A DNA stretch of 64,000 nt. Source: Paenibacillus borealis (lineage in GTDB: Bacteria; Bacillota; Bacilli; Paenibacillales; Paenibacillaceae). The notes beneath the pieces are model-generated. The model saw nothing but the letters and a program-made list of their open reading frames with translations. It searched no databases and had not been told where the DNA came from. Made by a program: the position numbers and the translations under genes. Position 1 is the stretch's first letter. The number at the start of each line of letters is the position of its first letter. This document shows, piece by piece, positions 1-64,000 of this stretch. The stretch covers positions 4,836,001 to 4,900,000 of the forward strand of contig NZ_CP009285.1 of assembly GCF_000758665.1 (NCBI RefSeq), written 5' to 3'.

Positions 1-1189
1 GTTTGGCCGGTGCTTTGCCAGGACGGTCTGCCAGCAATGCCAGATTGCTCTTGGACATCGGATAAGCATGATCCTTCACTTCCGGAATCACCTTGCCGAT
101 CAGCTTCTGGATATCCTTCAGGTACGGAATTTCCTCAGCTTCGCACAGCGAGATGGCGATTCCGCTCATTCCCGCACGTCCGGTCCGGCCAATCCGGTGA
201 ACATAAGTTTCCGGAATATTCGGCAGGTTGAAGTTGATGACATGGGACAGCTCATCAATATCAATCCCGCGGGCGGCGATATCTGTAGCTACCAGCACCC
301 GTGTTGCACCGCTCTTGAAGTTTCTCAGCGCATTCTGGCGGTCATTCTGCGATTTGTTGCCGTGAATGGCCTGGGCGGTAATATTGATCCGGGTCAAATC
401 CCGGGTTACCCGGTCAGCCCCGCGTTTGGTGCGGGTGAAGACGAGCGCCGACACGATCGAAGGATCCTGCAGCAGACGGTTCAGCTGATTCTGCTTATTG
501 CCGTTCTCCAGCAAATAAATCGATTGCTCAATTCTGTCCACGGTGGAAGATACCGGAGTAATCTCAATTTTCACCGGGTCCACCAGCAAAGTCTTCACCA
601 GCTGAGAAATCTCCGTCGGCATCGTTGCCGAGAAGAACAGCGTCTGCTTCTTGGCCGGCATCTTGGCTATAATCCGCTTCACATCGTGAATGAAGCCCAT
701 GTCCAGCATGCGGTCCGCTTCATCCAGTACAAGAATCTGCACATGCTGCAGATCCACATGTCTCTGGCTGATCAGATCGATCAGTCTGCCCGGGGTAGCA
801 ATCAGAATATCTGCACCTTGGCTAAGCGCCCGTTCCTGGGCCTTCTGGGATACCCCTCCGACAATCGCTGTCGAGCGGATCGTTGTGAACTTGCTGTATG
901 CCTGAATATTCTCGGAGATTTGCAGAGCAAGCTCTCTGGTCGGTGTCAGAATCAGTGAACGAATACGTTTCGCTCCGCCGGTTCTGGACGGCTGCTGGCT
1001 GAGCAGCTGAATAATCGGTAATGAAAAAGCTGCGGTTTTCCCGGTACCTGTCTGGGCACAACCCAGAATATCTCTGCCGGCCAACGCCGCAGGGATGGAT
1101 TCTTCCTGGATTGGAGTCGGGGATGTATAGTTTTCCAGGCTGAGTGCCTTGAGAATCGGGGGAATCAAGTTCAAATCGTTAAATGTCAT
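1..1189 (-). CDS. DEAD-box ATP-dependent RNA helicase (partial, C-terminus outside window)
   Basis: Superfamily 2 RNA helicase that unwinds RNA duplexes using ATP, in the cytoplasm. The window edge removes the C-terminus; about 396 codons remain, starting at an ATG preceded by AAGGAG. All core motifs can be read in order: Q-motif region, AQTGTGKT (Walker A), PTRELALQ, DEADRMLD (Walker B), SATMP, ATDIAARGID and HRIGRTGRAG. The arrangement resembles RhlE/CshA-type helicases, but the tail that separates subfamilies is missing, so no symbol is given. The gene is preceded by about 240 bp without another clear gene. Helicases of this kind often work with RNase Y, RNase J and PNPase, all also encoded in this window; that link is inference. 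Confidence 0.95.
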   Translation of the reverse strand, partial: MTFNDLNLIPPILKALSLENYTSPTPIQEESIPAALAGRDILGCAQTGTGKTAAFSLPIIQLLSQQPSRTGGAKRIRSLILTPTRELALQISENIQAYSKFTTIRSTAIVGGVSQKAQERALSQGADILIATPGRLIDLISQRHVDLQHVQILVLDEADRMLDMGFIHDVKRIIAKMPAKKQTLFFSATMPTEISQLVKTLLVDPVKIEITPVSSTVDRIEQSIYLLENGNKQNQLNRLLQDPSIVSALVFTRTKRGADRVTRDLTRINITAQAIHGNKSQNDRQNALRNFKSGATRVLVATDIAARGIDIDELSHVINFNLPNIPETYVHRIGRTGRAGMSGIAISLCEAEEIPYLKDIQKLIGKVIPEVKDHAYPMSKSNLALLADRPGKAPAK

Positions 1190-1375
1190 TTTATCTCCTT
1201 AATTTTGAGTACATATATTTAGTAAGTCATTAATCACAATCACTGTATATAGCTTCTGCGGCGTCTCCACATAGCGCCCGTCAAAGTCATAACACATAAT
1301 GATAACACAGAAAAGCAAATAATGAAAACTTTCATTTCTTTATTTTCAGTAAAATTTCAATTTACCTCCAAACAA

Positions 1376-1403
1376 CAAAAAAAGCAGAGGATTTCTCCCC
1401 TGC
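1376..1403 (-). terminator. Rho-independent terminator after pduL
   Basis: On the minus strand a GCAGGGG/CCTCTGC stem (one G-U pair, six-base loop) is followed by a run of seven T. It lies 27 bp past the pduL stop codon. Confidence 0.7.
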
Positions 1404-1429
1404 CCGTTGCCTTGCAATAATATATAAGA

Positions 1430-2002
1430 CTAATCTACGATTTCAGCAGTATCGCCGTTATTGGCACCTGCAGCGTTAGCTTCGTCGGTGTCGATATGCA
1501 TATCAAGCTTGAAATTGTCGGATACACGGGCGATTACGTTCTCCAGCACCAGGCCACGTTCGCCTCCAAGGCGTACCTTCAGGAGCTGCTTGTCGGCAAT
1601 GCCCCAAGCTTCTGCTTCAGAAGTGTGGAAGTGGATGTGACGGGCTGCCACAATGACACCTGTCTCCAGTTCAACTTCACCGGCTGGACCTTTGATAGTA
1701 ATGCCTGGTGTTCCTTCAATATGGCCGGATTCACGTACAGGTGCCTTCACGCCGAGGCTGAATGCGTCTGTGCGCGATACTTCCAGCTGGGAAGCCGGAC
1801 GGGCCGGGCCGAGAATTCTCACTTTGTCGAACTTACCTTTGGTACCGATTACTGCGACTTGCTCATTTGCTGCGAATTGTCCTGGCTGGGAAAGGGGTTT
1901 GAACTCAGTCAATTGGTAACCTGCGCCAAACAATGCTTCCACATGCTCCTGCGTAAGGTGAATATGTCGGGCCGACACACCTACGGATACAGTCTTGCTC
2001 AT
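1430..2002 (-). CDS. pduL: Phosphate propanoyltransferase / phosphotransacetylase PduL
   Basis: PduL-family acyltransferase that exchanges CoA and phosphate on short acyl groups (acetyl or propanoyl). It is unrelated in sequence to classical Pta. The 190-residue length fits stand-alone PduL. Two conserved zinc-site segments are visible: SARHIHLT near the N-terminus and ARHIHFH in the second half. The open frame extends 15 codons further upstream, but AAGGAG sits nine bases before the internal ATG at 2002, so that start is chosen. There are no propanediol-utilisation or microcompartment genes around it. A housekeeping acetate-overflow role is therefore more likely than a microcompartment role (inference). 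Confidence 0.92.
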   Translation of the reverse strand: MSKTVSVGVSARHIHLTQEHVEALFGAGYQLTEFKPLSQPGQFAANEQVAVIGTKGKFDKVRILGPARPASQLEVSRTDAFSLGVKAPVRESGHIEGTPGITIKGPAGEVELETGVIVAARHIHFHTSEAEAWGIADKQLLKVRLGGERGLVLENVIARVSDNFKLDMHIDTDEANAAGANNGDTAEIVD

Positions 2003-2073
2003 TTTTAAGTCACTCCTTGTATTTTCTCTAGTATCTGTACAAGCCACTGAACATTATACATCTTATTACCCAC

Positions 2074-2104
2074 AAAAAAAAAGACCCTCATCACAATGAG
2101 CGCC
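2074..2104 (-). terminator. Terminator after the M19 dipeptidase gene
   Basis: A CTCAT-CACA-ATGAG stem extended by three further pairs around one mismatch. On the minus strand it ends in a run of nine T. Confidence 0.65.
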
Positions 2105-2184
2105 TTTTTTTCGACATTTTACGATCCGATAAATGGATTGTCATAGTTTTGCCATTTTATAATCCCCATGGGGAGGACAACGGA

Positions 2185-3147
2185 TTAAGAACCCGCAGAA
2201 GAAGGCAGATGTGTTCTTAGAAAGGCCAGCGCATTCCCGTACAGCCAGCCTTTTACCTCATCCTCAGGGTAGTACCTCAGCAGCAAATCGGCAAAATCCG
2301 CATATTTCCCCGGATGCTCTAGTCCTTCAACCCACGTCTCAATGCCGTCAAAATCAGAGCCGAACATAAGCTGCTTCGAGCCTCCCAGCGCACCGACATG
2401 TTCAATATGCCTCCGCATATCATCAATCTTCGCCCCTCCCCCATCACGGACGAACCACGGGACAAAGGTTAGCCCCATCCGCCCGTCCATCGCAATCAGC
2501 GCCCGGATTTGCTCGTCACTCAAATTCCGGGGATGACCGCAGATGGCAGCGCTATTAGAATGTGAAGCAATGAACGGACGTTTACTGCGCTCCGCCAGCT
2601 CCCAGAACCCTGCCGGGGCCAGATGGGACACATCCAGCAGCATGCCGCTTCCGTTGCACCACTCAATCAGCTTCCGGCCCAGCTCGGTGAAACCGCCATT
2701 CCGCTGCTCAAGCACACCATCCGCCGCCCAGTTGGCATAATTCCAGGTTATCCCCAGAAAACGCACTCCCAGCTCGAAGCATAGCTGTGCATAGAACAGA
2801 TTGCCCTCCAGGCCTTCCACGCCCTCCAGAGAGAGCATCCCCGAAGCTGAGGCAGTTAGTATCTGTTCATCTGCCTCTTCCTTCCAGCGGAGCCACTGCA
2901 GGCCTCCTGGGACAACTACCTTCTGCCGGAATAATTCAATCTGCCCGAGAACATCCTCAAACTTCGCTCTTCCGCGGTCCGCCGACAAATAAATCGCAAA
3001 AACCTGAAGTTCGACATTCCCCTCCAGCAGCCGTTCTGCCGTCACATCCAGACGAGGATCATTCTTGAAATCCATACCTGGACTCGCCTGCAGCTTGCTT
3101 AAGGCATCGCAATGAAAATCCGCCACGCCCAGCCTCCTGTTACTCAC
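2185..3147 (-). CDS. Membrane dipeptidase family protein (peptidase M19)
   Basis: Zinc-dependent dipeptidase of the renal dipeptidase (M19) family, which hydrolyses dipeptides. Diagnostic segments are FHCDAL near residue 12 (first metal-binding His and Asp), SLEGVEG (metal-bridging Glu), ASHSNSAAICGHPRN (His ligands) and GSDFDG near the C-terminus. The 320-residue length is normal for bacterial members. Translation starts at GTG with AAAGGAG about ten bases upstream. There is no signal peptide, so it is probably cytoplasmic despite the family name. The physiological substrate cannot be inferred. Confidence 0.93.
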   Translation of the reverse strand: MSNRRLGVADFHCDALSKLQASPGMDFKNDPRLDVTAERLLEGNVELQVFAIYLSADRGRAKFEDVLGQIELFRQKVVVPGGLQWLRWKEEADEQILTASASGMLSLEGVEGLEGNLFYAQLCFELGVRFLGITWNYANWAADGVLEQRNGGFTELGRKLIEWCNGSGMLLDVSHLAPAGFWELAERSKRPFIASHSNSAAICGHPRNLSDEQIRALIAMDGRMGLTFVPWFVRDGGGAKIDDMRRHIEHVGALGGSKQLMFGSDFDGIETWVEGLEHPGKYADFADLLLRYYPEDEVKGWLYGNALAFLRTHLPSSAGS

Positions 3148-3247
3148 TAAAGGACAACTCCTTTCGTTTGACTAACCGGTTAACGGAAAGATCTCCTATT
3201 TTCAAGTGTATGCCCCGGCATCAGGGAAGAGACGGGATAGCCAAATA

Positions 3248-3305
3248 ACCCCACAAAGTGGGGCTTTAGCTTCAATGATTAGTCAGAATCTTTGCGGGGT
3301 CCCCC
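3248..3305. repeat. Dispersed imperfect palindrome, copy 1
   Basis: The 58-bp element begins ACCCCACAAAGT and ends CTTTGCGGGGTCCCCC, so its ends are inverted repeats. The same ends occur at 55334-55389, and related forms at 11053-11089 and 11690-11714. It lies between the spoVS terminator and the M19 dipeptidase gene. Confidence 0.65.
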
Positions 3306-3312
3306 AAAAATA

Positions 3313-3339
3313 CAAAAACCTGTTTACAGTGTAAACAGG
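3313..3339 (-). terminator. Terminator after spoVS
   Basis: The stem CCTGTTTAC/GTAAACAGG has a three-base loop and is followed on the minus strand by TTTTTGTATTTTT. It lies 23 bp past the spoVS stop. Confidence 0.9.
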
Positions 3340-3362
3340 CTCAATCTAATAAAGTCATATAG

Positions 3363-3623
3363 TTATCTGGGTTCAACAATAAGTTTGATCGCCGTCCGGT
3401 CTTCCCCATCAATGACTATATCCGTAAAAGCCGGGATACAGATCAAGTCGACTCCGCTAGGTGCGACAAATCCCCGGGCGATGGCAACTGCTTTGACTGC
3501 CTGGTTCAGGGCTCCTGCTCCAATAGCTTGTAGCTCGGCCGATCCACGTTCGCGAAGAACACCTGCTAGTGCGCCAGCAACGGAATTTGGATTGGATTTA
3601 GCTGATACTTTTAATACATCCAT
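3363..3623 (-). CDS. spoVS: Stage V sporulation protein S
   Basis: Small conserved sporulation protein needed in B. subtilis for coat assembly and progression past stage V; its fold is Alba-like. The 86-residue length and the sequence starting MDVLKVSAKSNP with the GAGALNQAVKA core are typical. The start ATG follows GGGGAGG at nine bases. The position downstream of rny-ymdB is the conserved Firmicutes context. A candidate SigH promoter lies upstream at 3678-3706, agreeing with the SigH dependence known for B. subtilis spoVS. Confidence 0.97.
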   Translation of the reverse strand: MDVLKVSAKSNPNSVAGALAGVLRERGSAELQAIGAGALNQAVKAVAIARGFVAPSGVDLICIPAFTDIVIDGEDRTAIKLIVEPR

Positions 3624-3677
3624 AGTAAGTACCTCCCCTGGGAAAATGATGGTGTTCTTCTTCCACTACAGTAGATG

Positions 3678-3706
3678 TTATTCGCGAGAGAAGAATTAAT
3701 TCCTTC
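3678..3706 (-). promoter_or_regulatory. Candidate SigH promoter of spoVS
   Basis: On the minus strand GAAGGAATT is followed after 11 bases by CGCGAATAA. This matches the SigH pattern RnAGGAwww ... RnnGAATww except for one base at the -10 edge. It lies 55 bp upstream of the spoVS start. Confidence 0.6.
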
Positions 3707-3824
3707 TTTTTGCGGACCACTCCGGAGAAATTAGTTCAAAAGATACTCTTTTTCGATATAATAAATATCACACTTTACCCAAAACAAACGATTTTTCCCG
3801 ATATCCTATTTCTTTGTAAATCCT

Positions 3825-4619
3825 CTAGCTCATCACCCATTCATCTTCACGCAGCCGGATCTTCTCCAGTCGTGTCGCTTTACCCGTAGTTTCATCAAGT
3901 TCTGCAAATAAACCGTGCAGCTGCCATTTGCCTTCGTCGACTACAAACCGGGAGGGAAGCTGAGTTGTAAATTTATAGATGATCGCATCCTTTTCCATAC
4001 CCAGAATTCCTTCTCTTGAACCAACCATGCCGGCATCCGTCAAGTAGGCAGTACCCCCGGGCAGGATAACATCGTCATTACTCTGGACATGAGTGTGCGT
4101 ACCTACAACAATTGAGGCAAGGCCATCCATGAAATAGCCCATTGCTATTTTTTCGGAGGTAGCTTCAGCATGGAAATCAACCAGAATACATTTATGCTCT
4201 CGGCGCAGCTCTTCCACAATCTCCTCGCCTATGCGGAAAGGATCATCAATCGCCGGAAGGAAGGTGCGGCCCTGTAAGTTGACAATCGCCAGCTGTTTGC
4301 CGTTTCCTTTAACGACTGTGTACCCTCTGCCCGGAGTCCCCGGCGGGAAGTTAGCCGGACGGATGATCCGCGGCTCGTCATCGATGAACTCAAAGATATC
4401 CTTGTTGTCCCAGGTGTGATTACCCATCGTAATCCCGTGCACACCCCAGTTGAAAAATTCATTGGCTATAGCCGCTGTGATTCCTCTGCCGGCTGCTGCA
4501 TTCTCACCATTGGCAATGATAATATGCGGCTGATATTTACTTTTCAGGGATGGCAGCATTTCACGCAGCGCTTTTCTGCCCGTATTACCTACGATGTCAC
4601 CGATAAATAAAACTTTAAT
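3825..4619 (-). CDS. ymdB: YmdB-family metallophosphoesterase, apparent ATT start
   Basis: Dinuclear-metal phosphodiesterase of the YmdB family; in B. subtilis it affects cyclic nucleotide levels, motility and biofilm decisions. Motifs visible are FIGDIVGN at the N-terminus (metal-binding Asp), NGENAAAGRG, MGNHTWDN and VGTHTHVQSND. The first ATG in frame (4559) would delete the GD metal ligand, so the true start must lie upstream. The only well-placed codon is ATT at 4619, eight bases after AGGAGG, giving 264 residues, the family length. The gene is downstream of rny as in other Firmicutes, separated here by a tandem repeat. The function call is firm; the start codon is inferred. Confidence 0.93.
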   Translation of the reverse strand: MKVLFIGDIVGNTGRKALREMLPSLKSKYQPHIIIANGENAAAGRGITAAIANEFFNWGVHGITMGNHTWDNKDIFEFIDDEPRIIRPANFPPGTPGRGYTVVKGNGKQLAIVNLQGRTFLPAIDDPFRIGEEIVEELRREHKCILVDFHAEATSEKIAMGYFMDGLASIVVGTHTHVQSNDDVILPGGTAYLTDAGMVGSREGILGMEKDAIIYKFTTQLPSRFVVDEGKWQLHGLFAELDETTGKATRLEKIRLREDEWVMS

Positions 4620-4636
4620 GATTTTCTCCTCCTAAA

Positions 4637-4834
4637 AGTTTTGTAAGCATAAGCTTCTTGGATTTTACTTCGTACAAAACTCGCTTCGGAAGCATACACT
4701 TAAGTTTTGTAAGCATACGCTTCTTGGATTTTACTTCGTACAAAACTCGCTTCGGAAGCATACACTTAAGTTTTGTAAGCATAAGCTTCTTGGATCTTAA
4801 TTTCGTACAAAACTATTTCATAAGCATAATTTCA
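4637..4834. repeat. 66-bp tandem repeat, about three copies
   Basis: Copies begin with AGTTTTGTAAGCATA at 4637, 4703 and 4769, an exact 66-bp period. Copies one and two are nearly identical; copy three diverges in its second half. Each unit contains TTTTGTA and TACAAAA as inverted arms about 30 bp apart, plus AAGCATA at both ends, so each could form a hairpin. Confidence 0.9.
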
Positions 4835-4911
4835 CCGTTTCTGCTTCATTCCAAACTCCAGCTTATCCGCCAGCCTAAGGCTCAGCCCGTGCGGCTGCTG
4901 GAGGTATGCAA

Positions 4912-4935
4912 GAAAAAAGGCCCCGCAGGGGGGCC
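4912..4935 (-). terminator. Terminator after rny
   Basis: A GGCCCC/GGGGCC stem with a five-base loop is followed on the minus strand by TTTTTT. It lies 12 bp past the rny stop, which suggests that ymdB depends on readthrough or on its own promoter. Confidence 0.85.
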
Positions 4936-4946
4936 GATTTCCTTGC

Positions 4947-6488
4947 TTATTTAGCGTATTCTACAGCGCGTGTCTCGCGGATAACCGTAACCTTGATATG
5001 ACCCGGATAATCCAGCTCACTCTCGATCATCTTCGTAATGTCACGGGCCAGACGGAATGCTTCCGCATCGTCAATCTTCTCTGGCTGTACCATTACGCGG
5101 ACCTCACGGCCTGCTTGGATAGCGTAGGATTTCTCGACGCCTTCAAAGGACTCGGAGATCTCCTCCAGCTTCTCCAGACGTTTGATGTACGTTTCCAGGG
5201 TTTCGCGGCGTGCACCGGGACGTGCAGCTGACAATGCATCAGCAGCTCCGACCAGCATCGCAATCACCGAGGTAGCTTCGACATCTCCGTGATGGGACGC
5301 GATACTGTTGATAACCACCGGATGTTCTTTGTACTTCTTCGCCAGTTCGACGCCGATTTCAACATGCGAACCTTCCACTTCATGATCAAGCGCTTTGCCG
5401 ATATCATGCAGCAGACCGGCACGTTTTGCAAGCACGATGTCTTCCCCAAGCTCACCGGCCATAAGTCCAGTCAAATAAGCAACCTCCATGGAGTGCTTAA
5501 GTACGTTTTGACCGTAGCTCGTACGGAATTTCAGACGGCCCAGAATTTTGATCAGATCCGGGTGCAAGCCGTGAACGCCAACCTCGAAGGTAGCCTGCTC
5601 ACCGTATTCACGAATCCGCTCATCCACTTCTTTGCGGGATTTCTCTACCATTTCTTCAATCCGTGCCGGATGGATACGTCCGTCAGCCACCAGTTTCTCA
5701 AGTGCCGTACGGGCCACTTCACGGCGGATCGGATCAAATCCTGACAGTATAACCGCTTCCGGCGTATCATCAATAATGAGATCAATCCCCGTAAGAGTTT
5801 CCAGAGCGCGGATGTTACGGCCTTCGCGGCCAATAATCCGGCCTTTCATCTCTTCATTCGGCAATGTAACTACAGATACCGTGGTTTCTGCCACATGATC
5901 AGCTGCACAGCGTTGAATAGCCAAAGTAATAATCTCGCGGGCTTTCTTGTCCGCTTCTTCCTTGGCCTGCTGTTCTATTTCCTTAATCATCTGAGCAGTT
6001 TCATGGCGAACTTCCTGTTCCACATTACTGAGAATGATACTTCTTGCATCATCGATGCTCAGATTGGAGATACGCTCTAGTTCAGTAACCTGATTTTTGT
6101 AAATAACATCAATTTGCTGTTGGGTTTCATCAATTCGTTTCTCTTTGTTAGCTACTTGTTCTTCTTTTCGTTCAAGCGATTCCATTTTTTTATCCAGCGA
6201 TTCTTCCTTTTGCAGCAAACGTCTCTCTTGCCGTTGGATTTCATTCCGACGTTCACGAGTTTCTTTCTCAGCTTCGGTACGGATTCTATGAACTTCGTCC
6301 TTAGCCTCGAGTACCGTTTCCTTCTTCAGCGCCTCCGCCTCTTTCTTCGCGTTCTCCACGATGACTACGGCTTCTTTCTCTGCGCTGGAAATCTTAGCTT
6401 CTGCAAGGGATTTACGAATAAAATAACCGAATCCAAAGAATGCTGCAGCTACAACGAGAACGATAATGACCCAGATCACTGTTTCCAT
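4947..6488 (-). CDS. rny: Ribonuclease Y
   Basis: Membrane-anchored endoribonuclease that initiates mRNA decay in Firmicutes. Domain order fits exactly: an N-terminal membrane helix (about residues 3-25), a long charged coiled coil (about 30-200), a KH domain containing [15 protein letters not shown] (about 215-280), and an HD domain with LLHDIGKA and SHHGD (about 330-430). The 513-residue length is standard. The start ATG follows GAGGAGG at eight bases. A predicted promoter at 6734-6763 gives a leader of about 240 nt with a terminator-like hairpin, so expression may be controlled in the leader. Confidence 0.98.
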
Positions 6489-6569
6489 CTGTTCACCTCC
6501 TCGTTGATTCCTCCAAGGTTTCTCCTTGGGTATTTGTGCAGTTGTTAAACTATCCGTTCATCACCATAC

Positions 6570-6592
6570 AAAAAACCGGTAATACACCGATT
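6570..6592 (-). terminator. Terminator-like hairpin within rny leader
   Basis: On the minus strand AATCGGT-GTATT-ACCGGTT (one G-U pair) is followed by TTTTG. It lies about 85 bp upstream of the rny start and about 140 bp after the predicted transcription start, so it could act as an attenuator. Confidence 0.5.
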
Positions 6593-6733
6593 GCCATACT
6601 GCACATGCTGCACATGCACACTGCCCGCCTTATCCGGCGATTACATTTCATATGAGTTGTACGCGAACCGGAACATAAGAGTCTGCTTTTTGGGAAGGAA
6701 AAAGGATTCTTAGTTTATGCCGATTCATGTTAT

Positions 6734-6763
6734 ATTTTATTATTTATAAAAAGACATTGTCAA
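6734..6763 (-). promoter_or_regulatory. SigA promoter of rny
   Basis: Minus-strand TTGACA at 6763-6758 and TAAAAT at 6739-6734 are separated by 18 bp. The -35 is a perfect consensus and the spacer is AT-rich. Confidence 0.7.
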
Positions 6764-6795
6764 GAGAGTCGATAACCGCATTAAAGTCAAGAGAA

Positions 6796-7530
6796 TCAAT
6801 CCAGATCGAAAATCTCCTCTTCTTCCCCCTCAGAATCCTCTTCCTCACGTAGAATCTGGATCACCTGGCGCACCATTTCACCCGAGAATCCTCTGCGCAT
6901 TAGAAAGGCTCCTGTCTTCCGGCGTTTATCATTTATATCTCCCCGGAGCAAATTCCATTTCTTCCGCCCGGTCTGCAGCGCACTCTCCATTTCCTGCTCA
7001 GGGGTGATCTGATCCAGCGCTTCAGAGATCAGCGATTTATCAATCCCCTTCTCGCGCAGCTCCTGGCGGATCCACATTTTGCCCTTACGCTGGTTCGTTA
7101 TGCGCTGTTCCGCCCACTGCTTGGCATACAGAGGATCATCCAGAAGCCTCTCCTCCTGCAGCCGCAGCAGAACTTCGGCAATAACAGTCTCCCCTATTTC
7201 CTTCTCCCGTAAACGGCGGGCCATTTCCTGTGCCGTTCTGGGCTTACGTTCCAGATATCTCAGACCTTCTACGTAGGCCCGCTGGCGTTCGTCTGCTGCA
7301 ACAATCTCCTCAAGATCAGCCTTCACAAAAGTACTTCCGGAAATCATCCGGTATTTAATCATGACATCTTCATGAACAGTCATGTTATAGGCACCGAAAT
7401 GAATCAAATAACGGTAGTTCGACTTCTTCAGACGCTCTACACGCGTAATTACAAGCTCTTCATCTTCGGGGAAATCGGCCAGGACCTGCACATCCTGGTC
7501 ATCCGGCTCAGAATCCAATTGAATCACCAT
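6796..7530 (-). CDS. recX: Regulatory protein RecX
   Basis: Modulator of RecA filament activity. The 244-residue length fits the long Firmicutes form. After an N-terminal extension, three RecX three-helix repeats can be recognised: YLERKPRTAQEMARRLREK, LLDDPLYAKQWAEQRI with the following QELREKGI, and the C-terminal RRKTGAFLMRRGFSGEMV. It lies directly downstream of recA, separated by a terminator hairpin, an arrangement that in many bacteria limits recX to a fraction of recA transcripts. The acidic C-terminal tail (EEEDSEGEEEEIFDLD) is unusual but short. Confidence 0.93.
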   Translation of the reverse strand: MVIQLDSEPDDQDVQVLADFPEDEELVITRVERLKKSNYRYLIHFGAYNMTVHEDVMIKYRMISGSTFVKADLEEIVAADERQRAYVEGLRYLERKPRTAQEMARRLREKEIGETVIAEVLLRLQEERLLDDPLYAKQWAEQRITNQRKGKMWIRQELREKGIDKSLISEALDQITPEQEMESALQTGRKKWNLLRGDINDKRRKTGAFLMRRGFSGEMVRQVIQILREEEDSEGEEEEIFDLD

Positions 7531-7580
7531 AACTGTTACTCACCTCATTAACATAGACAGAATGCCTGTTTAATTTATGA

Positions 7581-7611
7581 AAAAGCGCCCTGCTCATTCA
7601 TCACAGGGCGC
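7581..7611 (-). terminator. Terminator between recA and recX
   Basis: A GCGCCCTG/CAGGGCGC stem is followed on the minus strand by TTTTTCAT. It would reduce transcription into recX. Confidence 0.85.
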
Positions 7612-7659
7612 CTTATATCTTATCTTCATTATTAAATTACTAAGGACCTGAAGATTACA

Positions 7660-8724
7660 TTATTCAATCTCAAGCAGTAATTTCTCTTCTTCCTCTTGCT
7701 CTGCAACAACATCAGCTTCCGTTGGTGCAGCTACCAGAGTAGATAAGTTACTTGCTTCGCGGATCTTATTCTCGATCAGCAGGGCAATATCCTGATGTTC
7801 CTTCAGGAACTGCTTGGAGTTCTCACGGCCTTGGCCAAGACGCTCACCCTCGTAAGAATACCAGGCACCGCTCTTGTTGACGATATCCATCTCAGTACCG
7901 ATATCCACAAGGCTTCCCTCTCTGGAAATCCCTTCACCGTACATAATATCCACATCCGCTTGCTTAAACGGAGGCGCTACCTTGTTCTTCACGACCTTGA
8001 TCTTAGTACGGTTACCCACTACATCGTTACCCATCTTGATACTCTCTACCCGGCGTACATCCAAACGAACGGAGGAATAGAATTTCAGAGCGCGTCCACC
8101 CGGAGTGGTCTCAGGGTTACCGAACATAACACCGATCTTCTCACGAAGCTGGTTAATGAAGATTGCAATGGTGTTGGATTTGTTAATGGCACCAGACAGC
8201 TTACGCAATGCCTGGGACATCAGACGGGCCTGCAAACCTACGTGGGAATCTCCCATGTCGCCTTCAATTTCGGCCTTCGGCACCAATGCGGCAACGGAGT
8301 CCACAACGATGATGTCTACAGCTCCACTGCGAACGAGCGCTTCAGCAATTTCCAGTGCCTGTTCGCCCGTATCCGGCTGGGATAGCAGCAATTCATCAAT
8401 GTTAACGCCAAGCGCATTGGCATATTTAGGGTCAAGCGCATGCTCGGCATCGATGAAAGCAGCTTGTCCGCCAAGCTTCTGTACTTCTGCGATAGCATGA
8501 AGAGCAACTGTCGTCTTACCGGATGATTCCGGTCCGTATACTTCAATAATGCGTCCTTTGGGAAGTCCGCCAATACCTAGTGCAATATCAAGTGCCAAAG
8601 ATCCGCTAGGTACAACTTCCACTTTCATGTGAGTGGATTCTCCCAGTTTCATGATCGAACCTTTACCGAATTGTTTTTCTATTTGACGAAGCGCCATATC
8701 AAGCGCTGCACGACGATCTGACAA
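7660..8724 (-). CDS. recA: Recombinase RecA
   Basis: ATP-dependent strand-exchange protein of homologous recombination and co-protease for LexA. The 354-residue length is standard. Walker [10 protein letters not shown] (about residue 65), the [12 protein letters not shown]alker B strand, the L2-adjacent [20 protein letters not shown] segment and an acidic C-terminus are all present. Translation starts at TTG, with GAAGGAA about ten bases upstream; the product begins [20 protein letters not shown], a typical RecA N-terminus. An SOS box lies upstream at 8794-8807 next to a matching promoter. The order pgsA-cinA-recA-recX is conserved in Bacilli. Confidence 0.99.
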
Positions 8725-8752
8725 TCAGACCACTTCCTTCACTGTTTATAGT

Positions 8753-8784
8753 ATTATAATAACGTGTTTTGGAGGTCTTGCCAA
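8753..8784 (-). promoter_or_regulatory. SigA promoter of recA
   Basis: Minus-strand TTGGCA (8784-8779) is followed after 17 bp by TATTAT, which overlaps a perfect TATAAT at 8758-8753. The SOS box lies immediately upstream. Confidence 0.7.
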
Positions 8785-8793
8785 GCTTTTTTT

Positions 8794-8807
8794 CGAACAT
8801 ACATTCG
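8794..8807 (-). promoter_or_regulatory. LexA (SOS) box of recA
   Basis: CGAACATACATTCG differs from the Firmicutes LexA consensus CGAACN4GTTCG at one base per reading. It lies nine bases upstream of the recA -35 box. A position just above the core promoter fits LexA repression of recA. Confidence 0.85.
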
Positions 8808-8935
8808 TTTTTTTTGTCTCCCGGGTTAATACTCCCTTTTATTGTAAGCCTCCTTCCGGATGATGAACACACAAGCTTAATCCTCAAAAGGTCACAGTCG
8901 GTGGATCATAGAGGTCACGCCAGCGGGGAATATAA

Positions 8936-8975
8936 ACAAAGAACCGCAGCAGAGAATTTCTATGCCACGGTTCTT
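8936..8975 (-). terminator. Probable terminator after cinA
   Basis: An AAGAACCG/CGGTTCTT stem with further GCA/TGC pairing inside a longish loop is followed by TTGTTTAT on the minus strand. It sits in the cinA-recA gap. Confidence 0.55.
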
Positions 8976-9008
8976 CCGTATGAACAAATTATATACCGGC
9001 CCGGTTAA

Positions 9009-10298
9009 TTATTGCAAGGCCGATCCTTCAAGCGGGGTTGCCACTTTGCGTTCCTCCAGCCGGCGCCAGAGGCGGTACAGCAAAGCCTTGACTGTACGCA
9101 GGCGGATGTTCTCGCGGGTTCCCTTGAGATTGAGCTCATATACCTCCGTCTTCCGGCCGCGTTCGGCCAGTCCGACGAACACAAGCCCCACAGGCTTCCG
9201 TTCGGAATATCCCGGCCCGGCTACACCGGTAACAGACAAGCCAAAGTCACTATCCCCGATCATCCGCACCTGCTCTGCCAGCACTTCGGCTACCTCACGG
9301 CTGACCGCACCGGGTGCGTCAGGACCTTCCAGCATGGCTGCAGGCACATTCAGCAGCTTCTTCTTCAAATCATTCGAATAACAGACGATTCCCCCGGCGA
9401 ACATGGATGCGCTGCCCGGGATGTTCGTGATGCTCTCCATCAGCAGTCCGCCCGTGCAGCTCTCAGCAGCACTTAGCGTCAGACCTGCATCCGCCATCCA
9501 GTCGACAATCAGCTGCTCCAGCGGCACATCGATATTGGCATACAGATTCTCCGGCAAAATACCGGCAATCTTCTTCTCCAGCACATCAAGCTTAACCATG
9601 GCCTCGCGCTCGGACGGGGCTTTGGTGGAAATCCGCACTGTCACTTCGCCTTCCTTGGCATAAGGAGCAATCGTAGGATCGCTCTGGCCGCGGATCAGGT
9701 CAATCAGCTTGTCCTCCAGCAGCGATTCGCCAATACCTGCAAACTTAAGCATCTTGGAGTAGATCGGCATTTCGCTGGTCAGTGCATGCTGCTGCAGCCA
9801 AGGCTTGGCTTTATCTGTGAACATCGGCTTCATCTCCCGGGGAGGACCCGGTAGCACGATGTAATACTTGTTCTCTTCCGCAAAAGCAATACCTACCGCA
9901 AGTCCGATCTCATTAGACAATGGCGTCGTCCCTTCAATCACCAGCGCCTGCTTCCGGTTATTCTCCGTCATGACAATCTTGCGGTCATCGAAGAAGCGCT
10001 GCACATGATCCATAGCAAGCTGGTCGATATGGAGGGTACGGCCAAGCGCCGCAGCCAGTGCATCTTTGGTCAGATCATCTTCCGTCGGACCGATTCCGCC
10101 GGTAAATAAGATAATATCCGCACGGCTCCGTGCAATCTCAATCGCTTCCAGAAGACGATTCTTGTTGTCCCCGACTACGGTCTGAAAATAAACATCAATT
10201 CCTAACGCAGCCAGCTCTATTGAAAGAAACTGGGCATTGCTGTTAACAATCTGTCCAAGCAAAAGTTCTGTTCCAACGGCAATAATTTCCGCTTTCAT
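9009..10298 (-). CDS. cinA: Competence/damage-inducible protein CinA
   Basis: Two-domain protein with an N-terminal MoaB/MogA-like domain (AEIIAVGTELLLGQIVNSN, then FTGGIGPTEDDLTKD) and a C-terminal nicotinamide-nucleotide amidase domain (AAESCTGGLLMESIT, then SVTGVAGPG). The 429-residue length is normal. The open frame extends 17 codons upstream, but AGGAGGAG precedes the ATG at 10298, and family members begin MKAEIIAVGTE, so that start is chosen. It acts in competence and pyridine nucleotide recycling. It lies between pgsA and recA as in Bacillus and Streptococcus. Confidence 0.96.
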   Translation of the reverse strand: MKAEIIAVGTELLLGQIVNSNAQFLSIELAALGIDVYFQTVVGDNKNRLLEAIEIARSRADIILFTGGIGPTEDDLTKDALAAALGRTLHIDQLAMDHVQRFFDDRKIVMTENNRKQALVIEGTTPLSNEIGLAVGIAFAEENKYYIVLPGPPREMKPMFTDKAKPWLQQHALTSEMPIYSKMLKFAGIGESLLEDKLIDLIRGQSDPTIAPYAKEGEVTVRISTKAPSEREAMVKLDVLEKKIAGILPENLYANIDVPLEQLIVDWMADAGLTLSAAESCTGGLLMESITNIPGSASMFAGGIVCYSNDLKKKLLNVPAAMLEGPDAPGAVSREVAEVLAEQVRMIGDSDFGLSVTGVAGPGYSERKPVGLVFVGLAERGRKTEVYELNLKGTRENIRLRTVKALLYRLWRRLEERKVATPLEGSALQ

Positions 10299-10357
10299 AG
10301 CTGGCGTTCTCCTCCTGATTGTAGAAATCACGCAAGAATCAAGCTGCACGGCAGAGT

Positions 10358-10945
10358 TCAGGCATTATGAAGCTGCAGCAAGTCCTTGTTCTTCACGAAA
10401 TAATCAATACCCGAATAAATGGTGATAATCGCTGCAGCCCAAATCGCAATATCATCCACCGGGATGCTGACGAACTGGAACGGGAAATTGTTAAGCAGAA
10501 GCAGCGAAATGGCGACAATCTGAATAACTGTCTTTATCTTGCCCCATTTGCTCGCGGCCACTACTTTACCTTCAAGCAGTGCCACCTGTCGCAGGCCGGT
10601 CACGGCGAATTCACGGCTGATGATGACGATGGCAATCCATGAATCGCATCTTCCCAGCTCAACCAGCGAGATCAATACTGCCGAGACCAGCAGCTTGTCC
10701 GCAAGCGGGTCCAGCAGTTTGCCGAGATTAGTGACCATGTTATACTTTCTGGCTATGTACCCGTCTATTCCATCTGTACTGGCGGCAAGCAGGAAAATAA
10801 CAGCCGCAATCAAATGATTAATTGAGAGCTGAAATGAGCCCCAATGTATCGGTTCCGGATAGAAGCTGAAATCCACCAGCAAAAAAAACATCATAATCGG
10901 GATAAGACAAATACGTGCTAGCGTGATGCGGTTGGGCAAATTCAC
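10358..10945 (-). CDS. pgsA: CDP-diacylglycerol--glycerol-3-phosphate 3-phosphatidyltransferase
   Basis: Integral membrane enzyme that makes phosphatidylglycerol phosphate from CDP-diacylglycerol and glycerol 3-phosphate. The CDP-alcohol phosphatidyltransferase signature DG(x2)AR(x8)G(x3)D(x3)D is seen as DGIDGYIARK followed by GKLLDPLADK. About five membrane segments surround it. Translation starts at GTG at 10945, seven bases after GGGGAGG, giving 195 residues beginning NLPNRITLARI; the longer open frame lacks a matching ribosome binding site. It uses the CdsA product, which is also encoded in this window (58000-58803). Confidence 0.96.
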   Translation of the reverse strand: MNLPNRITLARICLIPIMMFFLLVDFSFYPEPIHWGSFQLSINHLIAAVIFLLAASTDGIDGYIARKYNMVTNLGKLLDPLADKLLVSAVLISLVELGRCDSWIAIVIISREFAVTGLRQVALLEGKVVAASKWGKIKTVIQIVAISLLLLNNFPFQFVSIPVDDIAIWAAAIITIYSGIDYFVKNKDLLQLHNA

Positions 10946-11043
10946 TGAAGTTCCTCCCCTGATCCATACGAATCCGATATTCCACAATTTTCTTCAAAAC
11001 TGCTTTAGCAAGTATATTATAGCCATAAATAAGTGTCAAAAAA

Positions 11044-11089
11044 ACATAAAACACCCCGCAAAGTAAGGTGCGTATACACTGCGGGGGAC
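11044..11089 (-). terminator. Terminator after yajQ, built on dispersed palindrome copy 2
   Basis: CCCCGCA/TGCGGGG arms (11054-11087) are followed on the minus strand by TGTTTTATGTTTTTTTG. The arms carry the same CCCCGCAAAGT end as the repeats at 3248 and 55334, so this copy seems to serve as the yajQ terminator. Confidence 0.65.
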
Positions 11090-11095
11090 GTAAGC

Positions 11096-11587
11096 TTACT
11101 TTAAATTGTTAAACTGCAGATCGAGCGGTAAATCAGCTTTGCGCAAGAGCTGGATAATTTGCTGGAGATCATCACGGCTTTTGCCGGTAACACGGATCTG
11201 ATCACCCTGAATGGTGCTCTTGACCTTCAATTTGGAGTCACGGATTAAGATGTTAATCTTCTTCGCATTCTCCTGATCGATTCCCTGCTTCAGGCCCAGC
11301 CGCTGGCGTACAGTGCCAAGTGATGCGGGTTCGACTTTGCCGAAATCCATATTTTTCAGCGTAATTCCGCGCTTAACCATTTTGGACTGCAGAATATCAA
11401 CCACCGCATTCAGCTTGTATTCATCCTCTGAGGCGATAATCAGCGCATCTTTTTCAAGCTTCAAACTGCTTTTGCTGTTCTTGAAATCAAAGCGGTTATC
11501 AATTTCCTTCTCCGTCTGGTGAACCGCATTGGTCAATTCCTGCATATCCATCTTGGATACAATGTCAAATGAACTCTCCGAACTCAT
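11096..11587 (-). CDS. yajQ: YajQ family cyclic-di-GMP-binding protein
   Basis: Small two-domain nucleotide-binding protein; homologues bind cyclic di-GMP or tRNA/GTP-type ligands. The 163-residue length and segments SSFDIVSKMDMQEL, NRFDFKNSKSS, VKRGITLKNMDFGKVEPAS and GDQIRVTGKSRDDLQ are diagnostic. The open frame runs 73 codons further upstream, but AAGGAC before the ATG at 11587 and the family N-terminus fix the start. It is the last gene before the pgsA operon and has its own terminator. Confidence 0.94.
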   Translation of the reverse strand: MSSESSFDIVSKMDMQELTNAVHQTEKEIDNRFDFKNSKSSLKLEKDALIIASEDEYKLNAVVDILQSKMVKRGITLKNMDFGKVEPASLGTVRQRLGLKQGIDQENAKKINILIRDSKLKVKSTIQGDQIRVTGKSRDDLQQIIQLLRKADLPLDLQFNNLK

Positions 11588-11689
11588 GATTCCACGTCCT
11601 TTGCTTACATTTAGTCTGTCCCTATTATATGAGAAAGGGACTCTTAAGTCTAATACTGGAAAGAAAGCTCTGGCCGGCATTACAAAATG

Positions 11690-11714
11690 ACCCCACAAAG
11701 TGAGGCCTCGGCTT
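11690..11714. repeat. Dispersed palindrome, partial copy 3
   Basis: ACCCCACAAAGTGAGGC aligns with the first 17 bases of copy 1 at one mismatch, and the following GCTT also matches. The second arm is not preserved. Confidence 0.5.
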
Positions 11715-11762
11715 ACAGAGATAAAGCGCCTTGCTATGTATTGAATGATTACATCATAAGAC

Positions 11763-11799
11763 CTAAAAACACGTCTCCCGGAGCAAACTCCGGGAGACG
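11763..11799 (-). terminator. Strong terminator after the 53-residue membrane protein gene
   Basis: A perfect 12-bp stem CGTCTCCCGGAG/CTCCGGGAGACG with a four-base loop is followed on the minus strand by TGTTTTTAG. It closes the ymfF-to-11814 gene run. Confidence 0.92.
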
Positions 11800-11813
11800 C
11801 TCTCATCCAGGTA

Positions 11814-11975
11814 TTATCTGCTGCGTGCAGGAGCCCGGAACATGTCCAGAATCCCTAGCACAATATGTGCCAGTCCGAAACCCAGAATACCATAGCCCCA
11901 GGCACCCGGTGTCAGATAATAACCGAGGAGACTGACAATAATGCCAAGCCCTGTTACGATCCAGCTGACGGTCAT
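11814..11975 (-). CDS. Small two-helix membrane protein, unknown function
   Basis: A 53-residue protein I do not recognise. It consists almost wholly of two hydrophobic helices (about residues 4-19 and 27-45) joined by a YYLTPGAWG turn, and ends in a basic FRAPARSR tail. The reading frame is open 25 codons further upstream, but GAGGTG nine bases before the ATG at 11975 supports the short form. It lies between the RodZ-like gene and a strong terminator, so it is probably the last gene of that transcript. Coding is supported by the ribosome binding site and composition only. Confidence 0.65.
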   Translation of the reverse strand: MTVSWIVTGLGIIVSLLGYYLTPGAWGYGILGFGLAHIVLGILDMFRAPARSR

Positions 11976-12058
11976 GAGAGAATACACCTCACTTTGGAGT
12001 AAGAACTGTAAATCATTTCTAGGTTCTCCAATCCGCCGAAACCTATACATTGGATTTA

Positions 12059-13009
12059 TTATTCGGCAGTAGTACTCTCACCATCAGTAACTGCACCATC
12101 GCTGCCGGGGGCAGAAGTTCCGTCATCCAGCTCCAGGAGCAGGCGGGATGAAGTTTTGCCATCCGTAATGACTTGTCCATTTACTGAAATATTCGTTGCC
12201 GGGGAATACCCCGATTTGATGTACATTCCTTCACTTCCGAGCGTAAAGCTCATATTATCGCCAGCCTTAGTGTTCCCGAAGCTAAGCTTCTCCCCCTTGG
12301 AGTTCTCGCCCTGGTAGACTTCAAGCCAGCTGACTCCAGTTGCGGCGATCTCTACCTGAACCGAGCTTCCTGCAGGTGCCGTAACCTTATAGATTGTCGT
12401 TTTGCCCGACTTGCGGTCCTCTGTAACTGTTATGGACTGCGTAGACGGAGTCGGGGATGGTACCGGAGTTGCAGTAGGTGCAACAGTCGCAGCTGCGCCG
12501 GTATCCGCAGTGGATGTAGCAGCTGTGCCGCCTCCGGCCGCTGTGGCCGAGGGCTTAACCTGCGACGGATCTTGCGTTGCAGTAGTCAAACTCCCCGAAT
12601 CCGTTTTTTCGGCATCTTCTTTGTTCATCGTTGAAGATGCATACAGATAGATGACCACAAGGATTAAGACAGGAAAGGTCCACATCAGCAAGGTCGGCAG
12701 CCACTTGGCATTCCGTTCCGTTTCAGGCTTGCGGCTCCGCTTCTGGATCACTGTTTCCATGGTGGTATCGACGGGAGCGGCAGGCACATTGCCGTGCTCC
12801 TCCATCAGCTCATCCGGATTTACTCCGACCGCTTCCGCATAGGTTTTGATAAAAGCCCGGACATAGAAACTTCCCGGAAGTACTTTATAATCACCTGCTT
12901 CGATGGCTTCCAAATATTTTTTGCGGATCTTTGTTACTTCCTGGACATCATCAAGACTCATCCCTTTTTGCAGACGCGCCTCCTTCAAATGCCGGCCCAG
13001 TTCCGACAT
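12059..13009 (-). CDS. ymfM: RodZ-like helix-turn-helix membrane protein (YmfM family)
   Basis: 316-residue protein with an N-terminal Xre-like helix-turn-helix (about 5-70: GRHLKEARLQKGMSLDDVQ), a basic juxtamembrane stretch, one membrane helix (about 103-125), a low-complexity Ala/Thr/Pro linker and a C-terminal beta-rich domain of the DUF4115 type. This is the RodZ architecture, which links the membrane to MreB in cell-shape control. AGGAGG precedes the ATG at eight bases. B. subtilis ymfM occupies the same place between ymfK and pgsA. The linker is long and repeat-like. Confidence 0.9.
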   Translation of the reverse strand: MSELGRHLKEARLQKGMSLDDVQEVTKIRKKYLEAIEAGDYKVLPGSFYVRAFIKTYAEAVGVNPDELMEEHGNVPAAPVDTTMETVIQKRSRKPETERNAKWLPTLLMWTFPVLILVVIYLYASSTMNKEDAEKTDSGSLTTATQDPSQVKPSATAAGGGTAATSTADTGAAATVAPTATPVPSPTPSTQSITVTEDRKSGKTTIYKVTAPAGSSVQVEIAATGVSWLEVYQGENSKGEKLSFGNTKAGDNMSFTLGSEGMYIKSGYSPATNISVNGQVITDGKTSSRLLLELDDGTSAPGSDGAVTDGESTTAE

Positions 13010-13038
13010 ACCATCACCTCCTAAAAATATAGTATATA

Positions 13039-13806
13039 TTAAAGATCATCACTGTAGCTTGTCGTAAACGACTCGTACAATATCTCTTCGTTCGGCGTAT
13101 TGCGCAGCTCGATAATGATATCGAAATCATCAAAGGTGTACTCGGATTCCCGCACAAAAATATCCGGATGCTCAATCACCTTGGTGCTCGGCATGCTCAT
13201 GACATTCTGCAGCAGGTTGTAATGCTTCTCATTTGAACGGATGGTACTGACGATTCCGTCAATGATAAATACATTGTTCGGGTTCAGCTCATCATCCGCC
13301 AATTGGCTCCGTACCGTCTGCCGCAGCAGCGTAGACGAGACAAAAGTCCAGCGCTTCATGGCGCATACACTGCCGGCAATAATAGATTCTGTCTTGCCTA
13401 CACGCGGCATGCCCCGTAGACCAATAACCTGATTCCCTTCCCGCTTAAACAATTCGCCGAGGAAATCCACCAGCAGCCCGAGCTCATCCCGGGTGAAACG
13501 GAAGGTCTTGCGGTCATCCGAATCGCGGTCAATATATCGTCCATGCCGGACGGCAAGCTTATCCACAAGGCGCGGAGAACGCAGTGCCGTTACCGTTATA
13601 TTATCAACTTTTTTGAGCATTTCACCCATCAGCATGATCTTCTCATCGTCACTTGTTTCCAGCAGCATCCCGCGGGTTTTGCCTTCAACACCGTTAATGG
13701 TCAGGATATTGACTTCCAGCATTCCCAGCATCGAAGCGATATCTCCAAGGAGACCGGGTCTGTTCTTATGTATCTTGTACTCCATATACCACTGTTTATA
13801 TTCCAC
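13039..13806 (-). CDS. ymfK: YmfK family protein (DUF3388)
   Basis: Conserved Firmicutes protein of unknown biochemical role. The N-terminus is ACT-like (YMEYKIHKNRPGLLGDIASMLG, residues about 8-80). The C-terminal part contains GMPRVGKTESI, a Walker A-like loop, and FIIDGIVST. The frame is open to 13902, but GAGGTG seven bases before GTG at 13806 and the family N-terminus favour the shorter 255-residue form; ATG at 13821 is the alternative. It sits between ymfJ and ymfM as in B. subtilis. An amino-acid-sensing ATPase is conceivable but unproven. Confidence 0.88.
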   Translation of the reverse strand: MEYKQWYMEYKIHKNRPGLLGDIASMLGMLEVNILTINGVEGKTRGMLLETSDDEKIMLMGEMLKKVDNITVTALRSPRLVDKLAVRHGRYIDRDSDDRKTFRFTRDELGLLVDFLGELFKREGNQVIGLRGMPRVGKTESIIAGSVCAMKRWTFVSSTLLRQTVRSQLADDELNPNNVFIIDGIVSTIRSNEKHYNLLQNVMSMPSTKVIEHPDIFVRESEYTFDDFDIIIELRNTPNEEILYESFTTSYSDDL

Positions 13807-13918
13807 TTTAGCGCACCTCATAGATTCCTTTTCCCTGCATGTCACTTTCGCTACACGGGTCATGTTAATGATATATAAAAAAAATTTGAAAGGCAAGGAC
13901 ACTGTTGTAATAATTGCA

Positions 13919-13943
13919 GAAAAGCTCCCGCAAGGGGAGCTTC
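13919..13943 (-). terminator. Terminator after ymfJ
   Basis: A GCTCCC-gcaa-GGGGAGC type stem lies just past the ymfJ stop and is followed by TTTTC on the minus strand. Confidence 0.75.
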
Positions 13944-13953
13944 TTCCGCATGC

Positions 13954-14214
13954 TTATGCGTTTTTCTTTGCCAGTTTGACCATGAGTCCAGCAATGGTAT
14001 GCTTCTCATCATCCGTTCCGACATCCCACAGCTCTTTGATGGCCCGGTTGGAATAGTTGCCAGGATCGACCTTCTTATCGAGGAATTCCCCGATTTCAAA
14101 AGCCAGCTTGGTGATGGTCTCGTCGCTCATCCCCATTTTTTCGGCCTGAATGACCCGGTCTCCCAGAAAGCTTTTCCAGGTATCAAAGTTCTTCACTACG
14201 GAATCTGTTGACAT
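13954..14214 (-). CDS. ymfJ: YmfJ family protein (DUF3243)
   Basis: 86-residue conserved protein of unknown function. It is helical and soluble and carries the family segments WKSFLGDRVIQAEKMGMSD, IGEFLDKKVDPGNYSNRA and LWDVGTDDEKHTIAGLMVKLA. GGAGG precedes the ATG at about eight bases. The order ymfI-ymfJ-ymfK matches B. subtilis. Own terminator downstream. Confidence 0.93.
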   Translation of the reverse strand: MSTDSVVKNFDTWKSFLGDRVIQAEKMGMSDETITKLAFEIGEFLDKKVDPGNYSNRAIKELWDVGTDDEKHTIAGLMVKLAKKNA

Positions 14215-14329
14215 CTTAAATCCTCCTCAAGTTGTAATGATATTGAGATTTAAAAGCAACAGTTATAATATGTCTCAAGCCGGAAGTTCTTATGCTGGAG
14301 CATTTCTCCAGAACTCATGTTACCCGTCC

Positions 14330-15097
14330 TTAAGTGATCCAGCCGCCGTTCGGACTAATGATCTGCCCGGTAATATAACCCGATTCAGGCAGCGCCAGAA
14401 AATAAACCAGCGATGAAATATCTTCAGGAGAAGCAAGCCGCCCCGCAGGGATCTCATCCTCCAGCATCTTCACCTCATCCGCCTGCAGATTGGCCAGCAT
14501 GGCCGTTTGGACCGCTCCCGGTGCAACAGCATTCACCGTTACCTTGGAAGGTGCCAGTTCCTTAGCAAGCGCCTTGGTAAAAGCGTTCACTCCACCCTTG
14601 CTCGCCGAATAAGCCACTTCACAGGAAGCGCCCGAAATCCCCCAGACGGAAGAAACATTAATAATCCGCCCGTAACGCTGGGAGACCATATAAGGCATAA
14701 AAATCTGGCTGCACATAAAGGTGCCCTTCAGATTCACCGCCATAATATCGTCCCACTCTTCCTCCGTTACGTCGGCCAGCATGCCATAATGCGCCTTCCC
14801 GGCATTGTTGACCAGGATATCCGGCATCATGCCGCTGGCCTCAAGCCGTTCGGCCATACGCACAAGCTGGCTGCGGTCCTTCATGTCCGCAGCCACTGTC
14901 ATTACCTTCGCCCCCAGCGCCATGCAGCGCCGGGCTACATCATTCGCCGCTTCATGCGAATTCATATAATGGATCACAATGTTCATGCCTACGGAAGCAA
15001 AACGCTCAGCGATCGCTCCGCCGATTCCCCCGCTGCCTCCGGTTATGAGCACTGTCATTTCACCAATCGGTTTGCTGTCCTCTCCCGGCAGTACCAT
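14330..15097 (-). CDS. ymfI: YmfI, short-chain dehydrogenase/reductase
   Basis: 255-residue NAD(P)-dependent oxidoreductase of the FabG-like short-chain family. TGGSGGIGG (cofactor loop, about residue 20), NNAG (about 102), catalytic Ser in NVSSVWG, and YSASKGG with the catalytic Tyr and Lys are all present. It overlaps the ymfH stop codon by one base (TAATG), so the two are co-translated. Family members of this locus are annotated as elongation or ketoacyl reductases, but the substrate is unknown. The PG[AG]xxT segment (PGAVQTAML) is conserved. Confidence 0.92.
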   Translation of the reverse strand: MVLPGEDSKPIGEMTVLITGGSGGIGGAIAERFASVGMNIVIHYMNSHEAANDVARRCMALGAKVMTVAADMKDRSQLVRMAERLEASGMMPDILVNNAGKAHYGMLADVTEEEWDDIMAVNLKGTFMCSQIFMPYMVSQRYGRIINVSSVWGISGASCEVAYSASKGGVNAFTKALAKELAPSKVTVNAVAPGAVQTAMLANLQADEVKMLEDEIPAGRLASPEDISSLVYFLALPESGYITGQIISPNGGWIT

Positions 15098-16377
15098 TAA
15101 GGGCTCACCACAAGCGACACGGCCAGCTGTTCCCAGTCCACATGATCATGCAGGCGCGCGTTGACTTCGTCCAGCGTAATCGACTCGTACAGCGGAAGCA
15201 CTTCGAACAGATCTCCCCCGCGGAACTGGTAACGGGTGAACTCGTGGGCAATGCTCTCCGGCGAATTCAGCATTCGCAGATAGCCGCCGATCTTCTTTTT
15301 GCGGGCACGCTCGAAATCCTTCTCCGCGAAGCCCGCCGCCTGAATAAGGCCAACCTCTTCTTTGATCCGGTCAAGGAGCAGGCCCGGATCTTTGGTATCG
15401 CCGCCGATAGCCGAGAAAGCATACTGCGGGGAGCTGTTGAATTCATGGCCGAAGCTGTCAGAGATCAGTTCCTCATCATAGAGCTTCTGATACAGCGCCG
15501 TACTGCTGCCAAGCAGCAGATCCAGCATCAGTCTGGTGGTCAGATCACGGCGTACTGCCGCTTCACCCGTGAGGCCATCTACTTTTTCCTTGAACCCGAA
15601 CATCATTTTGGGAATGGAGACCGCGAGCCGGCTCTCCACATGCTTCGATGCCACCTCATGCGGCTCCTGCTCGAAGATGCGGGTAATTTCACCCTGCTTC
15701 TCGTAGGTTTTACCATTCTGATTGCTGCGGATCAGTTCAAATACCTTCTCCGGATCGACACCGCCGACAATGAACAGCAGCATATTGCTGGGATGGTAGA
15801 AGGAATTGTAACAGGTATACAGCGTTTCTTTGGTGATGGTTGAAATGGACTCGATCGTTCCGGCAATATCAATATGGACCGGATGCTTAGCATACATGGC
15901 CTCGATCAGCCCGAAATACACACGCCAGTCCGGGTTATCCGCGTACATGTTAATTTCCTGGCCGATGATCCCTTTTTCCTTCTCCACATTCTCATCCGTG
16001 AAATAAGGACGCTGCACAAAATCAACGAGGGTACTGAGATTCTGCTCAATGTTCTCCGTCGCCGAGAAAAGGTATACCGTCTGGTCAAAGCTGGTAAATG
16101 CATTCGCAGATGCACCGTTTGAAGCAAAGGTGGCAAAGATATCGCCTTCCGGCTCTTCGAACATTTTGTGCTCCAGGAAGTGGGCAATTCCGTCAGGCAC
16201 TGTGGTTTCTTCGCCCCCGGCTACCTTGAAGTGATTGTCTACAGAACCGTATTTGGTCGCAAAGGTAGCGTAGGTTTTGAGAAAAGACGGCTTCGGCAGC
16301 ACATATACCTGCAGACCGTTATCCATAACCTCATGATAAAGTGTTTCTTGAAGTCTTTCGTAATGGAGCTTTTCCAC
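15097..16377 (-). CDS. ymfH: YmfH, M16 family zinc peptidase (catalytic half)
   Basis: 426-residue insulinase-type (M16) metallopeptidase. The inverted zinc motif HxxEH is present as HFLEH at about residue 66, with the downstream Glu ligand region in NVEKEKGIIGQEI. Start is GTG behind GGAGGAAT. It lies immediately downstream of ymfF, which lacks the motif, so the pair resembles heterodimeric M16 peptidases with one catalytic and one non-catalytic subunit (the dimer is inference). B. subtilis has the same pair. Confidence 0.94.
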   Translation of the reverse strand: MEKLHYERLQETLYHEVMDNGLQVYVLPKPSFLKTYATFATKYGSVDNHFKVAGGEETTVPDGIAHFLEHKMFEEPEGDIFATFASNGASANAFTSFDQTVYLFSATENIEQNLSTLVDFVQRPYFTDENVEKEKGIIGQEINMYADNPDWRVYFGLIEAMYAKHPVHIDIAGTIESISTITKETLYTCYNSFYHPSNMLLFIVGGVDPEKVFELIRSNQNGKTYEKQGEITRIFEQEPHEVASKHVESRLAVSIPKMMFGFKEKVDGLTGEAAVRRDLTTRLMLDLLLGSSTALYQKLYDEELISDSFGHEFNSSPQYAFSAIGGDTKDPGLLLDRIKEEVGLIQAAGFAEKDFERARKKKIGGYLRMLNSPESIAHEFTRYQFRGGDLFEVLPLYESITLDEVNARLHDHVDWEQLAVSLVVSP

Positions 16378-16379
16378 CG

Positions 16380-17660
16380 CTATTCCTCCTTCCCTGTCAG
16401 GAAATAAATCGTATCAAGCTGGAAGGTGTCGGCCGCTGCCTTCACTTCTTCCGCTCCAATGTGGTCTACCTGATCCATCAGTTCCTGTGCAGAACGGTCT
16501 TTGCCGGATAACTGGCGGTTGAAATCAAACGAAATCATCTCAAATGCGGAATCCTGAATTTCGGATAAAAGGTTGCGGATCATCGCCTTGGTCTGGCTCA
16601 GCTCCAGATCACTGATATTGCCGGCCTTCAGCTCATCCAGCTGCTTGCGGATAATATCAACGGCCTTGCCGTAATTTTGGGTCTCAATGCCCGACTGAAT
16701 CGTCCCGATCCCCTTGTGTCCGTCATAACGGGAGGAGGCATAATAGGCCAGGCTCTCTTTCTCACGCACGTTGACGAACAGCTTCGAGTGCGGATATCCG
16801 CCGAGGATGCCGTTGTACATTAACGCAGAGGCGTATCTGTCGTCCTTGTAGGTGATTGAGGTGCGCAGACCCATATTCAGCTTGCCTTGATTGACATCCA
16901 GCTTCTCCTCCACCGTCCGCACTTCCGTAACCGTTACCGGGGTGAAGTCCGAGGTGTACGGCGCAGATTCGGAATGATGGGCGCGGCCGAAGTTGGCGAT
17001 AACCAGCTTCTCCACTTCCTCCGGTGTAGTATCACCCACCACATACAGATCAAGTGTCGCTCCATTCAGCCAGGAGTTATAGGACTGGTACAGCGATTCC
17101 GGTGTGATGGCATCCAGGTCGGCTCTTTGTCCGAGCGGATGCAGACGATAAGGTTCCCGGCGGCACATTTCCTCAATGCAGCGTTCTGCCGCATAGCGGA
17201 TTTTATCGTTCACGATCGCTTCCAGCTTCTTGCGGACGGTTTCGCGTTCTGTCGCTACATAAGAAGCGCGGAAGCTTCCATCCTCAAGCAAAGGCCGGGT
17301 CAATACTTCGCCCAGAAAAGCGAATGATTCTCCGAGCAGGCTCTCCTTGCTCTGTACAAAGGAATCATTGATCGTGTCCATCCGGAACTGCACGATCTGA
17401 TAATCGCCGCGTTTGTAAATGTCGAAGCCGAAACCGGCACCGTAAAGCTCCTCAAGGCGTTCGCGGAACTGGGTGGTTTCGGGGTAGGATGCTGTGCCCC
17501 GGCGGAGCACAAAAGGAACCAGCGCTGTAGGGGTGACGGTATTTTCGTCAAGCGGAACGCCGGCATAAAGTGAAATGGCGAACGTCTTGAACGCCTTGGT
17601 AGGCAGAACGTGTATGCGCATGCCTGCAGCGCTGCCATGTTGAAATCCATTATTTGTCAA
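16380..17660 (-). CDS. ymfF: YmfF, M16 family peptidase-like protein without catalytic motif
   Basis: 426-residue M16-fold protein. Where active members have HxxEH, this protein has PFVLRRG (after ENTVTPTALV), so zinc binding is lost; the C-terminal M16 domain (ETQNYGKAVDIIRKQL, LSQTKAMIRNLLSE) is intact. The frame is open to 17702, but AAAGGAG eight bases before TTG at 17660 decides the start. It precedes ymfH with two bases between stop and start. A partner or substrate-gating role for YmfH is plausible. Confidence 0.93.
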   Translation of the reverse strand: MTNNGFQHGSAAGMRIHVLPTKAFKTFAISLYAGVPLDENTVTPTALVPFVLRRGTASYPETTQFRERLEELYGAGFGFDIYKRGDYQIVQFRMDTINDSFVQSKESLLGESFAFLGEVLTRPLLEDGSFRASYVATERETVRKKLEAIVNDKIRYAAERCIEEMCRREPYRLHPLGQRADLDAITPESLYQSYNSWLNGATLDLYVVGDTTPEEVEKLVIANFGRAHHSESAPYTSDFTPVTVTEVRTVEEKLDVNQGKLNMGLRTSITYKDDRYASALMYNGILGGYPHSKLFVNVREKESLAYYASSRYDGHKGIGTIQSGIETQNYGKAVDIIRKQLDELKAGNISDLELSQTKAMIRNLLSEIQDSAFEMISFDFNRQLSGKDRSAQELMDQVDHIGAEEVKAAADTFQLDTIYFLTGKEE

Positions 17661-17746
17661 GTCCAAAACTCCTTTGCGGCGTGGATAGATGCTATACAAC
17701 AAGTTTATGAAGTATTATCCATTCTAAACCATTCCAAAGTAAGGAA

Positions 17747-17773
17747 GCAACCGGAAGACAGTGCACCGGTTGC
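17747..17773 (-). terminator. Possible terminator after sleB
   Basis: A GCAACCGG/CCGGTTGC stem lies 70 bp downstream of sleB. It is followed on the minus strand by TTCCTTACTTT, a weak U-tract. Confidence 0.5.
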
Positions 17774-17844
17774 TCTCAGAAAAGATTTATACGGACGCTG
17801 TCATGCTGCCATTAATGCCTTGCTGTGCAAAAACATTCCTACAG

Positions 17845-18711
17845 CTACATACAGAAAATATGCTCACCTATCGTCTTCACCTGCGGACGGCTCCATATCC
17901 ACTTGGAAGTAGCTGTCTTGGGATTGAAGTAATAGAGGCAGCCGCCGGAAGGGTCCCAGCCGTTAAGCGCCTGCTGCACTGCCTTGCGCGCCTGTTCATT
18001 TGGCTCCAGATAGATCTGACCGTCAGCAACAGCCGTGAAGGCCCCCGGTTGAAAAATCACCCCCGAAGGCGTATTGGGAAAGCTCGGCGATTTGACCCGG
18101 TTGAGAATAACCGCCGCCACCGCTACCTGTCCTTCAAACGGCTCCCCGCGCGATTCACCGTAAACGGCATTAGCCATGATTTTCAGATCATTTTCAGACA
18201 GCCCCATCGTGTTGCCGGAAGACAGCTCTGCTGTATTCGTATTGGCTGTATCATTCTTTTTTGCCGCCGTTCCGGAAGATGTATCTTTTTGGGCGGTAGA
18301 AGTTTTAGGCTCCGTAGGTTTCCAGGCTGTTGTTGCATTGTACAGTTTGAGCTTTGTTTTGGCGCCAACAACTCCGTCGGATTTCAAGCCGAATTTCCAC
18401 TGGAACCAGGTGACGGCATTTTTGGTCTTGGCTCCGAACTGGCTGTCAATAGCACCGGCATAATACCCAAGATGCTTAAGTCTCCCCTGCAGTTCATACA
18501 CATCCTGTCCGGAAGATCCAAGTTTAAGCGGCGTTGTCCCGAAAGCGGGCAAAGCCTCTTCTCCTTCGTCAGGAATTTCAGTTATACCTGGTGCTGCTGC
18601 ATACGATTGGGCGTAAGTCACGCCGCGATCTTCAAAGAATACGCCGGCAAACGGTGCGGCGGCCAAGGCCAGGGTTAATACGGCAAAGATCCACTGCTTA
18701 TGTTTTGTCAT
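17845..18711 (-). CDS. sleB: Spore cortex-lytic enzyme SleB
   Basis: Lytic transglycosylase that degrades muramic-lactam-containing spore cortex during germination. It has an N-terminal signal sequence (about 1-35, ending ...TYAQS), a peptidoglycan-binding domain (about 60-120: LKLGSSGQDVYELQGRLKHLGYY), a Thr/Lys/Asn-rich linker, and a C-terminal SleB/CwlJ hydrolase domain from about residue 170 with the catalytic Glu in YGESRGEPFEGQ. 288 residues is the normal size. The usual partner ypeB is not adjacent. A candidate SigG promoter lies upstream, as expected for a forespore gene. Confidence 0.95.
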   Translation of the reverse strand: MTKHKQWIFAVLTLALAAAPFAGVFFEDRGVTYAQSYAAAPGITEIPDEGEEALPAFGTTPLKLGSSGQDVYELQGRLKHLGYYAGAIDSQFGAKTKNAVTWFQWKFGLKSDGVVGAKTKLKLYNATTAWKPTEPKTSTAQKDTSSGTAAKKNDTANTNTAELSSGNTMGLSENDLKIMANAVYGESRGEPFEGQVAVAAVILNRVKSPSFPNTPSGVIFQPGAFTAVADGQIYLEPNEQARKAVQQALNGWDPSGGCLYYFNPKTATSKWIWSRPQVKTIGEHIFCM

Positions 18712-18761
18712 AGGGGTTCGCTCTACCTTTCTCTTGTAAGTTCTGCATGAATGGCTAAAGT

Positions 18762-18791
18762 TATTATGACGACTGACAAGACATCCTATGC
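18762..18791 (-). promoter_or_regulatory. Candidate SigG (forespore) promoter of sleB
   Basis: Minus-strand GCATAG (fits GnATnR) is followed after 17 bp by CATAATA (fits CATnnTA). It lies about 50 bp upstream of sleB. B. subtilis sleB is SigG-dependent. Confidence 0.6.
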
Positions 18792-18820
18792 ATTACGTAA
18801 GACTGGCAAGAGTAAATCCA

Positions 18821-18850
18821 TTGCAAATGAGAACGATTATCAACTATACT
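18821..18850 (+). promoter_or_regulatory. Fur-controlled promoter of the AraC-type regulator gene
   Basis: TTGCAA (18821-18826), an 18-bp spacer and TATACT (18845-18850). The spacer contains the Fur-box-like TGAGAACGATTATCA (18828-18842), which matches the 7-1-7 consensus TGATAATNATTATCA at 12 of 14 positions. Confidence 0.75.
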
Positions 18851-18883
18851 TGGACTATGAACCAACGGGAGTTGAGAAGAATC

Positions 18884-20857
18884 ATGAATCTGAAGGACCA
18901 TATCGTACTGTGGAACCATGCTTTAATAGAAGTTATTGATATCCGCAAGGCCACTTTCACTTCGGGAGAACCTCCGCTGCTGTACCGCCTTCCAGCCAGT
19001 ACATATATGTATGTCGTCCGCGGCACTGCAAGTGTGCTTATAGATGAAATTCCATTTGAAATCGGCGGTGCCGGTGTGATTCACGGCGGTAAAGGCACGA
19101 CGATTAAAGTGCTCCATACACAGGATATCCTGAATTATTACTTAATTTTGTACAGATCTACACTTAATCTTCCCGCACGCCGGAATCTTACAGCGCTTAT
19201 GGAGCGCAGCAGGCCTTTTACCGAGCCCTATCAGTTCACCCCGGGCAATCCGCTGCCGCTGTACGAAATCCTGACACGGATGTATGGCGAATGGCAAAAA
19301 GGCGGCGTCCTCGAACATCTGCATGCCAAAGCCTTGTTCTATCAGTGGGTTCACGAGCTGCTCCGTCAGCTGCATGCGCAGGATATCCAGCCCCTCAAAG
19401 CGGATTCGCTGGACCAGGCAGTACGCTACATGCACGACAGTTACAGCAAACCCTTCACGCTGGATGCACTCGCCGGCGCACTCGGAACGAGCCCGAGAAC
19501 ATTATCGAGATTATTCCGGATGAGGCTTCAGACCAGCCCTGCCCAGTATATGATTCAGATCCGTATGGACAAAGCCCGTGAGCTGCTGCTGAACACAGAG
19601 GCCACACTGCATGATATTGCTGTTGCTGTCGGCTACCCGGATGCTTATTCCTTTGGGAAAATGTTCAAGAAGTACTTCGGCTCCTCGCCCGTAAGGTACA
19701 AAAATTCCTTGCATGAAGCATATAAATGGCCGGATGTGCCAACTGCCGTGTCCGCTTATGACATTGTCCAGGAAGACACTCTCCGATATATTGATGATGA
19801 TAATCATTATCAATATAATCTAAAAGGAGCGTCACCCATGTTCAGAACCGCTAGACCATCCCTAATGCTTACCTTGTTGTTATGCTTCACCATAGTGTTA
19901 AGCGCATGTTCCGGAGGAACAGCCAATAACTCCGCTGCAGGCAGCAGCAATACGCCTTCCGCTTCTCCCGCAGCGACGGCAGCCGCTACAACATCTCCGG
20001 ATAACACTTCAGCAGAAGCACAGACCCGGACCATCTCCACAGTCAAAGGAGACATAGAGGTTCCGGCCAATCCCCAGCGTGTGGTAGTACTGTATCTGCT
20101 GGGCGATGTCCTCGCGCTCGGGGTGAAACCGATTGGTGTATCCGATGTATCGGAAGGCGCGGCCTTTGAGAGCGAACTGAAGGATGTACAGAAGCTGGGC
20201 AACTGGTTCGAGGCTAGTCCTGAAGTTGTACTCTCGCTGGAGCCAGATCTGATTATTGTTCCTTCTGAGGAAACCTATGAAGCGCTGCATGACATTGCAC
20301 CGACTGTGCTGGTTCCTTATGAGAAGATGACAACCGATGAGCGGGTCGGCTTTATTGGACAGATTTTTGGTAAGGAAGACCAGGCCGCCAGCCTGTTGGA
20401 CAACTTCAATGCCAAAGTGGAAGACAGTAAGCAGAAGCTGCAGGAAGCTGGAATTCTCGGATCTACCATCTCCATTATGGAAGGCGGCGCAGACCGCAGT
20501 ATGGTAGTGGTCATGAGCAAACAATACGGCCGGGGTTCACAGGTCATTTATGAATATCTTGGGATGAAGGCGCCTGAGCTTGTTCAGCAAAAAATCGATA
20601 GCACGACCGACGTTGGCGGTGAATCCGTCTCGTTTGAAGTACTGGCCGATTACAGCGGAGACTATATCTTCCGTTCTTCCTATGACGGGATGGCTGATCT
20701 GACCGGGGACCCGCTATGGAACAGCATTCCGGCTGTCAAAGAAGGACGAATGCTGGAGATCGACTTCGGATTATCCTATTATAGCGATATCTATTCGCTT
20801 AACGCCCAGCTTGATTTCATTGTTGACAACCTGCTTGCAGCCCCCCGGGTGAAGTAA
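18884..20857 (+). CDS. AraC-family iron-uptake regulator reading in frame into a siderophore-binding lipoprotein domain
   Basis: One uninterrupted frame of 657 codons. Residues about 1-170 form a cupin-like sensor, about 175-280 an AraC helix-turn-helix pair (FTLDALAGALGTSPRTLSRLF and IAVAVGYPDAYSFGKMFKKYF), and from residue 319 a complete lipoprotein begins. No stop codon separates them. The start chosen is ATG 18884, 12 bases after GGAG; the frame is also open to 18788. B. subtilis Btr is a known fusion of an AraC domain with a siderophore-binding domain, but Btr has no signal peptide or lipobox. Here a Fur-box promoter, ribosome binding site and ATG lie inside the frame, so two products are likely. 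Orientation is opposite to its neighbours. Confidence 0.75.
   Translation: MNLKDHIVLWNHALIEVIDIRKATFTSGEPPLLYRLPASTYMYVVRGTASVLIDEIPFEIGGAGVIHGGKGTTIKVLHTQDILNYYLILYRSTLNLPARRNLTALMERSRPFTEPYQFTPGNPLPLYEILTRMYGEWQKGGVLEHLHAKALFYQWVHELLRQLHAQDIQPLKADSLDQAVRYMHDSYSKPFTLDALAGALGTSPRTLSRLFRMRLQTSPAQYMIQIRMDKARELLLNTEATLHDIAVAVGYPDAYSFGKMFKKYFGSSPVRYKNSLHEAYKWPDVPTAVSAYDIVQEDTLRYIDDDNHYQYNLKGASPMFRTARPSLMLTLLLCFTIVLSACSGGTANNSAAGSSNTPSASPAATAAATTSPDNTSAEAQTRTISTVKGDIEVPANPQRVVVLYLLGDVLALGVKPIGVSDVSEGAAFESELKDVQKLGNWFEASPEVVLSLEPDLIIVPSEETYEALHDIAPTVLVPYEKMTTDERVGFIGQIFGKEDQAASLLDNFNAKVEDSKQKLQEAGILGSTISIMEGGADRSMVVVMSKQYGRGSQVIYEYLGMKAPELVQQKIDSTTDVGGESVSFEVLADYSGDYIFRSSYDGMADLTGDPLWNSIPAVKEGRMLEIDFGLSYYSDIYSLNAQLDFIVDNLLAAPRVK
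19764..19812 (+). promoter_or_regulatory. Internal promoter with perfect Fur box for the siderophore-binding lipoprotein
   Basis: TTGTCC (19764-19769), a 17-bp spacer and TATATT (19787-19792). Immediately downstream is TGATAATCATTATCA (19798-19812), a perfect 7-1-7 Fur palindrome covering the expected transcription start. AAAGGAG at 19823-19829 then precedes the ATG at 19838. Confidence 0.85.
19838..20857 (+). CDS. Iron-siderophore ABC transporter substrate-binding lipoprotein
   Basis: 339-residue extracytoplasmic solute-binding protein of the FeuA/FhuD (TroA-like) class. A type II signal peptide ends in LSAC with the lipidated Cys at residue 24, followed by a Ser/Ala/Thr-rich tether to about residue 65. 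The binding domain starts at VPANPQRVVVLYLLGDVLALG, with the typical EPDLIIVPS segment. AAAGGAG eight bases before ATG and its own Fur-box promoter argue for independent translation. The frame upstream is open and belongs to the AraC regulator. Permease and ATPase genes are not nearby, so it must work with a transporter encoded elsewhere. The exact siderophore is unknown. Confidence 0.9.
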   Translation: MFRTARPSLMLTLLLCFTIVLSACSGGTANNSAAGSSNTPSASPAATAAATTSPDNTSAEAQTRTISTVKGDIEVPANPQRVVVLYLLGDVLALGVKPIGVSDVSEGAAFESELKDVQKLGNWFEASPEVVLSLEPDLIIVPSEETYEALHDIAPTVLVPYEKMTTDERVGFIGQIFGKEDQAASLLDNFNAKVEDSKQKLQEAGILGSTISIMEGGADRSMVVVMSKQYGRGSQVIYEYLGMKAPELVQQKIDSTTDVGGESVSFEVLADYSGDYIFRSSYDGMADLTGDPLWNSIPAVKEGRMLEIDFGLSYYSDIYSLNAQLDFIVDNLLAAPRVK

Positions 20858-20880
20858 TTCTGAATCAATCATTTCAAAAA

Positions 20881-20918
20881 AAAGAGATGGCCTCGTATTA
20901 TGCGGGCCATCTCTTTTT
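20881..20918. terminator. Bidirectional terminator between the lipoprotein gene and spoIIIE
   Basis: AAAGAGATGGCC/GGCCATCTCTTT arms with a 12-base loop have T-runs on both strands. It serves the two convergent genes. Confidence 0.92.
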
Positions 20919-20921
20919 GGG

Positions 20922-23615
20922 TTATGAACTGATTCTGCTATGCTGATACTGTTCGAGGGACATCAGCACCTCACGCGGCTTGCTGCCCTCGTAAGGCCCG
21001 ATCACGCTTCTGGCCTCCATGGCATCGATTAACCGTGCAGCACGGGTGTAACCGACGCGCATGCGCCGCTGAAGCAGCGACACCGAGGCCTGCTTGGCTT
21101 CCAGCACAATCTGGACGGCCTGTTCATATAATTCATCCTGCGGTTCCTGGTCTTCCGATATGGAGTCATCAACCTCAGGGACAAGGGATTCATCATAATT
21201 CGCTTCACCCTGGCTGCTTACATACTGCACGATCGTTTCGACTTCCTGATCGCTCATGAACGCGCCCTGGACACGGATCGGCTTGGAAGCTCCCATTGGC
21301 AGGAACAGCATATCCCCCCGTCCCAGCAGCTTCTCTGCACCCGGCATATCCAGAATCGTCCGTGAATCCACATTCGACGACACTCCGAAAGCTATCCGCG
21401 AAGGAATATTCGCCTTAATCAGTCCGGTAATGACGTCCACGGAAGGACGCTGTGTAGCGATGATCAGATGAATTCCCGCTGCCCGCGCCATCTGGGCAAG
21501 CCGGCAGATCGCGTCCTCGACATCATTCGCCGCCACCATCATCAGATCGGCAAGCTCGTCCACAATTACTACAATGTAGGGCAATACCGCTGCAGGATTA
21601 TCTTTCATTAGAGTATTATAACCTTCCATATTACGCGTGCCTGACTTGGAGAACAGCTCATAACGCTTCTCCATCTCCACCACTATCTTCTTCAAGGCAA
21701 GACTGGCCCGCTTGGGATCGGTAACCACCGGAGCAAGCAGATGTGGGATGCCATTATATACATTCAGCTCGACCATCTTAGGGTCGACCATGAGGAACTT
21801 CACTTCATTAGGCTTGGCTTTATAAAGGATGCTGGTAATAATGCCGTTAATGCAGACAGACTTACCGGAACCGGTAGCTCCTGCTACGAGCAAATGGGGC
21901 ATCTTGGCCAGGTTACCAATAATCGTCTGACCGGATATATCCCGGCCGAAGGCAATCGATAACCGCGACTCTGCCTCCTGAAAAATCTGCGTCTCCATTA
22001 CTTCACGCATGGTTACAATTGAGACTTCGGAGTTCGGCACTTCAATACCGATGGCAGACTTACCCGGAATCGGTGCTTCCATCCGGATATCCTTGGCTGC
22101 CAGCGCCAGCGCGATATCATCCGTAAGATTGACGATCCGGCTGACCTTCACACCGATATCCGGCTGAATTTCATACCGGGTAACAGCCGGGCCCCGGACC
22201 ACTTCCAGCACCTTCGCCCTGACACCGAAGCTCTCGAGTGTGGCTTCCAGCTTGCGGGCCGTCTGCATGTAGTCATTCTGGTCTCCAGCCTTGCCGCCGT
22301 TGTTGGGCTTCGCCAGCAGGCGGAAGGATGGCAGCTTGTACGGTTTGGGAGGCGGCGGTGGCGGAATTGCCGGAATCACTTCGCCATTTTCTGCCGTTTC
22401 CAGCAGCCCGTCCAGCTCTACCGGAAGTCCGGCCTCAGCGGATTCACCCTCCGCTGCAGGATATCCGGCAGCAGAGGACAGAGCCTCATCTCCCGCGCCT
22501 ATAACAGCGCCGCCGCGTGCAGCCGGAGAGAACTCACTCCACTCCTCCCGGTCCTCCGCATTCAGCCCTTCCGAGCGGATATGCTCGAAGAAGTCGCGGA
22601 TAATCGGTGTAACCGGCTCCACATCCTCCTCGGGGAAGTCATCCTCGCCGAGATCCTCCGGCGGCATTCCCCTGCCAGCCGCAAGCCCGGATATAATCGG
22701 ACCGTTGCGCGGTTCTGTCAGGATTACATCCGGCAGTTCCCCGTCACCATGCTCTTCCGTCCCGGACTGCTGCTCATTACGGGCAGAGCCGCTGAACCAG
22801 CCGGCCACTCTTCCCAGCAGGTTCGGCTGTGCACGTCTGGGCAGCTGTTGATTATTCTCTTCTTCATCGTCTTCGTAGTAGTCATCATCATCTGCCGGCT
22901 GCGGTGCAGGAGGCGTGCTGTTCCTTGTGGCTCTGGGCACTACCGGAACCGCTGCAGGGCGGTTAGCTGATCTGAGCTTGATTCCTTCCACCAGCTTAAC
23001 CGCTCTTACGCGGAGCAGTGTAAACAGCTCCACATACGACAGATTGGTAATCAGCATGAAGCTGATCGCCAGCAGAACAATCATAAGCAGCTTGGCGCCC
23101 AGATTGCCGAACAGCCACAGGAGAGCAGCATACTCCAGTGCTCCGATATATCCTCCGCTGATGTCCTTGCCCAGCATGTACACACTGCTCTCACCGGCGC
23201 CCGGTGACAGTGAACCCGAGAGGTCATTATGTATTTGGGCCAGCACATTACCCGGATGCAGCATTCCAATCGGCCCCAGCTTCTGCTGCATAGCCGAAAT
23301 CGTACTCATCAGGCACATGGACAGCAGCAGCAATAGCCCGCCTGTATATCTGCTGTTCCAGGTAGATGGCCATTTCCGGTGAATCATGACCATCAAACCA
23401 TAAAAAATGCCGGCCAGCGGCAGCACAAAATAGAATCTGCCGAGTAAATATCCCGCCATGCTTGAAAGTGAGCGCCCAACAGCCGCTTCACCTGACAATG
23501 CTATGACAGAAATAGTGATTAGCAGAATTCCATAGATTTCATATTTTAAAACGCTGCCCAGCAGCGCTTTTTTCTTTTTCTTTTTTCTTTTTTTAGCCAC
23601 GCCAGCCACCCCCAC
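20922..23615 (-). CDS. spoIIIE: DNA translocase SpoIIIE/FtsK
   Basis: 897-residue septal DNA pump that moves the chromosome into the forespore. An extremely Lys-rich N-terminus is followed by about four membrane helices (residues about 20-190), an acidic Pro-rich linker (about 225-420), the RecA-like motor with [14 protein letters not shown] (Walker A) and [12 protein letters not shown] (Walker B), and a C-terminal gamma winged helix ([22 protein letters not shown]). The first start is GTG 23615; a second GTG five codons later is equally possible. The length exceeds B. subtilis SpoIIIE mainly because of the linker. Confidence 0.96.
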
Positions 23616-23694
23616 AACATTATACCATATAATGGCGTGGCGTACCTATGTTCTCTTTTGTCAGAAAATGCATTTATAGGCGGTATGTTCGCAT

Positions 23695-23910
23695 TTAATT
23701 GTTCAGATGAATGACCGCCCCGGGGGACAGGGCAGCATCCAGATATCTGTGCAGCGGACACTGCAGCAGCCTGACAATCCGCGCCTGACCGCCTTCAAGC
23801 GGTTCAACCTGCATCAGCATCCCCTGATAGCTGATCTCCTGCACCGGCAGCGCATAATTAAGAGCGCCCTCAAACACCTGCTCCATCGGCAGAATTGTAT
23901 AAAAGGTCAT
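23695..23910 (-). CDS. ylzJ: YlzJ-like protein
   Basis: 71-residue conserved protein of unknown function, typically between tepA and spoIIIE. Segments [15 protein letters not shown] and [24 protein letters not shown] are characteristic. Its ATG overlaps the tepA stop (ATGA), so the two are translationally coupled. There is no signal peptide or membrane segment. Confidence 0.9.
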
Positions 23911-24689
23911 TGAGTCAGCCCTCCCGGCGGAAGATGATCAGGCGAAAGTGATGTGTTTGCGGCAATCATTTTGTTCAGCTGGGCCAGAGCAGCTCCTATG
24001 CCGCCCACCTCGTCCATAAGACCGTATTTCACGGCATCCTGCCCGCCGACAGCGGTACCGATGTCACGGTTCAGCTCGCCGGTTTTGAACATCAGGTCTT
24101 TGAACTGCGACTCTGTGATGCGGGAATGTGAAGTTACAAATTTAACCATCCGCTCCTGCATCCGCTCCATATATTCGAAGGTTTGCGGCACCCCGATCAC
24201 GAGACCGTTCATCCGGATCGGATGAATCGTCATCGTTGCACTCTCGGCAATGATAGAGTAGCTGGAGGATACGGCGATCGGAACGCCTATGCTGTGGCCG
24301 CCGCCGATTACCACGGTCACAGTTGGCTTGGACAAGGAGGCAATCATCTCGGCAATGGCCAGTCCGGCCTCCACATCCCCTCCGACGGTATTCAGGATAA
24401 TCAGCAGCCCTTTGATATTCTTATTCTGCTCGGCGGCAACCAGCTGGGGAATGATGTGTTCATATTTCGTAGTTTTGTTATGCGGCGGCAATACGAAATG
24501 TCCTTCGATCTGGCCGATAATCGTCATGCAGAAAATATCCGGCTCCCCCGTAGGCACCGCCGTTTGCCCCAGTTCCTTCAGCACCCCTACCGGCCCTGGT
24601 GGTACAGGTTCATTGACCCCCGGTTTAATCCCATCAGGCAGAATCTCTTCGTTCTTACCGCTGTTCATGCTTGCTTCTGTGAAGTCCAT
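23907..24689 (-). CDS. tepA: ClpP-like translocation-enhancing protein TepA
   Basis: 260-residue ClpP-fold protein (YmfB/TepA family); the B. subtilis protein was linked to early stages of preprotein translocation and to spore-protein degradation. The ClpP core is seen as [35 protein letters not shown] (nucleophile Ser in HSIG) and [11 protein letters not shown] (His region). The open frame begins at 24818, but GGGAG before the ATG at 24689 and the family length favour the shorter form; ATG 24761 is an alternative. Overlaps ylzJ by four bases. Confidence 0.9.
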
Positions 24690-24819
24690 CGTGCGCAGCT
24701 CTCCCTTTCCGCTTACAGCATCTTTCCGCTGCAGCCATACTATCTTCTGGTAGTATGACATTCCGGGGGACTCCCTTATGCAAATCCGGTTATAAAATAT
24801 CAGTCTGTGTTTGTTCAAG

Positions 24820-25830
24820 TTAATGCGGGTCTGCTACAGCACCAAGCACTGCCCCCCGGATATAAGGTTGTCCATTCAAGCTCTTCAGACCGGCGGCAGA
24901 GCCGGTGACAACAACTCCCAGAATCCGGATATCTGCGGTATCAGGTTCAGCTTTATCCTTTTTGAGGTACTGGTTGATCCGGCTGTACTCGCTGTAATAA
25001 TCCTTATGTTGCAGTCCCGTTTGAAGCATTTCGAGAAAGTCCTCCGGCAGTACCTCGTCGCTGTTTGGCCCCGTTCCAAAGCCGTATACGCCTGCGGAAG
25101 ATGACATCGGCTGCGGATTCACCATTACACCCTCCCCGTCCTCATGGGGTTTCAGATTGAACCAGGAGGATTCATCATAGGTATCCACCCAATACCATAC
25201 GGGTCTGGCCTCCCGGGGAAGCATGCTGTTCACCTCTTCAAAGGAATAGGGTTTGTCAAAAGACAGCGCCATCTCCGCCAGTTCCTCCGGTTCCATTCTG
25301 GTGAGCAGGTTAAGGTCATTCAGAATAGCACCACTATATTTCACACCTGGAATGTAGTAAGCCATCTCCTTCTGGCCGTTATGCGGGTTATACTGCCGTC
25401 TGAACGCCTGGCTGTCCGGATTTCCCGGAGGCGCTGACTCCTGCAGATTGGTTGTGCCGCCATAAGCGCCAGTGGCAAAAGGAAACCACCACTCGTTGTA
25501 ATTGAACCATTTCTCATTCCAGGGGACGGGTACACCTTCAATGATTTTGTAAGTGCTCATCTCCAGTACTCCCGACAAAAATCCACGGTTATCCCTAAAG
25601 CCTGAAGGATATTCATTGGGACTGCTGATCATTAAATATCTCCACTCGCTGTAATGGGCCTCTGCGGACCGGCGCTCCACAAGCTTCGCCGCACCGAAGA
25701 ACACTACGGACAATGTTAGAATAGTAACCAGAAGCGAAATAACAATACTGCGGATTAAGCTTTTATGTTTGGCTTTTTTCAGTGCTTGGGCCAGATTCTC
25801 ATCCTCTTGTCCTTCCCATGGTGCCGTCAT
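24820..25830 (-). CDS. Anti-sigma factor with sigma-regulator N- and C-terminal domains
   Basis: 336-residue single-pass membrane protein. A cytoplasmic N-terminus (about 1-24) is followed by one membrane helix (about 25-48) and a large extracytoplasmic domain, the arrangement of Sigma_reg_N/Sigma_reg_C proteins that hold ECF sigma factors. Its ATG overlaps the sigma factor stop codon (ATGA), the usual coupling of sigma and anti-sigma. No zinc-binding anti-sigma motif is seen. The inducing signal is unknown. Confidence 0.82.
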
Positions 25831-26324
25831 TCAGCCTCACCTCCATAAATGTGTTGAAACTGCTGCCTGGCACGGTATAGGGAAGCCTTTACTGTCCCTT
25901 CTGTGACTCCCAAGAGCGCAGCAATTTGTTTGTAGGAGAACTCCAGTTCATATTTCAGCAGAATCAGCTGGCGGTTCGCCGGATTCATCCTGCCAAGAAT
26001 CTTCTCAATCAGTACTCTTTGCTCCTGCCTCAGCAGAATGGATTCCGGAAGTTCGCTCTCCGGCGCTTCATAATCATGAATTTCTTCGGAATACCGGAAC
26101 CGGGCCTGCCTCCGGCAAAGATCATAATAGCTGTTAATCGCTACCTTATAGAGCCAGGCACTGAACTTATGCCCGTCAATCCCGTCAACATACAGCAAGG
26201 CTTTGTATACTGTATCCTGTACGATGTCTTCCGCATCTGCACTTCCGGCACCCAGCCGGATTAAATATCTGCGTATTTCTGCCATTTTGGATTGGAGCAG
26301 CTGCTCTTTGTTTCCAGCCCCCAC
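25827..26324 (-). CDS. ECF RNA polymerase sigma factor
   Basis: 165-residue group 4 sigma factor. Region 2 includes DAEDIVQDTVYKALLYVDG and FSAWLYKVAINSYYDLCRR; region 4 includes QLILLKYELEFSYKQIAALLGVTEGTVKASLYRAR. The first GTG (26330) is too close to AAGGGGG, so GTG 26324, seven bases away, is preferred. It is paired with the anti-sigma gene by a four-base overlap. The pair sits between rnjB and tepA, where B. subtilis has no such genes. No confident autoregulatory ECF promoter was found upstream. Confidence 0.92.
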   Translation of the reverse strand: MGAGNKEQLLQSKMAEIRRYLIRLGAGSADAEDIVQDTVYKALLYVDGIDGHKFSAWLYKVAINSYYDLCRRQARFRYSEEIHDYEAPESELPESILLRQEQRVLIEKILGRMNPANRQLILLKYELEFSYKQIAALLGVTEGTVKASLYRARQQFQHIYGGEAE

Positions 26325-26403
26325 TTTCACACCCCCTTGGCAGTATAACGATTGAGCTTCTTAAATGTTGTGTCTGCTGGCGAAAAAAATCTTGTAGCTG
26401 CAC

Positions 26404-26455
26404 AAAAAGCCCCTCCTCCCCAGGAAACCGTCCAATATTTCCGGGAAGAAGGGGC
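26404..26455 (-). terminator. Terminator after rnjB
   Basis: GCCCCTTCTTCCC/GGGGAGGAGGGGC arms are followed on the minus strand by TTTTTGTG. Lies 40 bp past the rnjB stop. Confidence 0.85.
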
Positions 26456-26495
26456 TATTGCCCTGCATATATTTATTCTTAAGAAAAAGTTTCTT

Positions 26496-28175
26496 TTATA
26501 CTTCCATGATGATCGGCAGGATCATCGGTCTGCGGCGTGTCTGCTCGTAAAGGAAACGGCCAAGCGAGTCTTTGACACTGGTCTTCAGAGAAGCCCACTC
26601 ATTGACCTTCTCGCTCATCAGACGCTGCAGCGTACCGGATACAATCCGGTTTGCTTCGTCCAGGAGACCTTCTGACTCCCGTACGTAGACAAATCCGCGG
26701 GAGATGATATCCGGTCCGGAGACAATCGCTCCATTCTGCTTGCTGAGTGTTACCACTACAACCAGAATTCCGTCCTGGGACAAGAGCTTGCGGTCACGCA
26801 GTACGATATTGCCGACATCGCCGACACCAAGTCCGTCAATGAGCACGTTGCCTGCAGTAACCTTGCCGGCTCTGCGTGCTGCTCCTCCGGAAATTTCAAT
26901 CACTTCGCCAAGCTCCGTGATGAAGATGTTGCTTGGTTCTACACCGACGGACTCTGCAAGAATTGCATGTCTGCGCTGCATACGGAACTCACCGTGAATC
27001 GGAATGAAGAATTTCGGCTTCATCAGGTTGAGCATCAGCTTCAGCTCTTCCTGGCTGCCGTGACCGGATACGTGAACACCGGAGTTGGAGCCGCTGTAAA
27101 TTACATTGGCGCCTAGACGGAACAGTTCATCAATGGTACGGCCTACATACTTCTCATTACCAGGTACCGGTGTAGCTGCAATAATGACGGTATCGCCCGG
27201 CATAATGTCTACCTTACGGTGACTGGAGCGCGCCATACGGGTCAGTGCGGACATAGGTTCGCCCTGGCTGCCTGTGCAAAGCACAACAACACGGTTGCCG
27301 GCCATTCTGTTCATTTCTTCCGGTTCAATCAGCATTCCGTCAGGAATGTACAGATAACCGAGCTCGGAAGCAATGGAAACTACGTTAACCATACTGCGTC
27401 CGATGACAGTAATCTTACGGCCTGTCGATTCTGCTGCATTCACCACCTGCTGGATACGGTGCACGTTGGAAGCAAAGGTTGCTACAACCACACGCTGTTC
27501 AGCTTTACGGAAAATATCTTCCAGAACAATACCGACATTCTTCTCCGAAGGTGTAAAGCCCGGCTTCTCGGCATTGGTACTGTCAGACAGAAGCGCAAGC
27601 ACACCCTTCGATCCGATTTCGGCCATCCGGTGCAGGTTTGCAAATTGACCGTTAACTGGCGTGTGGTCGAATTTGAAGTCACCTGTGTGGACAACATTGC
27701 CTTCCGGAGTCTCGATGCATACACCGACGGAATCAGGAATACTGTGGTTGGTTCTGAAGAATGTTACCTTAAGCGAGGTACCCAGCTCAATTTCAGAATC
27801 TTCGTTGATCAGAATCCGTTTGGTTTCACCCAGCAGATTCGCTTCCTTGAGCTTGTTATCCACAAGTCCAAGTGTAAGTCTTGTTCCATAGACTGGAACA
27901 TTCAAGTTCTTAAGCACATAAGACAAACCGCCAATGTGATCCTCATGTCCGTGGGTAAGCACAATCCCTCTTACTTTGTCACGATTCTCTGTCAGGTACG
28001 AGATGTCAGGTATTACAATATCAATACCGAGCATATCTTCTTCCGGGAATTTCAGACCGGCATCCACGACTACAATGTCGTTGCCGTACTGAATAACGTA
28101 CATGTTTTTTCCGATCTCGCCGACTCCGCCTAATGCGAATATCGACAATTTATCGTTGTTGTTTTTTTTCGACAA
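26496..28175 (-). CDS. rnjB: Ribonuclease J
   Basis: 559-residue metallo-beta-lactamase/beta-CASP ribonuclease with 5'-3' exonuclease and endonuclease activity. HGHEDHIGG (zinc motif, about residue 75), HTGDFKFDHTP, LLSDSTNAEKPG, TGSQGEP and SGHGSQEELKLML followed by PIHGEFRM are all intact, so catalytic residues are present. Synteny (dapG-dapA-rnjB-tepA) corresponds to B. subtilis rnjB, but J1 versus J2 cannot be separated by motifs alone. TTG start, ten bases after AGGAGG. The leader is long (about 350 nt). Confidence 0.95.
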   Translation of the reverse strand: MSKKNNNDKLSIFALGGVGEIGKNMYVIQYGNDIVVVDAGLKFPEEDMLGIDIVIPDISYLTENRDKVRGIVLTHGHEDHIGGLSYVLKNLNVPVYGTRLTLGLVDNKLKEANLLGETKRILINEDSEIELGTSLKVTFFRTNHSIPDSVGVCIETPEGNVVHTGDFKFDHTPVNGQFANLHRMAEIGSKGVLALLSDSTNAEKPGFTPSEKNVGIVLEDIFRKAEQRVVVATFASNVHRIQQVVNAAESTGRKITVIGRSMVNVVSIASELGYLYIPDGMLIEPEEMNRMAGNRVVVLCTGSQGEPMSALTRMARSSHRKVDIMPGDTVIIAATPVPGNEKYVGRTIDELFRLGANVIYSGSNSGVHVSGHGSQEELKLMLNLMKPKFFIPIHGEFRMQRRHAILAESVGVEPSNIFITELGEVIEISGGAARRAGKVTAGNVLIDGLGVGDVGNIVLRDRKLLSQDGILVVVVTLSKQNGAIVSGPDIISRGFVYVRESEGLLDEANRIVSGTLQRLMSEKVNEWASLKTSVKDSLGRFLYEQTRRRPMILPIIMEV

Positions 28176-28530
28176 ATGAATCTAACCCTCCTATGATGTT
28201 GGACGTCATACTTTTATTTGTAAACAATGAGCTTCAATTATTTCAGCGGCGCTGTAGACTTGCTTCAAATTGCTGTTAACTTTCCTAATTTCGACAAAGA
28301 AATTCCGATAAGTCTGTATAATTGCGCAAGGCGAAACTCCCGAACCGGGCAGTAATATCGTCTTGAAGCGGGCAAACGCCGTCAAAATTTCATCACCGCG
28401 CCCCTCGCGCGAAAATCCGGCATGTTTAGCACAGACTTATCCAAGGACCTATCCTGTCTCACAATGTAAAATTACATTGACGGAAGATTACCGCATATTT
28501 TATTTTAACCGCACCGAATCACTTAAGAAC

Positions 28531-28560
28531 ATTATACATGATTTTTTTGGCAAAAGACAA
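28531..28560 (-). promoter_or_regulatory. SigA promoter upstream of rnjB
   Basis: Minus-strand TTGTCT (28560-28555), an 18-bp spacer and a perfect TATAAT (28536-28531), predicting a start near 28524. Confidence 0.65.
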
Positions 28561-28683
28561 GTCATCCTGATCCTAGTCCTATTCTTTCCTTAACAAACAG
28601 CCTTTATTTGAGGAAAAGACAAGCAAAAAAGCGGTTTATGGCTTGCGTTTTTTTACATAGTCTTTATACCGATCTGACAAACT

Positions 28684-28714
28684 AAAAAACCGGCCGCTCT
28701 GTAGAGCGGCCGGT
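28684..28714 (-). terminator. Terminator after dapA
   Basis: A perfect 11-bp stem ACCGGCCGCTC/GAGCGGCCGGT with a four-base loop is followed on the minus strand by TTTTTAG. Confidence 0.95.
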
Positions 28715-28752
28715 TAACGGTATAAATCTGCTTGAAAATATAGCGGCAATGC

Positions 28753-29628
28753 CTATTTCAGTAAAGCTGCAATAAAGGCCGCTTCCTCATCCGTCGGAGA
28801 AACCAGCGGCAGCCGGACCGAACCTACGTCGATCCCGCGCAGACCCAGCGCATATTTCACCGCCGAAGGATTCGGCAGCGGCTGCGGGCATTCGAACAAT
28901 CCCTTGAACACAGGAAACAGCTCCCGGTGCAGTTCACCGGCACGGCGGACATTCCCGGAATTGAAGGCTTCGATCATCTCCAGCATCTGCGCCCCGACAA
29001 TGTGGCTGGCTACGCTGATGATCCCGTGACCGCCGACGGCAAGTGTAGCGAGACCCGCAGAATCATCCCCTGAATAGACATGGAAATCATCCGGGCAGGC
29101 CGAAGCAATCAGGGTGATCTGATCCACCGAGACACATTCCTTCGTCGCGACAATGTTCGGAATCTCCGCCAGACGCAGTGTAGTTGCTACACTTAGGCTC
29201 ACGGTAGTGCGGCTGGGCACATTGTATAGTATGCAAGGCAGCGAAGTCTCGGCGGCAATGGACGAAAAATGCCGGTAGAGCCCTTCCTGATTGGGTTTGT
29301 TGTAATAAGGGACGACCAGAAGAACACCGTCCACGCCGATTTTCTCGGCTTCCTTAGTGAGCTCGATGGAATGTCTGGTGCTGTTGCTGCCGGTTCCGGC
29401 GATAATTTTGCAGCGTCCGCCTGCCTGCTTTTTGACAAAAGAAAACAGCTTCAGCTTCTCATCATCGCTTAAGGTAGGCGATTCGCCCGTTGTTCCGCAG
29501 ACCACCAGCGCAGCGGATTTCTGTTCTTCAATCAGGTAATCGACAAGCCTTGAAGTTGCTTCCCAGTTGATTTCTCCGTCCCCGTCAAACGGGGTGACCA
29601 TTGCGGTAATTAATCTTCCGAAATCCAC
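28753..29628 (-). CDS. dapA: 4-hydroxy-tetrahydrodipicolinate synthase
   Basis: Schiff-base aldolase condensing pyruvate with aspartate semialdehyde, the first committed step to diaminopimelate, lysine and dipicolinate. 291 residues. GTTGESPTL (about 45), YNVPSRT with the conserved Tyr (about 134), and the Schiff-base Lys in IVATKECVS (about 160) are present. The frame opens at 29679, but AAGGAGG eight bases before GTG 29628 fixes the start. It follows dapG at 16 bp, within the dipicolinate operon. The terminator downstream ends the operon. Confidence 0.97.
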   Translation of the reverse strand: MDFGRLITAMVTPFDGDGEINWEATSRLVDYLIEEQKSAALVVCGTTGESPTLSDDEKLKLFSFVKKQAGGRCKIIAGTGSNSTRHSIELTKEAEKIGVDGVLLVVPYYNKPNQEGLYRHFSSIAAETSLPCILYNVPSRTTVSLSVATTLRLAEIPNIVATKECVSVDQITLIASACPDDFHVYSGDDSAGLATLAVGGHGIISVASHIVGAQMLEMIEAFNSGNVRRAGELHRELFPVFKGLFECPQPLPNPSAVKYALGLRGIDVGSVRLPLVSPTDEEAAFIAALLK

Positions 29629-29644
29629 TTTGAATTCCTCCTTG

Positions 29645-30865
29645 TCAGCGGTGCAATTCAAACTTGGCATGCAGGGCACGAACCGACTGCACCATATCTT
29701 CCTTCTTCACCAGAACCCAGATTGTTGTGTTAGAGTCTGCGGATTGGAGAATTTGAATATTTTGCGAGCTGAGCGCTTCAACGATACGGGCCATAATTCC
29801 CGGTACGCCATTAATGCCTCCGCCAATGACGGACACCTTCGCACAGCCGGACAAGCTCTTAGGACGCAGCCCCAGATCCTGCAGCACAGAGATTGCCTTC
29901 TCCGATTTGTCATCAAACACAGTATAAAGTGCCTCGGATGGAGTCACATTGATGAAATCTACGCTGATTCCATGATCCGCCATGCTCTTGAAAATCTGCA
30001 GCTGTACGCCGGTTCCATTGCCGTCCGGACACTCCACGGAGATTTGCGTAATGTTGCTGACATACGCTACACCCGTGACAAAACGGTCAACCACTCCGTG
30101 GGAAACATCGCTGAAGCCTTCTGGATGGGTCACAAGCGTCCCTTCCGCTTCGGAGAACGTTGACCGTACACGTACCGGAATCTGGGCCTGCATGGCGATT
30201 TCTACAGCCCGGGGATGAATCACCTTGGCTCCCTGATAAGCCATATTGCAGATTTCGGTATAACTGACATAAGTAAGCTGCTTGGCATCTTCAACAATCC
30301 GCGGATCAGCGGTGAGTATGCCGTCGACATCGGTATAAATATCCACCATATCCGCACGCAGTGCAGCACCGAGCGCTGTAGCCGAAGTATCGCTTCCTCC
30401 GCGGCCAAGGGTTGTGAAATCACCGGCTTCGGTTTGACCCTGGAACCCGGTTACTATTACTACTTTATGCTCACGCAGTTCGCGTAGAATGCGTTCTGTC
30501 CGCACATCGAGAATTCTTGCATTGCCGTAGCTGCTGTCTGTCACGAATCCCGCTTGCGCCCCCGTAAGCACGGTAGAGCGGATTCCTTCCTGCTCCAGCA
30601 GTCCGCAGAGATTAGCTGCCGAGATAATCTCCCCGCAGCACATCAGCAGATCACGCTCGCGGTCAGGCAGCGAATTCCCGCTTTGTGCCGCCAGATCCAG
30701 CAGTGTATCCGTAGCATAAGGTTCCCCTTTGCGGCCCATTGCCGAGACAACCACCACCAGGCTGAACCCGCTGGCCAGTTCCCGTTTAACATGACGGATT
30801 ACGTGTTCTCTGGCCACTGGTGTGGAGAGCGAAGTCCCGCCGAATTTTTGCACCAAAATACCCAT
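29645..30865 (-). CDS. dapG: Aspartate kinase I (DapG type)
   Basis: 406-residue aspartokinase, first enzyme of the aspartate pathway. KFGGTSLSTP at the N-terminus (ATP-grasp of the kinase fold), GRGGSDTSATALGAAL, and YTDVDGILTADPR are diagnostic; two ACT domains make up residues about 265-400. GGAGG before the ATG. Next to dapA and the dpa genes, it corresponds to the diaminopimelate-sensitive isozyme DapG of B. subtilis. asd, which normally precedes dapG, is missing here. Confidence 0.96.
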   Translation of the reverse strand: MGILVQKFGGTSLSTPVAREHVIRHVKRELASGFSLVVVVSAMGRKGEPYATDTLLDLAAQSGNSLPDRERDLLMCCGEIISAANLCGLLEQEGIRSTVLTGAQAGFVTDSSYGNARILDVRTERILRELREHKVVIVTGFQGQTEAGDFTTLGRGGSDTSATALGAALRADMVDIYTDVDGILTADPRIVEDAKQLTYVSYTEICNMAYQGAKVIHPRAVEIAMQAQIPVRVRSTFSEAEGTLVTHPEGFSDVSHGVVDRFVTGVAYVSNITQISVECPDGNGTGVQLQIFKSMADHGISVDFINVTPSEALYTVFDDKSEKAISVLQDLGLRPKSLSGCAKVSVIGGGINGVPGIMARIVEALSSQNIQILQSADSNTTIWVLVKKEDMVQSVRALHAKFELHR

Positions 30866-30940
30866 TTATAATTCCTCCATTACTTCTCTAAGCAAGCGCT
30901 GATTAATACGTGAAATACAGAACCATGTGTTGATCCGTAA

Positions 30941-31840
30941 CTATTCGTTGCCCTGTGTGTGCAGAACCTCGTCCGAAATCGACTGCAGCAATGCACCAGC
31001 CATAATCTTCCCTGCACTTGCCGGGGCGACTATGCCGGGAAGGCCCGGAGCCAGGATCGCCTTAATTCCGCGCTTCTCCGCATAACGGAAATCACAGCCG
31101 CCCGGAGCCGAAGCCAGATCAATAATTACACAGTGCCGGGGCAGGCGCGATATAATCTCAGCCGTGAGCATCATACTGGGAATGGTATTGAAGATAAGAT
31201 CAACCTCATCCACATGAAGCTGCAATGCCCCGGTCATAAAAGGCTTCCAGCCCATTTCTTCTGCACGGGCGTAATGCTCCGGCTTCCTTACCCCTACGGA
31301 TACCCTGGCTCCAACGCCTTGCAGGGTTCTAGCCATCGTGAAACCGGTTCTGCCCATGCCCAGCACCATTGAATTGGAGCCATGTATGGTGAAATCGGTA
31401 TTCTGAATGGCTATAACCAGCGCGCCTTCCGCTGTAGGGATGGAATTGTATATCGCCACATCATCCCTGTCCAGCAGCTCAACGAGCTTCAGTGAATGCC
31501 TGGTACACAAGGCGCGCAAATACCTTTTGGCTATACCAGTATATACTATACAATCCGCCCGCAGCGCCGCGATATGTTCATCCAGCAGCTGCAGCGGACC
31601 GGAGGAATACAGCGTGTTAAGCTTCCCGTCCTCATCGCATCCTGCCACAGGCAGTACCAGTACATCGGCTGTGCCGAGCAGTTCCGCAGACAACGGTTCC
31701 AGACTCACCCCCGGAACCGGAGACTCCCACTGGTCGAATCCCGCTGCACTTACTGCCGCATTCATCTCTACGCATCTGCGGATCACTTCGAGCTGTCTTG
31801 CGTCCCCGCCCAGGAATACGATCCTGATGCCAGTAAGCAT
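30941..31840 (-). CDS. dpaA: Dipicolinate synthase subunit A, second copy
   Basis: 299-residue SpoVFA-family protein, the NAD(P)-binding subunit of the enzyme that makes the spore solute dipicolinic acid. VLGMGRTGFTMA is the dinucleotide-binding loop (about residue 155); the N-terminal domain begins GIRIVFLGGDARQ. It is roughly three-quarters identical by eye to the copy at 32574-33470, including the ribosome binding site context AAAGG. It occupies the place where asd lies in B. subtilis (dpaB-asd-dapG). No inactivating change is seen, so both copies may be functional. Confidence 0.92.
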   Translation of the reverse strand: MLTGIRIVFLGGDARQLEVIRRCVEMNAAVSAAGFDQWESPVPGVSLEPLSAELLGTADVLVLPVAGCDEDGKLNTLYSSGPLQLLDEHIAALRADCIVYTGIAKRYLRALCTRHSLKLVELLDRDDVAIYNSIPTAEGALVIAIQNTDFTIHGSNSMVLGMGRTGFTMARTLQGVGARVSVGVRKPEHYARAEEMGWKPFMTGALQLHVDEVDLIFNTIPSMMLTAEIISRLPRHCVIIDLASAPGGCDFRYAEKRGIKAILAPGLPGIVAPASAGKIMAGALLQSISDEVLHTQGNE

Positions 31841-31976
31841 AAGGATGATGCCCCTTTCCTCAACCCCTGATAAATGTTCCAGCCTTCACATACTGAATAA
31901 AGTGTTGAACCGCCCTCAGTATGAGGACGGCAGAAGTGTTACCTATGTTCTTGGTTTCTGTGATAGAGCCGTAATG

Positions 31977-32573
31977 CTATGCTGAATGAAACCGTTCGAT
32001 AATCATGGGCTGCAGCTGGTTGCCTTGCAGGGCTGCATAACAAGCCTCAGGAATAAGATCCATCCGGGCCACAAGCGAGTTAGGCTTCGCAACCGGATTA
32101 TCCTGGCCGAATGGCACAAAATATATATTTTTAGTTACCAGAAGCTTAGCAATATTCGCCGCATTCAGGCCCAGACCATCGTTCGTGGAGATCGCCAGCA
32201 CAAGCGGACGCCCGTTGCGCATCTGCGATTTGGCAGCCATCAGCACCGGACTGTCCGTCATGGCATTCGCCAGCTTGCTCGTTGTGTTCCCTGTGCAGGG
32301 AGCAATCGTAAGTACATCCAGCAGCTTTGAAGGACCCAGCGGTTCCGCTTCAACAATTGTAGAAATGATATCATTCCCTGTTATATCTTTCAACTGTTTT
32401 AACCAATTTTCCGATGTGCCAAAGCGCGTATCCGTGTTCAGCACAGATGCGGAAACGATCGGCACCACATTGGCCCCGCCATCCATAAACCGCTGTATCT
32501 GCGGCATCACCTCGGCAAATGTGCAGTGAGAGCCCGTAATTGCATAACCTACTGTTTTTCCATGCCAATCCAT
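31977..32573 (-). CDS. dpaB: Dipicolinate synthase subunit B
   Basis: 198-residue flavoprotein-fold protein (SpoVFB), the second subunit of dipicolinate synthase. Features: VGYAITGSHCTFAEVMPQI at the N-terminus and the PCTGNTTSKLANAMTDSPVLMAAK segment (phosphate/FMN-like loop). The start ATG directly follows the dpaA stop (TAAATG), behind AAGGGGG, so it is co-translated with the upstream dpaA copy. Expressed in the mother cell during sporulation in relatives. Confidence 0.95.
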   Translation of the reverse strand: MDWHGKTVGYAITGSHCTFAEVMPQIQRFMDGGANVVPIVSASVLNTDTRFGTSENWLKQLKDITGNDIISTIVEAEPLGPSKLLDVLTIAPCTGNTTSKLANAMTDSPVLMAAKSQMRNGRPLVLAISTNDGLGLNAANIAKLLVTKNIYFVPFGQDNPVAKPNSLVARMDLIPEACYAALQGNQLQPMIIERFHSA

Positions 32574-33470
32574 TTATTCATCCCCCTTGATTAAAGTCTC
32601 GCCTGATAACGACTGCACCAGCGCATTAGCCATAATGATTCCGGCGCTCTTGGGGGCCACAATACCGGGAAGTCCCGGTGCCAGCATCGCCTTGATCCCG
32701 CGCTTCTCGGCATAGCGGAAATCGCACCCGCCCGGTGCGGAAGCCAAATCGATGATCACGCAGTGCCGCTGAAGGCGCGATAGAACCTGTGCGTTAATAA
32801 TCATGCTTGGAATGGTATTGAAGATCAGATCCGCTTCCGGTACGTGAAGCAGCAGATCTCCGGTCATAAACGGCTTCCAGCCCATTTCCTCTGCTCTTGC
32901 GTAATGCTCCTGTTTCCTTACGCCTACTTTTACACTTGCACCCATTCCTTGCAGTGCCCTGGCCATGGTGAATCCTGTCCTGCCCATTCCGAGCACCATC
33001 GAGGTAGAACCGTGAACAGTAAAATCGGTGTTCTGTATGGCCATAACAAGTGCACCCTCGGCTGTAGGGATAGAGTTGTAAATGGCCACATCGTCCCGGT
33101 TCAGCAGCTCCACCAGCTTCAGGGAGTGTCTGTCACAGAGTCCGCGCAAATAGCTTTTGGCCATGCCGGTATACACGATAGCCCGGGACGGCAGAGCAGC
33201 GATATGTTCTTCCAGCAGCTGCAGACGTTCGGAAGCGAAAACCGCATTAATATAACCCTCATCATCGCAGCCGACGGTCGGCAGTACCAGCACATCTGCA
33301 TTACTGAGTAATTCTACCGACATTTGTTCCAGGTTAACCCCCGGGCTTGGGGCCTCCCACTTGTCGAAACCGGCAGCGCTTACCGTCCCATCCATTTCCA
33401 CACATTTCCGAATCACTTCAATTTGTCTCGCGTCCCCGCCCAGGAACACGATCCTGATGCCAGTAAGCAT
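32574..33470 (-). CDS. dpaA: Dipicolinate synthase subunit A, first copy
   Basis: 298-residue SpoVFA homologue and the promoter-proximal gene of the operon; it is directly coupled to dpaB and therefore the likely ancestral position. VLGMGRTGFTMA, NTIPSM and DLASAPGGCDFRYAEKRGIKA are intact. The frame opens at 33497, but AAAGGAG 11 bases before ATG 33470 and the N-terminal match with the second copy fix the start. A candidate SigK promoter lies at 33512-33540. Confidence 0.95.
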   Translation of the reverse strand: MLTGIRIVFLGGDARQIEVIRKCVEMDGTVSAAGFDKWEAPSPGVNLEQMSVELLSNADVLVLPTVGCDDEGYINAVFASERLQLLEEHIAALPSRAIVYTGMAKSYLRGLCDRHSLKLVELLNRDDVAIYNSIPTAEGALVMAIQNTDFTVHGSTSMVLGMGRTGFTMARALQGMGASVKVGVRKQEHYARAEEMGWKPFMTGDLLLHVPEADLIFNTIPSMIINAQVLSRLQRHCVIIDLASAPGGCDFRYAEKRGIKAMLAPGLPGIVAPKSAGIIMANALVQSLSGETLIKGDE

Positions 33471-33511
33471 AGGGATGACGCTCCTTTCCACATACACATT
33501 CGACTATAGAG

Positions 33512-33540
33512 CATCTTATGCCGTGCGGTGCAGATGGGTG
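33512..33540 (-). promoter_or_regulatory. Candidate SigK promoter of the dpa operon
   Basis: Minus-strand CACC (33540-33537), a 16-bp spacer, then CATAAGATG (33520-33512) preceded by G. This resembles the SigK pattern mACm ... gCATAnnnTa. The dpa operon of B. subtilis is SigK-dependent. Confidence 0.45.
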
Positions 33541-33637
33541 AAGAGCGGGGATGAATTCAAGGGAAGCCGAAATAAATCACTGATAATAAGCGTTATTCAT
33601 TCTACAATCAACTAAAAAAGTAAATGGAAGGTACTTT

Positions 33638-35137
33638 ATGAGGAACAAAATCATCCAATACGCCCTGCCGTTATTGGCGGTTGCAGCAATTATTACCGCA
33701 GCAGTCTACATTAAGCACACCGGCTTTAGCGGACGTGAGACGGAACATCTGCTGTCAGTGTCATCCTCTCCTCAAACTACTGCTTCGAGTGAAGATGCCC
33801 CTCCCATTCCGCTAAATAGTCCGGTTTCTTCGCTTCCTGTCCCTGTTTCGGCTCCTGAGGAAATCAAACTGAGTCCGGCACAAATGAAAGAAGACCTTGA
33901 TGAACTCGTTAGCACGCTAGTACAGGTACATCCCCGGCTGATTGACGGATGGACCTCTGAAGAGCAGCTGGTTATTGATGAGGCCTACAACAATATTAAG
34001 CAGGCCCATACACTCTCGGAATTCTATTTCATTGCAGACACCATTGTTATTCTGCTGCATGACGGGCATACCACGCTCTCTCCATCGCCTGTGCAAAGAA
34101 TCCTCAACCTGCCTTTATTCTGGAGCCGGGAAGGTCTGGTAGTGAAGGACAAGCGGGGTCAACTGCACCCTGGGGATATCATTACGGCAATAGGCGGTCG
34201 CAGTATCAAGGATATCGAAGCGGATCTGAAACTAACCATTCCGGCGGAAAATGAGAATTGGGTAAAATCGCAGGCAACCAGCCTGCTCCGGACGGAATGG
34301 TTCCTGCAGCATATGGGACTGGTCTCCGAGAATTCAGTCTCAATTGCTGCAACAAGAGGTAACGAGAATATCTCCGAAGAAATTGAGTTAGCGGATCCAA
34401 CCGGACAGAAAGAATATAATCCTTATCCTGCGCACAATGCCGACTTCACCTTCGAAATTGAGAAGGACCGGTCTTTAGGTATTTTCCAATTGAATACCTG
34501 CGTTGCCTCTGAGGAGTATAAGTCAACTGTAAAGCGGTTCTTCGATGAGGTGTACAGTCAGGGAATCCGCAATATTGCTATTGATTTACGAAATAATGGA
34601 GGAGGGGATTCCCAGGTTATTGAAGAATTTCTGGCGTTTACCGATGCCGCGCAGTACCGGACTTTCAAAAGTGTGATCCGTTACTCTCCGCAGGTGAAGC
34701 AGCAGATTCCCGGCAGCCCGGACAGTGGCGTAGTGGTGAATGAGGCTGTATTGGCTAAAAATATCCTGAAGTCCGCGCATCCCTTCAGCGGAAATCTGTA
34801 TGTGCTGACTTCGCCGCGCACCTTCAGTTCGGCAAACTGGTTTGCCCTGGTTGTACAGGATAACAAGCTGGGACAAGTAATTGGAGAAGCTACAGGGAAT
34901 CAGCCCTCTTCATATGGCGATATTCTAGGGTTCCAGCTTCCGGCTTCCGGAATCAGCTATATGGTCTCACACAAAAAATTCACCCGTCCTGATCCCGGCC
35001 GTGATCCGGCCAATGCAGTTATGCCTGATATCGAAGCCTATACAACGGCCCAGGATATCATTGACCGCCGGGATGCCCAGATGGAGAAGCTCTATGAGGT
35101 AATCGGGCAAAAACAAACTAAGGGCACAGCCAAATAA
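33638..35137 (+). CDS. S41 family (C-terminal processing-type) peptidase
   Basis: 499-residue exported or membrane-anchored serine peptidase. N-terminal hydrophobic segment (about 5-27), Ser/Pro-rich linker, a PDZ-like segment (GLVVKDKRGQLHPGDIITAIGGR, about 165-190), then the S41 core with IDLRNNGGGDSQVIEEF and the catalytic Ser in TFSSANWFALV. GGAAGG lies six bases before the ATG. It is on the opposite strand to its neighbours and replaces the ymxH position between mlpA and dpaA. Substrate unknown. Confidence 0.88.
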   Translation: MRNKIIQYALPLLAVAAIITAAVYIKHTGFSGRETEHLLSVSSSPQTTASSEDAPPIPLNSPVSSLPVPVSAPEEIKLSPAQMKEDLDELVSTLVQVHPRLIDGWTSEEQLVIDEAYNNIKQAHTLSEFYFIADTIVILLHDGHTTLSPSPVQRILNLPLFWSREGLVVKDKRGQLHPGDIITAIGGRSIKDIEADLKLTIPAENENWVKSQATSLLRTEWFLQHMGLVSENSVSIAATRGNENISEEIELADPTGQKEYNPYPAHNADFTFEIEKDRSLGIFQLNTCVASEEYKSTVKRFFDEVYSQGIRNIAIDLRNNGGGDSQVIEEFLAFTDAAQYRTFKSVIRYSPQVKQQIPGSPDSGVVVNEAVLAKNILKSAHPFSGNLYVLTSPRTFSSANWFALVVQDNKLGQVIGEATGNQPSSYGDILGFQLPASGISYMVSHKKFTRPDPGRDPANAVMPDIEAYTTAQDIIDRRDAQMEKLYEVIGQKQTKGTAK

Positions 35138-35172
35138 AAGGCTAAAATGTAACAGCATATGGAAAAACATAA

Positions 35173-35220
35173 AAAAGCTTGCGGTCACACACCAGGAAGG
35201 TGCGTTTTCCGCAAGCTTTT
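35173..35220. terminator. Bidirectional terminator between S41 peptidase gene and dut
   Basis: AAAAGCTTGCGG/CCGCAAGCTTTT arms with T-runs on both strands, between convergent genes. Confidence 0.9.
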
Positions 35221-35258
35221 GTTTAAGTTCTATACGAATCTATAAGAATTCCTGCTGC

Positions 35259-35705
35259 TTATTTGCCCGTATGGCCAAAGCCGCCGGCACCGCGTTCCGT
35301 TTCAGAAAGCTGATCCACTTCTACGAGTGTCACTGAAGGCACCGCCTGGAACACCATTTGGGCAATCCGCTCATTGCGGGCAATTGCAAACGGCTCCTGA
35401 CCCAGGTTGATCAGCAGCACCTTAATTTCACCGCGGTAATCCGCATCGATGGTACCCGGTGTATTCAGGCAGGTGATGCCGTGCTTCAGGGCCAGGCCGC
35501 TGCGCGGACGGATCTGCGCCTCCAACCCGTCCGGCATAGCCAGTGAGATTCCAGTAGGGATTAATGCCCGCTCGCCCGGAGCAAGCATCACAGCCTCTGC
35601 TACAGCGGCATACAGGTCATATCCCGATGCCTGCTCGGACATTTTGCGGGGCAGCAGTACATCCTCATTCCCGGGAAGCTTGTTAATTTGAACGTAATAA
35701 GACAA
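35259..35705 (-). CDS. dut: dUTP diphosphatase
   Basis: 148-residue trimeric dUTPase that hydrolyses dUTP to dUMP, limiting uracil in DNA. The five family motifs are visible in order: [45 protein letters not shown] and [10 protein letters not shown] at the C-terminus. The frame opens at 35723, but TAGGAG places the start at TTG 35705; its first codons overlap the end of the M16 protease gene by 23 bases, so the two are probably co-expressed. Confidence 0.94.
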
Positions 35706-36948
35706 GATCATCTCTCCTAACATTGGCTATCGCTTTATCTGTTGAGCCTACCATGGCCAGAGACAGCGGCTGTGCGAACATAAAGTCCAGCAGCGCATTG
35801 ATATCCTCCATGGTCACAGCCCCTATTTTGGCAATCATCTCATCGAGGGTATCCTGCCTGCCGAGCATCAGCTCGTTTTTGCCCATCCGGTTCATCCGGC
35901 TGCTGGTGCTCTCCAGACTCAGGATCAGACTGCCTTTCAGCTGCTCCTTGCCTTTACGGAGCTCGTCCTCACTCAGGCCGTTCACCGCAAGATCGTGCAG
36001 CATCTCTTTGATCAGCTCGGTAACCTCTTTGGTCTGCTTCGGCGCTGTGCCGGCATACACGGTGAACAATCCGCTGTCGGCCTGGGCACTGTGATAGGAA
36101 AATACAGAATAAGCCAGACCGCGCTTCTCACGGATTTCCTGGAACAGCCGCGAGCTCATGCCGCCGCCAAAGGCATTGTTCAGCAGTGCCATCGGATATT
36201 GCAGCGGACCGCCGCTCTTCACACCAGGCAAGGAGATGCAGATGTGATTCTGCTCTGTTTTCTTCTTGTGGAAGACCAGTTCCCCCTGATAATCAGGTTC
36301 AGTCAGCGAAGGCGATTCACCATGGTTCGCGAACGAGCCAAAATGCTGCTCCAGCAGCCCGATCAGACCGTCATCAATATTGCCGGCTACGCTGATTACT
36401 GTATTTTCGATCGTATACTGCTCTTTCATATAAGCACGCAGGTCATCCGGTGTCATTTCCAGCAGACGTTCCTTCAGCCCCAGAATCGTGTAAGCCAGCG
36501 GGTGTTCGCCGTAAGCGGCAGCACACATCAGCTCATGGACCAGATCATCCGGCGTGTCCTCGCACATGGAGATTTCCTCCAGAATGACATTCTTCTCCTT
36601 GGACAGCTCTTCAGCGTCCATCCGTGAACGGAAGAACATATCCGCCAGCACATCCACAGCAATCGGCAGATGCTCATCCAGCACTTTGGCATAATAGCAT
36701 GTATATTCCTTAGAGGTAAACGCATTGACGTTGCCGCCAATCGCATCAAACTGTTCGGCGATATCCTTAGCACTATACCGGTCAGTTCCCTTGAAGAGCA
36801 TATGCTCGATGAAATGGGAAATCCCGTTGTTCAGCGGGTTCTCATTGCGTGAGCCCGTCTTGACCCAGATTCCGAAGGATACGGACCTTCCGGTCGGGAT
36901 CTTCTCGGTAACCACCCGAAGTCCGTTCGATAATAATATTTTGTCCAA
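35683..36948 (-). CDS. mlpA: M16 family zinc protease (MlpA/YmxG)
   Basis: 421-residue processing-peptidase-like metallopeptidase. The zinc motif HFIEH (HxxEH) is at about residue 48, with the second Glu ligand in [17 protein letters not shown]. The C-terminal inactive repeat ends near [14 protein letters not shown]. The frame opens at 37035, but AGGAGG eight bases before TTG 36948 fixes the start. B. subtilis mlpA (ymxG) lies in the same place after ylxY and influences extracellular protease and dipicolinate-region genes. Third M16 protein in the window. Confidence 0.95.
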
Positions 36949-37027
36949 TGTCAAATCCTCCTGGCACAGCCCCTGTATCTGTCTGTATTTATTATTCGCG
37001 CCTCTTATCCTATCAGAAATAGTCCGT

Positions 37028-38014
37028 TCACTCAACTTCCGGAGGTGTAATACGCTCTGTTGAGAGTGTCTGACTAACGGTTCCCAGCTGCAGACCCTTG
37101 GCTCTAATCCCGCGGATCATTCCCCTCAGCGCTTGGGAGGAGGAGGCAGTCGGGTGCATCAGTATCAGGGTTCCAGGCTCCGCTTTGCTGCTGATCTTGG
37201 CAATCACCGAATCCGGTGAAGGATGGCGCCAATCGACCGTATCAAGCGTCCATAGCACCGTCTTCAGCCCCAGTGAGGCTGCAATCTCTACCGTCTGCTG
37301 ATTAAAGTCTCCTGAAGGCGGAGCGAACCATTTATTGGTTACTCCCAGGCTATCCTTCAGCAGCTTCTGCGTCTTCTCGATCTCGGCGGTAGCACGTGCA
37401 CGGCTGAGTGTACTCATATTGGGATGAGTATAGGCATGATTCTCTACCTCATGTCCGCGCTTCAGCATCTCTGCTGCAAGTTCCTTATTATGACTAAGCC
37501 AGCTTCCGTCCAGAAAAAAGGTCACCTTGACCTTCTCCGCATCCAGAATATCCAGCATCGGCACTATATACTCGTTCCCCCACGCTACATTAATCATCAG
37601 CGACACCATCGGCTTGGCCGGATTGCCCCGGTAGATCGGCTGCGCCCCCAGATCACTCAGCGATACCTTCGGCTCTGTCTGGCGGTACACCAGTTTGAGG
37701 CTGTCCGTCGGCCCCCGCAAAAGCGCGTTCCGGTAGGTTGCCTCCTCATCCACCTCAAGGCCGTTGTACCCCGGTATGGCTTTCCATACCCGGTCAACGA
37801 CAGCATCAACAGGCTGCGCATTCAGCTCAGCTGCCTTGCCGGCAATCTGCGCACGTAATTCATCATTCGTTTGCTTGGGCACATAGCTTAGCACGGCCGC
37901 ATCCGCCTGCGGCTTAAGCCCGGCGATCATCTCTTTGACCGGTCCATTCGTGCTGCCGATCCCGATTACTACAGCGATGCAGGCCAGTACAAGCGCTGCT
38001 TTGTCCGTCTTCAT
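37028..38014 (-). CDS. ylxY: YlxY-type polysaccharide deacetylase-like protein, degenerate active site
   Basis: 328-residue exported NodB-fold protein. Signal/anchor segment at about 5-22; NodB domain from about residue 145. Active enzymes carry a DD pair in motif 1; here the motif reads LMINVAWGNEY, with no Asp. HAYTHPN (metal His pair) and LILMHP are present, but the Arg of motif 3 is replaced (FAPPSG). Deacetylase activity is therefore doubtful. Start ATG 38014 follows GGGGAGG at nine bases. The position between pnp and mlpA matches B. subtilis ylxY. Confidence 0.92.
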   Translation of the reverse strand: MKTDKAALVLACIAVVIGIGSTNGPVKEMIAGLKPQADAAVLSYVPKQTNDELRAQIAGKAAELNAQPVDAVVDRVWKAIPGYNGLEVDEEATYRNALLRGPTDSLKLVYRQTEPKVSLSDLGAQPIYRGNPAKPMVSLMINVAWGNEYIVPMLDILDAEKVKVTFFLDGSWLSHNKELAAEMLKRGHEVENHAYTHPNMSTLSRARATAEIEKTQKLLKDSLGVTNKWFAPPSGDFNQQTVEIAASLGLKTVLWTLDTVDWRHPSPDSVIAKISSKAEPGTLILMHPTASSSQALRGMIRGIRAKGLQLGTVSQTLSTERITPPEVE

Positions 38015-38152
38015 GACGTCTTTCCTCCCCGGCAGAAACGGTCTGATCCGTCCCGGCACAAGGGTAGAAGTGCAAGGACGCTTTGTCCCAGCCTATGTAT
38101 GAAAGGGCCCGAATATGCATAATGCACGGAGTATCGATCATCGCCATATTGC

Positions 38153-38189
38153 TAAAAAAAAGAGCCAGAACGATACTGCTTCTGTCTCT
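38153..38189 (-). terminator. Terminator after pnp
   Basis: An AGAG-CAGAA/TTCTG-CTCT imperfect stem is followed on the minus strand by a run of eight T. Confidence 0.7.
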
Positions 38190-38236
38190 TCTTCATACAT
38201 TTAGTTAAATTGCCGGAAAAGTGAACGCAGGCTGTA

Positions 38237-40339
38237 TTACGCCTTCGCTCCGGTTTCCGAGGTCAGAACAGCTTTGCGCGACAGATTGACGCGGCCCTGC
38301 TGATCGATTTCGGTTACCTTAACGGTAATGGTATCCCCAATGGCAACAACATCTTCCACTTTAGCCACACGTTCTGTGGACAGCTGGGAAATATGCACGA
38401 GACCGTCTTTACCCGGAATTAGCTCAACAAATGCGCCGAACTTCTCGATGCGTCTAACGGTACCCACATAAATTTCGCCGACCTGTACTTCACGCACAAT
38501 GCCTTCGATAATGCCGCGGGCCTTCTGGATCATCTCTTCGTTGGAGGAGCCGATGAATACACGGCCATCCTGTTCGATGTCGATCTTTACGCCGGTTTCT
38601 TCAATGATTTTGTTGATGATCTTACCGCCAGCACCGATAACATCACGGATTTTGTCCGGATTGATGTTGATGATAATAATCTTCGGAGCATATTTGGACA
38701 GGCTTGTTCTTGGCGCGGAGATCGCTTCATTCATTTTACCCAAGATGAACATACGTCCTTCTTTGGCCTGCTGAAGCGCATCCTGAAGAATTTTGCGGTC
38801 GATACCGTCGATTTTGATATCCATCTGGATCGCCGTTACGCCCTCTGCTGTACCTGCTACCTTAAAGTCCATATCGCCGAGGTGATCTTCCATGCCTTGA
38901 ATATCTGTCAGGATGGAGACATGCTCTCCGTCTTTGATCAGACCCATAGCAACACCGGCTACAGGCGCCTTGATTGGCACCCCTGCATCCATCATCGCCA
39001 GGATACTGGCACAGATGCTGGCCTGGGAAGTGGAACCATTGGATTCAATAGCTTCCGATACCAGACGGATCGTGTACGGGAATTCAGTTTCACTTGGAAT
39101 AACCTTGGACAATGCGCGTTCACCCAGTGCCCCGTGGCCGATCTCGCGGCGTCCCGGTGCTCTCAGCGGACGGGCTTCCCCTACGCTGAACGGAGGAAAG
39201 TTGTAGTGATGCATGAAGCGTTTGGTTTCAGCGGGATCGATACCGTCAAGAATCTGTACATCCCCCAGTGCGCCTAACGTACATACGCTAAGAATCTGAG
39301 TTTGTCCGCGTGTGAACAGACCGGAACCGTGTGTACGCGGCAGCAGGGCTGTATCGCATTCAATCGGACGGATCTCATCCAGCTTACGGCCATCGGGACG
39401 TACCTTATCATGCGTGATCAGACGTCTTACTTCGTCCTTCACGATATCATGCAGCACTTCCTTAACATCTTTAAGAAGTTCTGGTGTTTCTATGTATTTC
39501 TCTGCGAAATACTCCACCGTTTCAGTGTTAATGTGATCGATTGCATCCTGACGGGCATGCTTCTCGGCGATTCTTACAGCTTCAACCAGACGGCTCTCAG
39601 CAAAAGCGCGAACCTCTGTATTCACATCAGTGTTAACCGCGTGCAGCTTCACTGCCATTTTTTCTTTTCCGGCAACAGCCACGAGCTGCTCAATTACAGC
39701 TACGATCTTGCGGACTTCGTCATGGCCGAACATAATCGCTTCAAGCATTACATCCTCAGTCACTTCATTGGCTTCAGCTTCTACCATCATGATAGCGTCC
39801 TTAGTACCGGCTACAACGACATAGATATCGCTGATTGCCTGCTGCGCCACATCAGGGTTGATGATGAACTCACCGTTAATACGGCCTACAGCAACGCCCC
39901 CGATTGGACCGTTGAAAGGCACATCGGAAATACTCAGTGCAGCGGAAGTACCAATCATAGCTGCAATATCAGGCGCACAGTCCTGATCCACGCTCATGAC
40001 GAGGTTGAGTACCTGCACGTCATTGCGGAATCCCTCAGGGAACAAAGGACGGATCGGACGGTCGGTCAGACGGCTCGACAGGATCGCTTTTTCACTTGGA
40101 CGTCCTTCACGTTTGATGAATCCGCCCGGGATTTTACCTACTGCATATAATCTTTCTTCATAGTTCACCGTAAGCGGGAAGAAATCCAGATCTTTAGGCT
40201 CACTTGATGCTGTAACCGTACACAATACTGAAGTATCTCCGTAACGCACCATAACGGCTGCGTTCGCTTGTTTGGCCAGACGGCCTGTTTCCAGCACAAG
40301 GCGTCTTCCGCCCAGCTGCATTTCAACACGTTGTTCCAT
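38237..40339 (-). CDS. pnp: Polyribonucleotide nucleotidyltransferase (PNPase)
   Basis: 700-residue phosphorolytic 3'-5' exoribonuclease. Two RNase PH domains (about 10-230 and 310-540; [15 protein letters not shown] in the second), a KH domain ([17 protein letters not shown], about 560-615) and an S1 domain ([20 protein letters not shown], about 622-690). ATG follows AAGGAGG. Order rpsO-pnp is conserved across bacteria. The leader contains a stable hairpin 50 bp before the start, a possible site of autoregulation as described for E. coli pnp (known there, inferred here). Confidence 0.98.
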
Positions 40340-40387
40340 AAAACCCCTCCTTGAATGATAGTAATTTGTTCTGTATGTTCTACAAGC

Positions 40388-40427
40388 AAAAACGGCTTGT
40401 CCTCCATGAGGTGATCTAGCCGTTTTT
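40388..40427 (-). promoter_or_regulatory. Stem-loop in the pnp leader
   Basis: AAAAACGGCT/AGCCGTTTTT, a 10-bp stem with a 20-base loop, ends in U-rich sequence on the minus strand. It lies about 50 bp before the pnp start and after the rpsO terminator. It may be a second terminator, an attenuator or a processing site. Confidence 0.6.
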
Positions 40428-40477
40428 TGCGAATAATATCCACTTATCTGCTGTAAAAGTTTACCCTAAATTTTCAA

Positions 40478-40542
40478 AAAGCAACCCGGCTGTCCCGCTG
40501 TCGCTCGTAAGAAGGACATACGGTATACAACCAGGCTGCTTT
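40478..40542 (-). terminator. Terminator after rpsO
   Basis: Fifteen consecutive pairs (three G-U) between AAAGCAGCCTGGTTG and CAGCCGGGTTGCTTT on the minus strand, with a loop of about 35 bases and a following T-run. Confidence 0.75.
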
Positions 40543-40562
40543 AGGGTTGATCTTATGGAAAA

Positions 40563-40832
40563 TTAACGACGCAATCCCAGTTTTTCGATCAGGGCGCTGT
40601 AACGTCTGATGTCTTTGTTCTTCAAATACGCCAGCAGTTTACGACGTTGTCCAACCATCTTCAGCAGTCCGCGGCGGGAATGATGATCCTTCTTGTGCGT
40701 ACGCAAGTGGTCAGTCAAATTAACGATGTTCTCCGTAAGGATAGCAACTTGCACCTCAGGGGATCCAGTATCGGATTCGTGAGTTTTGTGCTCGTCGATC
40801 AATTGGTGTTTACGTTCTTGAGTCAATGCCAT
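40563..40832 (-). CDS. rpsO: 30S ribosomal protein S15
   Basis: 89-residue small-subunit protein that binds the 16S rRNA central domain. [35 protein letters not shown] and [22 protein letters not shown] are hallmark segments. The frame opens 19 codons upstream, but AAGGAGG precedes ATG 40832. It has its own promoter (40936-40964) and a leader with a CACCG/CGGTG stem, where S15 could bind its own mRNA as in other bacteria. Confidence 0.98.
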
Positions 40833-40935
40833 CCTGTTCACCTCCTTCATTATAATCGCCAGTAGCCTCGTCACCGTCGGTGAGAACAAGTAACCAAGCT
40901 AAGGTTATGATGCTGTCAATCCAGCAACGTTAATC

Positions 40936-40964
40936 AGTATAGCACCTTCAAAGACAAAAGTAAA
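40936..40964 (-). promoter_or_regulatory. SigA promoter of rpsO
   Basis: Minus-strand TTTACT (40964-40959), 17-bp spacer, TATACT (40941-40936). Predicts a leader of about 97 nt that includes the inverted repeat CACCG-AC-GGTG. Confidence 0.6.
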
Positions 40965-40982
40965 CGGCATGTCCGGGAAAGA

Positions 40983-41930
40983 TTAGGAATGATATCCCAG
41001 AAGCCCCTTGGCTGTCTCAGCATCTGCGCCGATCTGGGCGATTAAGGCCTGAATGGACTCAAACTTGCGTTCAGAACGGATAAAGGATACCAGCTCTACC
41101 TTAAGTTCCTGTCCGTAAATATCTCCCGCGAAATCAAACAGATGCACTTCGAAGCTTGGAGCAATCATCCCATCATGAAATGTAGGCTTCACGCCGACAT
41201 TCATCACGCCGTACAGTACATCTTCCTTGTAAAACACCTTAACGGCGTATACGCCTTTGGCCGGGATGACATAGCGGTCTTCAAGCTGAAGATTCGCTGT
41301 CGGGAATCCGATGGTCCTGCCCCGCTTCTCGCCATGGCCCACGATTCCGCGCAGGTGATAACAACGTCCAAACCAGGCATTGGCCTTATCCAGTTCCCCG
41401 TTCAGCAGGCACTTGCGGATGCCGGAGCTGCTAACCTTCTCTCCTTCGAGAAGAAACGGGGAGACGGTTTCTACGTTCATAACACCCTGCCCCAGCTCCC
41501 GAAGCGTATCCGCATCACCTTCACCCTTGTAGCCGAACCGGAAGTCGAAGCCGACCACGGCGGTTACAATCTGCAGCGGCAGCAGCATTACAGAGACAAA
41601 GTCCACCGGGCTAACCCGGGAGAGTTCTTCATTAAATGCAATAATGTATAAAATATCAACGCCCATCCCGGCAAGCAGCTCCTGCTTGTCCCTGGAAGGT
41701 GTCAAATATCCTTCATAGTCACCTTTACCCATAACATCCTTAGGATGGGGATAAAAGGTCATGACAGCTGCAGGTACGCCTGCCTGGCGGGCAAGAGCTA
41801 CAGCAGATGTTATGACGCTGGCATGTCCGAGGTGCAGTCCGTCGAACTGCCCCAGGGCAACTACTTGAGGCTGCGCCCACTCTGCTGCCGTCTCCGGCAA
41901 CATAGGATAGCTTAAGGTTACGGTTCTCAC
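40983..41930 (-). CDS. ribF: Bifunctional riboflavin kinase/FAD synthetase
   Basis: 315-residue enzyme that converts riboflavin to FMN and then FAD. The N-terminal nucleotidyltransferase half has GQFDGLHLGHASVI (about 30-45) and a degenerate signature at SSSGIRKCLLNGEL; the C-terminal kinase has GRTIGFPTANL and YGVMNVGVKPTF. Of two GTG codons, the second (41930) is eight bases from TAGGTGAG and is preferred. It lies between truB and rpsO as in B. subtilis (ribC). No FMN riboswitch precedes it. Confidence 0.96.
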   Translation of the reverse strand: MRTVTLSYPMLPETAAEWAQPQVVALGQFDGLHLGHASVITSAVALARQAGVPAAVMTFYPHPKDVMGKGDYEGYLTPSRDKQELLAGMGVDILYIIAFNEELSRVSPVDFVSVMLLPLQIVTAVVGFDFRFGYKGEGDADTLRELGQGVMNVETVSPFLLEGEKVSSSGIRKCLLNGELDKANAWFGRCYHLRGIVGHGEKRGRTIGFPTANLQLEDRYVIPAKGVYAVKVFYKEDVLYGVMNVGVKPTFHDGMIAPSFEVHLFDFAGDIYGQELKVELVSFIRSERKFESIQALIAQIGADAETAKGLLGYHS

Positions 41931-41966
41931 GCTGTTTCTCACCTACATTCACAAATAAATTAAAGT

Positions 41967-42881
41967 TTAAGCCTGTGCAAACACTTTAACAGGAGCAATC
42001 GCACCGGTAGCTTCTAAAGCATAGATGCCCAGAAACTCCCCCTGCAGATCATACAGCCGGAAATCTCCGCTTCCCTTCACTTCCGGTGCCACAAAGCGGA
42101 GCGACAGACGCTGCCCTTGCAGGGCGGCTTTCTTCTTCTCCTCGGCTACTGTATGTTTGGGCAAATGCGAAATCGCCTCATCGGCGGCAATTAAGTGCTC
42201 TTCCAGCGTACCCGCTTCCTTATGTTCGGCAATTTGCTCCAGGGTCAGGCAATGACTGGCAGATATCCCAGCCGACATGGTCCGTTCCAGCTTCACCATC
42301 ACACCCGGCACTCCAAGCGCACGCCCGATATCCACGCATAGGGTACGGATGTACGTTCCTTTGGAGCATAGTACCCGGAACGTAATATCGGGATAATTGC
42401 CACTCCAGACCATATCCTGCATTTCAATCTCATAAATTTCCACTTCGCGGCTCTTACGTTCCACTGTCTTGCCTTCTCGGGCCAGCTCGTACAGACGCTT
42501 GCCATCCACCTTTACTGCGGAATACATCGGGGGAACCTGTGAAATCACGCCTTTGAAGGAATTCAGCACAGCCAGCACTTCAGCTTCCGTAACCTGAACC
42601 TCTTCAACTGATTCCGTAATCGTCCCTGTTAAATCCTCTGTATCACTGGCAAGTCCCAGCCGCAGTGTAGCCACATACTCCTTAGGCAGCTCCTGGATGT
42701 ACTCAACCACCCGCGTAGCCCGTCCCAGACATAACGGAAGCACTCCGGTCACTTGTGGATCAAGCGTACCGGTATGTCCGATCCGCTTCATGCCCAGAAT
42801 TCGCCTTGCCTTGGCCACAACATCATGTGAAGTGAACCCTGCCGGCTTATATACGGCCAGAACACCTGTAAGTTCACTCAT
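41967..42881 (-). CDS. truB: tRNA pseudouridine(55) synthase
   Basis: 304-residue enzyme making pseudouridine 55 in the T-loop of tRNA. KRIGHTGTLDPQVTGVLPLCLG contains the catalytic Asp; YSAVKVDGKRLYELAREG and GTYIRTLCVDIG are conserved. A PUA-like C-terminus follows. Its ATG overlaps the nrnA stop by four bases (ATGA), so the two are coupled. Confidence 0.97.
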   Translation of the reverse strand: MSELTGVLAVYKPAGFTSHDVVAKARRILGMKRIGHTGTLDPQVTGVLPLCLGRATRVVEYIQELPKEYVATLRLGLASDTEDLTGTITESVEEVQVTEAEVLAVLNSFKGVISQVPPMYSAVKVDGKRLYELAREGKTVERKSREVEIYEIEMQDMVWSGNYPDITFRVLCSKGTYIRTLCVDIGRALGVPGVMVKLERTMSAGISASHCLTLEQIAEHKEAGTLEEHLIAADEAISHLPKHTVAEEKKKAALQGQRLSLRFVAPEVKGSGDFRLYDLQGEFLGIYALEATGAIAPVKVFAQA

Positions 42882-43858
42882 AGATGACGTTTAACCTCCT
42901 CAAGCACCTGCTCTACCGCCTCTTCAAGACTTCCGTTAATTCGGGCTCCCGCAGCACGCGTGTGCCCGCCGCCGCCGAAGACCTGCGCCAGCGCCGCGAC
43001 ATCGACCTTACCGGCCGAACGAAGACTCGCCTTCACCGCATGCTCATCGATTACCTTGAACAGAATGCCTACCTCTACCCCGCGGATATTCCGCGGATAA
43101 TTGACAATCCCTTCAAGATCCTCGTTGGCTGCTCCGCAATCCAGCATATCCTGAGGCGTAACATATACCCAGGCAATATCCCCTTCCGAGCTGAGCTGCA
43201 GTGTACTAAGTGCCCGATTGAGTACCTTCACCTGCGGGAGAGTCATCTCTTCAAGCAGGGTCTCAGCCAGTTCAGGTCCATTTACGCCTAATGCCAGCAG
43301 TTCGGATACAGCCGCCATCACTTTAGGGGAGGTGTTGTTATAGCGGAAACCGCCGGTATCTGTTAAGAGTCCGGTATAAATGGCCGTGGCAATATCGATA
43401 TCCCATTCCACCTCAAAGCTCTTCAGCAGGTCGAACAGAATCTCTGCTGTCGCAGCCGCATCCGGCTTGATGAGCGTTACGGCACCGTACCCATTATTGG
43501 TGGGATGATGGTCTATGTTTACGATAAGTGCATCACTGGTGAAATGACGCTGGGTAAGTCCTACACGCTGAAAATCCGCACAGTCGACACAAATGACATT
43601 GCTGTACTGGCGCGGCAGTTCGCCCGCAGCAGACAGATTGACAATTTGATCGGCATGCCATAAATATTCCATACGCTGCGGAATCTGGCCCTCGTTCAGC
43701 ATACAATATTTTTTGCCCAGACATGAGAGAAGCCAGCCCACCGCGAGGGTGGAGCTGACTGCATCTCCGTCCGGCTGAACATGCGACACTACAAGATAAT
43801 CGTCGTGTTCCAGCAGAAACTTACGGGTCTGCTGGAGACTTTGTTCATAGCTCTGCAT
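42878..43858 (-). CDS. nrnA: Bifunctional oligoribonuclease and pAp phosphatase NrnA
   Basis: 326-residue DHH/DHHA1 phosphoesterase that degrades nanoRNAs and removes 3'-phosphate from pAp. HVQPDGDAVSSTLA, CVDCADFQRVG, VNIDHHPTN (DHH motif) and the C-terminal GGGGHTRAAGARI are all present. It is inserted between rbfA and truB; B. subtilis keeps its nrnA elsewhere and has ylxP near here instead. Fourth RNA-degrading enzyme in the window. Confidence 0.94.
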   Translation of the reverse strand: MQSYEQSLQQTRKFLLEHDDYLVVSHVQPDGDAVSSTLAVGWLLSCLGKKYCMLNEGQIPQRMEYLWHADQIVNLSAAGELPRQYSNVICVDCADFQRVGLTQRHFTSDALIVNIDHHPTNNGYGAVTLIKPDAAATAEILFDLLKSFEVEWDIDIATAIYTGLLTDTGGFRYNNTSPKVMAAVSELLALGVNGPELAETLLEEMTLPQVKVLNRALSTLQLSSEGDIAWVYVTPQDMLDCGAANEDLEGIVNYPRNIRGVEVGILFKVIDEHAVKASLRSAGKVDVAALAQVFGGGGHTRAAGARINGSLEEAVEQVLEEVKRHL

Positions 43859-43885
43859 TCGCCGTCTCCTTTATGTTCCGTAGCT

Positions 43886-44233
43886 CTATTCGGTTTTGCC
43901 GATTTCTCCGAGCAGCTTCTCAATATGACTTCCGTAAGCAACGGATTCGTCAATCTTGAAGATCAGCTCTGGAGTATGGCGCAGGCGGATTGCTTTGCCA
44001 AGCTCCGAGCGGAGAAAGCCGTTAGCTTTCTCAATCGCCTTGAGCGAGTCTGACTTCTGCTCCTCGTCCCCGAATACGCTCAGGTATACCTTGGCCTGTG
44101 ACAAATCATTTGTCACATCTACGCCAGTTACAGTTACGAACCCGACGCGCGGGTCCTTTAGTCCGCTTTGGATGAGCTGGCTCAGTTCTTTCTTAATCTG
44201 TTCGCCAACCCGTCCGGTTCTGATTTTAGACAT
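43886..44233 (-). CDS. rbfA: 30S ribosome-binding factor A
   Basis: 115-residue KH-like protein needed for late maturation of the 16S rRNA 5' end and for cold adaptation. [44 protein letters not shown] and [14 protein letters not shown] match the family. It follows infB at 18 bp; ylxP, which usually lies between them in Bacillus, is absent. Confidence 0.96.
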
Positions 44234-44251
44234 CTATATTCACCTCTTCGC

Positions 44252-46957
44252 TTAGCGCTCTACCGTTTCCATAATGAACGCTTCGATAATGTCGCCTTCA
44301 ACGACATCATTATAGCGTTCCAAAGTTATGCCGCATTCATAACCCTGCGCCACTTCTTTGGCATCATCTTTGAAACGTTTCAAGGTGTCGATCTTGCCTG
44401 TGAAGACAACGATACCGCTGCGGATCAGGCGCATTTCAGCATTGCGGGCAATTTTGCCGGAAGTAACCATACAACCTGCGATGGTACCCACTTTGCTGAT
44501 TTTGAACACATTACGCACTTCTGCATGGCCGATAACGTTCTCTTTGTAGATGGGATCAAGCATCCCCTTCATGGCACTTTCAATTTCTTCGATTACATTG
44601 TAGATGATGTTATGCAGACGCACATCCACTTTCTCCTGCTCAGCTGCCGCTTTCGTCTGGGCATCCGGACGAACATTGAAGCCGATAACAATAGCGTTGG
44701 ATGCTGCTGCCAAGGTAATATCGGATTCCGTAATCGCGCCGGCACCGCTGTGAAGAATCTTCACGCGCACGCCTTCAACTTCGATTTTGGCCAGGGAGCC
44801 CTTCAGCGCCTCTACCGAACCTTGTACGTCACCCTTGATGATAACGTTGAGGTCTTTGATCTCTCCGTCTTTGATATGCTTGAACAGATCATCCAGTGTT
44901 ACACGGGTGTTCGTGTTCAGCTCGGACTGGCGCTGCGAAGTCGAACGTCTGTCAGCGATCGCACGGGCTTTGCGCTCATCTTCGAAGGCCATAAACGGAT
45001 CGCCCGCCTGTGGCACCTCAGTCAGACCGGTAATTTCCACTGGTGTGGAAGGTCCCGCTTCTTTGATCTTGCGTCCCTTGTCATTGACCATGGCACGTAC
45101 GCGTCCGAAACAGTTCCCTGCTACAAAGGCATCGCCGACTTTCAGCGTACCGTTCTGTACGAGAATACGGGCAACCGGTCCACGGTTTTTGTCAAGCTCA
45201 GCTTCTATAACAGTACCGCGTGCCCGTTTGTCCGGGTTCGCTTTGTACTCATTCACTTCAGCAACGAGCAGAATCATTTCCAGCAGCTCTTCCAGGTTGA
45301 TGCGCTGTTTGGCCGACAGGTTGACGAAGATTGTATCGCCGCCCCACTCTTCCGGAACCAGCTCATAGCTTGTAAGCTCCTGCTTCACCTTGTCAGGGTC
45401 TGCACCTGGCTTATCGATCTTGTTAACAGCAACAATGATCGGAAGTCCGGCTGCCTTGGCATGGTTGATTGCTTCCACCGTCTGCGGCATTACGCCGTCA
45501 TCGGCAGCTACGACGATAATCGTCATATCCGTAACCTGGGCACCACGGGCACGCATAGCGGTAAACGCTTCATGGCCCGGTGTATCAAGGAATGTAATTT
45601 TCTTGTGGTTGATTTCGACCTGGTACGCACCGATATGCTGCGTAATTCCGCCTGCTTCTCCGCCGGTTACATTCGTGGAGCGGATAGCATCGAGCAATGT
45701 TGTTTTACCATGGTCAACGTGACCCATGATCGTTACAACCGGAGGACGGGTCTGCAAGTCATCTTCGGAATCGTTCTCTTCCACAGTTTCGAAGCTGTCT
45801 TCATCTACAGGGATCTTCACTTCTACTTCTACGCCGAATTCTCCGGCCAGAAGCAGGATCGTGTCGATATCAAGCTCCTGATTGATCGTGGCCATAACAC
45901 CCATCGAAATCAGCTTCTTAATCACTTCGGAAGCATCCTTGTGAAGCAGCTTCGCTGTTTCACCGACAGTCATGCTGCCGCGGACAATAATCTTCTTCGG
46001 TGTGTTGTCAATCTTCTCACGGTGTACCATCGGCTGGTTTCTGCCGCGGTTGTTCTTGCCGCCACGGCCGCGGAAGTTGCCGCCTTTGCCGTCTTCGAAA
46101 CGTTTCTGGCCGCTGTTGTTGTTCGGTCTGCCGCCAGTAGTATTCTTCTTCGGACCTCTGTCACCGCCGCGGGAGAAATCTCCGCCTGCGTTGCCTTGAC
46201 CCTGCGGGCGGTCACCCGTACGGGGTGCACTGCCTTGGCCTTGCGGACGGTCACCTGTACGAGGTGCGCCGCTGCCTTGGCCTTGCGGACGGCTGCCAGT
46301 GGAGCTGCCCTGTGGACGGCTGCCAGTGGTGGAGCTGCCCTGTGGACGGCTGCCAGTGGTGGAGCTGCCCTGCGGACGGCTGCCAGTGGTGGAGCTGCCC
46401 TGCGGACGGCTGCCGCCGGTGGAGCTGCCTTGCGGACGGCTGCCGCCAGTAGAGCTGCCTTGCGGACGGCTGCCGCCGGTGGAGCTGCCCTGCGGACGGC
46501 TGCCAGTGGAGCTGCCCTGCGGACGGCTGCCAGTGGAGCTGCCTTGCGGGCGGGAATTCTGGGTGGAACCTGTTGTTTGTGTTCTGCGGGAATCTTGTCC
46601 GCTTTGGGGCCTTGGGGACGTCGTCGATTGGTTGTTGTTTTGGTTACTGTTCATACCTACCTGCTTTTCCGGTTGATTTTTGTTGGCATTCTGAGCACTC
46701 TGGGGTTCGGCTGTTACCGCGCCGGTGGTTACCGGACGGCTGCTGGTGCCGGTGTCCCGCTTGGCTGCAGCGTTTGACTTGATGTCCTTGAAGAATTGTT
46801 CAACTTTGTTCACGGAGCCATTCTCCATGACACTCATATGATTATTCACAGGAACATTCAAACGCTTCAGAATTGTAATGATTTCTTTACTGCTCATGTT
46901 CAGAGACTTCGCGTATTCATACACGCGCAGTTTATCCTTATTGTCTTCTTTAGTCAA
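44252..46957 (-). CDS. infB: Translation initiation factor IF-2
   Basis: GTPase that positions initiator tRNA on the 30S subunit; about 901 residues. An N-terminal helix-bundle domain ([20 protein letters not shown]) is followed by a low-complexity Gly/Ser/Arg/Pro/Gln region (about 85-290) with about nine copies of a [12 protein letters not shown] repeat, a second IF2_N module, then the G domain ([24 protein letters not shown]) and domains II-IV. GGAGG eight bases before TTG 46957 decides the start, which overlaps the ylxQ stop by eight bases. The repeat region is the longest unusual feature. Confidence 0.97.
46290..46560 (-). repeat. Coding tandem repeat in infB (27-30 bp units)
   Basis: The plus strand repeats CGGACGGCTGCC-AGT/GCC-GG(T)GGAGCTGCC about nine times, encoding GSRPQGSST with one or two extra Gly or Thr residues. 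Some units differ by exactly one codon. Confidence 0.92.
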
Positions 46958-47273
46958 TAACTCCACCTCCGACAGTATCTCCAAGCGTTCTGGAGATCAT
47001 TTCCGCGAATCCTTTATCCGTAACGGCCAGCACTACGCGCTGGTCTTTACCAATACTTGCACCGAGTTCATCCCGGTGAAATGCGATTACTAGTGGAATA
47101 TCGTAGGTCCCGCACTTATCGCGGAACTTCTTTTGGGTATTATCTGAAGCGTCACCTGCCAGGACGACCAGCTTCGCCTCTGAAGACCGCACTGCCTTAA
47201 GCACAGCCTCGTCGCCGGTGACAATCTTGCCTGCTCTCATCGCAAGCCCTAAATAAGAAAGTGTCTTACTCAT
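46950..47273 (-). CDS. ylxQ: YlxQ, L7Ae-family RNA-binding protein
   Basis: 107-residue member of the L7Ae/L30e/S12e/Gadd45 family, which binds kink-turn [31 protein letters not shown] and [19 protein letters not shown] are characteristic. The frame opens at 47342, but the homologous start is ATG 47273, which overlaps the end of ylxR by eight bases. It belongs to the nusA operon; B. subtilis YlxQ is also called RplGA. Confidence 0.95.
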
Positions 47274-47574
47274 TGTCCTCACTATCCTTCGCTGCCAAAA
47301 ATTGCTCCTCCACGGATGCAAAATCCCGGGCAAGCTGGGCATAGATTTCAGGACTCACTTGACATTTCAATGCTCGGTCAAGTGCTTTGGTCTTTTGTGC
47401 CAGCTTAAAGTATTCCAGTTTACCGCAGATATAAGCACCACGGCCCGACTTCTTGCCCGTCAGGTCAATGAGCACTTCGCCCTCAGGCGTTCTCACCACG
47501 CGAATCAGCTCTTTTTTGGGCATCATCTCTTGGCTGGCAACGCATTTGCGCAGCGGCACCTTTCTTTGCTTCAT
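47266..47574 (-). CDS. ylxR: YlxR, RNase P-modulating/nucleoid-associated protein
   Basis: 102-residue YlxR-family protein. KVPLRKCVASQEMMPKKELIRVV and KKSGRGAYIC are the signature segments. GGGAGG precedes the ATG. Relatives are reported to bind RNase P RNA or act as a nucleoid factor; which applies here is unknown. It lies between nusA and ylxQ, the fixed order of this operon. Confidence 0.96.
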   Translation of the reverse strand: MKQRKVPLRKCVASQEMMPKKELIRVVRTPEGEVLIDLTGKKSGRGAYICGKLEYFKLAQKTKALDRALKCQVSPEIYAQLARDFASVEEQFLAAKDSEDNE

Positions 47575-47604
47575 AGTAGCGCCTCCCGTCAGTCAGCAGA
47601 TTCA

Positions 47605-48702
47605 TTAATCGATGGAGACGGAATCCTGATGCATTTCATCATTAGAGGTTCTGGGTCTGCCGTATTCCTGCTCCGCTTGAGTTTCACTCTTGATATCAAT
47701 TTTCCAGCCGGTCAGCTTAGCGGCAAGACGGGCATTCTGCCCCTTGATGCCGATCGCCAGCGACAACTGATAATCAGGAACGATGACACGCGCCATTTTC
47801 TCAGCTTCAAAGACTTGAACTTCAAGCACTTTGGACGGGCTGAGCGCATTGGCCACATACTCCTGCACAAGCTCGGAATACCGTACGATGTCAATCTTCT
47901 CGCCGCGAAGTTCGGTTACGATGGTCTGAACACGCGTGCCTCTAGGGCCTACGCAGGAACCAACGGGATCGACTTCGGGATTACGCGAGAATACGGCGAT
48001 CTTGGAACGGAAGCCGGCTTCGCGGGCAACGGAACGGATCTCAACCACTCCGTCAAAAATCTCCGGCACTTCCAGCTCGAACAGACGCTTCAAGAGACCC
48101 GGATGACTGCGGGACAGCATGATCTGCGGTCCTTTGGTCGTATTCTCCACCTTGGTGATATAAGCCTTGATACGCTCGCTCTGCTTGAACTTCTCGCCCG
48201 GCATAAGCTCGCCCAGCGGCAGAACCGCCTCGATTTTACCAAGATCCACATAAATGTTACGCATATCCTGACGCTGTACAAGGCCGGTAACAATATCATC
48301 TTCCTTGTCGATAAAAGCGTTATAGATAAGTCCGCGTTCCGCTTCGCGGATACGCTGTGTAACAACCTGCTTGGCAGTCTGGGCAGCAATACGCCCGAAG
48401 TCACGCGGTGTCACTTCAAGTTCAGCAATATCCTCCAGTTGGAAATGCGGATTGATCTCCCGGGCTCCCAGCAGAGAAATCTCTGTCCGCGAGTCCAGAA
48501 CCTCCTCCACAATCAGCTTGCGGGCAAAAACCTTGATTACGCCTGTGTTGCGGTTCATATCCACACGCACATTCTGCGCCGCATTGAAATTGCGTTTATA
48601 GCTGGAAATCAGCGCAGCTTCGATGGCTTCAAACAGCACATCCTTGCTGATGCCTTTCTCCCTTTCCAGTTCATTCATAGCTTCAATAAACTCCATACTC
48701 AT
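47605..48702 (-). CDS. nusA: Transcription termination/antitermination factor NusA
   Basis: 365-residue RNA polymerase-binding factor. N-terminal RNAP-binding domain (about 1-125), S1 domain (DIVTGLVQRQDMRNIYVDLG, about 130-200) and two KH domains (VGSCVGPRGTRVQTIV; LAIGIKGQNARLAAKLTGWKIDI). It lacks the acidic C-terminal repeats of E. coli NusA, as is normal for Firmicutes. GGGGG precedes the ATG. Co-transcribed with rimP from the promoter at 49300. Confidence 0.98.
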   Translation of the reverse strand: MSMEFIEAMNELEREKGISKDVLFEAIEAALISSYKRNFNAAQNVRVDMNRNTGVIKVFARKLIVEEVLDSRTEISLLGAREINPHFQLEDIAELEVTPRDFGRIAAQTAKQVVTQRIREAERGLIYNAFIDKEDDIVTGLVQRQDMRNIYVDLGKIEAVLPLGELMPGEKFKQSERIKAYITKVENTTKGPQIMLSRSHPGLLKRLFELEVPEIFDGVVEIRSVAREAGFRSKIAVFSRNPEVDPVGSCVGPRGTRVQTIVTELRGEKIDIVRYSELVQEYVANALSPSKVLEVQVFEAEKMARVIVPDYQLSLAIGIKGQNARLAAKLTGWKIDIKSETQAEQEYGRPRTSNDEMHQDSVSID

Positions 48703-48728
48703 GAAATTCCGGTCCCCCTTTCAAGACG

Positions 48729-49196
48729 TTAAAAAATAATGGCCAATCTCGCACTGGCGACCTTGGCGTACGGTACAACATGTTCTTTTTTGCCCGCGGA
48801 GATGAGCAGTTCCTCGTTCTCGAACGAGAGCAAACGACCTTCGAATTCTTTGAGTCCTTGAATCGGCTCATACACCGTTACATATACATCCTTGCCAACT
48901 GCTTTGGCAACATCCGCAGCTTTCTTAAGCGGACGTTCAGCTCCGGGCGAGGAAACCTCAAGGAAATAAGCTTCGGAAAACGGATCATTCTCATCCAGCT
49001 TCTGGCTGATATATTCGCTGATGGTGCCGCAGTCATCAATATCGATGCCGCCTTCTTTATCTACGAATACGCGCAGGAACCAATTGGAGCCTTCTTTCAC
49101 GTATTCAACGTCCACCAGTTCGAAACCATTGTCCTCGAGATAGGACCCAAGCAGCTGCTCTACCGTTTGTTTAATTTTGGATTTGGGTGTGCTCAA
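48729..49196 (-). CDS. rimP: Ribosome maturation factor RimP
   Basis: 155-residue factor for 30S assembly. VEYVKEGSNWFLRVFVDKEGGIDIDDC and LEVSSPGAERPLKKAAD are the family hallmarks; the C-terminal SH3-like domain follows. The frame opens at 49238, but GGAGG precedes TTG 49196, which is chosen. First gene of the rimP-nusA-ylxR-ylxQ-infB operon. Confidence 0.96.
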   Translation of the reverse strand: MSTPKSKIKQTVEQLLGSYLEDNGFELVDVEYVKEGSNWFLRVFVDKEGGIDIDDCGTISEYISQKLDENDPFSEAYFLEVSSPGAERPLKKAADVAKAVGKDVYVTVYEPIQGLKEFEGRLLSFENEELLISAGKKEHVVPYAKVASARLAIIF

Positions 49197-49242
49197 AAGA
49201 AGATTACCTCCACGAACTTGTCTTTTGCTATATACCAAAGAT

Positions 49243-49266
49243 AAAGAGTGGGTTTCCCCACTCTTT
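49243..49266 (-). promoter_or_regulatory. Hairpin in the rimP-nusA leader (attenuator-like)
   Basis: A 10-bp stem AAAGAGTGGG/CCCACTCTTT with a four-base loop is followed by ATCTTTGG. It lies downstream of the operon promoter, so it is part of the rimP leader and could also end polC readthrough. Confidence 0.65.
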
Positions 49267-49299
49267 ACACAACGGACTTATCTCATTATTACCAAAAAA

Positions 49300-49328
49300 A
49301 TTATACCATAGTGAGTCTGCACTGACAA
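49300..49328 (-). promoter_or_regulatory. SigA promoter of the rimP-nusA-infB operon
   Basis: Minus-strand TTGTCA (49328-49323), 17-bp spacer, perfect TATAAT (49305-49300). Confidence 0.85.
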
Positions 49329-49376
49329 GTACCAGCCCTTGACTCCCTTATTTCAAAGCGTGATTTATAGCGTTTT

Positions 49377-52300
49377 TTAGAATAAAGACAGCTGATTGCT
49401 CTCCGGCAGGCCGCGGAAGCAGCCCATTCCGTTCAGCAGCTCAATCACCGTTTTACTGGCTTTGGATTTCTGCTGGAAGTCCTCAATGGAGAGGAATTCT
49501 CCGAGATCCTTGGCTGCGGCAATATTGATCGCGGCATTATCGCCGATACCCGCAAGCGAGGAGAACGGCGGAATCAGGCTGTTGCCGTCAACTGTGAATT
49601 TGGTGGCATCGGAACGGTACAGATCAATGTTTTTGAAGGTGAAGCCGCGTGCCGTCATCTCCAGCGCCATTTCCAGTACCGGAAGCATCGCTTTTTCCTT
49701 CGGCAGCGCCTGGAAGCCTTTTTGCTCAATCTCTACGATCTGACGCCCGATAGCCTCATATCCCTTGCAGCATAGGTCAATATCAAAATCAGCGGCACGG
49801 ACAGAGAAGTAAGTCGCATAATATTCAATCGGATGATACAGCTTGAAGAAGGCGGTCCGCACTGCGGAAATTACATACGCCGCCGCATGCGCCTTCGGGA
49901 ACATGTACTGGATTTTGAGGCAGGAATCAATGTACCATTGCGGCACCTTGCAATTCTTCATTTCCTCAATCCATTCGGGAGGCAGCCCCTTCCCCTTACG
50001 CACACTTTCCGTAATCTTGAAGGCCAGGCTGGCATCCATGTTCGCCTTATAGATCAGATAGAGCATGATATCATCACGGCAGCCGATAACCGTCTTGATG
50101 TTGCAGGTATTATTCTTGATCAGCTCCTGGGCATTGCCCAGCCACACGCCTGTACCGTGAGACAGGCCTGAAATCTGCAGTAAGTCGGCAAAGCTGGAAG
50201 GCTTGGCTTCCACAAGCATCTGGCGGACAAACTTCGTCCCCATCTCCGGCACTCCGTAGGTGGCTACAGGGGTACGGATCTGATCCGGCCTTACCCCAAG
50301 CGCATCTGTGGAGTTGAACATGCTCATTACCTTCGGATCATTCATCGGAATGGTGGTCGGGTCCACGCCGGTCAGATCCTGCAGCATCCGCATCATGGTC
50401 GGATCATCATGGCCCAGAATATCGAGCTTCAGCAGGTTGGCATCGAAGGCGTGATAGTCAAAATGGGTCGTCTTCCACTCTGCCGTAACATCATCCGCCG
50501 GGAACTGCACCGGAGTGATGTCTTCAATCTCCATATAATCCGGCAAAACTACGATACCGCCGGGATGCTGCCCCGTACTGCGCTTCACACCGGTGCAGCC
50601 GGCCGCCAGACGGCCTACCTCGGCTCCGCGCCAGCGCTTCTGGTGATGCTCTTCATATTTCTTCGTGAACCCGAAGGCGGTCTTCTCAGCTACCGTACCG
50701 ATGGTGCCCGCACGGAATACATTGTCAGGTCCAAACATCGTTTTGGTGAAATTATGGGCATTCGGCTGGTATTCCCCTGAGAAGTTAAGGTCGATATCGG
50801 GAACCTTATCCCCCTTGAAGCCCAGGAACGTCTCAAACGGAATATCCTGGCCTTCTCCCTTCAGATTACCGCCGCAGTTCGGGCAGGCCTTATCCGGCAG
50901 GTCAAATCCGCTCGGCACGCTGCCGTCAAGGAACCATTCACTATGCCTGCACTCGGGATTCGTGCAAATATAGTGAGCCGGCAGCGGGTTAACCTCAGAA
51001 ATACCGAGGAAAGTTGCCACAACGGATGACCCTACCGATCCACGTGAGCCGACGAGATATCCGTCCTGATTCGACTTTTTAACGAGCCGTTCAGAGATCA
51101 GATAGTTGGCAGAGAACCCGTATTTAATAATCGGCGCGAGTTCCTTTTCCAGACGGGCTACTACAACCTCCGGCAATTCCTCTCCGTAAATTGATTTGGC
51201 AGTTTCATAGCAGGTATTGCGGATTTCATCATCCGCACCTTCAATTACCGGAGTGAACAGTTCGCTCGGGAACAGATCATATTCCTCGAAACGGTCGGCG
51301 AGCTCGACGGTATTGGTGACCACGACCTCCATCGCTTTTTCTAGGCCCAGGAACTCAAACTCCGTAAGCATCTCCTCGGTAGTCCTGAAATGGGCGTCCG
51401 GTTTACGCTGGTCCTTAAGCGGACTGAAGCCGGTAATCCCGTGAATCGTAATATCACGGAACAGCTTGTCACGCGGCTCCAGGTAATGCACATTGCCGGT
51501 CGCAATGACGGGCTTGTTCATTTGCTCGCCGATTTCGCATATCTTGCGCACAACACTGCGTAAATCCTCGGCACTGGCCACAAAGCCTTTATCCACGAGA
51601 TGCATGTACATGGTCAGCGGCTGAATCTCCAGAACATCATAGAACTGGGCGACCTCAATGGCCTCCTCTACCGTCTTGTTCAGCACAGCTTCAAAAAACT
51701 CCCCGCGTTCACAGCCGGAAATGACAATTAGCCCGTCCCGGTGCTCTTCAAGCTTTGATTTGGGAATGCAGGGCACCCGTTTGTAGTACTCTGTATGCGA
51801 CATGGAGATCAGCTTGTAGAGATTCTTTTTGCCTACCGGATTTAGCGCATAGATGCCACAGTGAAACGGACGTACATTCGACAAGTCATTGCCTACATAA
51901 TCATTCAGCCGTTCCAGCCGGGTTAACCCTTTCATCTTCTCCGCATCAGCCAGCAGCCCGTTCAGGATGCCGCCCAGGGCAATCGTATCATCCACCGCCC
52001 GGTGATGGCTCTCCAGCAGCACTTTGTACTTGTCAGCAAGTGTATTAAGCCGGTGGTTCTTCATAGTCGGAAAGAGCAAGCGTGCCAGCTCCAGCGTATC
52101 CAATGAAGGATTAGGCAGCAGCGGCAAGCCCAGCTTCTTGAGGGAAGCCTGAATGAACCCCATATCAAACCGTGCATTATGGGCGACCAGAATGCTGTCC
52201 GAGACAAACTCAACGAATTCTTTGAGCACAGGCTCAAGATCAGGAGCATCTTTAACCATTTCGTCAGTAATATTCGTCAGCTGCTGAATGTGATAAGGAA

Positions 52301-53702
52301 TCTTTTCATGCGGATTAACGAAGGTAGTATACCGGCCCAGCTCTTTGCCTTCGCACATTTTAATGGCGGCAAGCTCGGTAATATTGTTGCGCGTGATCGA
52401 CAGGCCGGTGGTCTCGATATCAAATACGACATAGGTTGCTGTTTTGAGATCCATGGGCTGCGCATTCTCCACGATGTTTACCGCGTCATTTACGACATTG
52501 GCTTCTACACCGTAGAGCATTTTGAGTTTATGCTTATGTGCGGCATGGTTCGCATCCGGGAAGCTCTGGACATTACCATGATCGGTAACAGCCAGTGCCG
52601 GGTGTCCCCATTTCGCAGCGGTTTTGACATAATCAGTGATGGTTGCCACTGCATCCATTGTACTCATTGTAGTATGCAGATGGAATTCGACCCGCTTCTG
52701 CTTGGCATTGTCCTTACGCGCCGGCGGTGCAGACACTTCCGACAAATCCGAGGGGATCATCACCAGCTCCGGGATTTGCATGAAGCGGTCATATTCAACT
52801 TTGCCGCGTGCCCGTACCCACTTACCGTTGGCCAGCTGCCCCATCACTTTCAGATCCTCTTTGGTCTTCGCAAACATCTTCATCTGCAGAGAGTCTGTGA
52901 AGTCAGTGATGCAGAAGGTGTAGAGTGTGTTGCCGTTACGAAGCTCTTTGGTGTCCAGGCCAAAAATCGTGCCTTGAATCGTAATTTTCTTCTCTTCATC
53001 CTGAATGTCCAGAATCGATACGGCCTGTTCTTTGATCTCATACCCGATCTGAAGCTTGATCACCTCATTTGGGTCACCGACTTCCTCAGGCTCGTCCGGC
53101 TCACTGGCCATCATCATCATTTCTACCAGTTCACGCTGCTCCTGCTGGAGCTTCTGCTGGAATTCCTCATAGGCATCCGCTTTGCTCTCGTTCTCGGCAA
53201 TCTGCAGCTTCACCTTGAGGGAAAGTCCGAAATACTTATCATAATATTTAATAATGGCTGCTTCGATGCCCTTTTTACGGGCCAGTTCAAGTGACATAGA
53301 ATCGCTCAGGCTCAGTAAAAGCGTGCCGTCCTGCAGGTCCTGACTGGAGCGCGTCAGCCATCCGTTGACGGATGGAATCTCACGCTGGACCCACTCGAGG
53401 AACATTCCCCAGTACTCCTGTACAATATCTGCTTTGTTGATTGTGTCATCATATAGGAACAAGAAGCTGATTTTGGCAATATGCTGCAGCTTCTCACGCA
53501 TTCTAAGGACAAAGGTCCGGTAGGTCTGGGCCGGAACCAGGCTGTCTTTCGCAATTACAATATGCCAGTCACGGTTGCCGCGGCTGATTTCCACACGCTC
53601 GATCTGCCCGTCCAAAAAGTAGGGATCAATGATGGCCGGCGGAATTTCCCCCTGCTTCATTAACAGCTCGAACCTTTTTCTTCTCTCCACGCTTTGCTCC
53701 AT
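49377..53702 (-). CDS. polC: DNA polymerase III PolC-type alpha subunit
   Basis: 1441-residue replicative polymerase of low-GC Gram-positives. N-terminal domain, OB fold (about 235-320), PHP domain (VEFHLHTTMSTMDAV, about 340) interrupted by the 3'-5' exonuclease (VVFDIETTGLSITRNN, about 425-590), then the polymerase core with GSRGSVGSSVVATFLGI, a Cys4 zinc finger (CTNPECRHS ... CPNCGG, about 940-985), PDIDLNFSGEYQPNAH catalytic motif, and a C-terminal SLF end typical of a beta-clamp-binding tail (LSLF). Own promoter at 53754-53781. Confidence 0.99.
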   Translation of the reverse strand: MEQSVERRKRFELLMKQGEIPPAIIDPYFLDGQIERVEISRGNRDWHIVIAKDSLVPAQTYRTFVLRMREKLQHIAKISFLFLYDDTINKADIVQEYWGMFLEWVQREIPSVNGWLTRSSQDLQDGTLLLSLSDSMSLELARKKGIEAAIIKYYDKYFGLSLKVKLQIAENESKADAYEEFQQKLQQEQRELVEMMMMASEPDEPEEVGDPNEVIKLQIGYEIKEQAVSILDIQDEEKKITIQGTIFGLDTKELRNGNTLYTFCITDFTDSLQMKMFAKTKEDLKVMGQLANGKWVRARGKVEYDRFMQIPELVMIPSDLSEVSAPPARKDNAKQKRVEFHLHTTMSTMDAVATITDYVKTAAKWGHPALAVTDHGNVQSFPDANHAAHKHKLKMLYGVEANVVNDAVNIVENAQPMDLKTATYVVFDIETTGLSITRNNITELAAIKMCEGKELGRYTTFVNPHEKIPYHIQQLTNITDEMVKDAPDLEPVLKEFVEFVSDSILVAHNARFDMGFIQASLKKLGLPLLPNPSLDTLELARLLFPTMKNHRLNTLADKYKVLLESHHRAVDDTIALGGILNGLLADAEKMKGLTRLERLNDYVGNDLSNVRPFHCGIYALNPVGKKNLYKLISMSHTEYYKRVPCIPKSKLEEHRDGLIVISGCERGEFFEAVLNKTVEEAIEVAQFYDVLEIQPLTMYMHLVDKGFVASAEDLRSVVRKICEIGEQMNKPVIATGNVHYLEPRDKLFRDITIHGITGFSPLKDQRKPDAHFRTTEEMLTEFEFLGLEKAMEVVVTNTVELADRFEEYDLFPSELFTPVIEGADDEIRNTCYETAKSIYGEELPEVVVARLEKELAPIIKYGFSANYLISERLVKKSNQDGYLVGSRGSVGSSVVATFLGISEVNPLPAHYICTNPECRHSEWFLDGSVPSGFDLPDKACPNCGGNLKGEGQDIPFETFLGFKGDKVPDIDLNFSGEYQPNAHNFTKTMFGPDNVFRAGTIGTVAEKTAFGFTKKYEEHHQKRWRGAEVGRLAAGCTGVKRSTGQHPGGIVVLPDYMEIEDITPVQFPADDVTAEWKTTHFDYHAFDANLLKLDILGHDDPTMMRMLQDLTGVDPTTIPMNDPKVMSMFNSTDALGVRPDQIRTPVATYGVPEMGTKFVRQMLVEAKPSSFADLLQISGLSHGTGVWLGNAQELIKNNTCNIKTVIGCRDDIMLYLIYKANMDASLAFKITESVRKGKGLPPEWIEEMKNCKVPQWYIDSCLKIQYMFPKAHAAAYVISAVRTAFFKLYHPIEYYATYFSVRAADFDIDLCCKGYEAIGRQIVEIEQKGFQALPKEKAMLPVLEMALEMTARGFTFKNIDLYRSDATKFTVDGNSLIPPFSSLAGIGDNAAINIAAAKDLGEFLSIEDFQQKSKASKTVIELLNGMGCFRGLPESNQLSLF

Positions 53703-53753
53703 GGTTTCCCCACCTAACTCGGCAATAATTAGCCATACCTAAACTATAATTCT

Positions 53754-53781
53754 ATTATAGTAAGAAAAGCTTCCGGTTCAA
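53754..53781 (-). promoter_or_regulatory. SigA promoter of polC
   Basis: Minus-strand TTGAAC (53781-53776), 16-bp spacer, TATAAT (53759-53754). It overlaps the proS terminator. Confidence 0.6.
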
Positions 53782-53827
53782 AAAGCATTGGGTACTTGCG
53801 GCCCGCCGACTCCTCTCGCCAGAAGCT
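53762..53827 (-). terminator. Terminator after proS
   Basis: AGCTTCTGG/CCGGAAGCT arms (one G-U pair) with a 42-base loop are followed on the minus strand by TTTCTT. Confidence 0.55.
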
Positions 53828-53861
53828 AATATAAAAGATGAAATAAGAATGTTGCTGCTGA

Positions 53862-55310
53862 TTAATACGCTTTGGCGAATACAACTGTATGCTGTGCCGG
53901 CTTACCGCAGCAAATACAAGTCTCTTTCGTTTCGGACGGATTGAACGGAATATTACGGCTGCCTGCGCCTGTTTCTTCCTTAACCTTGGTTTCGCACTCC
54001 TCAGAGCCGCACCAGCCTGCAAGCGCAAAGCCGCGCTTCTCTTCCATGGAATCCTTCATCTGCTCTAAGGTGTCTACAGAGTAGAAATGATCCTCACGGA
54101 ACTTCAGCGCCCGCTCGAACATTTCCTGATGAACCTGCTCCAGCATAGCCTTCACTTCTTCTACCAGATTTTCCTGCTGGATAATCTTCTTCTCTCCGCT
54201 GACCCGGGATACGAGTACGCAGACTCCGTTCTCCATATCACGCGGTCCAAGCTCCAGACGTACAGGTACACCGCGCATTTCGTATTCATTAAACTTCCAG
54301 CCCGGTGTTACATCAGCACGGTCGTCTACACGTACGCGGATTCCGGCACTCTTCAGTTCTGCGAACAGTTCATCCGTGCGTCCGATAACGGCCTCACGGG
54401 TCTTAGGCGGCCCGATTGGAATCATAATGACCTGAGTAGGCGCTACCTTCGGCGGCAAAGCCAGTCCACGGTCATCCCCATGCACCATGATCAGGGAACC
54501 GATCAGACGTGTAGTAGAGCCCCAAGAGGTTGTATGTGCATATTCGAGTACATTATCACGGCTTAAGTACTGGATATCAAAAGCAACGGCGAACTTGGTA
54601 CCCAGATAATGCGAGGTAGCCGCCTGCACAGCCCGTCCATCTTTCATCATCGCTTCAATGGAATAGGTATCCACCGCACCGGCGAAGCGCTCGGATGGTG
54701 TCTTCTGTCCGGTCACCACCGGAATAGCCAGGAAAGTTTCTACGAAATCTCGGTAGTTATCCAGCATCTTCATCGTTTCTTCACGCGCTTCCGTCTCATT
54801 CTCATGAGCGGTATGGCCTTCCTGCCAGAGGAATTCCGTAGTGCGGATGAACGGCAGTGTACGCTTCTCCCAGCGGACAACGTTAGCCCACTGATTGATC
54901 AGCACCGGAAGGTCGCGGTAAGACTGAATCCATTTGGAATACATATGGCCGAACATGGTTTCGGAGGTCGGGCGGATCGCCAGACGTTCTTCCAGCACAT
55001 CACCGCCAGCCTCTGTCACCCAAGGCAGCTCCGGATTGAAGCCTTCAACATGTTCTTTCTCCTTCTGGAAAAAGCTCTCCGGAATAAACAGCGGGAAGTA
55101 GGCATTACGGTGTCCGGTCTCCTTGAGGCGGCGGTTCATCTCCTCCTGGATATGTTCCCAGATCTCGTAGCCATCCGGTTTGAACACAATACAGCCGCGG
55201 ACCGGAGAGTAGTCCATCAGGTCCGCTTTTTTGATCACATCAATATACCAGCGTGAGAAATCTTCGCCCTGCGGCGTGATTTCCGTAACGAACTGCTTAT
55301 CTTTAGCCAT
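53862..55310 (-). CDS. proS: Prolyl-tRNA synthetase, archaeal/eukaryotic-like type
   Basis: 482-residue class II aminoacyl-tRNA synthetase charging tRNA-Pro. Motif 2 region (WEKRTLPFIRTTEFLWQEGHTAHENE) and motif 3 (HGDDRGLALPPKVAP) are clear. It lacks the about 180-residue editing insertion of the bacterial type and has the C-terminal Cys-containing domain (CGSEEC ... CICCGK) and terminal Tyr of the archaeal/eukaryotic type. B. subtilis has the 564-residue bacterial enzyme at this locus. AGGAGG precedes the ATG. No T-box leader was found in the 100-bp gap upstream. Confidence 0.96.
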   Translation of the reverse strand: MAKDKQFVTEITPQGEDFSRWYIDVIKKADLMDYSPVRGCIVFKPDGYEIWEHIQEEMNRRLKETGHRNAYFPLFIPESFFQKEKEHVEGFNPELPWVTEAGGDVLEERLAIRPTSETMFGHMYSKWIQSYRDLPVLINQWANVVRWEKRTLPFIRTTEFLWQEGHTAHENETEAREETMKMLDNYRDFVETFLAIPVVTGQKTPSERFAGAVDTYSIEAMMKDGRAVQAATSHYLGTKFAVAFDIQYLSRDNVLEYAHTTSWGSTTRLIGSLIMVHGDDRGLALPPKVAPTQVIMIPIGPPKTREAVIGRTDELFAELKSAGIRVRVDDRADVTPGWKFNEYEMRGVPVRLELGPRDMENGVCVLVSRVSGEKKIIQQENLVEEVKAMLEQVHQEMFERALKFREDHFYSVDTLEQMKDSMEEKRGFALAGWCGSEECETKVKEETGAGSRNIPFNPSETKETCICCGKPAQHTVVFAKAY

Positions 55311-55333
55311 GTAAAGAAATCCTCCTAAATTCG

Positions 55334-55389
55334 CCCCGCAAAGTGCCGAATAGTCAACGAAGCCAATTCAAGTACTTTGCGGGGACCCC
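55334..55389. repeat. Dispersed imperfect palindrome, copy 4
   Basis: 56 bp, starting CCCCGCAAAGTGCCG and ending ACTTTGCGGGGACCCC. The two arms are perfect 11-base inverted repeats. Lies between rseP and proS. Confidence 0.75.
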
Positions 55390-55412
55390 AAAAGAATGTA
55401 TTGTGTAACGAA

Positions 55413-56687
55413 TCAGCCGCTTATTAGGCGTAAAATATCATTATAAGTAACAGCAATCATCACCAGGAACAGCAGGGCAAACCCTACGAAATGGACCATG
55501 CCTTCACGGCTCGGATCCACCGGCTTACCGCGCAGTGCCTCCACACCAAGGAACACGAGCCTGCTTCCGTCCAGTGCAGGAATCGGCAGCAGATTAAAGA
55601 TTCCGAGGTACAGGCTGAGAATAGCCGCCCAATACGTCAAATACTGAATGCCCTGCTGAGCAATCTGTCCGGTCAGCTGGAAGGTTCCCACAGGTCCCGA
55701 GATATCATCCATATTGAACTTGTTGATCAGCTGCTTGAAGCCGATGAAGATCAGCTTAGTGGTATCCACCATGGCAGTACCTGACTTGGTGATAGTCTCA
55801 CCAACCCCTGCCTTGCGTGTAGGAAGCTCTGGTGTAATCCCGACTTTACCGCCTTCCTCCCCTTCCATACTGCGGGGAATCATAGCTACATTAAGCGTTT
55901 CATCGCCGCGCTGCAGTGTCCATTTCATCTCTTTACCCTTGGACGCGGAGGTGAGCGAGATCATCTTCTGGTAATCCCCGCCGATGGCTTCGCCATTAAC
56001 GGATACCACAATGTCGCCTTTCTGCAGTCCGGCTTCCTGAGCCGGCATACCTTCACTTACATCGCCGATCTTCACATAGGTCGGATTCTCCACCTGGATA
56101 CCGGCCATTTGCAGATGAAGTGCGAACAGCACAAAAGCCAGAATGAAGTTCATCACCGGACCGGCTAAGATCGCCACCGCGCGCTGGCCCACGGTTTTGC
56201 TGCCGAATTGGCGGTCTTTAGGCGCGATCTGCGTCTGCTGGCTGCCCTTAATCATCATCGCCTGCGGATGCACGTCGTAAGTGGTGACTTCACCATCCAC
56301 ATCCAGACGGATCTTCAGCTCATTCTCAAGATCGGTGAACTGCGCTTCACCGCGGATCACATTTCTGCGTGTATCCAGGGAATCCAGGTAAATATTCTTC
56401 ACCTTATTATCCTGGCCCAGTCTAACCGCAATGGTCTGTCCGGGACCGATCTCAATCATTTCCGGATCCTCTCCGGCCATCCGGGCATATCCCCCAAACG
56501 GCAGCAAACGAAGCGTGAACTGGGTTTCACCACGTTTATAAGAAAACAGTTTCGGACCGAAACCGATAGCAAATTCCCTCACAAGAATTCCGGCGCGTTT
56601 GGCAAAATAATAATGTCCCCATTCATGGACAGTCACCAGAACAAAGAACATAAATACCGTCAAAAAAACGACTCTTACCATCTCCAT
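55413..56687 (-). CDS. rseP: Site-2 intramembrane metalloprotease RseP/RasP
   Basis: 424-residue polytopic membrane protease that cleaves anti-sigma factors and signal-peptide remnants. HEWGH zinc motif at residues 21-25 in the first membrane helix, PDZ domain (about 195-270: VSEGMPAQEAGLQKGDIVVSVNG), and the third zinc ligand in NLLPIPALDGSRLV. It has an extra extracytoplasmic insertion before the PDZ domain. The order dxr-rseP-proS is conserved. It could process the anti-sigma factor encoded at 24820, but there is no direct evidence. Confidence 0.96.
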   Translation of the reverse strand: MEMVRVVFLTVFMFFVLVTVHEWGHYYFAKRAGILVREFAIGFGPKLFSYKRGETQFTLRLLPFGGYARMAGEDPEMIEIGPGQTIAVRLGQDNKVKNIYLDSLDTRRNVIRGEAQFTDLENELKIRLDVDGEVTTYDVHPQAMMIKGSQQTQIAPKDRQFGSKTVGQRAVAILAGPVMNFILAFVLFALHLQMAGIQVENPTYVKIGDVSEGMPAQEAGLQKGDIVVSVNGEAIGGDYQKMISLTSASKGKEMKWTLQRGDETLNVAMIPRSMEGEEGGKVGITPELPTRKAGVGETITKSGTAMVDTTKLIFIGFKQLINKFNMDDISGPVGTFQLTGQIAQQGIQYLTYWAAILSLYLGIFNLLPIPALDGSRLVFLGVEALRGKPVDPSREGMVHFVGFALLFLVMIAVTYNDILRLISG

Positions 56688-56837
56688 TACGAAACATTCC
56701 CCCCTTTAGGTGTAAGACCGAAGTATGTCCTCTTAATTTATCATTATTCCAAGGTAAGGCACAAGAGAATCAACAGTCCACCCCTATTTTTCAGGGCACA
56801 GCAATTATTGCCAGCATTCATACTACGCTTGGTAAAG

Positions 56838-57977
56838 TTACAGCACAGCTGCAAGTTCCCGGGTCACCGTATCACAGTGCTGAATCTGCTCCAGATTCGG
56901 ATGAGCCGCGTTCTCATGGCGCTGAAGAACCTCATCAATAATCTCTTCGATCCGTAAAAAGGATATTTCGCCGCGCAGGAACCGGGCAACGGCAACTTCA
57001 TTGGCAGCATTGAAGGCAGTCGGTGCTGTACCTCCAAGTTTGCCGCTGTCAATCGCCATCTTTAGAGCCGGGTAACGTACATAGTCCATTTCACGGAAGT
57101 TGAGGCTGGCTGCTTTGGCCAGCGACAAGCGTTCCGCCGGTGACTGCCAGCGGTCCGGATAGGTAAGCGCATATTGAATCGGAACACGCATATCCGGAGT
57201 CCCCAGCTGGGCAATAACACTGCTGTCGCGGAATTCCACAAAGGAATGAATAATACTCTCCGGATGCAGCAGCACATTAATCTGCTCATAAGGCAGGGCG
57301 AACAGATGGTGCGCTTCTATAACTTCCAGCCCCTTGTTCACCATGGTTGCCGAATCAATCGTGATTTTGGCCCCCATGCTCCAGTTCGGGTGGCGCAGCG
57401 CATCTTCTATAGATACATTCTCAAGCTGCCCGCGGGAATAATCACGGAAAGATCCACCGGAGGCCGTAATGGTAATCGAAGCCACATCTTCACGGTTCTC
57501 GCCGTTCAAGCATTGGAAAATCGCCGAATGCTCACTGTCAACAGGCAGCAGCTTAACACCTTTGCGTCCAGCCAATTCTGTAACCAGGTGTCCGGCGGTA
57601 ACCAGCGTTTCCTTGTTAGCCAGTCCAATATGTCTGCCGGCTTCAATAGCCGCAAGTGTAGACTGCAGGCCCACGCTGCCCACGAGAGCAGTCACAACAG
57701 TCTCCGCGTCACCGCCGGCGGCAATTTCTACAAGACCTTCGTTTCCGCTGTACAGCTCAACACCGGCCGGCAGACTGGACCTGATCTCAGCAGCAAGCTC
57801 CGGTGTGGACACAGAAACGCGGCGCGGATTGAAGCGGCGAACCTGCTCCAGCAGCAGCGCGGTATTGCTGCCCGCAGCAAGCCCGTCCACTTCAAAGGCT
57901 TCCGGGTGCATAGCTACGACATCCAGTGTCTGCGTGCCGATTGAACCCGTTGAGCCGAGAATACTGATTCTTTTCAC
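56838..57977 (-). CDS. dxr: 1-deoxy-D-xylulose-5-phosphate reductoisomerase
   Basis: 379-residue NADPH enzyme of the non-mevalonate isoprenoid pathway. GSTGSIGTQTLDVV (NADPH loop), NKETLVTAG, LPVDSEHSAIFQ and TASGGSFRD, SMGAKITIDSATMVNKGLE are the family signatures. GTG start behind GAAGG. It feeds precursors to UppS, encoded two genes upstream. Confidence 0.98.
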   Translation of the reverse strand: MKRISILGSTGSIGTQTLDVVAMHPEAFEVDGLAAGSNTALLLEQVRRFNPRRVSVSTPELAAEIRSSLPAGVELYSGNEGLVEIAAGGDAETVVTALVGSVGLQSTLAAIEAGRHIGLANKETLVTAGHLVTELAGRKGVKLLPVDSEHSAIFQCLNGENREDVASITITASGGSFRDYSRGQLENVSIEDALRHPNWSMGAKITIDSATMVNKGLEVIEAHHLFALPYEQINVLLHPESIIHSFVEFRDSSVIAQLGTPDMRVPIQYALTYPDRWQSPAERLSLAKAASLNFREMDYVRYPALKMAIDSGKLGGTAPTAFNAANEVAVARFLRGEISFLRIEEIIDEVLQRHENAAHPNLEQIQHCDTVTRELAAVL

Positions 57978-57999
57978 AGTTGAAACCTTCTTCCTGCCG

Positions 58000-58803
58000 T
58001 TAATAGTAAGGCATCAGCATTACGATATGTACGAAAGGAAATACGATAATCCAGCTGTCGCAGCGGTCCAGGATGCCTCCGTGACCAGGCAGCAATGAGC
58101 CTGAATCCTTAATACCGTACACCCGTTTATATGCAGACTGTACAAGATCTCCGAGCTGACCCAGTACTGCGCAGGAAATCCCGATAAGCAATGCGCGTCC
58201 GATCGTCAGCAGATCAGGAACAAATAGGGCAAAAATAATAGAAATCGCAGCAGAGATCAACACTCCGCCAAGAGCACCTTCGATCGTTTTGTTAGGACTG
58301 ATCGCCGGCCAGAGCTTATGCCGCCCGAAGCTTCGGCCGACAAAATACGCTCCGGCATCACTTCCCCAGATGCAGCACAGCAGCAGAAACGTCCAGAACA
58401 GCCCATGTCCATCTCCTGCGCCGCGGGCGGTAGCCATATAGGAGAAGCCCATCCCTATGTATACAATGCCGGTGAACATCAAAGCGGTGATCTTAATATC
58501 CAGCTTGTTCTTGCTGAAGACCGTAACCAGCAGGAATAACAGCATGAGCAGCCAGATTCCCTGCTCCCATGATAATAACTCGGAAGTCCCCAGCAGGTTC
58601 CAGGGGATCATGAAGCATAATACGGATGCATAACCAAGTACAGCAGTCCCTCCGAAGGTTGCTGTACCTGTCATTTTTACAAATTCATAATAGCCGATGA
58701 GGGCCATGGCAGTCAGCAAAAGCTGATACGGCCAGCCTCCCAAAAAGCATAAGCCCAAAAACAAGGCCCCGGCAACAATTCCGGTAATCAATCGCTGCTT
58801 CAA
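58000..58803 (-). CDS. cdsA: Phosphatidate cytidylyltransferase
   Basis: 267-residue multi-spanning enzyme that makes CDP-diacylglycerol from phosphatidate and CTP. The signature SAYKRVYGIKDSGSLLPGHGGILDRCDS is near the C-terminus; about seven to eight membrane helices precede it. TTG start behind GGGAG. Adjacent to uppS and dxr as in other Firmicutes; its product is the substrate of PgsA (10358). Confidence 0.96.
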   Translation of the reverse strand: MKQRLITGIVAGALFLGLCFLGGWPYQLLLTAMALIGYYEFVKMTGTATFGGTAVLGYASVLCFMIPWNLLGTSELLSWEQGIWLLMLLFLLVTVFSKNKLDIKITALMFTGIVYIGMGFSYMATARGAGDGHGLFWTFLLLCCIWGSDAGAYFVGRSFGRHKLWPAISPNKTIEGALGGVLISAAISIIFALFVPDLLTIGRALLIGISCAVLGQLGDLVQSAYKRVYGIKDSGSLLPGHGGILDRCDSWIIVFPFVHIVMLMPYY

Positions 58804-58824
58804 AGATTCCCATCTCCCATCAGG

Positions 58825-59592
58825 CTACTTCAATCCACCATAACGGCGTGTGCGGCGCTGATATTCCGCCACAGCCTGCATCAGATGCGTTTTGTCAAAC
58901 TCGGGCCAATAAACATCTGTAAACCATAATTCACTGTACGCGATCTGCCAAAGCATAAAGTTACTGAGGCGCATTTCACCGCTCGTACGGATCAGCAGGT
59001 CAGGGTCAGGCAGTCCGCCGGATAGGAGTCTGCTGTCTATCAGCTCTGAAGTAATCTCATCAGGTGTCAGAATACCTGCCTGGATATCCTTGCCTAAGCC
59101 GCGCATGCAGTCTTCAATCTCTTTACGTCCACCGTAGTTCAGCGCAAAATTAAGAATAAGTCCGGTATTCCCTTCGGTCCGGGCGACTGCTTCTTCCATC
59201 GCCTTGCGGGTATGGGAAGGCAAAGCCTCGGTATCCCCCATTACACGTACCTGCACATTCTTTTCAATCAGTTCATCCAGTTCAATGGCCAGAAATTCCA
59301 CGGGCAGGCGCATCAGGAAATCAACCTCATCCTTCGGCCGCTTCCAGTTCTCCGTTGAGAAAGCGTACATGGTCAAGAACTCTACTCCCAGATCATTCGC
59401 TGCGATTGTCGCACGTTTGACCGCCTTCATCCCGTTCTGATGACCCACAATACGGGGCAAGCCGCGCCGTTTCGCCCAGCGTCCGTTGCCATCCATAATT
59501 ACAGCTACATGCCGGGGAATATTATCCGGTGAAATCTCGACTGGCTCCTGCCTGTCTTTACGGCTCAGCCATTCTTGAATCCGTTTGATCAT
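58825..59592 (-). CDS. uppS: Undecaprenyl diphosphate synthase (isoprenyl transferase)
   Basis: 255-residue cis-prenyltransferase making the C55 carrier for cell wall synthesis. VAVIMDGNGRWAKRRG (catalytic Asp), GHQNGMKAVKR, YAFSTENWKRP and the C-terminal DLLIRTSGEMRLSNFMLWQIAYSE are diagnostic. The frame opens at 59628, but GGAGG eight bases before ATG 59592 fixes the start. Confidence 0.98.
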   Translation of the reverse strand: MIKRIQEWLSRKDRQEPVEISPDNIPRHVAVIMDGNGRWAKRRGLPRIVGHQNGMKAVKRATIAANDLGVEFLTMYAFSTENWKRPKDEVDFLMRLPVEFLAIELDELIEKNVQVRVMGDTEALPSHTRKAMEEAVARTEGNTGLILNFALNYGGRKEIEDCMRGLGKDIQAGILTPDEITSELIDSRLLSGGLPDPDLLIRTSGEMRLSNFMLWQIAYSELWFTDVYWPEFDKTHLMQAVAEYQRRTRRYGGLK

Positions 59593-59670
59593 TTCCGTTT
59601 CCTCCAAGCTCTTATCAGAAAGAGACAAACCCCACCATAAACGGAGGGGCCTGAAGTCTCTTGAATTTCA

Positions 59671-60224
59671 TTATACTTCCATAATCTCTTTTTCTTTGGA
59701 CAAGAGCACTTTATCGACTTCAGCTATGAACTTATCCGTTGATTTCTGAATATCTTCCTGATGTCCATGTGATTCGTCTTCCGAAATGCCGTTCTTTTCC
59801 ATCTTCTTGATATCATCGTTCGCATCGCGGCGGATGTTACGGATGGCCACCTTCGCTTCTTCTCCGAACTTCTTAGTGAACTTTACAAGCTCACCGCGGC
59901 GTTCTTCAGTAAGCGGCGGGATCGACAAACGGATAATCGTACCGTCATTGGCAGGTGTGATCCCGATATCAGACTTCATAATTGCCCGTTCAATGTCAGA
60001 CATCGATGTTTTGTCCCACGGCTGGATCAGCAGTGTCCGGGAATCCGGTGTGCTGATGTTGGCCAGCTGATTAAGAGGAGTTGGAGCACCGTAGTACTCT
60101 ACTTGAATGCGATCCAGCAGCGACGTCGAAGCACGTCCCGCCCGCAGTGTAGACAGGTCGCGTTTCAGTGACAAAATCGCTTTTTCCATACGCTCTTCGG
60201 CATTTTTCTTCACCGATTGTGGCA

Positions 60225-60225
<1 letters not shown>
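59671..60225 (-). CDS. frr: Ribosome recycling factor
   Basis: 184-residue factor that with EF-G splits the post-termination ribosome. [29 protein letters not shown] and [21 protein letters not shown] are conserved segments. The ATG overlaps the pyrH stop by one base (TAATG), with GGGAG upstream. Standard length. Confidence 0.98.
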
Positions 60226-60971
<746 letters not shown>

Positions 60972-60974
60972 TTA

Positions 60975-61015
60975 CAAAAGACGGAACACTACGTGAAATG
61001 TGTTCCGCTCTTTTG
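60975..61015 (-). terminator. Terminator after tsf
   Basis: CAAAAGA-CGGAACAC/GTGTTCCG-CTCTTTTG arms; the minus strand ends in CTTTTG. Lies 45 bp past the tsf stop. Confidence 0.75.
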
Positions 61016-61060
61016 ATGCTTGCCTTTATTCAGTTCTTATCGCTTCATGCTTTGCAGATA

Positions 61061-61711
61061 TTATTGGTTCACTTGTGCCATTACTTCTTCAACGAAGTTG
61101 TCGACTTTCTTTTCAAGACCTTCACCCAGCTCGAAACGGACAAAGCGGCGGATGGAGATATTTTCGCCAATCGTGCTGATTTTTTCATTCAGCAATTGGG
61201 AGACAGTCTTGTCTGGGTCTTTAACGAAGGACTGCTCAAGCAGGCAATATTCTTCATAGAACTTGCTGATGCGGCCTTCCACCATTTTTTCAACGATTTT
61301 CTCAGGCTTGCCTTCGTTCAGCGCTTGAGCCTTGAGGATTTCTTTTTCTTTCTCTACGTCTGCAGCAGGTACTTCTTCACGGCGAACATACAGCGGATTA
61401 GCTGCAGCGATTTGCATTGCGATGTCGCGGGCAAATTCTTTGAAGGAATCGGTTTTACCTACGAAGTCAGTTTCGCAGTTGATTTCTACCAGAACGCCGA
61501 TACGGCCGCCAGCATGGATGTAAGATTCTACTGTACCTTCAGTAGCAATACGTCCTGCTTTGCTGGCTGCTGCGGACAAACCTTTTTCACGAAGCAATTC
61601 AGCTGCTTTAGTGATATCGTTGTTTGCTTCTTCAAGCGCCTTTTTACAATCGAGCATTCCTGCTCCTGTTCTTTCACGAAGTTCCTTTACTGCTTTTGCA
61701 TCTACTGCCAT
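61061..61711 (-). CDS. tsf: Elongation factor Ts (short form)
   Basis: Nucleotide exchange factor for EF-Tu; 216 residues, clearly shorter than the about 290-residue B. subtilis or E. coli proteins. [24 protein letters not shown] (N-terminal domain) and the [19 protein letters not shown] motif (Asp-Phe that displaces Mg) are intact. The reduction is in the second half of the core, resembling the short Thermus-type. GGAGGG precedes ATG 61711. Downstream of rpsB. Confidence 0.97.
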
Positions 61712-61765
61712 TGTTATTCCCTCCAGATAATTGTCGTTGTCATACGGGGGCTCAGGGCCCATTAT

Positions 61766-61801
61766 CCTAAAAAAAGGGCAGTGAGAGGTTATCCACCTGC
61801 C
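61766..61801 (-). terminator. Possible attenuator between rpsB and tsf
   Basis: Imperfect GGCAG-GTG/CAC-TGCC arms are followed on the minus strand by a run of seven T. It could lower tsf relative to rpsB expression. Confidence 0.5.
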
Positions 61802-61846
61802 AACCACCCTTTTCATTTAAGTTCTTGTTTATTTCCCGGATACTAC

Positions 61847-62548
61847 TTAAGCAGTAGTTGTGTCTTCGCCCTGATGAGCTTCAACAACAGCGTCAGCCAT
61901 TTTACCAGTCAAGAGTTTCACGGCACGGATAGCGTCGTCGTTGCCTGGAATTACGTAGTCGATTTCGTCCGGATCGCAGTTAGTATCAACGATAGCTACG
62001 ATTGGAATACCCAATTTGCGAGCTTCTGCTACTGCAATACGCTCTTTACGCGGGTCAATGATGAACAGCGCGCTTGGAAGACCTTTCATGTTCTTGATAC
62101 CGCCCAGGAATTTCTCAAGACGATCTTTCTCTTTGCGGAGAAGGATAACTTCTTTCTTAGGCAATACTGCGAAGGTACCGTCTTCTTCCCAAGCTTCCAA
62201 TTTCTTCAGGCGGTCAATACGCTTCTGAATAGTCTGGAAGTTAGTCAGGGTACCACCCAGCCAACGTTGGTTAATGAAGAACATACCCGAACGTTCAGCT
62301 TCTTCTTTAACGGAATCCTGTGCTTGTTTCTTTGTTCCTACGAATAGGATTGTGCCGTTGTCGCCAGCGACGCTCTTTACAAAGTTGTAAGCTTCCTCTA
62401 CCTTTTTGACTGTTTTCTGCAAGTCAATAATGTAAATTCCGTTTCTTTCAGTGAAGATATAACGATCCATCTTTGGATTCCAACGACGAGTCTGATGACC
62501 GAAGTGTACCCCAGCTTCGAGAAGCTGCTTCATGGAAATTACTGCCAT
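61847..62548 (-). CDS. rpsB: 30S ribosomal protein S2
   Basis: 233-residue small-subunit protein. [62 protein letters not shown] (split here for family positions about 65-105) and [28 protein letters not shown] are conserved. AGGAGG nine bases before ATG 62548 fixes the start. It has its own promoter (62678-62706) and an about 120-nt leader with a hairpin, compatible with S2 autoregulation. Confidence 0.97.
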
Positions 62549-62677
62549 CTTCACACACCTCCTAATTTTGGTTTATTGTGTGTCTCCTCCGCCGCGCGTC
62601 ATCTTTCTACAAGACTTTCTTCAGAAGAAAGCACCTCTTGTCGAAATCAACCGGCGTGTGTTTTAACACCGTCAATT

Positions 62678-62706
62678 ACTATACCATATTAAAACATTCT
62701 ATGCAA
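62678..62706 (-). promoter_or_regulatory. SigA promoter of rpsB
   Basis: Minus-strand TTGCAT (62706-62701), 17-bp spacer, TATAGT (62683-62678). The following leader contains a CTTTCTTC-TGAA-GAAAG hairpin at about 62610-62635. Confidence 0.8.
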
Positions 62707-62744
62707 CGATTACTGTGAAGTTATAATTTTTTATCAAAAAAAGC

Positions 62745-63380
62745 TTATTTCTTCACAGTGATCAGCTTGTCAATAATAGAATCCATGCTCTCGCCTTTGG
62801 CAAAGCTGTAGCTGCCGTATTGGATAATCTTGTTCACTTTACGGCTGTTCGCCGTCTTAAGAAACTCTGCTTTATCTTGAATGACTCCGGCACCGGCAAG
62901 CACATCAGCCGTTTGAGCGAGAGTAATTCCTGTAGGAATGCGCACAGAGATATCTCCATTGACGGCAACCGCAGGCGCTTCCGGGCTGGCTGGAGCCACA
63001 GCCCCACTGTCTGCAGCACCGCTCTCCGGCTGTACAGGCGCTGACGGCTTGCCGGGAGCTGCTGCAGCACTCGGCTCCACTGCGGCCTTAGGCGTAGCTG
63101 CCGGAGCCGGAGAAGCAGTTGCAGCCTGCTCCGCAGGTGCCGGGGACGACTCGGGTGTTCCTTGAGGAGTTCCTTCCTGGGTGTCTTCTTCCGTGTTGAC
63201 AGTCCCCTCATCAGCAGCCTGCGCATTATCCACCACAGTCAAATTGAGCCTCGCCGCTTCCTTAATCAATTGTTCTTTGGTGAGGGGAGCCGCTCCTCCG
63301 GAGATCATCAGCTGCAGCAGCAGGGCGCCGGCAATGAGCCCGACACCTAAACCGAACATAAAGAACCGGTTCCTGATCAT
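62745..63380 (-). CDS. MltG/YceG-related membrane protein lacking the catalytic domain
   Basis: 211-residue protein with one N-terminal membrane helix (about 8-27), a long Ala/Pro/Glu-rich low-complexity linker (about 55-135) and a C-terminal 65-residue domain (ISVRIPTGITLAQTADVLAGAGVI ... GSYSFAKGESMDSIIDKLI) like the LysM-like N-terminal module of endolytic transglycosylase MltG. The catalytic YceG domain is absent. It overlaps the upstream gene by four bases. A cell-wall-binding or regulatory role is possible but not shown. Confidence 0.78.
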   Translation of the reverse strand: MIRNRFFMFGLGVGLIAGALLLQLMISGGAAPLTKEQLIKEAARLNLTVVDNAQAADEGTVNTEEDTQEGTPQGTPESSPAPAEQAATASPAPAATPKAAVEPSAAAAPGKPSAPVQPESGAADSGAVAPASPEAPAVAVNGDISVRIPTGITLAQTADVLAGAGVIQDKAEFLKTANSRKVNKIIQYGSYSFAKGESMDSIIDKLITVKK

Positions 63381-63955
63381 ACCGATTCCTCCTGATGGGC
63401 CAGCTGCAGAATCAGCTGGACTTCTCCACGCTGGAGACCCGCGGTCTTGGCGATGGAATCTATCGATTTGCCTTGTTCATGCAGTTCGAACAGGCGCGGA
63501 TACCGCAGCTTTATGGAGCTGACCGGCTTTGGCTTGGCAGGCGGGGTATCAGCTTCCGCCGCAGGAGCTGCAGCAGGACTCTCCGCAGGCCGGACAGCTG
63601 AGGGCTCCCTTGTGAAGGTTGCGGCAAGCTGAAGCAGGCCTTTTTCCTCAGCCGTCAGCCGGGCATCCAGAAGCAGCAGGCTATTACTAAGCTCAGTCAC
63701 CTGCTCACGCAGTCCGCCAATCTCTTCCTGCAGGGCTGCTTTATTGCTCTGCGACTGCGCTTTGATACTGCCGACCAGCTGAAGCAGTTCCGTATTCTCA
63801 TGTTCGATATCCGCCATATACAGCTCCAGAGCAGCCTCCGTCTCCTTCAGGCTCTTCTTCTCTTCCGAGTCTTCCTTGCCAGCCTTTGCCGGCAGTCTCA
63901 GGGCATAAACGATAGCGACAGCGCCTACCAGCACGATATATACCCATGGGTCCAA
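63377..63955 (-). CDS. Membrane-anchored coiled-coil protein at the swrB position
   Basis: About 192 residues: an N-terminal membrane helix (about 4-20), a long coiled coil (about 30-115), a Pro/Ala linker, and a C-terminal helix-turn-helix-like segment (YPRLFELHEQGKSIDSIAKTAGLQRGEVQLILQLA). The frame is open to 63976, but AAAGGAG nine bases before TTG 63955 favours that start. In B. subtilis swrB (flagellar assembly, swarming) sits between sigD and rpsB with similar topology, so this may be its counterpart; sequence similarity is not obvious. Only 45 bp remain upstream. Confidence 0.78.
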   Translation of the reverse strand: MDPWVYIVLVGAVAIVYALRLPAKAGKEDSEEKKSLKETEAALELYMADIEHENTELLQLVGSIKAQSQSNKAALQEEIGGLREQVTELSNSLLLLDARLTAEEKGLLQLAATFTREPSAVRPAESPAAAPAAEADTPPAKPKPVSSIKLRYPRLFELHEQGKSIDSIAKTAGLQRGEVQLILQLAHQEESV

Positions 63956-64000
63956 GTGTCTAATCTCCTTTACCATTCAATTCATTTGAAATCCTGCTCT

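Follow-up and report, generated by a model that had tools for sequence, protein, structure and literature searches.

An AraC-family regulator and a siderophore-binding lipoprotein in one open reading frame of Paenibacillus borealis, with a predicted operator and Fur-controlled promoter inside the frame

In Bacillus subtilis, feuA is a target of the regulator Btr. One report describes Btr as having a FeuA-like sensory domain (PMC9609785), and, according to another, feuA of B. pumilus is controlled by both Fur and Btr, with btr located upstream (PMC3896406). The locus described here lies in a 64,000-nucleotide stretch of the P. borealis genome (the window; contig NZ_CP009285.1, positions 4,836,001 to 4,900,000), and its product is organized like Btr (YbbB) in that an AraC helix-turn-helix is followed by a siderophore-binding domain. 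The first-pass annotation of this DNA had proposed that the locus could yield two products, a regulator fused to an exported lipoprotein and a free lipoprotein expressed from an internal Fur promoter, and the comparison with relatives presented below indirectly supports this proposal. We propose that a regulator gene, its target promoter region and a receptor gene have probably been merged into one frame that encodes two proteins. Nothing on an AraC-lipoprotein fusion with a nested promoter was found in one open-access literature collection; the new elements are the collapse of synonymous variation over the linker and an apparent AraC-type direct-repeat operator inside the frame.

Anatomy of the locus and of its signal-less relatives

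The stop-free frame spans position 18788 to the stop codon at 20855-20857 of the plus strand, and the likely start codon of the full-length gene is the ATG at 18884; relatives align from residue 1 (Table 1). As had been noticed before, the frame runs unbroken from the AraC regulator into the lipoprotein, and TTGTCC-17-TATATT, the perfect Fur palindrome, AAAGGAG, the ATG at 19838 and the LSAC lipobox are all present and in frame. Pfam assigned residues 196-274 to HTH_18 (5.3e-24, 84.7 bits, cut-off 33.6) and also detected HTH_AraC (2.8e-14, 53.2 bits, cut-off 26.6); with these domains, the 657-aa protein has the C-terminal double helix-turn-helix of the AraC/XylS family. Residues 407-627 matched Peripla_BP_2 (78.5 bits, cut-off 27.5), and this domain, together with a signal peptide whose lipobox was recognized by its pattern, places the protein among the siderophore-binding lipoproteins as well. 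The nearest solved structures in a sequence-profile search with the binding domain were 3hxp, 3g9q and YfiY (3tny), and a fold search returned FhuD2 (4b8y) first, 3hxp and 3tny ranking among the six best matches. The predicted ligand of this domain is a ferri-siderophore.

Of 99 relatives, 82 carry a Fur box scoring at least 11/14 upstream of the first start, compared with none of 99 control coding stretches. No Rfam family reached its gathering score within positions 17500-22000. A plasmid search gave no near match at the DNA level, and the protein-level matches were partial ones to the binding domain only. When 20 flanking proteins from 13 loci were scanned, one locus (L014) had two FecCD permease genes and an ABC membrane gene downstream; the other 17 proteins had no tie to siderophore transport, three being without any Pfam match. 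The direct-repeat operator (19728-19763), the first Fur box (18828-18842) and the conservation are observations that go beyond the first-pass annotation.

Table 1. Coordinates of the observed and predicted features in the window
Feature	Position	Strand	Basis or detail
Upstream Fur box (12/14), ahead of the first start codon	18828..18842	+	read from sequence
Complete reading frame (657 aa) encoding an AraC regulator, a linker, a signal peptide with its lipobox and a siderophore-binding domain	18884..20857	+	translation, Pfam
AraC-family regulator half	18884..19711	+	Pfam and alignment
Distal operator copy (predicted) GGCCGGATGTGCCA	19728..19741	+	lag-22 repeat
Proximal operator copy (predicted) GTCCGCTTATGACA, touching the -35	19750..19763	+	lag-22 repeat
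Internal -35 hexamer TTGTCC	19764..19769	+	read from sequence; 17-nt spacer to the -10
Internal -10 hexamer TATATT	19787..19792	+	read from sequence
Internal Fur box TGATAATCATTATCA, perfect 7-1-7 palindrome, 14/14, in frame D-N-H-Y-Q	19798..19812	+	
Internal ribosome-binding site AAAGGAG	19823..19829	+	read from sequence
Free lipoprotein (predicted), 339 aa, from the internal ATG	19838..20857	+	sequence
Lipoprotein signal peptide	19838..19909	+	lipobox LSAC at 19898-19909
Siderophore-binding domain (Peripla_BP_2, FhuD/YfiY-like)	20018..20848	+	Pfam 6.8e-22
Intrinsic terminator (likely) past the stop codon: GAGATGGCC / GGCCATCTC, then T run	20884..20918	+	read from sequence

The signal peptide inside the full-length protein looks functional. 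The Ala-Cys of the lipobox was found in all 38 aligned rows, which had been picked from lipobox-bearing forms. An AlphaFold2 model based on these 38 rows was confident for the AraC part (residues 1-280) and for the binding domain (379-655), and of low confidence for 282-324 (the linker) and 343-378, with a lone helix at 325-342 that corresponds to the signal peptide; with an overall pTM of 0.46, the relative placement of the two halves is not predicted. Judged from its normal lipobox, the full-length protein should go to the membrane and be cut, which fits a purely cytoplasmic sensor badly; this leaves retention of a fraction in the cytoplasm, a membrane-spanning protein, or cleavage.

These considerations raise the possibility, which we regard as tentative, that the full-length protein is inserted with the AraC half inside and the binding domain outside, that the receptor signals across the membrane, and that cleavage by signal peptidase II may separate a regulator retained at the membrane from a mature lipoprotein; a membrane-tethered regulator was also among the suggestions of the first-pass annotation. 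The whole ligand-induced circuit would then be contained in one membrane-spanning frame, in which the surface receptor would double as the sensor of an activator on the DNA, cleavable from it by signal peptidase II, an arrangement that we likewise consider doubtful. In its favor, the lipobox was in frame in 100 of the 123 distinct AraC matches from all loci (19 had the binding domain without a lipobox, and the four that ended earlier were three stand-alone AraC genes and the broken second copy of L009), the mean hydropathy before the lipobox was 2.05 compared with 2.09 in free lipoproteins, and the modeled helix stands alone between two low-confidence stretches. However, the internal start would by itself account for a retained signal, the strongest 12-residue stretch was slightly less hydrophobic than in free lipoproteins (2.69 vs. 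2.86, p 6e-5), and more than one lineage has lost the signal with AraC still joined to the binding domain, so that no export is needed for sensing there. A weaker signal peptide that would permit a dual location was also considered and set aside, the mean hydropathy being the same, although the best 12-mer is slightly lower.

The signal-less forms, which lack both the lipobox and the internal promoter and in which the AraC half is still followed by the binding domain, were found on at least two supported branches within the family in the AraC tree (L083/L084 with L124, support 89 within a branch of 98; L194 with L042 and L193, support 98). This suggests that a fusion of AraC and binding domain can persist as a sensor without export. 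In one of these forms (L087), a hydrophobic stretch is still present, as is a Fur-like sequence (11/14) that keeps the former phase. In the wider flanks of 13 signal-less loci, a separate Fur-controlled lipoprotein gene was found near the regulator in 11, and none lay within the flanking stretch taken for L221 and L222. In the binding-domain tree, the binding domain of the L019 regulator was sister to that of the neighboring free lipoprotein (support 83), nested in the fused clade, as expected if a fused gene had been copied and each copy had kept one task; the AraC tree gave no supported position for L019. The 11 Btr-type rows formed a branch of their own with a support of 100 in both the AraC tree and the binding-domain tree. 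These trees are quick and unrooted, with long branches, and the window row was represented after thinning by its near ortholog L001.

Conservation of the open frame and constraint on the linker DNA

Relatives with the whole frame occur in both Paenibacillus and Lysinibacillus, and searching across the class added other families of Bacilli; in a phylum-wide draw of 299 genomes, matches at 1e-100 or better were obtained in three, all from the window's own family. We compared 100 lipobox-bearing relatives across the linker, where zero stops in 6648 codons were counted by construction, since these rows had been chosen for a lipobox in the same open frame; therefore, only a search with the AraC half and the classification of its matches test the openness of the frame. 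We built a profile from fused genes that was limited to their AraC half and ran it against 61 Paenibacillus-group genomes, scoring up to 41 candidates per genome; it gave 102 matches in 30 of these genomes. Eighty-six scored at least 234 bits and, given the origin of the profile, represent near kin of the fusions rather than a random sample of AraC proteins. The first-pass annotation had suggested aligning orthologs in search of a stop between the domains: none of these 86 ended between the helix-turn-helix and the lipobox or binding domain, and 82 were unbroken frames of 582-718 aa. Two others had one stop inside the AraC half, and two had shorter frames (459 and 464 aa) that nevertheless extended past the lipobox; five of the 86 were forms without a lipobox. 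Below 234 bits, there were 13 more lipobox-less fusions (one shortened, 358 aa) and three stand-alone AraC genes of another kind. The tallies of 82 unbroken frames and of two with a stop in the AraC half are hand counts from the result table.

The linker Fur box scored at least 11/14 in 98 of the 100 lipobox-bearing relatives and occupied one single phase in all 98, L073 and L091 being the two exceptions, of which L091 contains a run of N. Among 99 control stretches taken from coding parts of these genes, none reached 11, the highest Fur score being 10/14. The in-frame reading of the linker box is xxT GAT AAT CAT TAT CA or a near variant, and the third positions of the D, N, H and Y codons of the box were T in 336 of 342 cases (T:C 336:6), as against 4425 of 6547 (T:C 4425:2122) for the same four residues outside the box in the same genes. 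We used stand-alone lipoproteins as controls for the phase of the Fur box with respect to the start; among 38 of them with a Fur box, 21 had the fusion-like phase, nine the frame-closing phase and eight the third one. The lack of the frame-closing phase in the fused rows is by construction, and the test was repeated without it, giving 98:0 in fused and 21:8 in stand-alone genes (p 3e-6), although the rows are related by descent and p-values overstate their independence. Three genes (L161-L163) that had been considered as unfused AraC relatives with Fur boxes in other phases were dropped as controls, because another open frame follows them (monooxygenase-like, judged by eye).

An internal start codon was located 21-27 residues before the lipobox Cys in all 100 relatives (ATG in 86, GTG in 12, TTG in two). 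The full 6/6 ribosome-site word preceded it in 69/100, compared with 0-4/100 at four control positions; some start codon was present at control positions in 71-81/100, and the ribosome site is thus the stronger evidence for an internal start. Synonymous divergence, taken as the share of same-residue codons that differ in 84 close pairs from 64 sequences, was about 0.30 along the frame and fell to 0.15 or less in 9-codon windows centered on codons -26 to +10 around the Fur box, reaching 0.01 and 0.05 at codons -12 and -11, over the -35; the low interval extends well upstream of this hexamer. Tyr302, whose codon lies within TATATT, was conserved in no fewer than 90% of the 38 rows of the alignment. 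Taken at the level of DNA constraint, the linker is coding and regulatory at once.

These observations bear on another explanation, in which the AraC regulator and the lipoprotein matter separately and the fusion is a by-product of ribosomes running through an open frame. Upstream of the promoter, the linker protein appears to evolve loosely, with dN/dS values of 0.53, 0.34, 1.80 and 0.13 for four of seven clades, one of them covered in part, and such weak constraint would agree with a by-product; so would the promoter, Fur box and ribosome site, which constrain the remaining linker as DNA. Nevertheless, none of the 86 close AraC matches ends in the linker, even though stops number 388 and 649 in the other two frames, closing 98 and 100 of the 100 linkers, respectively, and the two domains stay joined in the signal-less forms. 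We therefore consider this explanation unlikely.

A predicted direct-repeat operator within the frame

When repeat spacings of 11 to 33 nt were scanned in the linkers, only 22 nt stood out. The mean best match of the lag-22 repeat was 6.78 of 10, compared with 4.45 in control coding stretches, and matches of 8 or more were found in 38% of the linkers vs. 1% of the controls. Synonymous recoding of each linker lowered the mean to 5.03, which never exceeded 5.34 in 200 trials, and the peak was 7.17 in 47 representatives less than 60% identical across the operator region. Since 22 is not divisible by three, the second copy is translated in a different frame from the first. The resulting profile is GtCcgrATattCCA, 8 nt, GtCcgrATattCCA, followed at once by the TTG of the -35. 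A similar layout is known from AraC, whose paired half-sites adjoin the -35. The profile was fitted on 98 training rows, of which 87 pass by construction and 11 fall below the threshold; the fair tests are the profile-free lag scan, the synonymous recoding and the rows outside the training set, 25 of 27 of which exceeded 99% of the background, many of them being close to one another.

The occurrence of the repeat elsewhere follows the presence of a regulator. It precedes the separate lipoprotein gene beside signal-less regulators with AraC and binding domains at 10 of 11 split loci, and the lipoprotein gene beside Btr-type regulators at 10 of 16 loci, L196 included. No operator was detected at the first promoters of 99 fused genes (5% of random 270-nt windows would pass). 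The most economical reading of this distribution is that the AraC half of the gene binds the embedded repeat of its own frame. Alternatively, the repeat could be a site for another AraC regulator, with the fused AraC half acting elsewhere; AraC regulators are numerous in these genomes, which leaves some room for this idea. However, the repeat occurs where a regulator is fused to the lipoprotein or encoded beside it, and was absent at all 11 stand-alone lipoprotein genes located away from one, and the window-operator pattern, allowing up to three mismatches, matched only once in the 8.16 Mb genome (more divergent sites lie outside such a search). A foreign regulator at this site thus seems quite improbable to us.

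The proposed circuit in relation to known systems

Two suggestions of the first-pass annotation on the origin of the locus can be judged from these results. A recent stop-codon loss or a sequencing error in this genome is rejected, as unbroken full-length relatives with 28-88% identity exist in many genomes. The kinship with Btr is supported in part by the type and layout of operator shared with Btr-type loci and by signal-less forms having arisen more than once in the family; by contrast, an evolutionary intermediate toward Btr is not established, since the Btr-type rows stand apart on a well-supported branch of trees that have no root.

The sequence comparison establishes the conserved open frame, the single Fur phase, the internal ribosome site and start, the constraint on the linker DNA, and the repeat with its occurrence at loci that have a regulator with AraC and binding domains; the chain from ligand to activation is modeled on Btr. 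In the merged circuit that we propose, iron starvation would release Fur from the first promoter, leading to a full-length AraC activator with a C-terminal sensor domain. Binding of a ferri-siderophore to this domain would, in the manner of Btr, cause the AraC half to occupy the 22-bp repeat next to the internal -35. With Fur also removed from the internal box, the nested promoter would then be active, and the free lipoprotein, made from its own ribosome site and start, would serve as the uptake receptor. Fur would act as an iron gate on both promoters, and inducer and cargo would always match because one binding domain is used as sensor and receptor. Against this model, the operator was below the threshold in two of 27 other rows, six of 16 Btr-type loci and one of 11 split loci, and the AraC half is interrupted by a stop in two copies.

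If the model is correct, the locus would be a compact, autonomous and copyable unit, whose duplication brings a new siderophore specificity together with sensor, operator and receptor. This view fits the presence of up to nine AraC-half matches in one Paenibacillus-group genome (one truncated and one signal-less among the nine). It would also provide a natural example of coding constraint acting on an operator and on a Fur promoter, and the division of labor between a sensor copy without the signal and a receptor copy without AraC would make the origin of Btr-type sensors testable. Automatic annotation would presumably give such a gene one protein name, missing the second product and the promoter.

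Lipoproteins of the FhuD/YfiY type (Peripla_BP_2) share with the window gene the C-terminal domain, the signal peptide and the lipobox, and a Fur box precedes the start in 38 of 41 stand-alone siderophore-binding lipoprotein genes; they differ in having no in-frame regulator upstream and, in the 11 examined away from a regulator, no operator. ToxR and CadC are membrane-bound one-component regulators that combine a DNA-binding domain, one membrane helix and an outer sensor domain in one polypeptide. The window protein would resemble them if its full-length form is membrane-inserted. To our knowledge, ToxR and CadC have neither a lipobox nor a nested promoter that makes the sensor alone, whereas the window gene has a lipobox and a predicted nested promoter.

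Btr is also one of the closest described systems. Against the Btr model NF049932, whose cut-off was passed in one of 151 genomes (L196), the window protein scored 51.7 bits where 900 are needed, its best stretch covering residues 136-273 only; by score, by anatomy (signal peptide present) and by clade, the window gene falls outside Btr. Btr-type proteins are without linker, signal peptide and lipobox, while the window protein has a signal peptide with a lipobox. The Btr locus L196 has the same 22-bp operator, placed 71 nt from the Fur box before the lipoprotein gene, and this distance is 70 nt in the window. The target lipoprotein of Btr has both a gene and a binding domain of its own, whereas regulator, operator, promoter and target are all held in the window frame, which would work like a Btr-target pair folded into a single frame.

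Interrupted and damaged copies

Two of the loci compared with the window gene, L040 (genome G008) and L135 (genome G062), carry a stop codon that interrupts the AraC half. Past this stop, the frame remains open in both across the linker, the internal start and the lipoprotein half, as if only the receptor, the free siderophore-binding lipoprotein, were still needed. At locus L009, an adjoining second copy (L009:4970-6823) is broken in the linker and the binding domain by a deletion and a frameshift; the binding-domain half that matches this broken copy is intact at L011.

Loss of the lipoprotein signature and readable upstream sequence

The fused gene of L194 (genome G208) lies outside the family to which the window belongs. 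Its lipobox cysteine is substituted and an internal start is not evident; here, the lipoprotein signature was lost separately. The lipoprotein genes L219, L223 and L227 adjoin signal-less regulators, in which the AraC half is joined to a binding domain devoid of signal peptide and lipobox, and are themselves without a fused regulator. Upstream of the start of each of these lipoproteins, and in frame with it, DNENHYHTKGG can still be read across the Fur box, which is possibly a relic of a fusion.

Neighbouring genes and other forms in the same genome

Fused genes are paired in tandem at L017 and L018 (Lysinibacillus) and at L014 (Paenibacillus selenitireducens). Directly 3′ of the L014 pair lie two permease genes of the FecCD type and a gene for a membrane component of an ABC transporter. 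At L161, L162 and L163, a distant AraC gene is followed by a Fur box and then by a gene that, by eye, resembles luciferase-type monooxygenases.

The genome of the window (G000) has three further forms (L082, L089/L090 and L209). One is another fused lipobox form, 636 aa long; one is signal-less and has a lipoprotein gene to itself; and one is a regulator of 586 aa that resembles Btr, the AraC and siderophore-binding-domain regulator of Bacillus subtilis, and scores under the Btr cut-off (NCBIfam NF049932, 900 bits).
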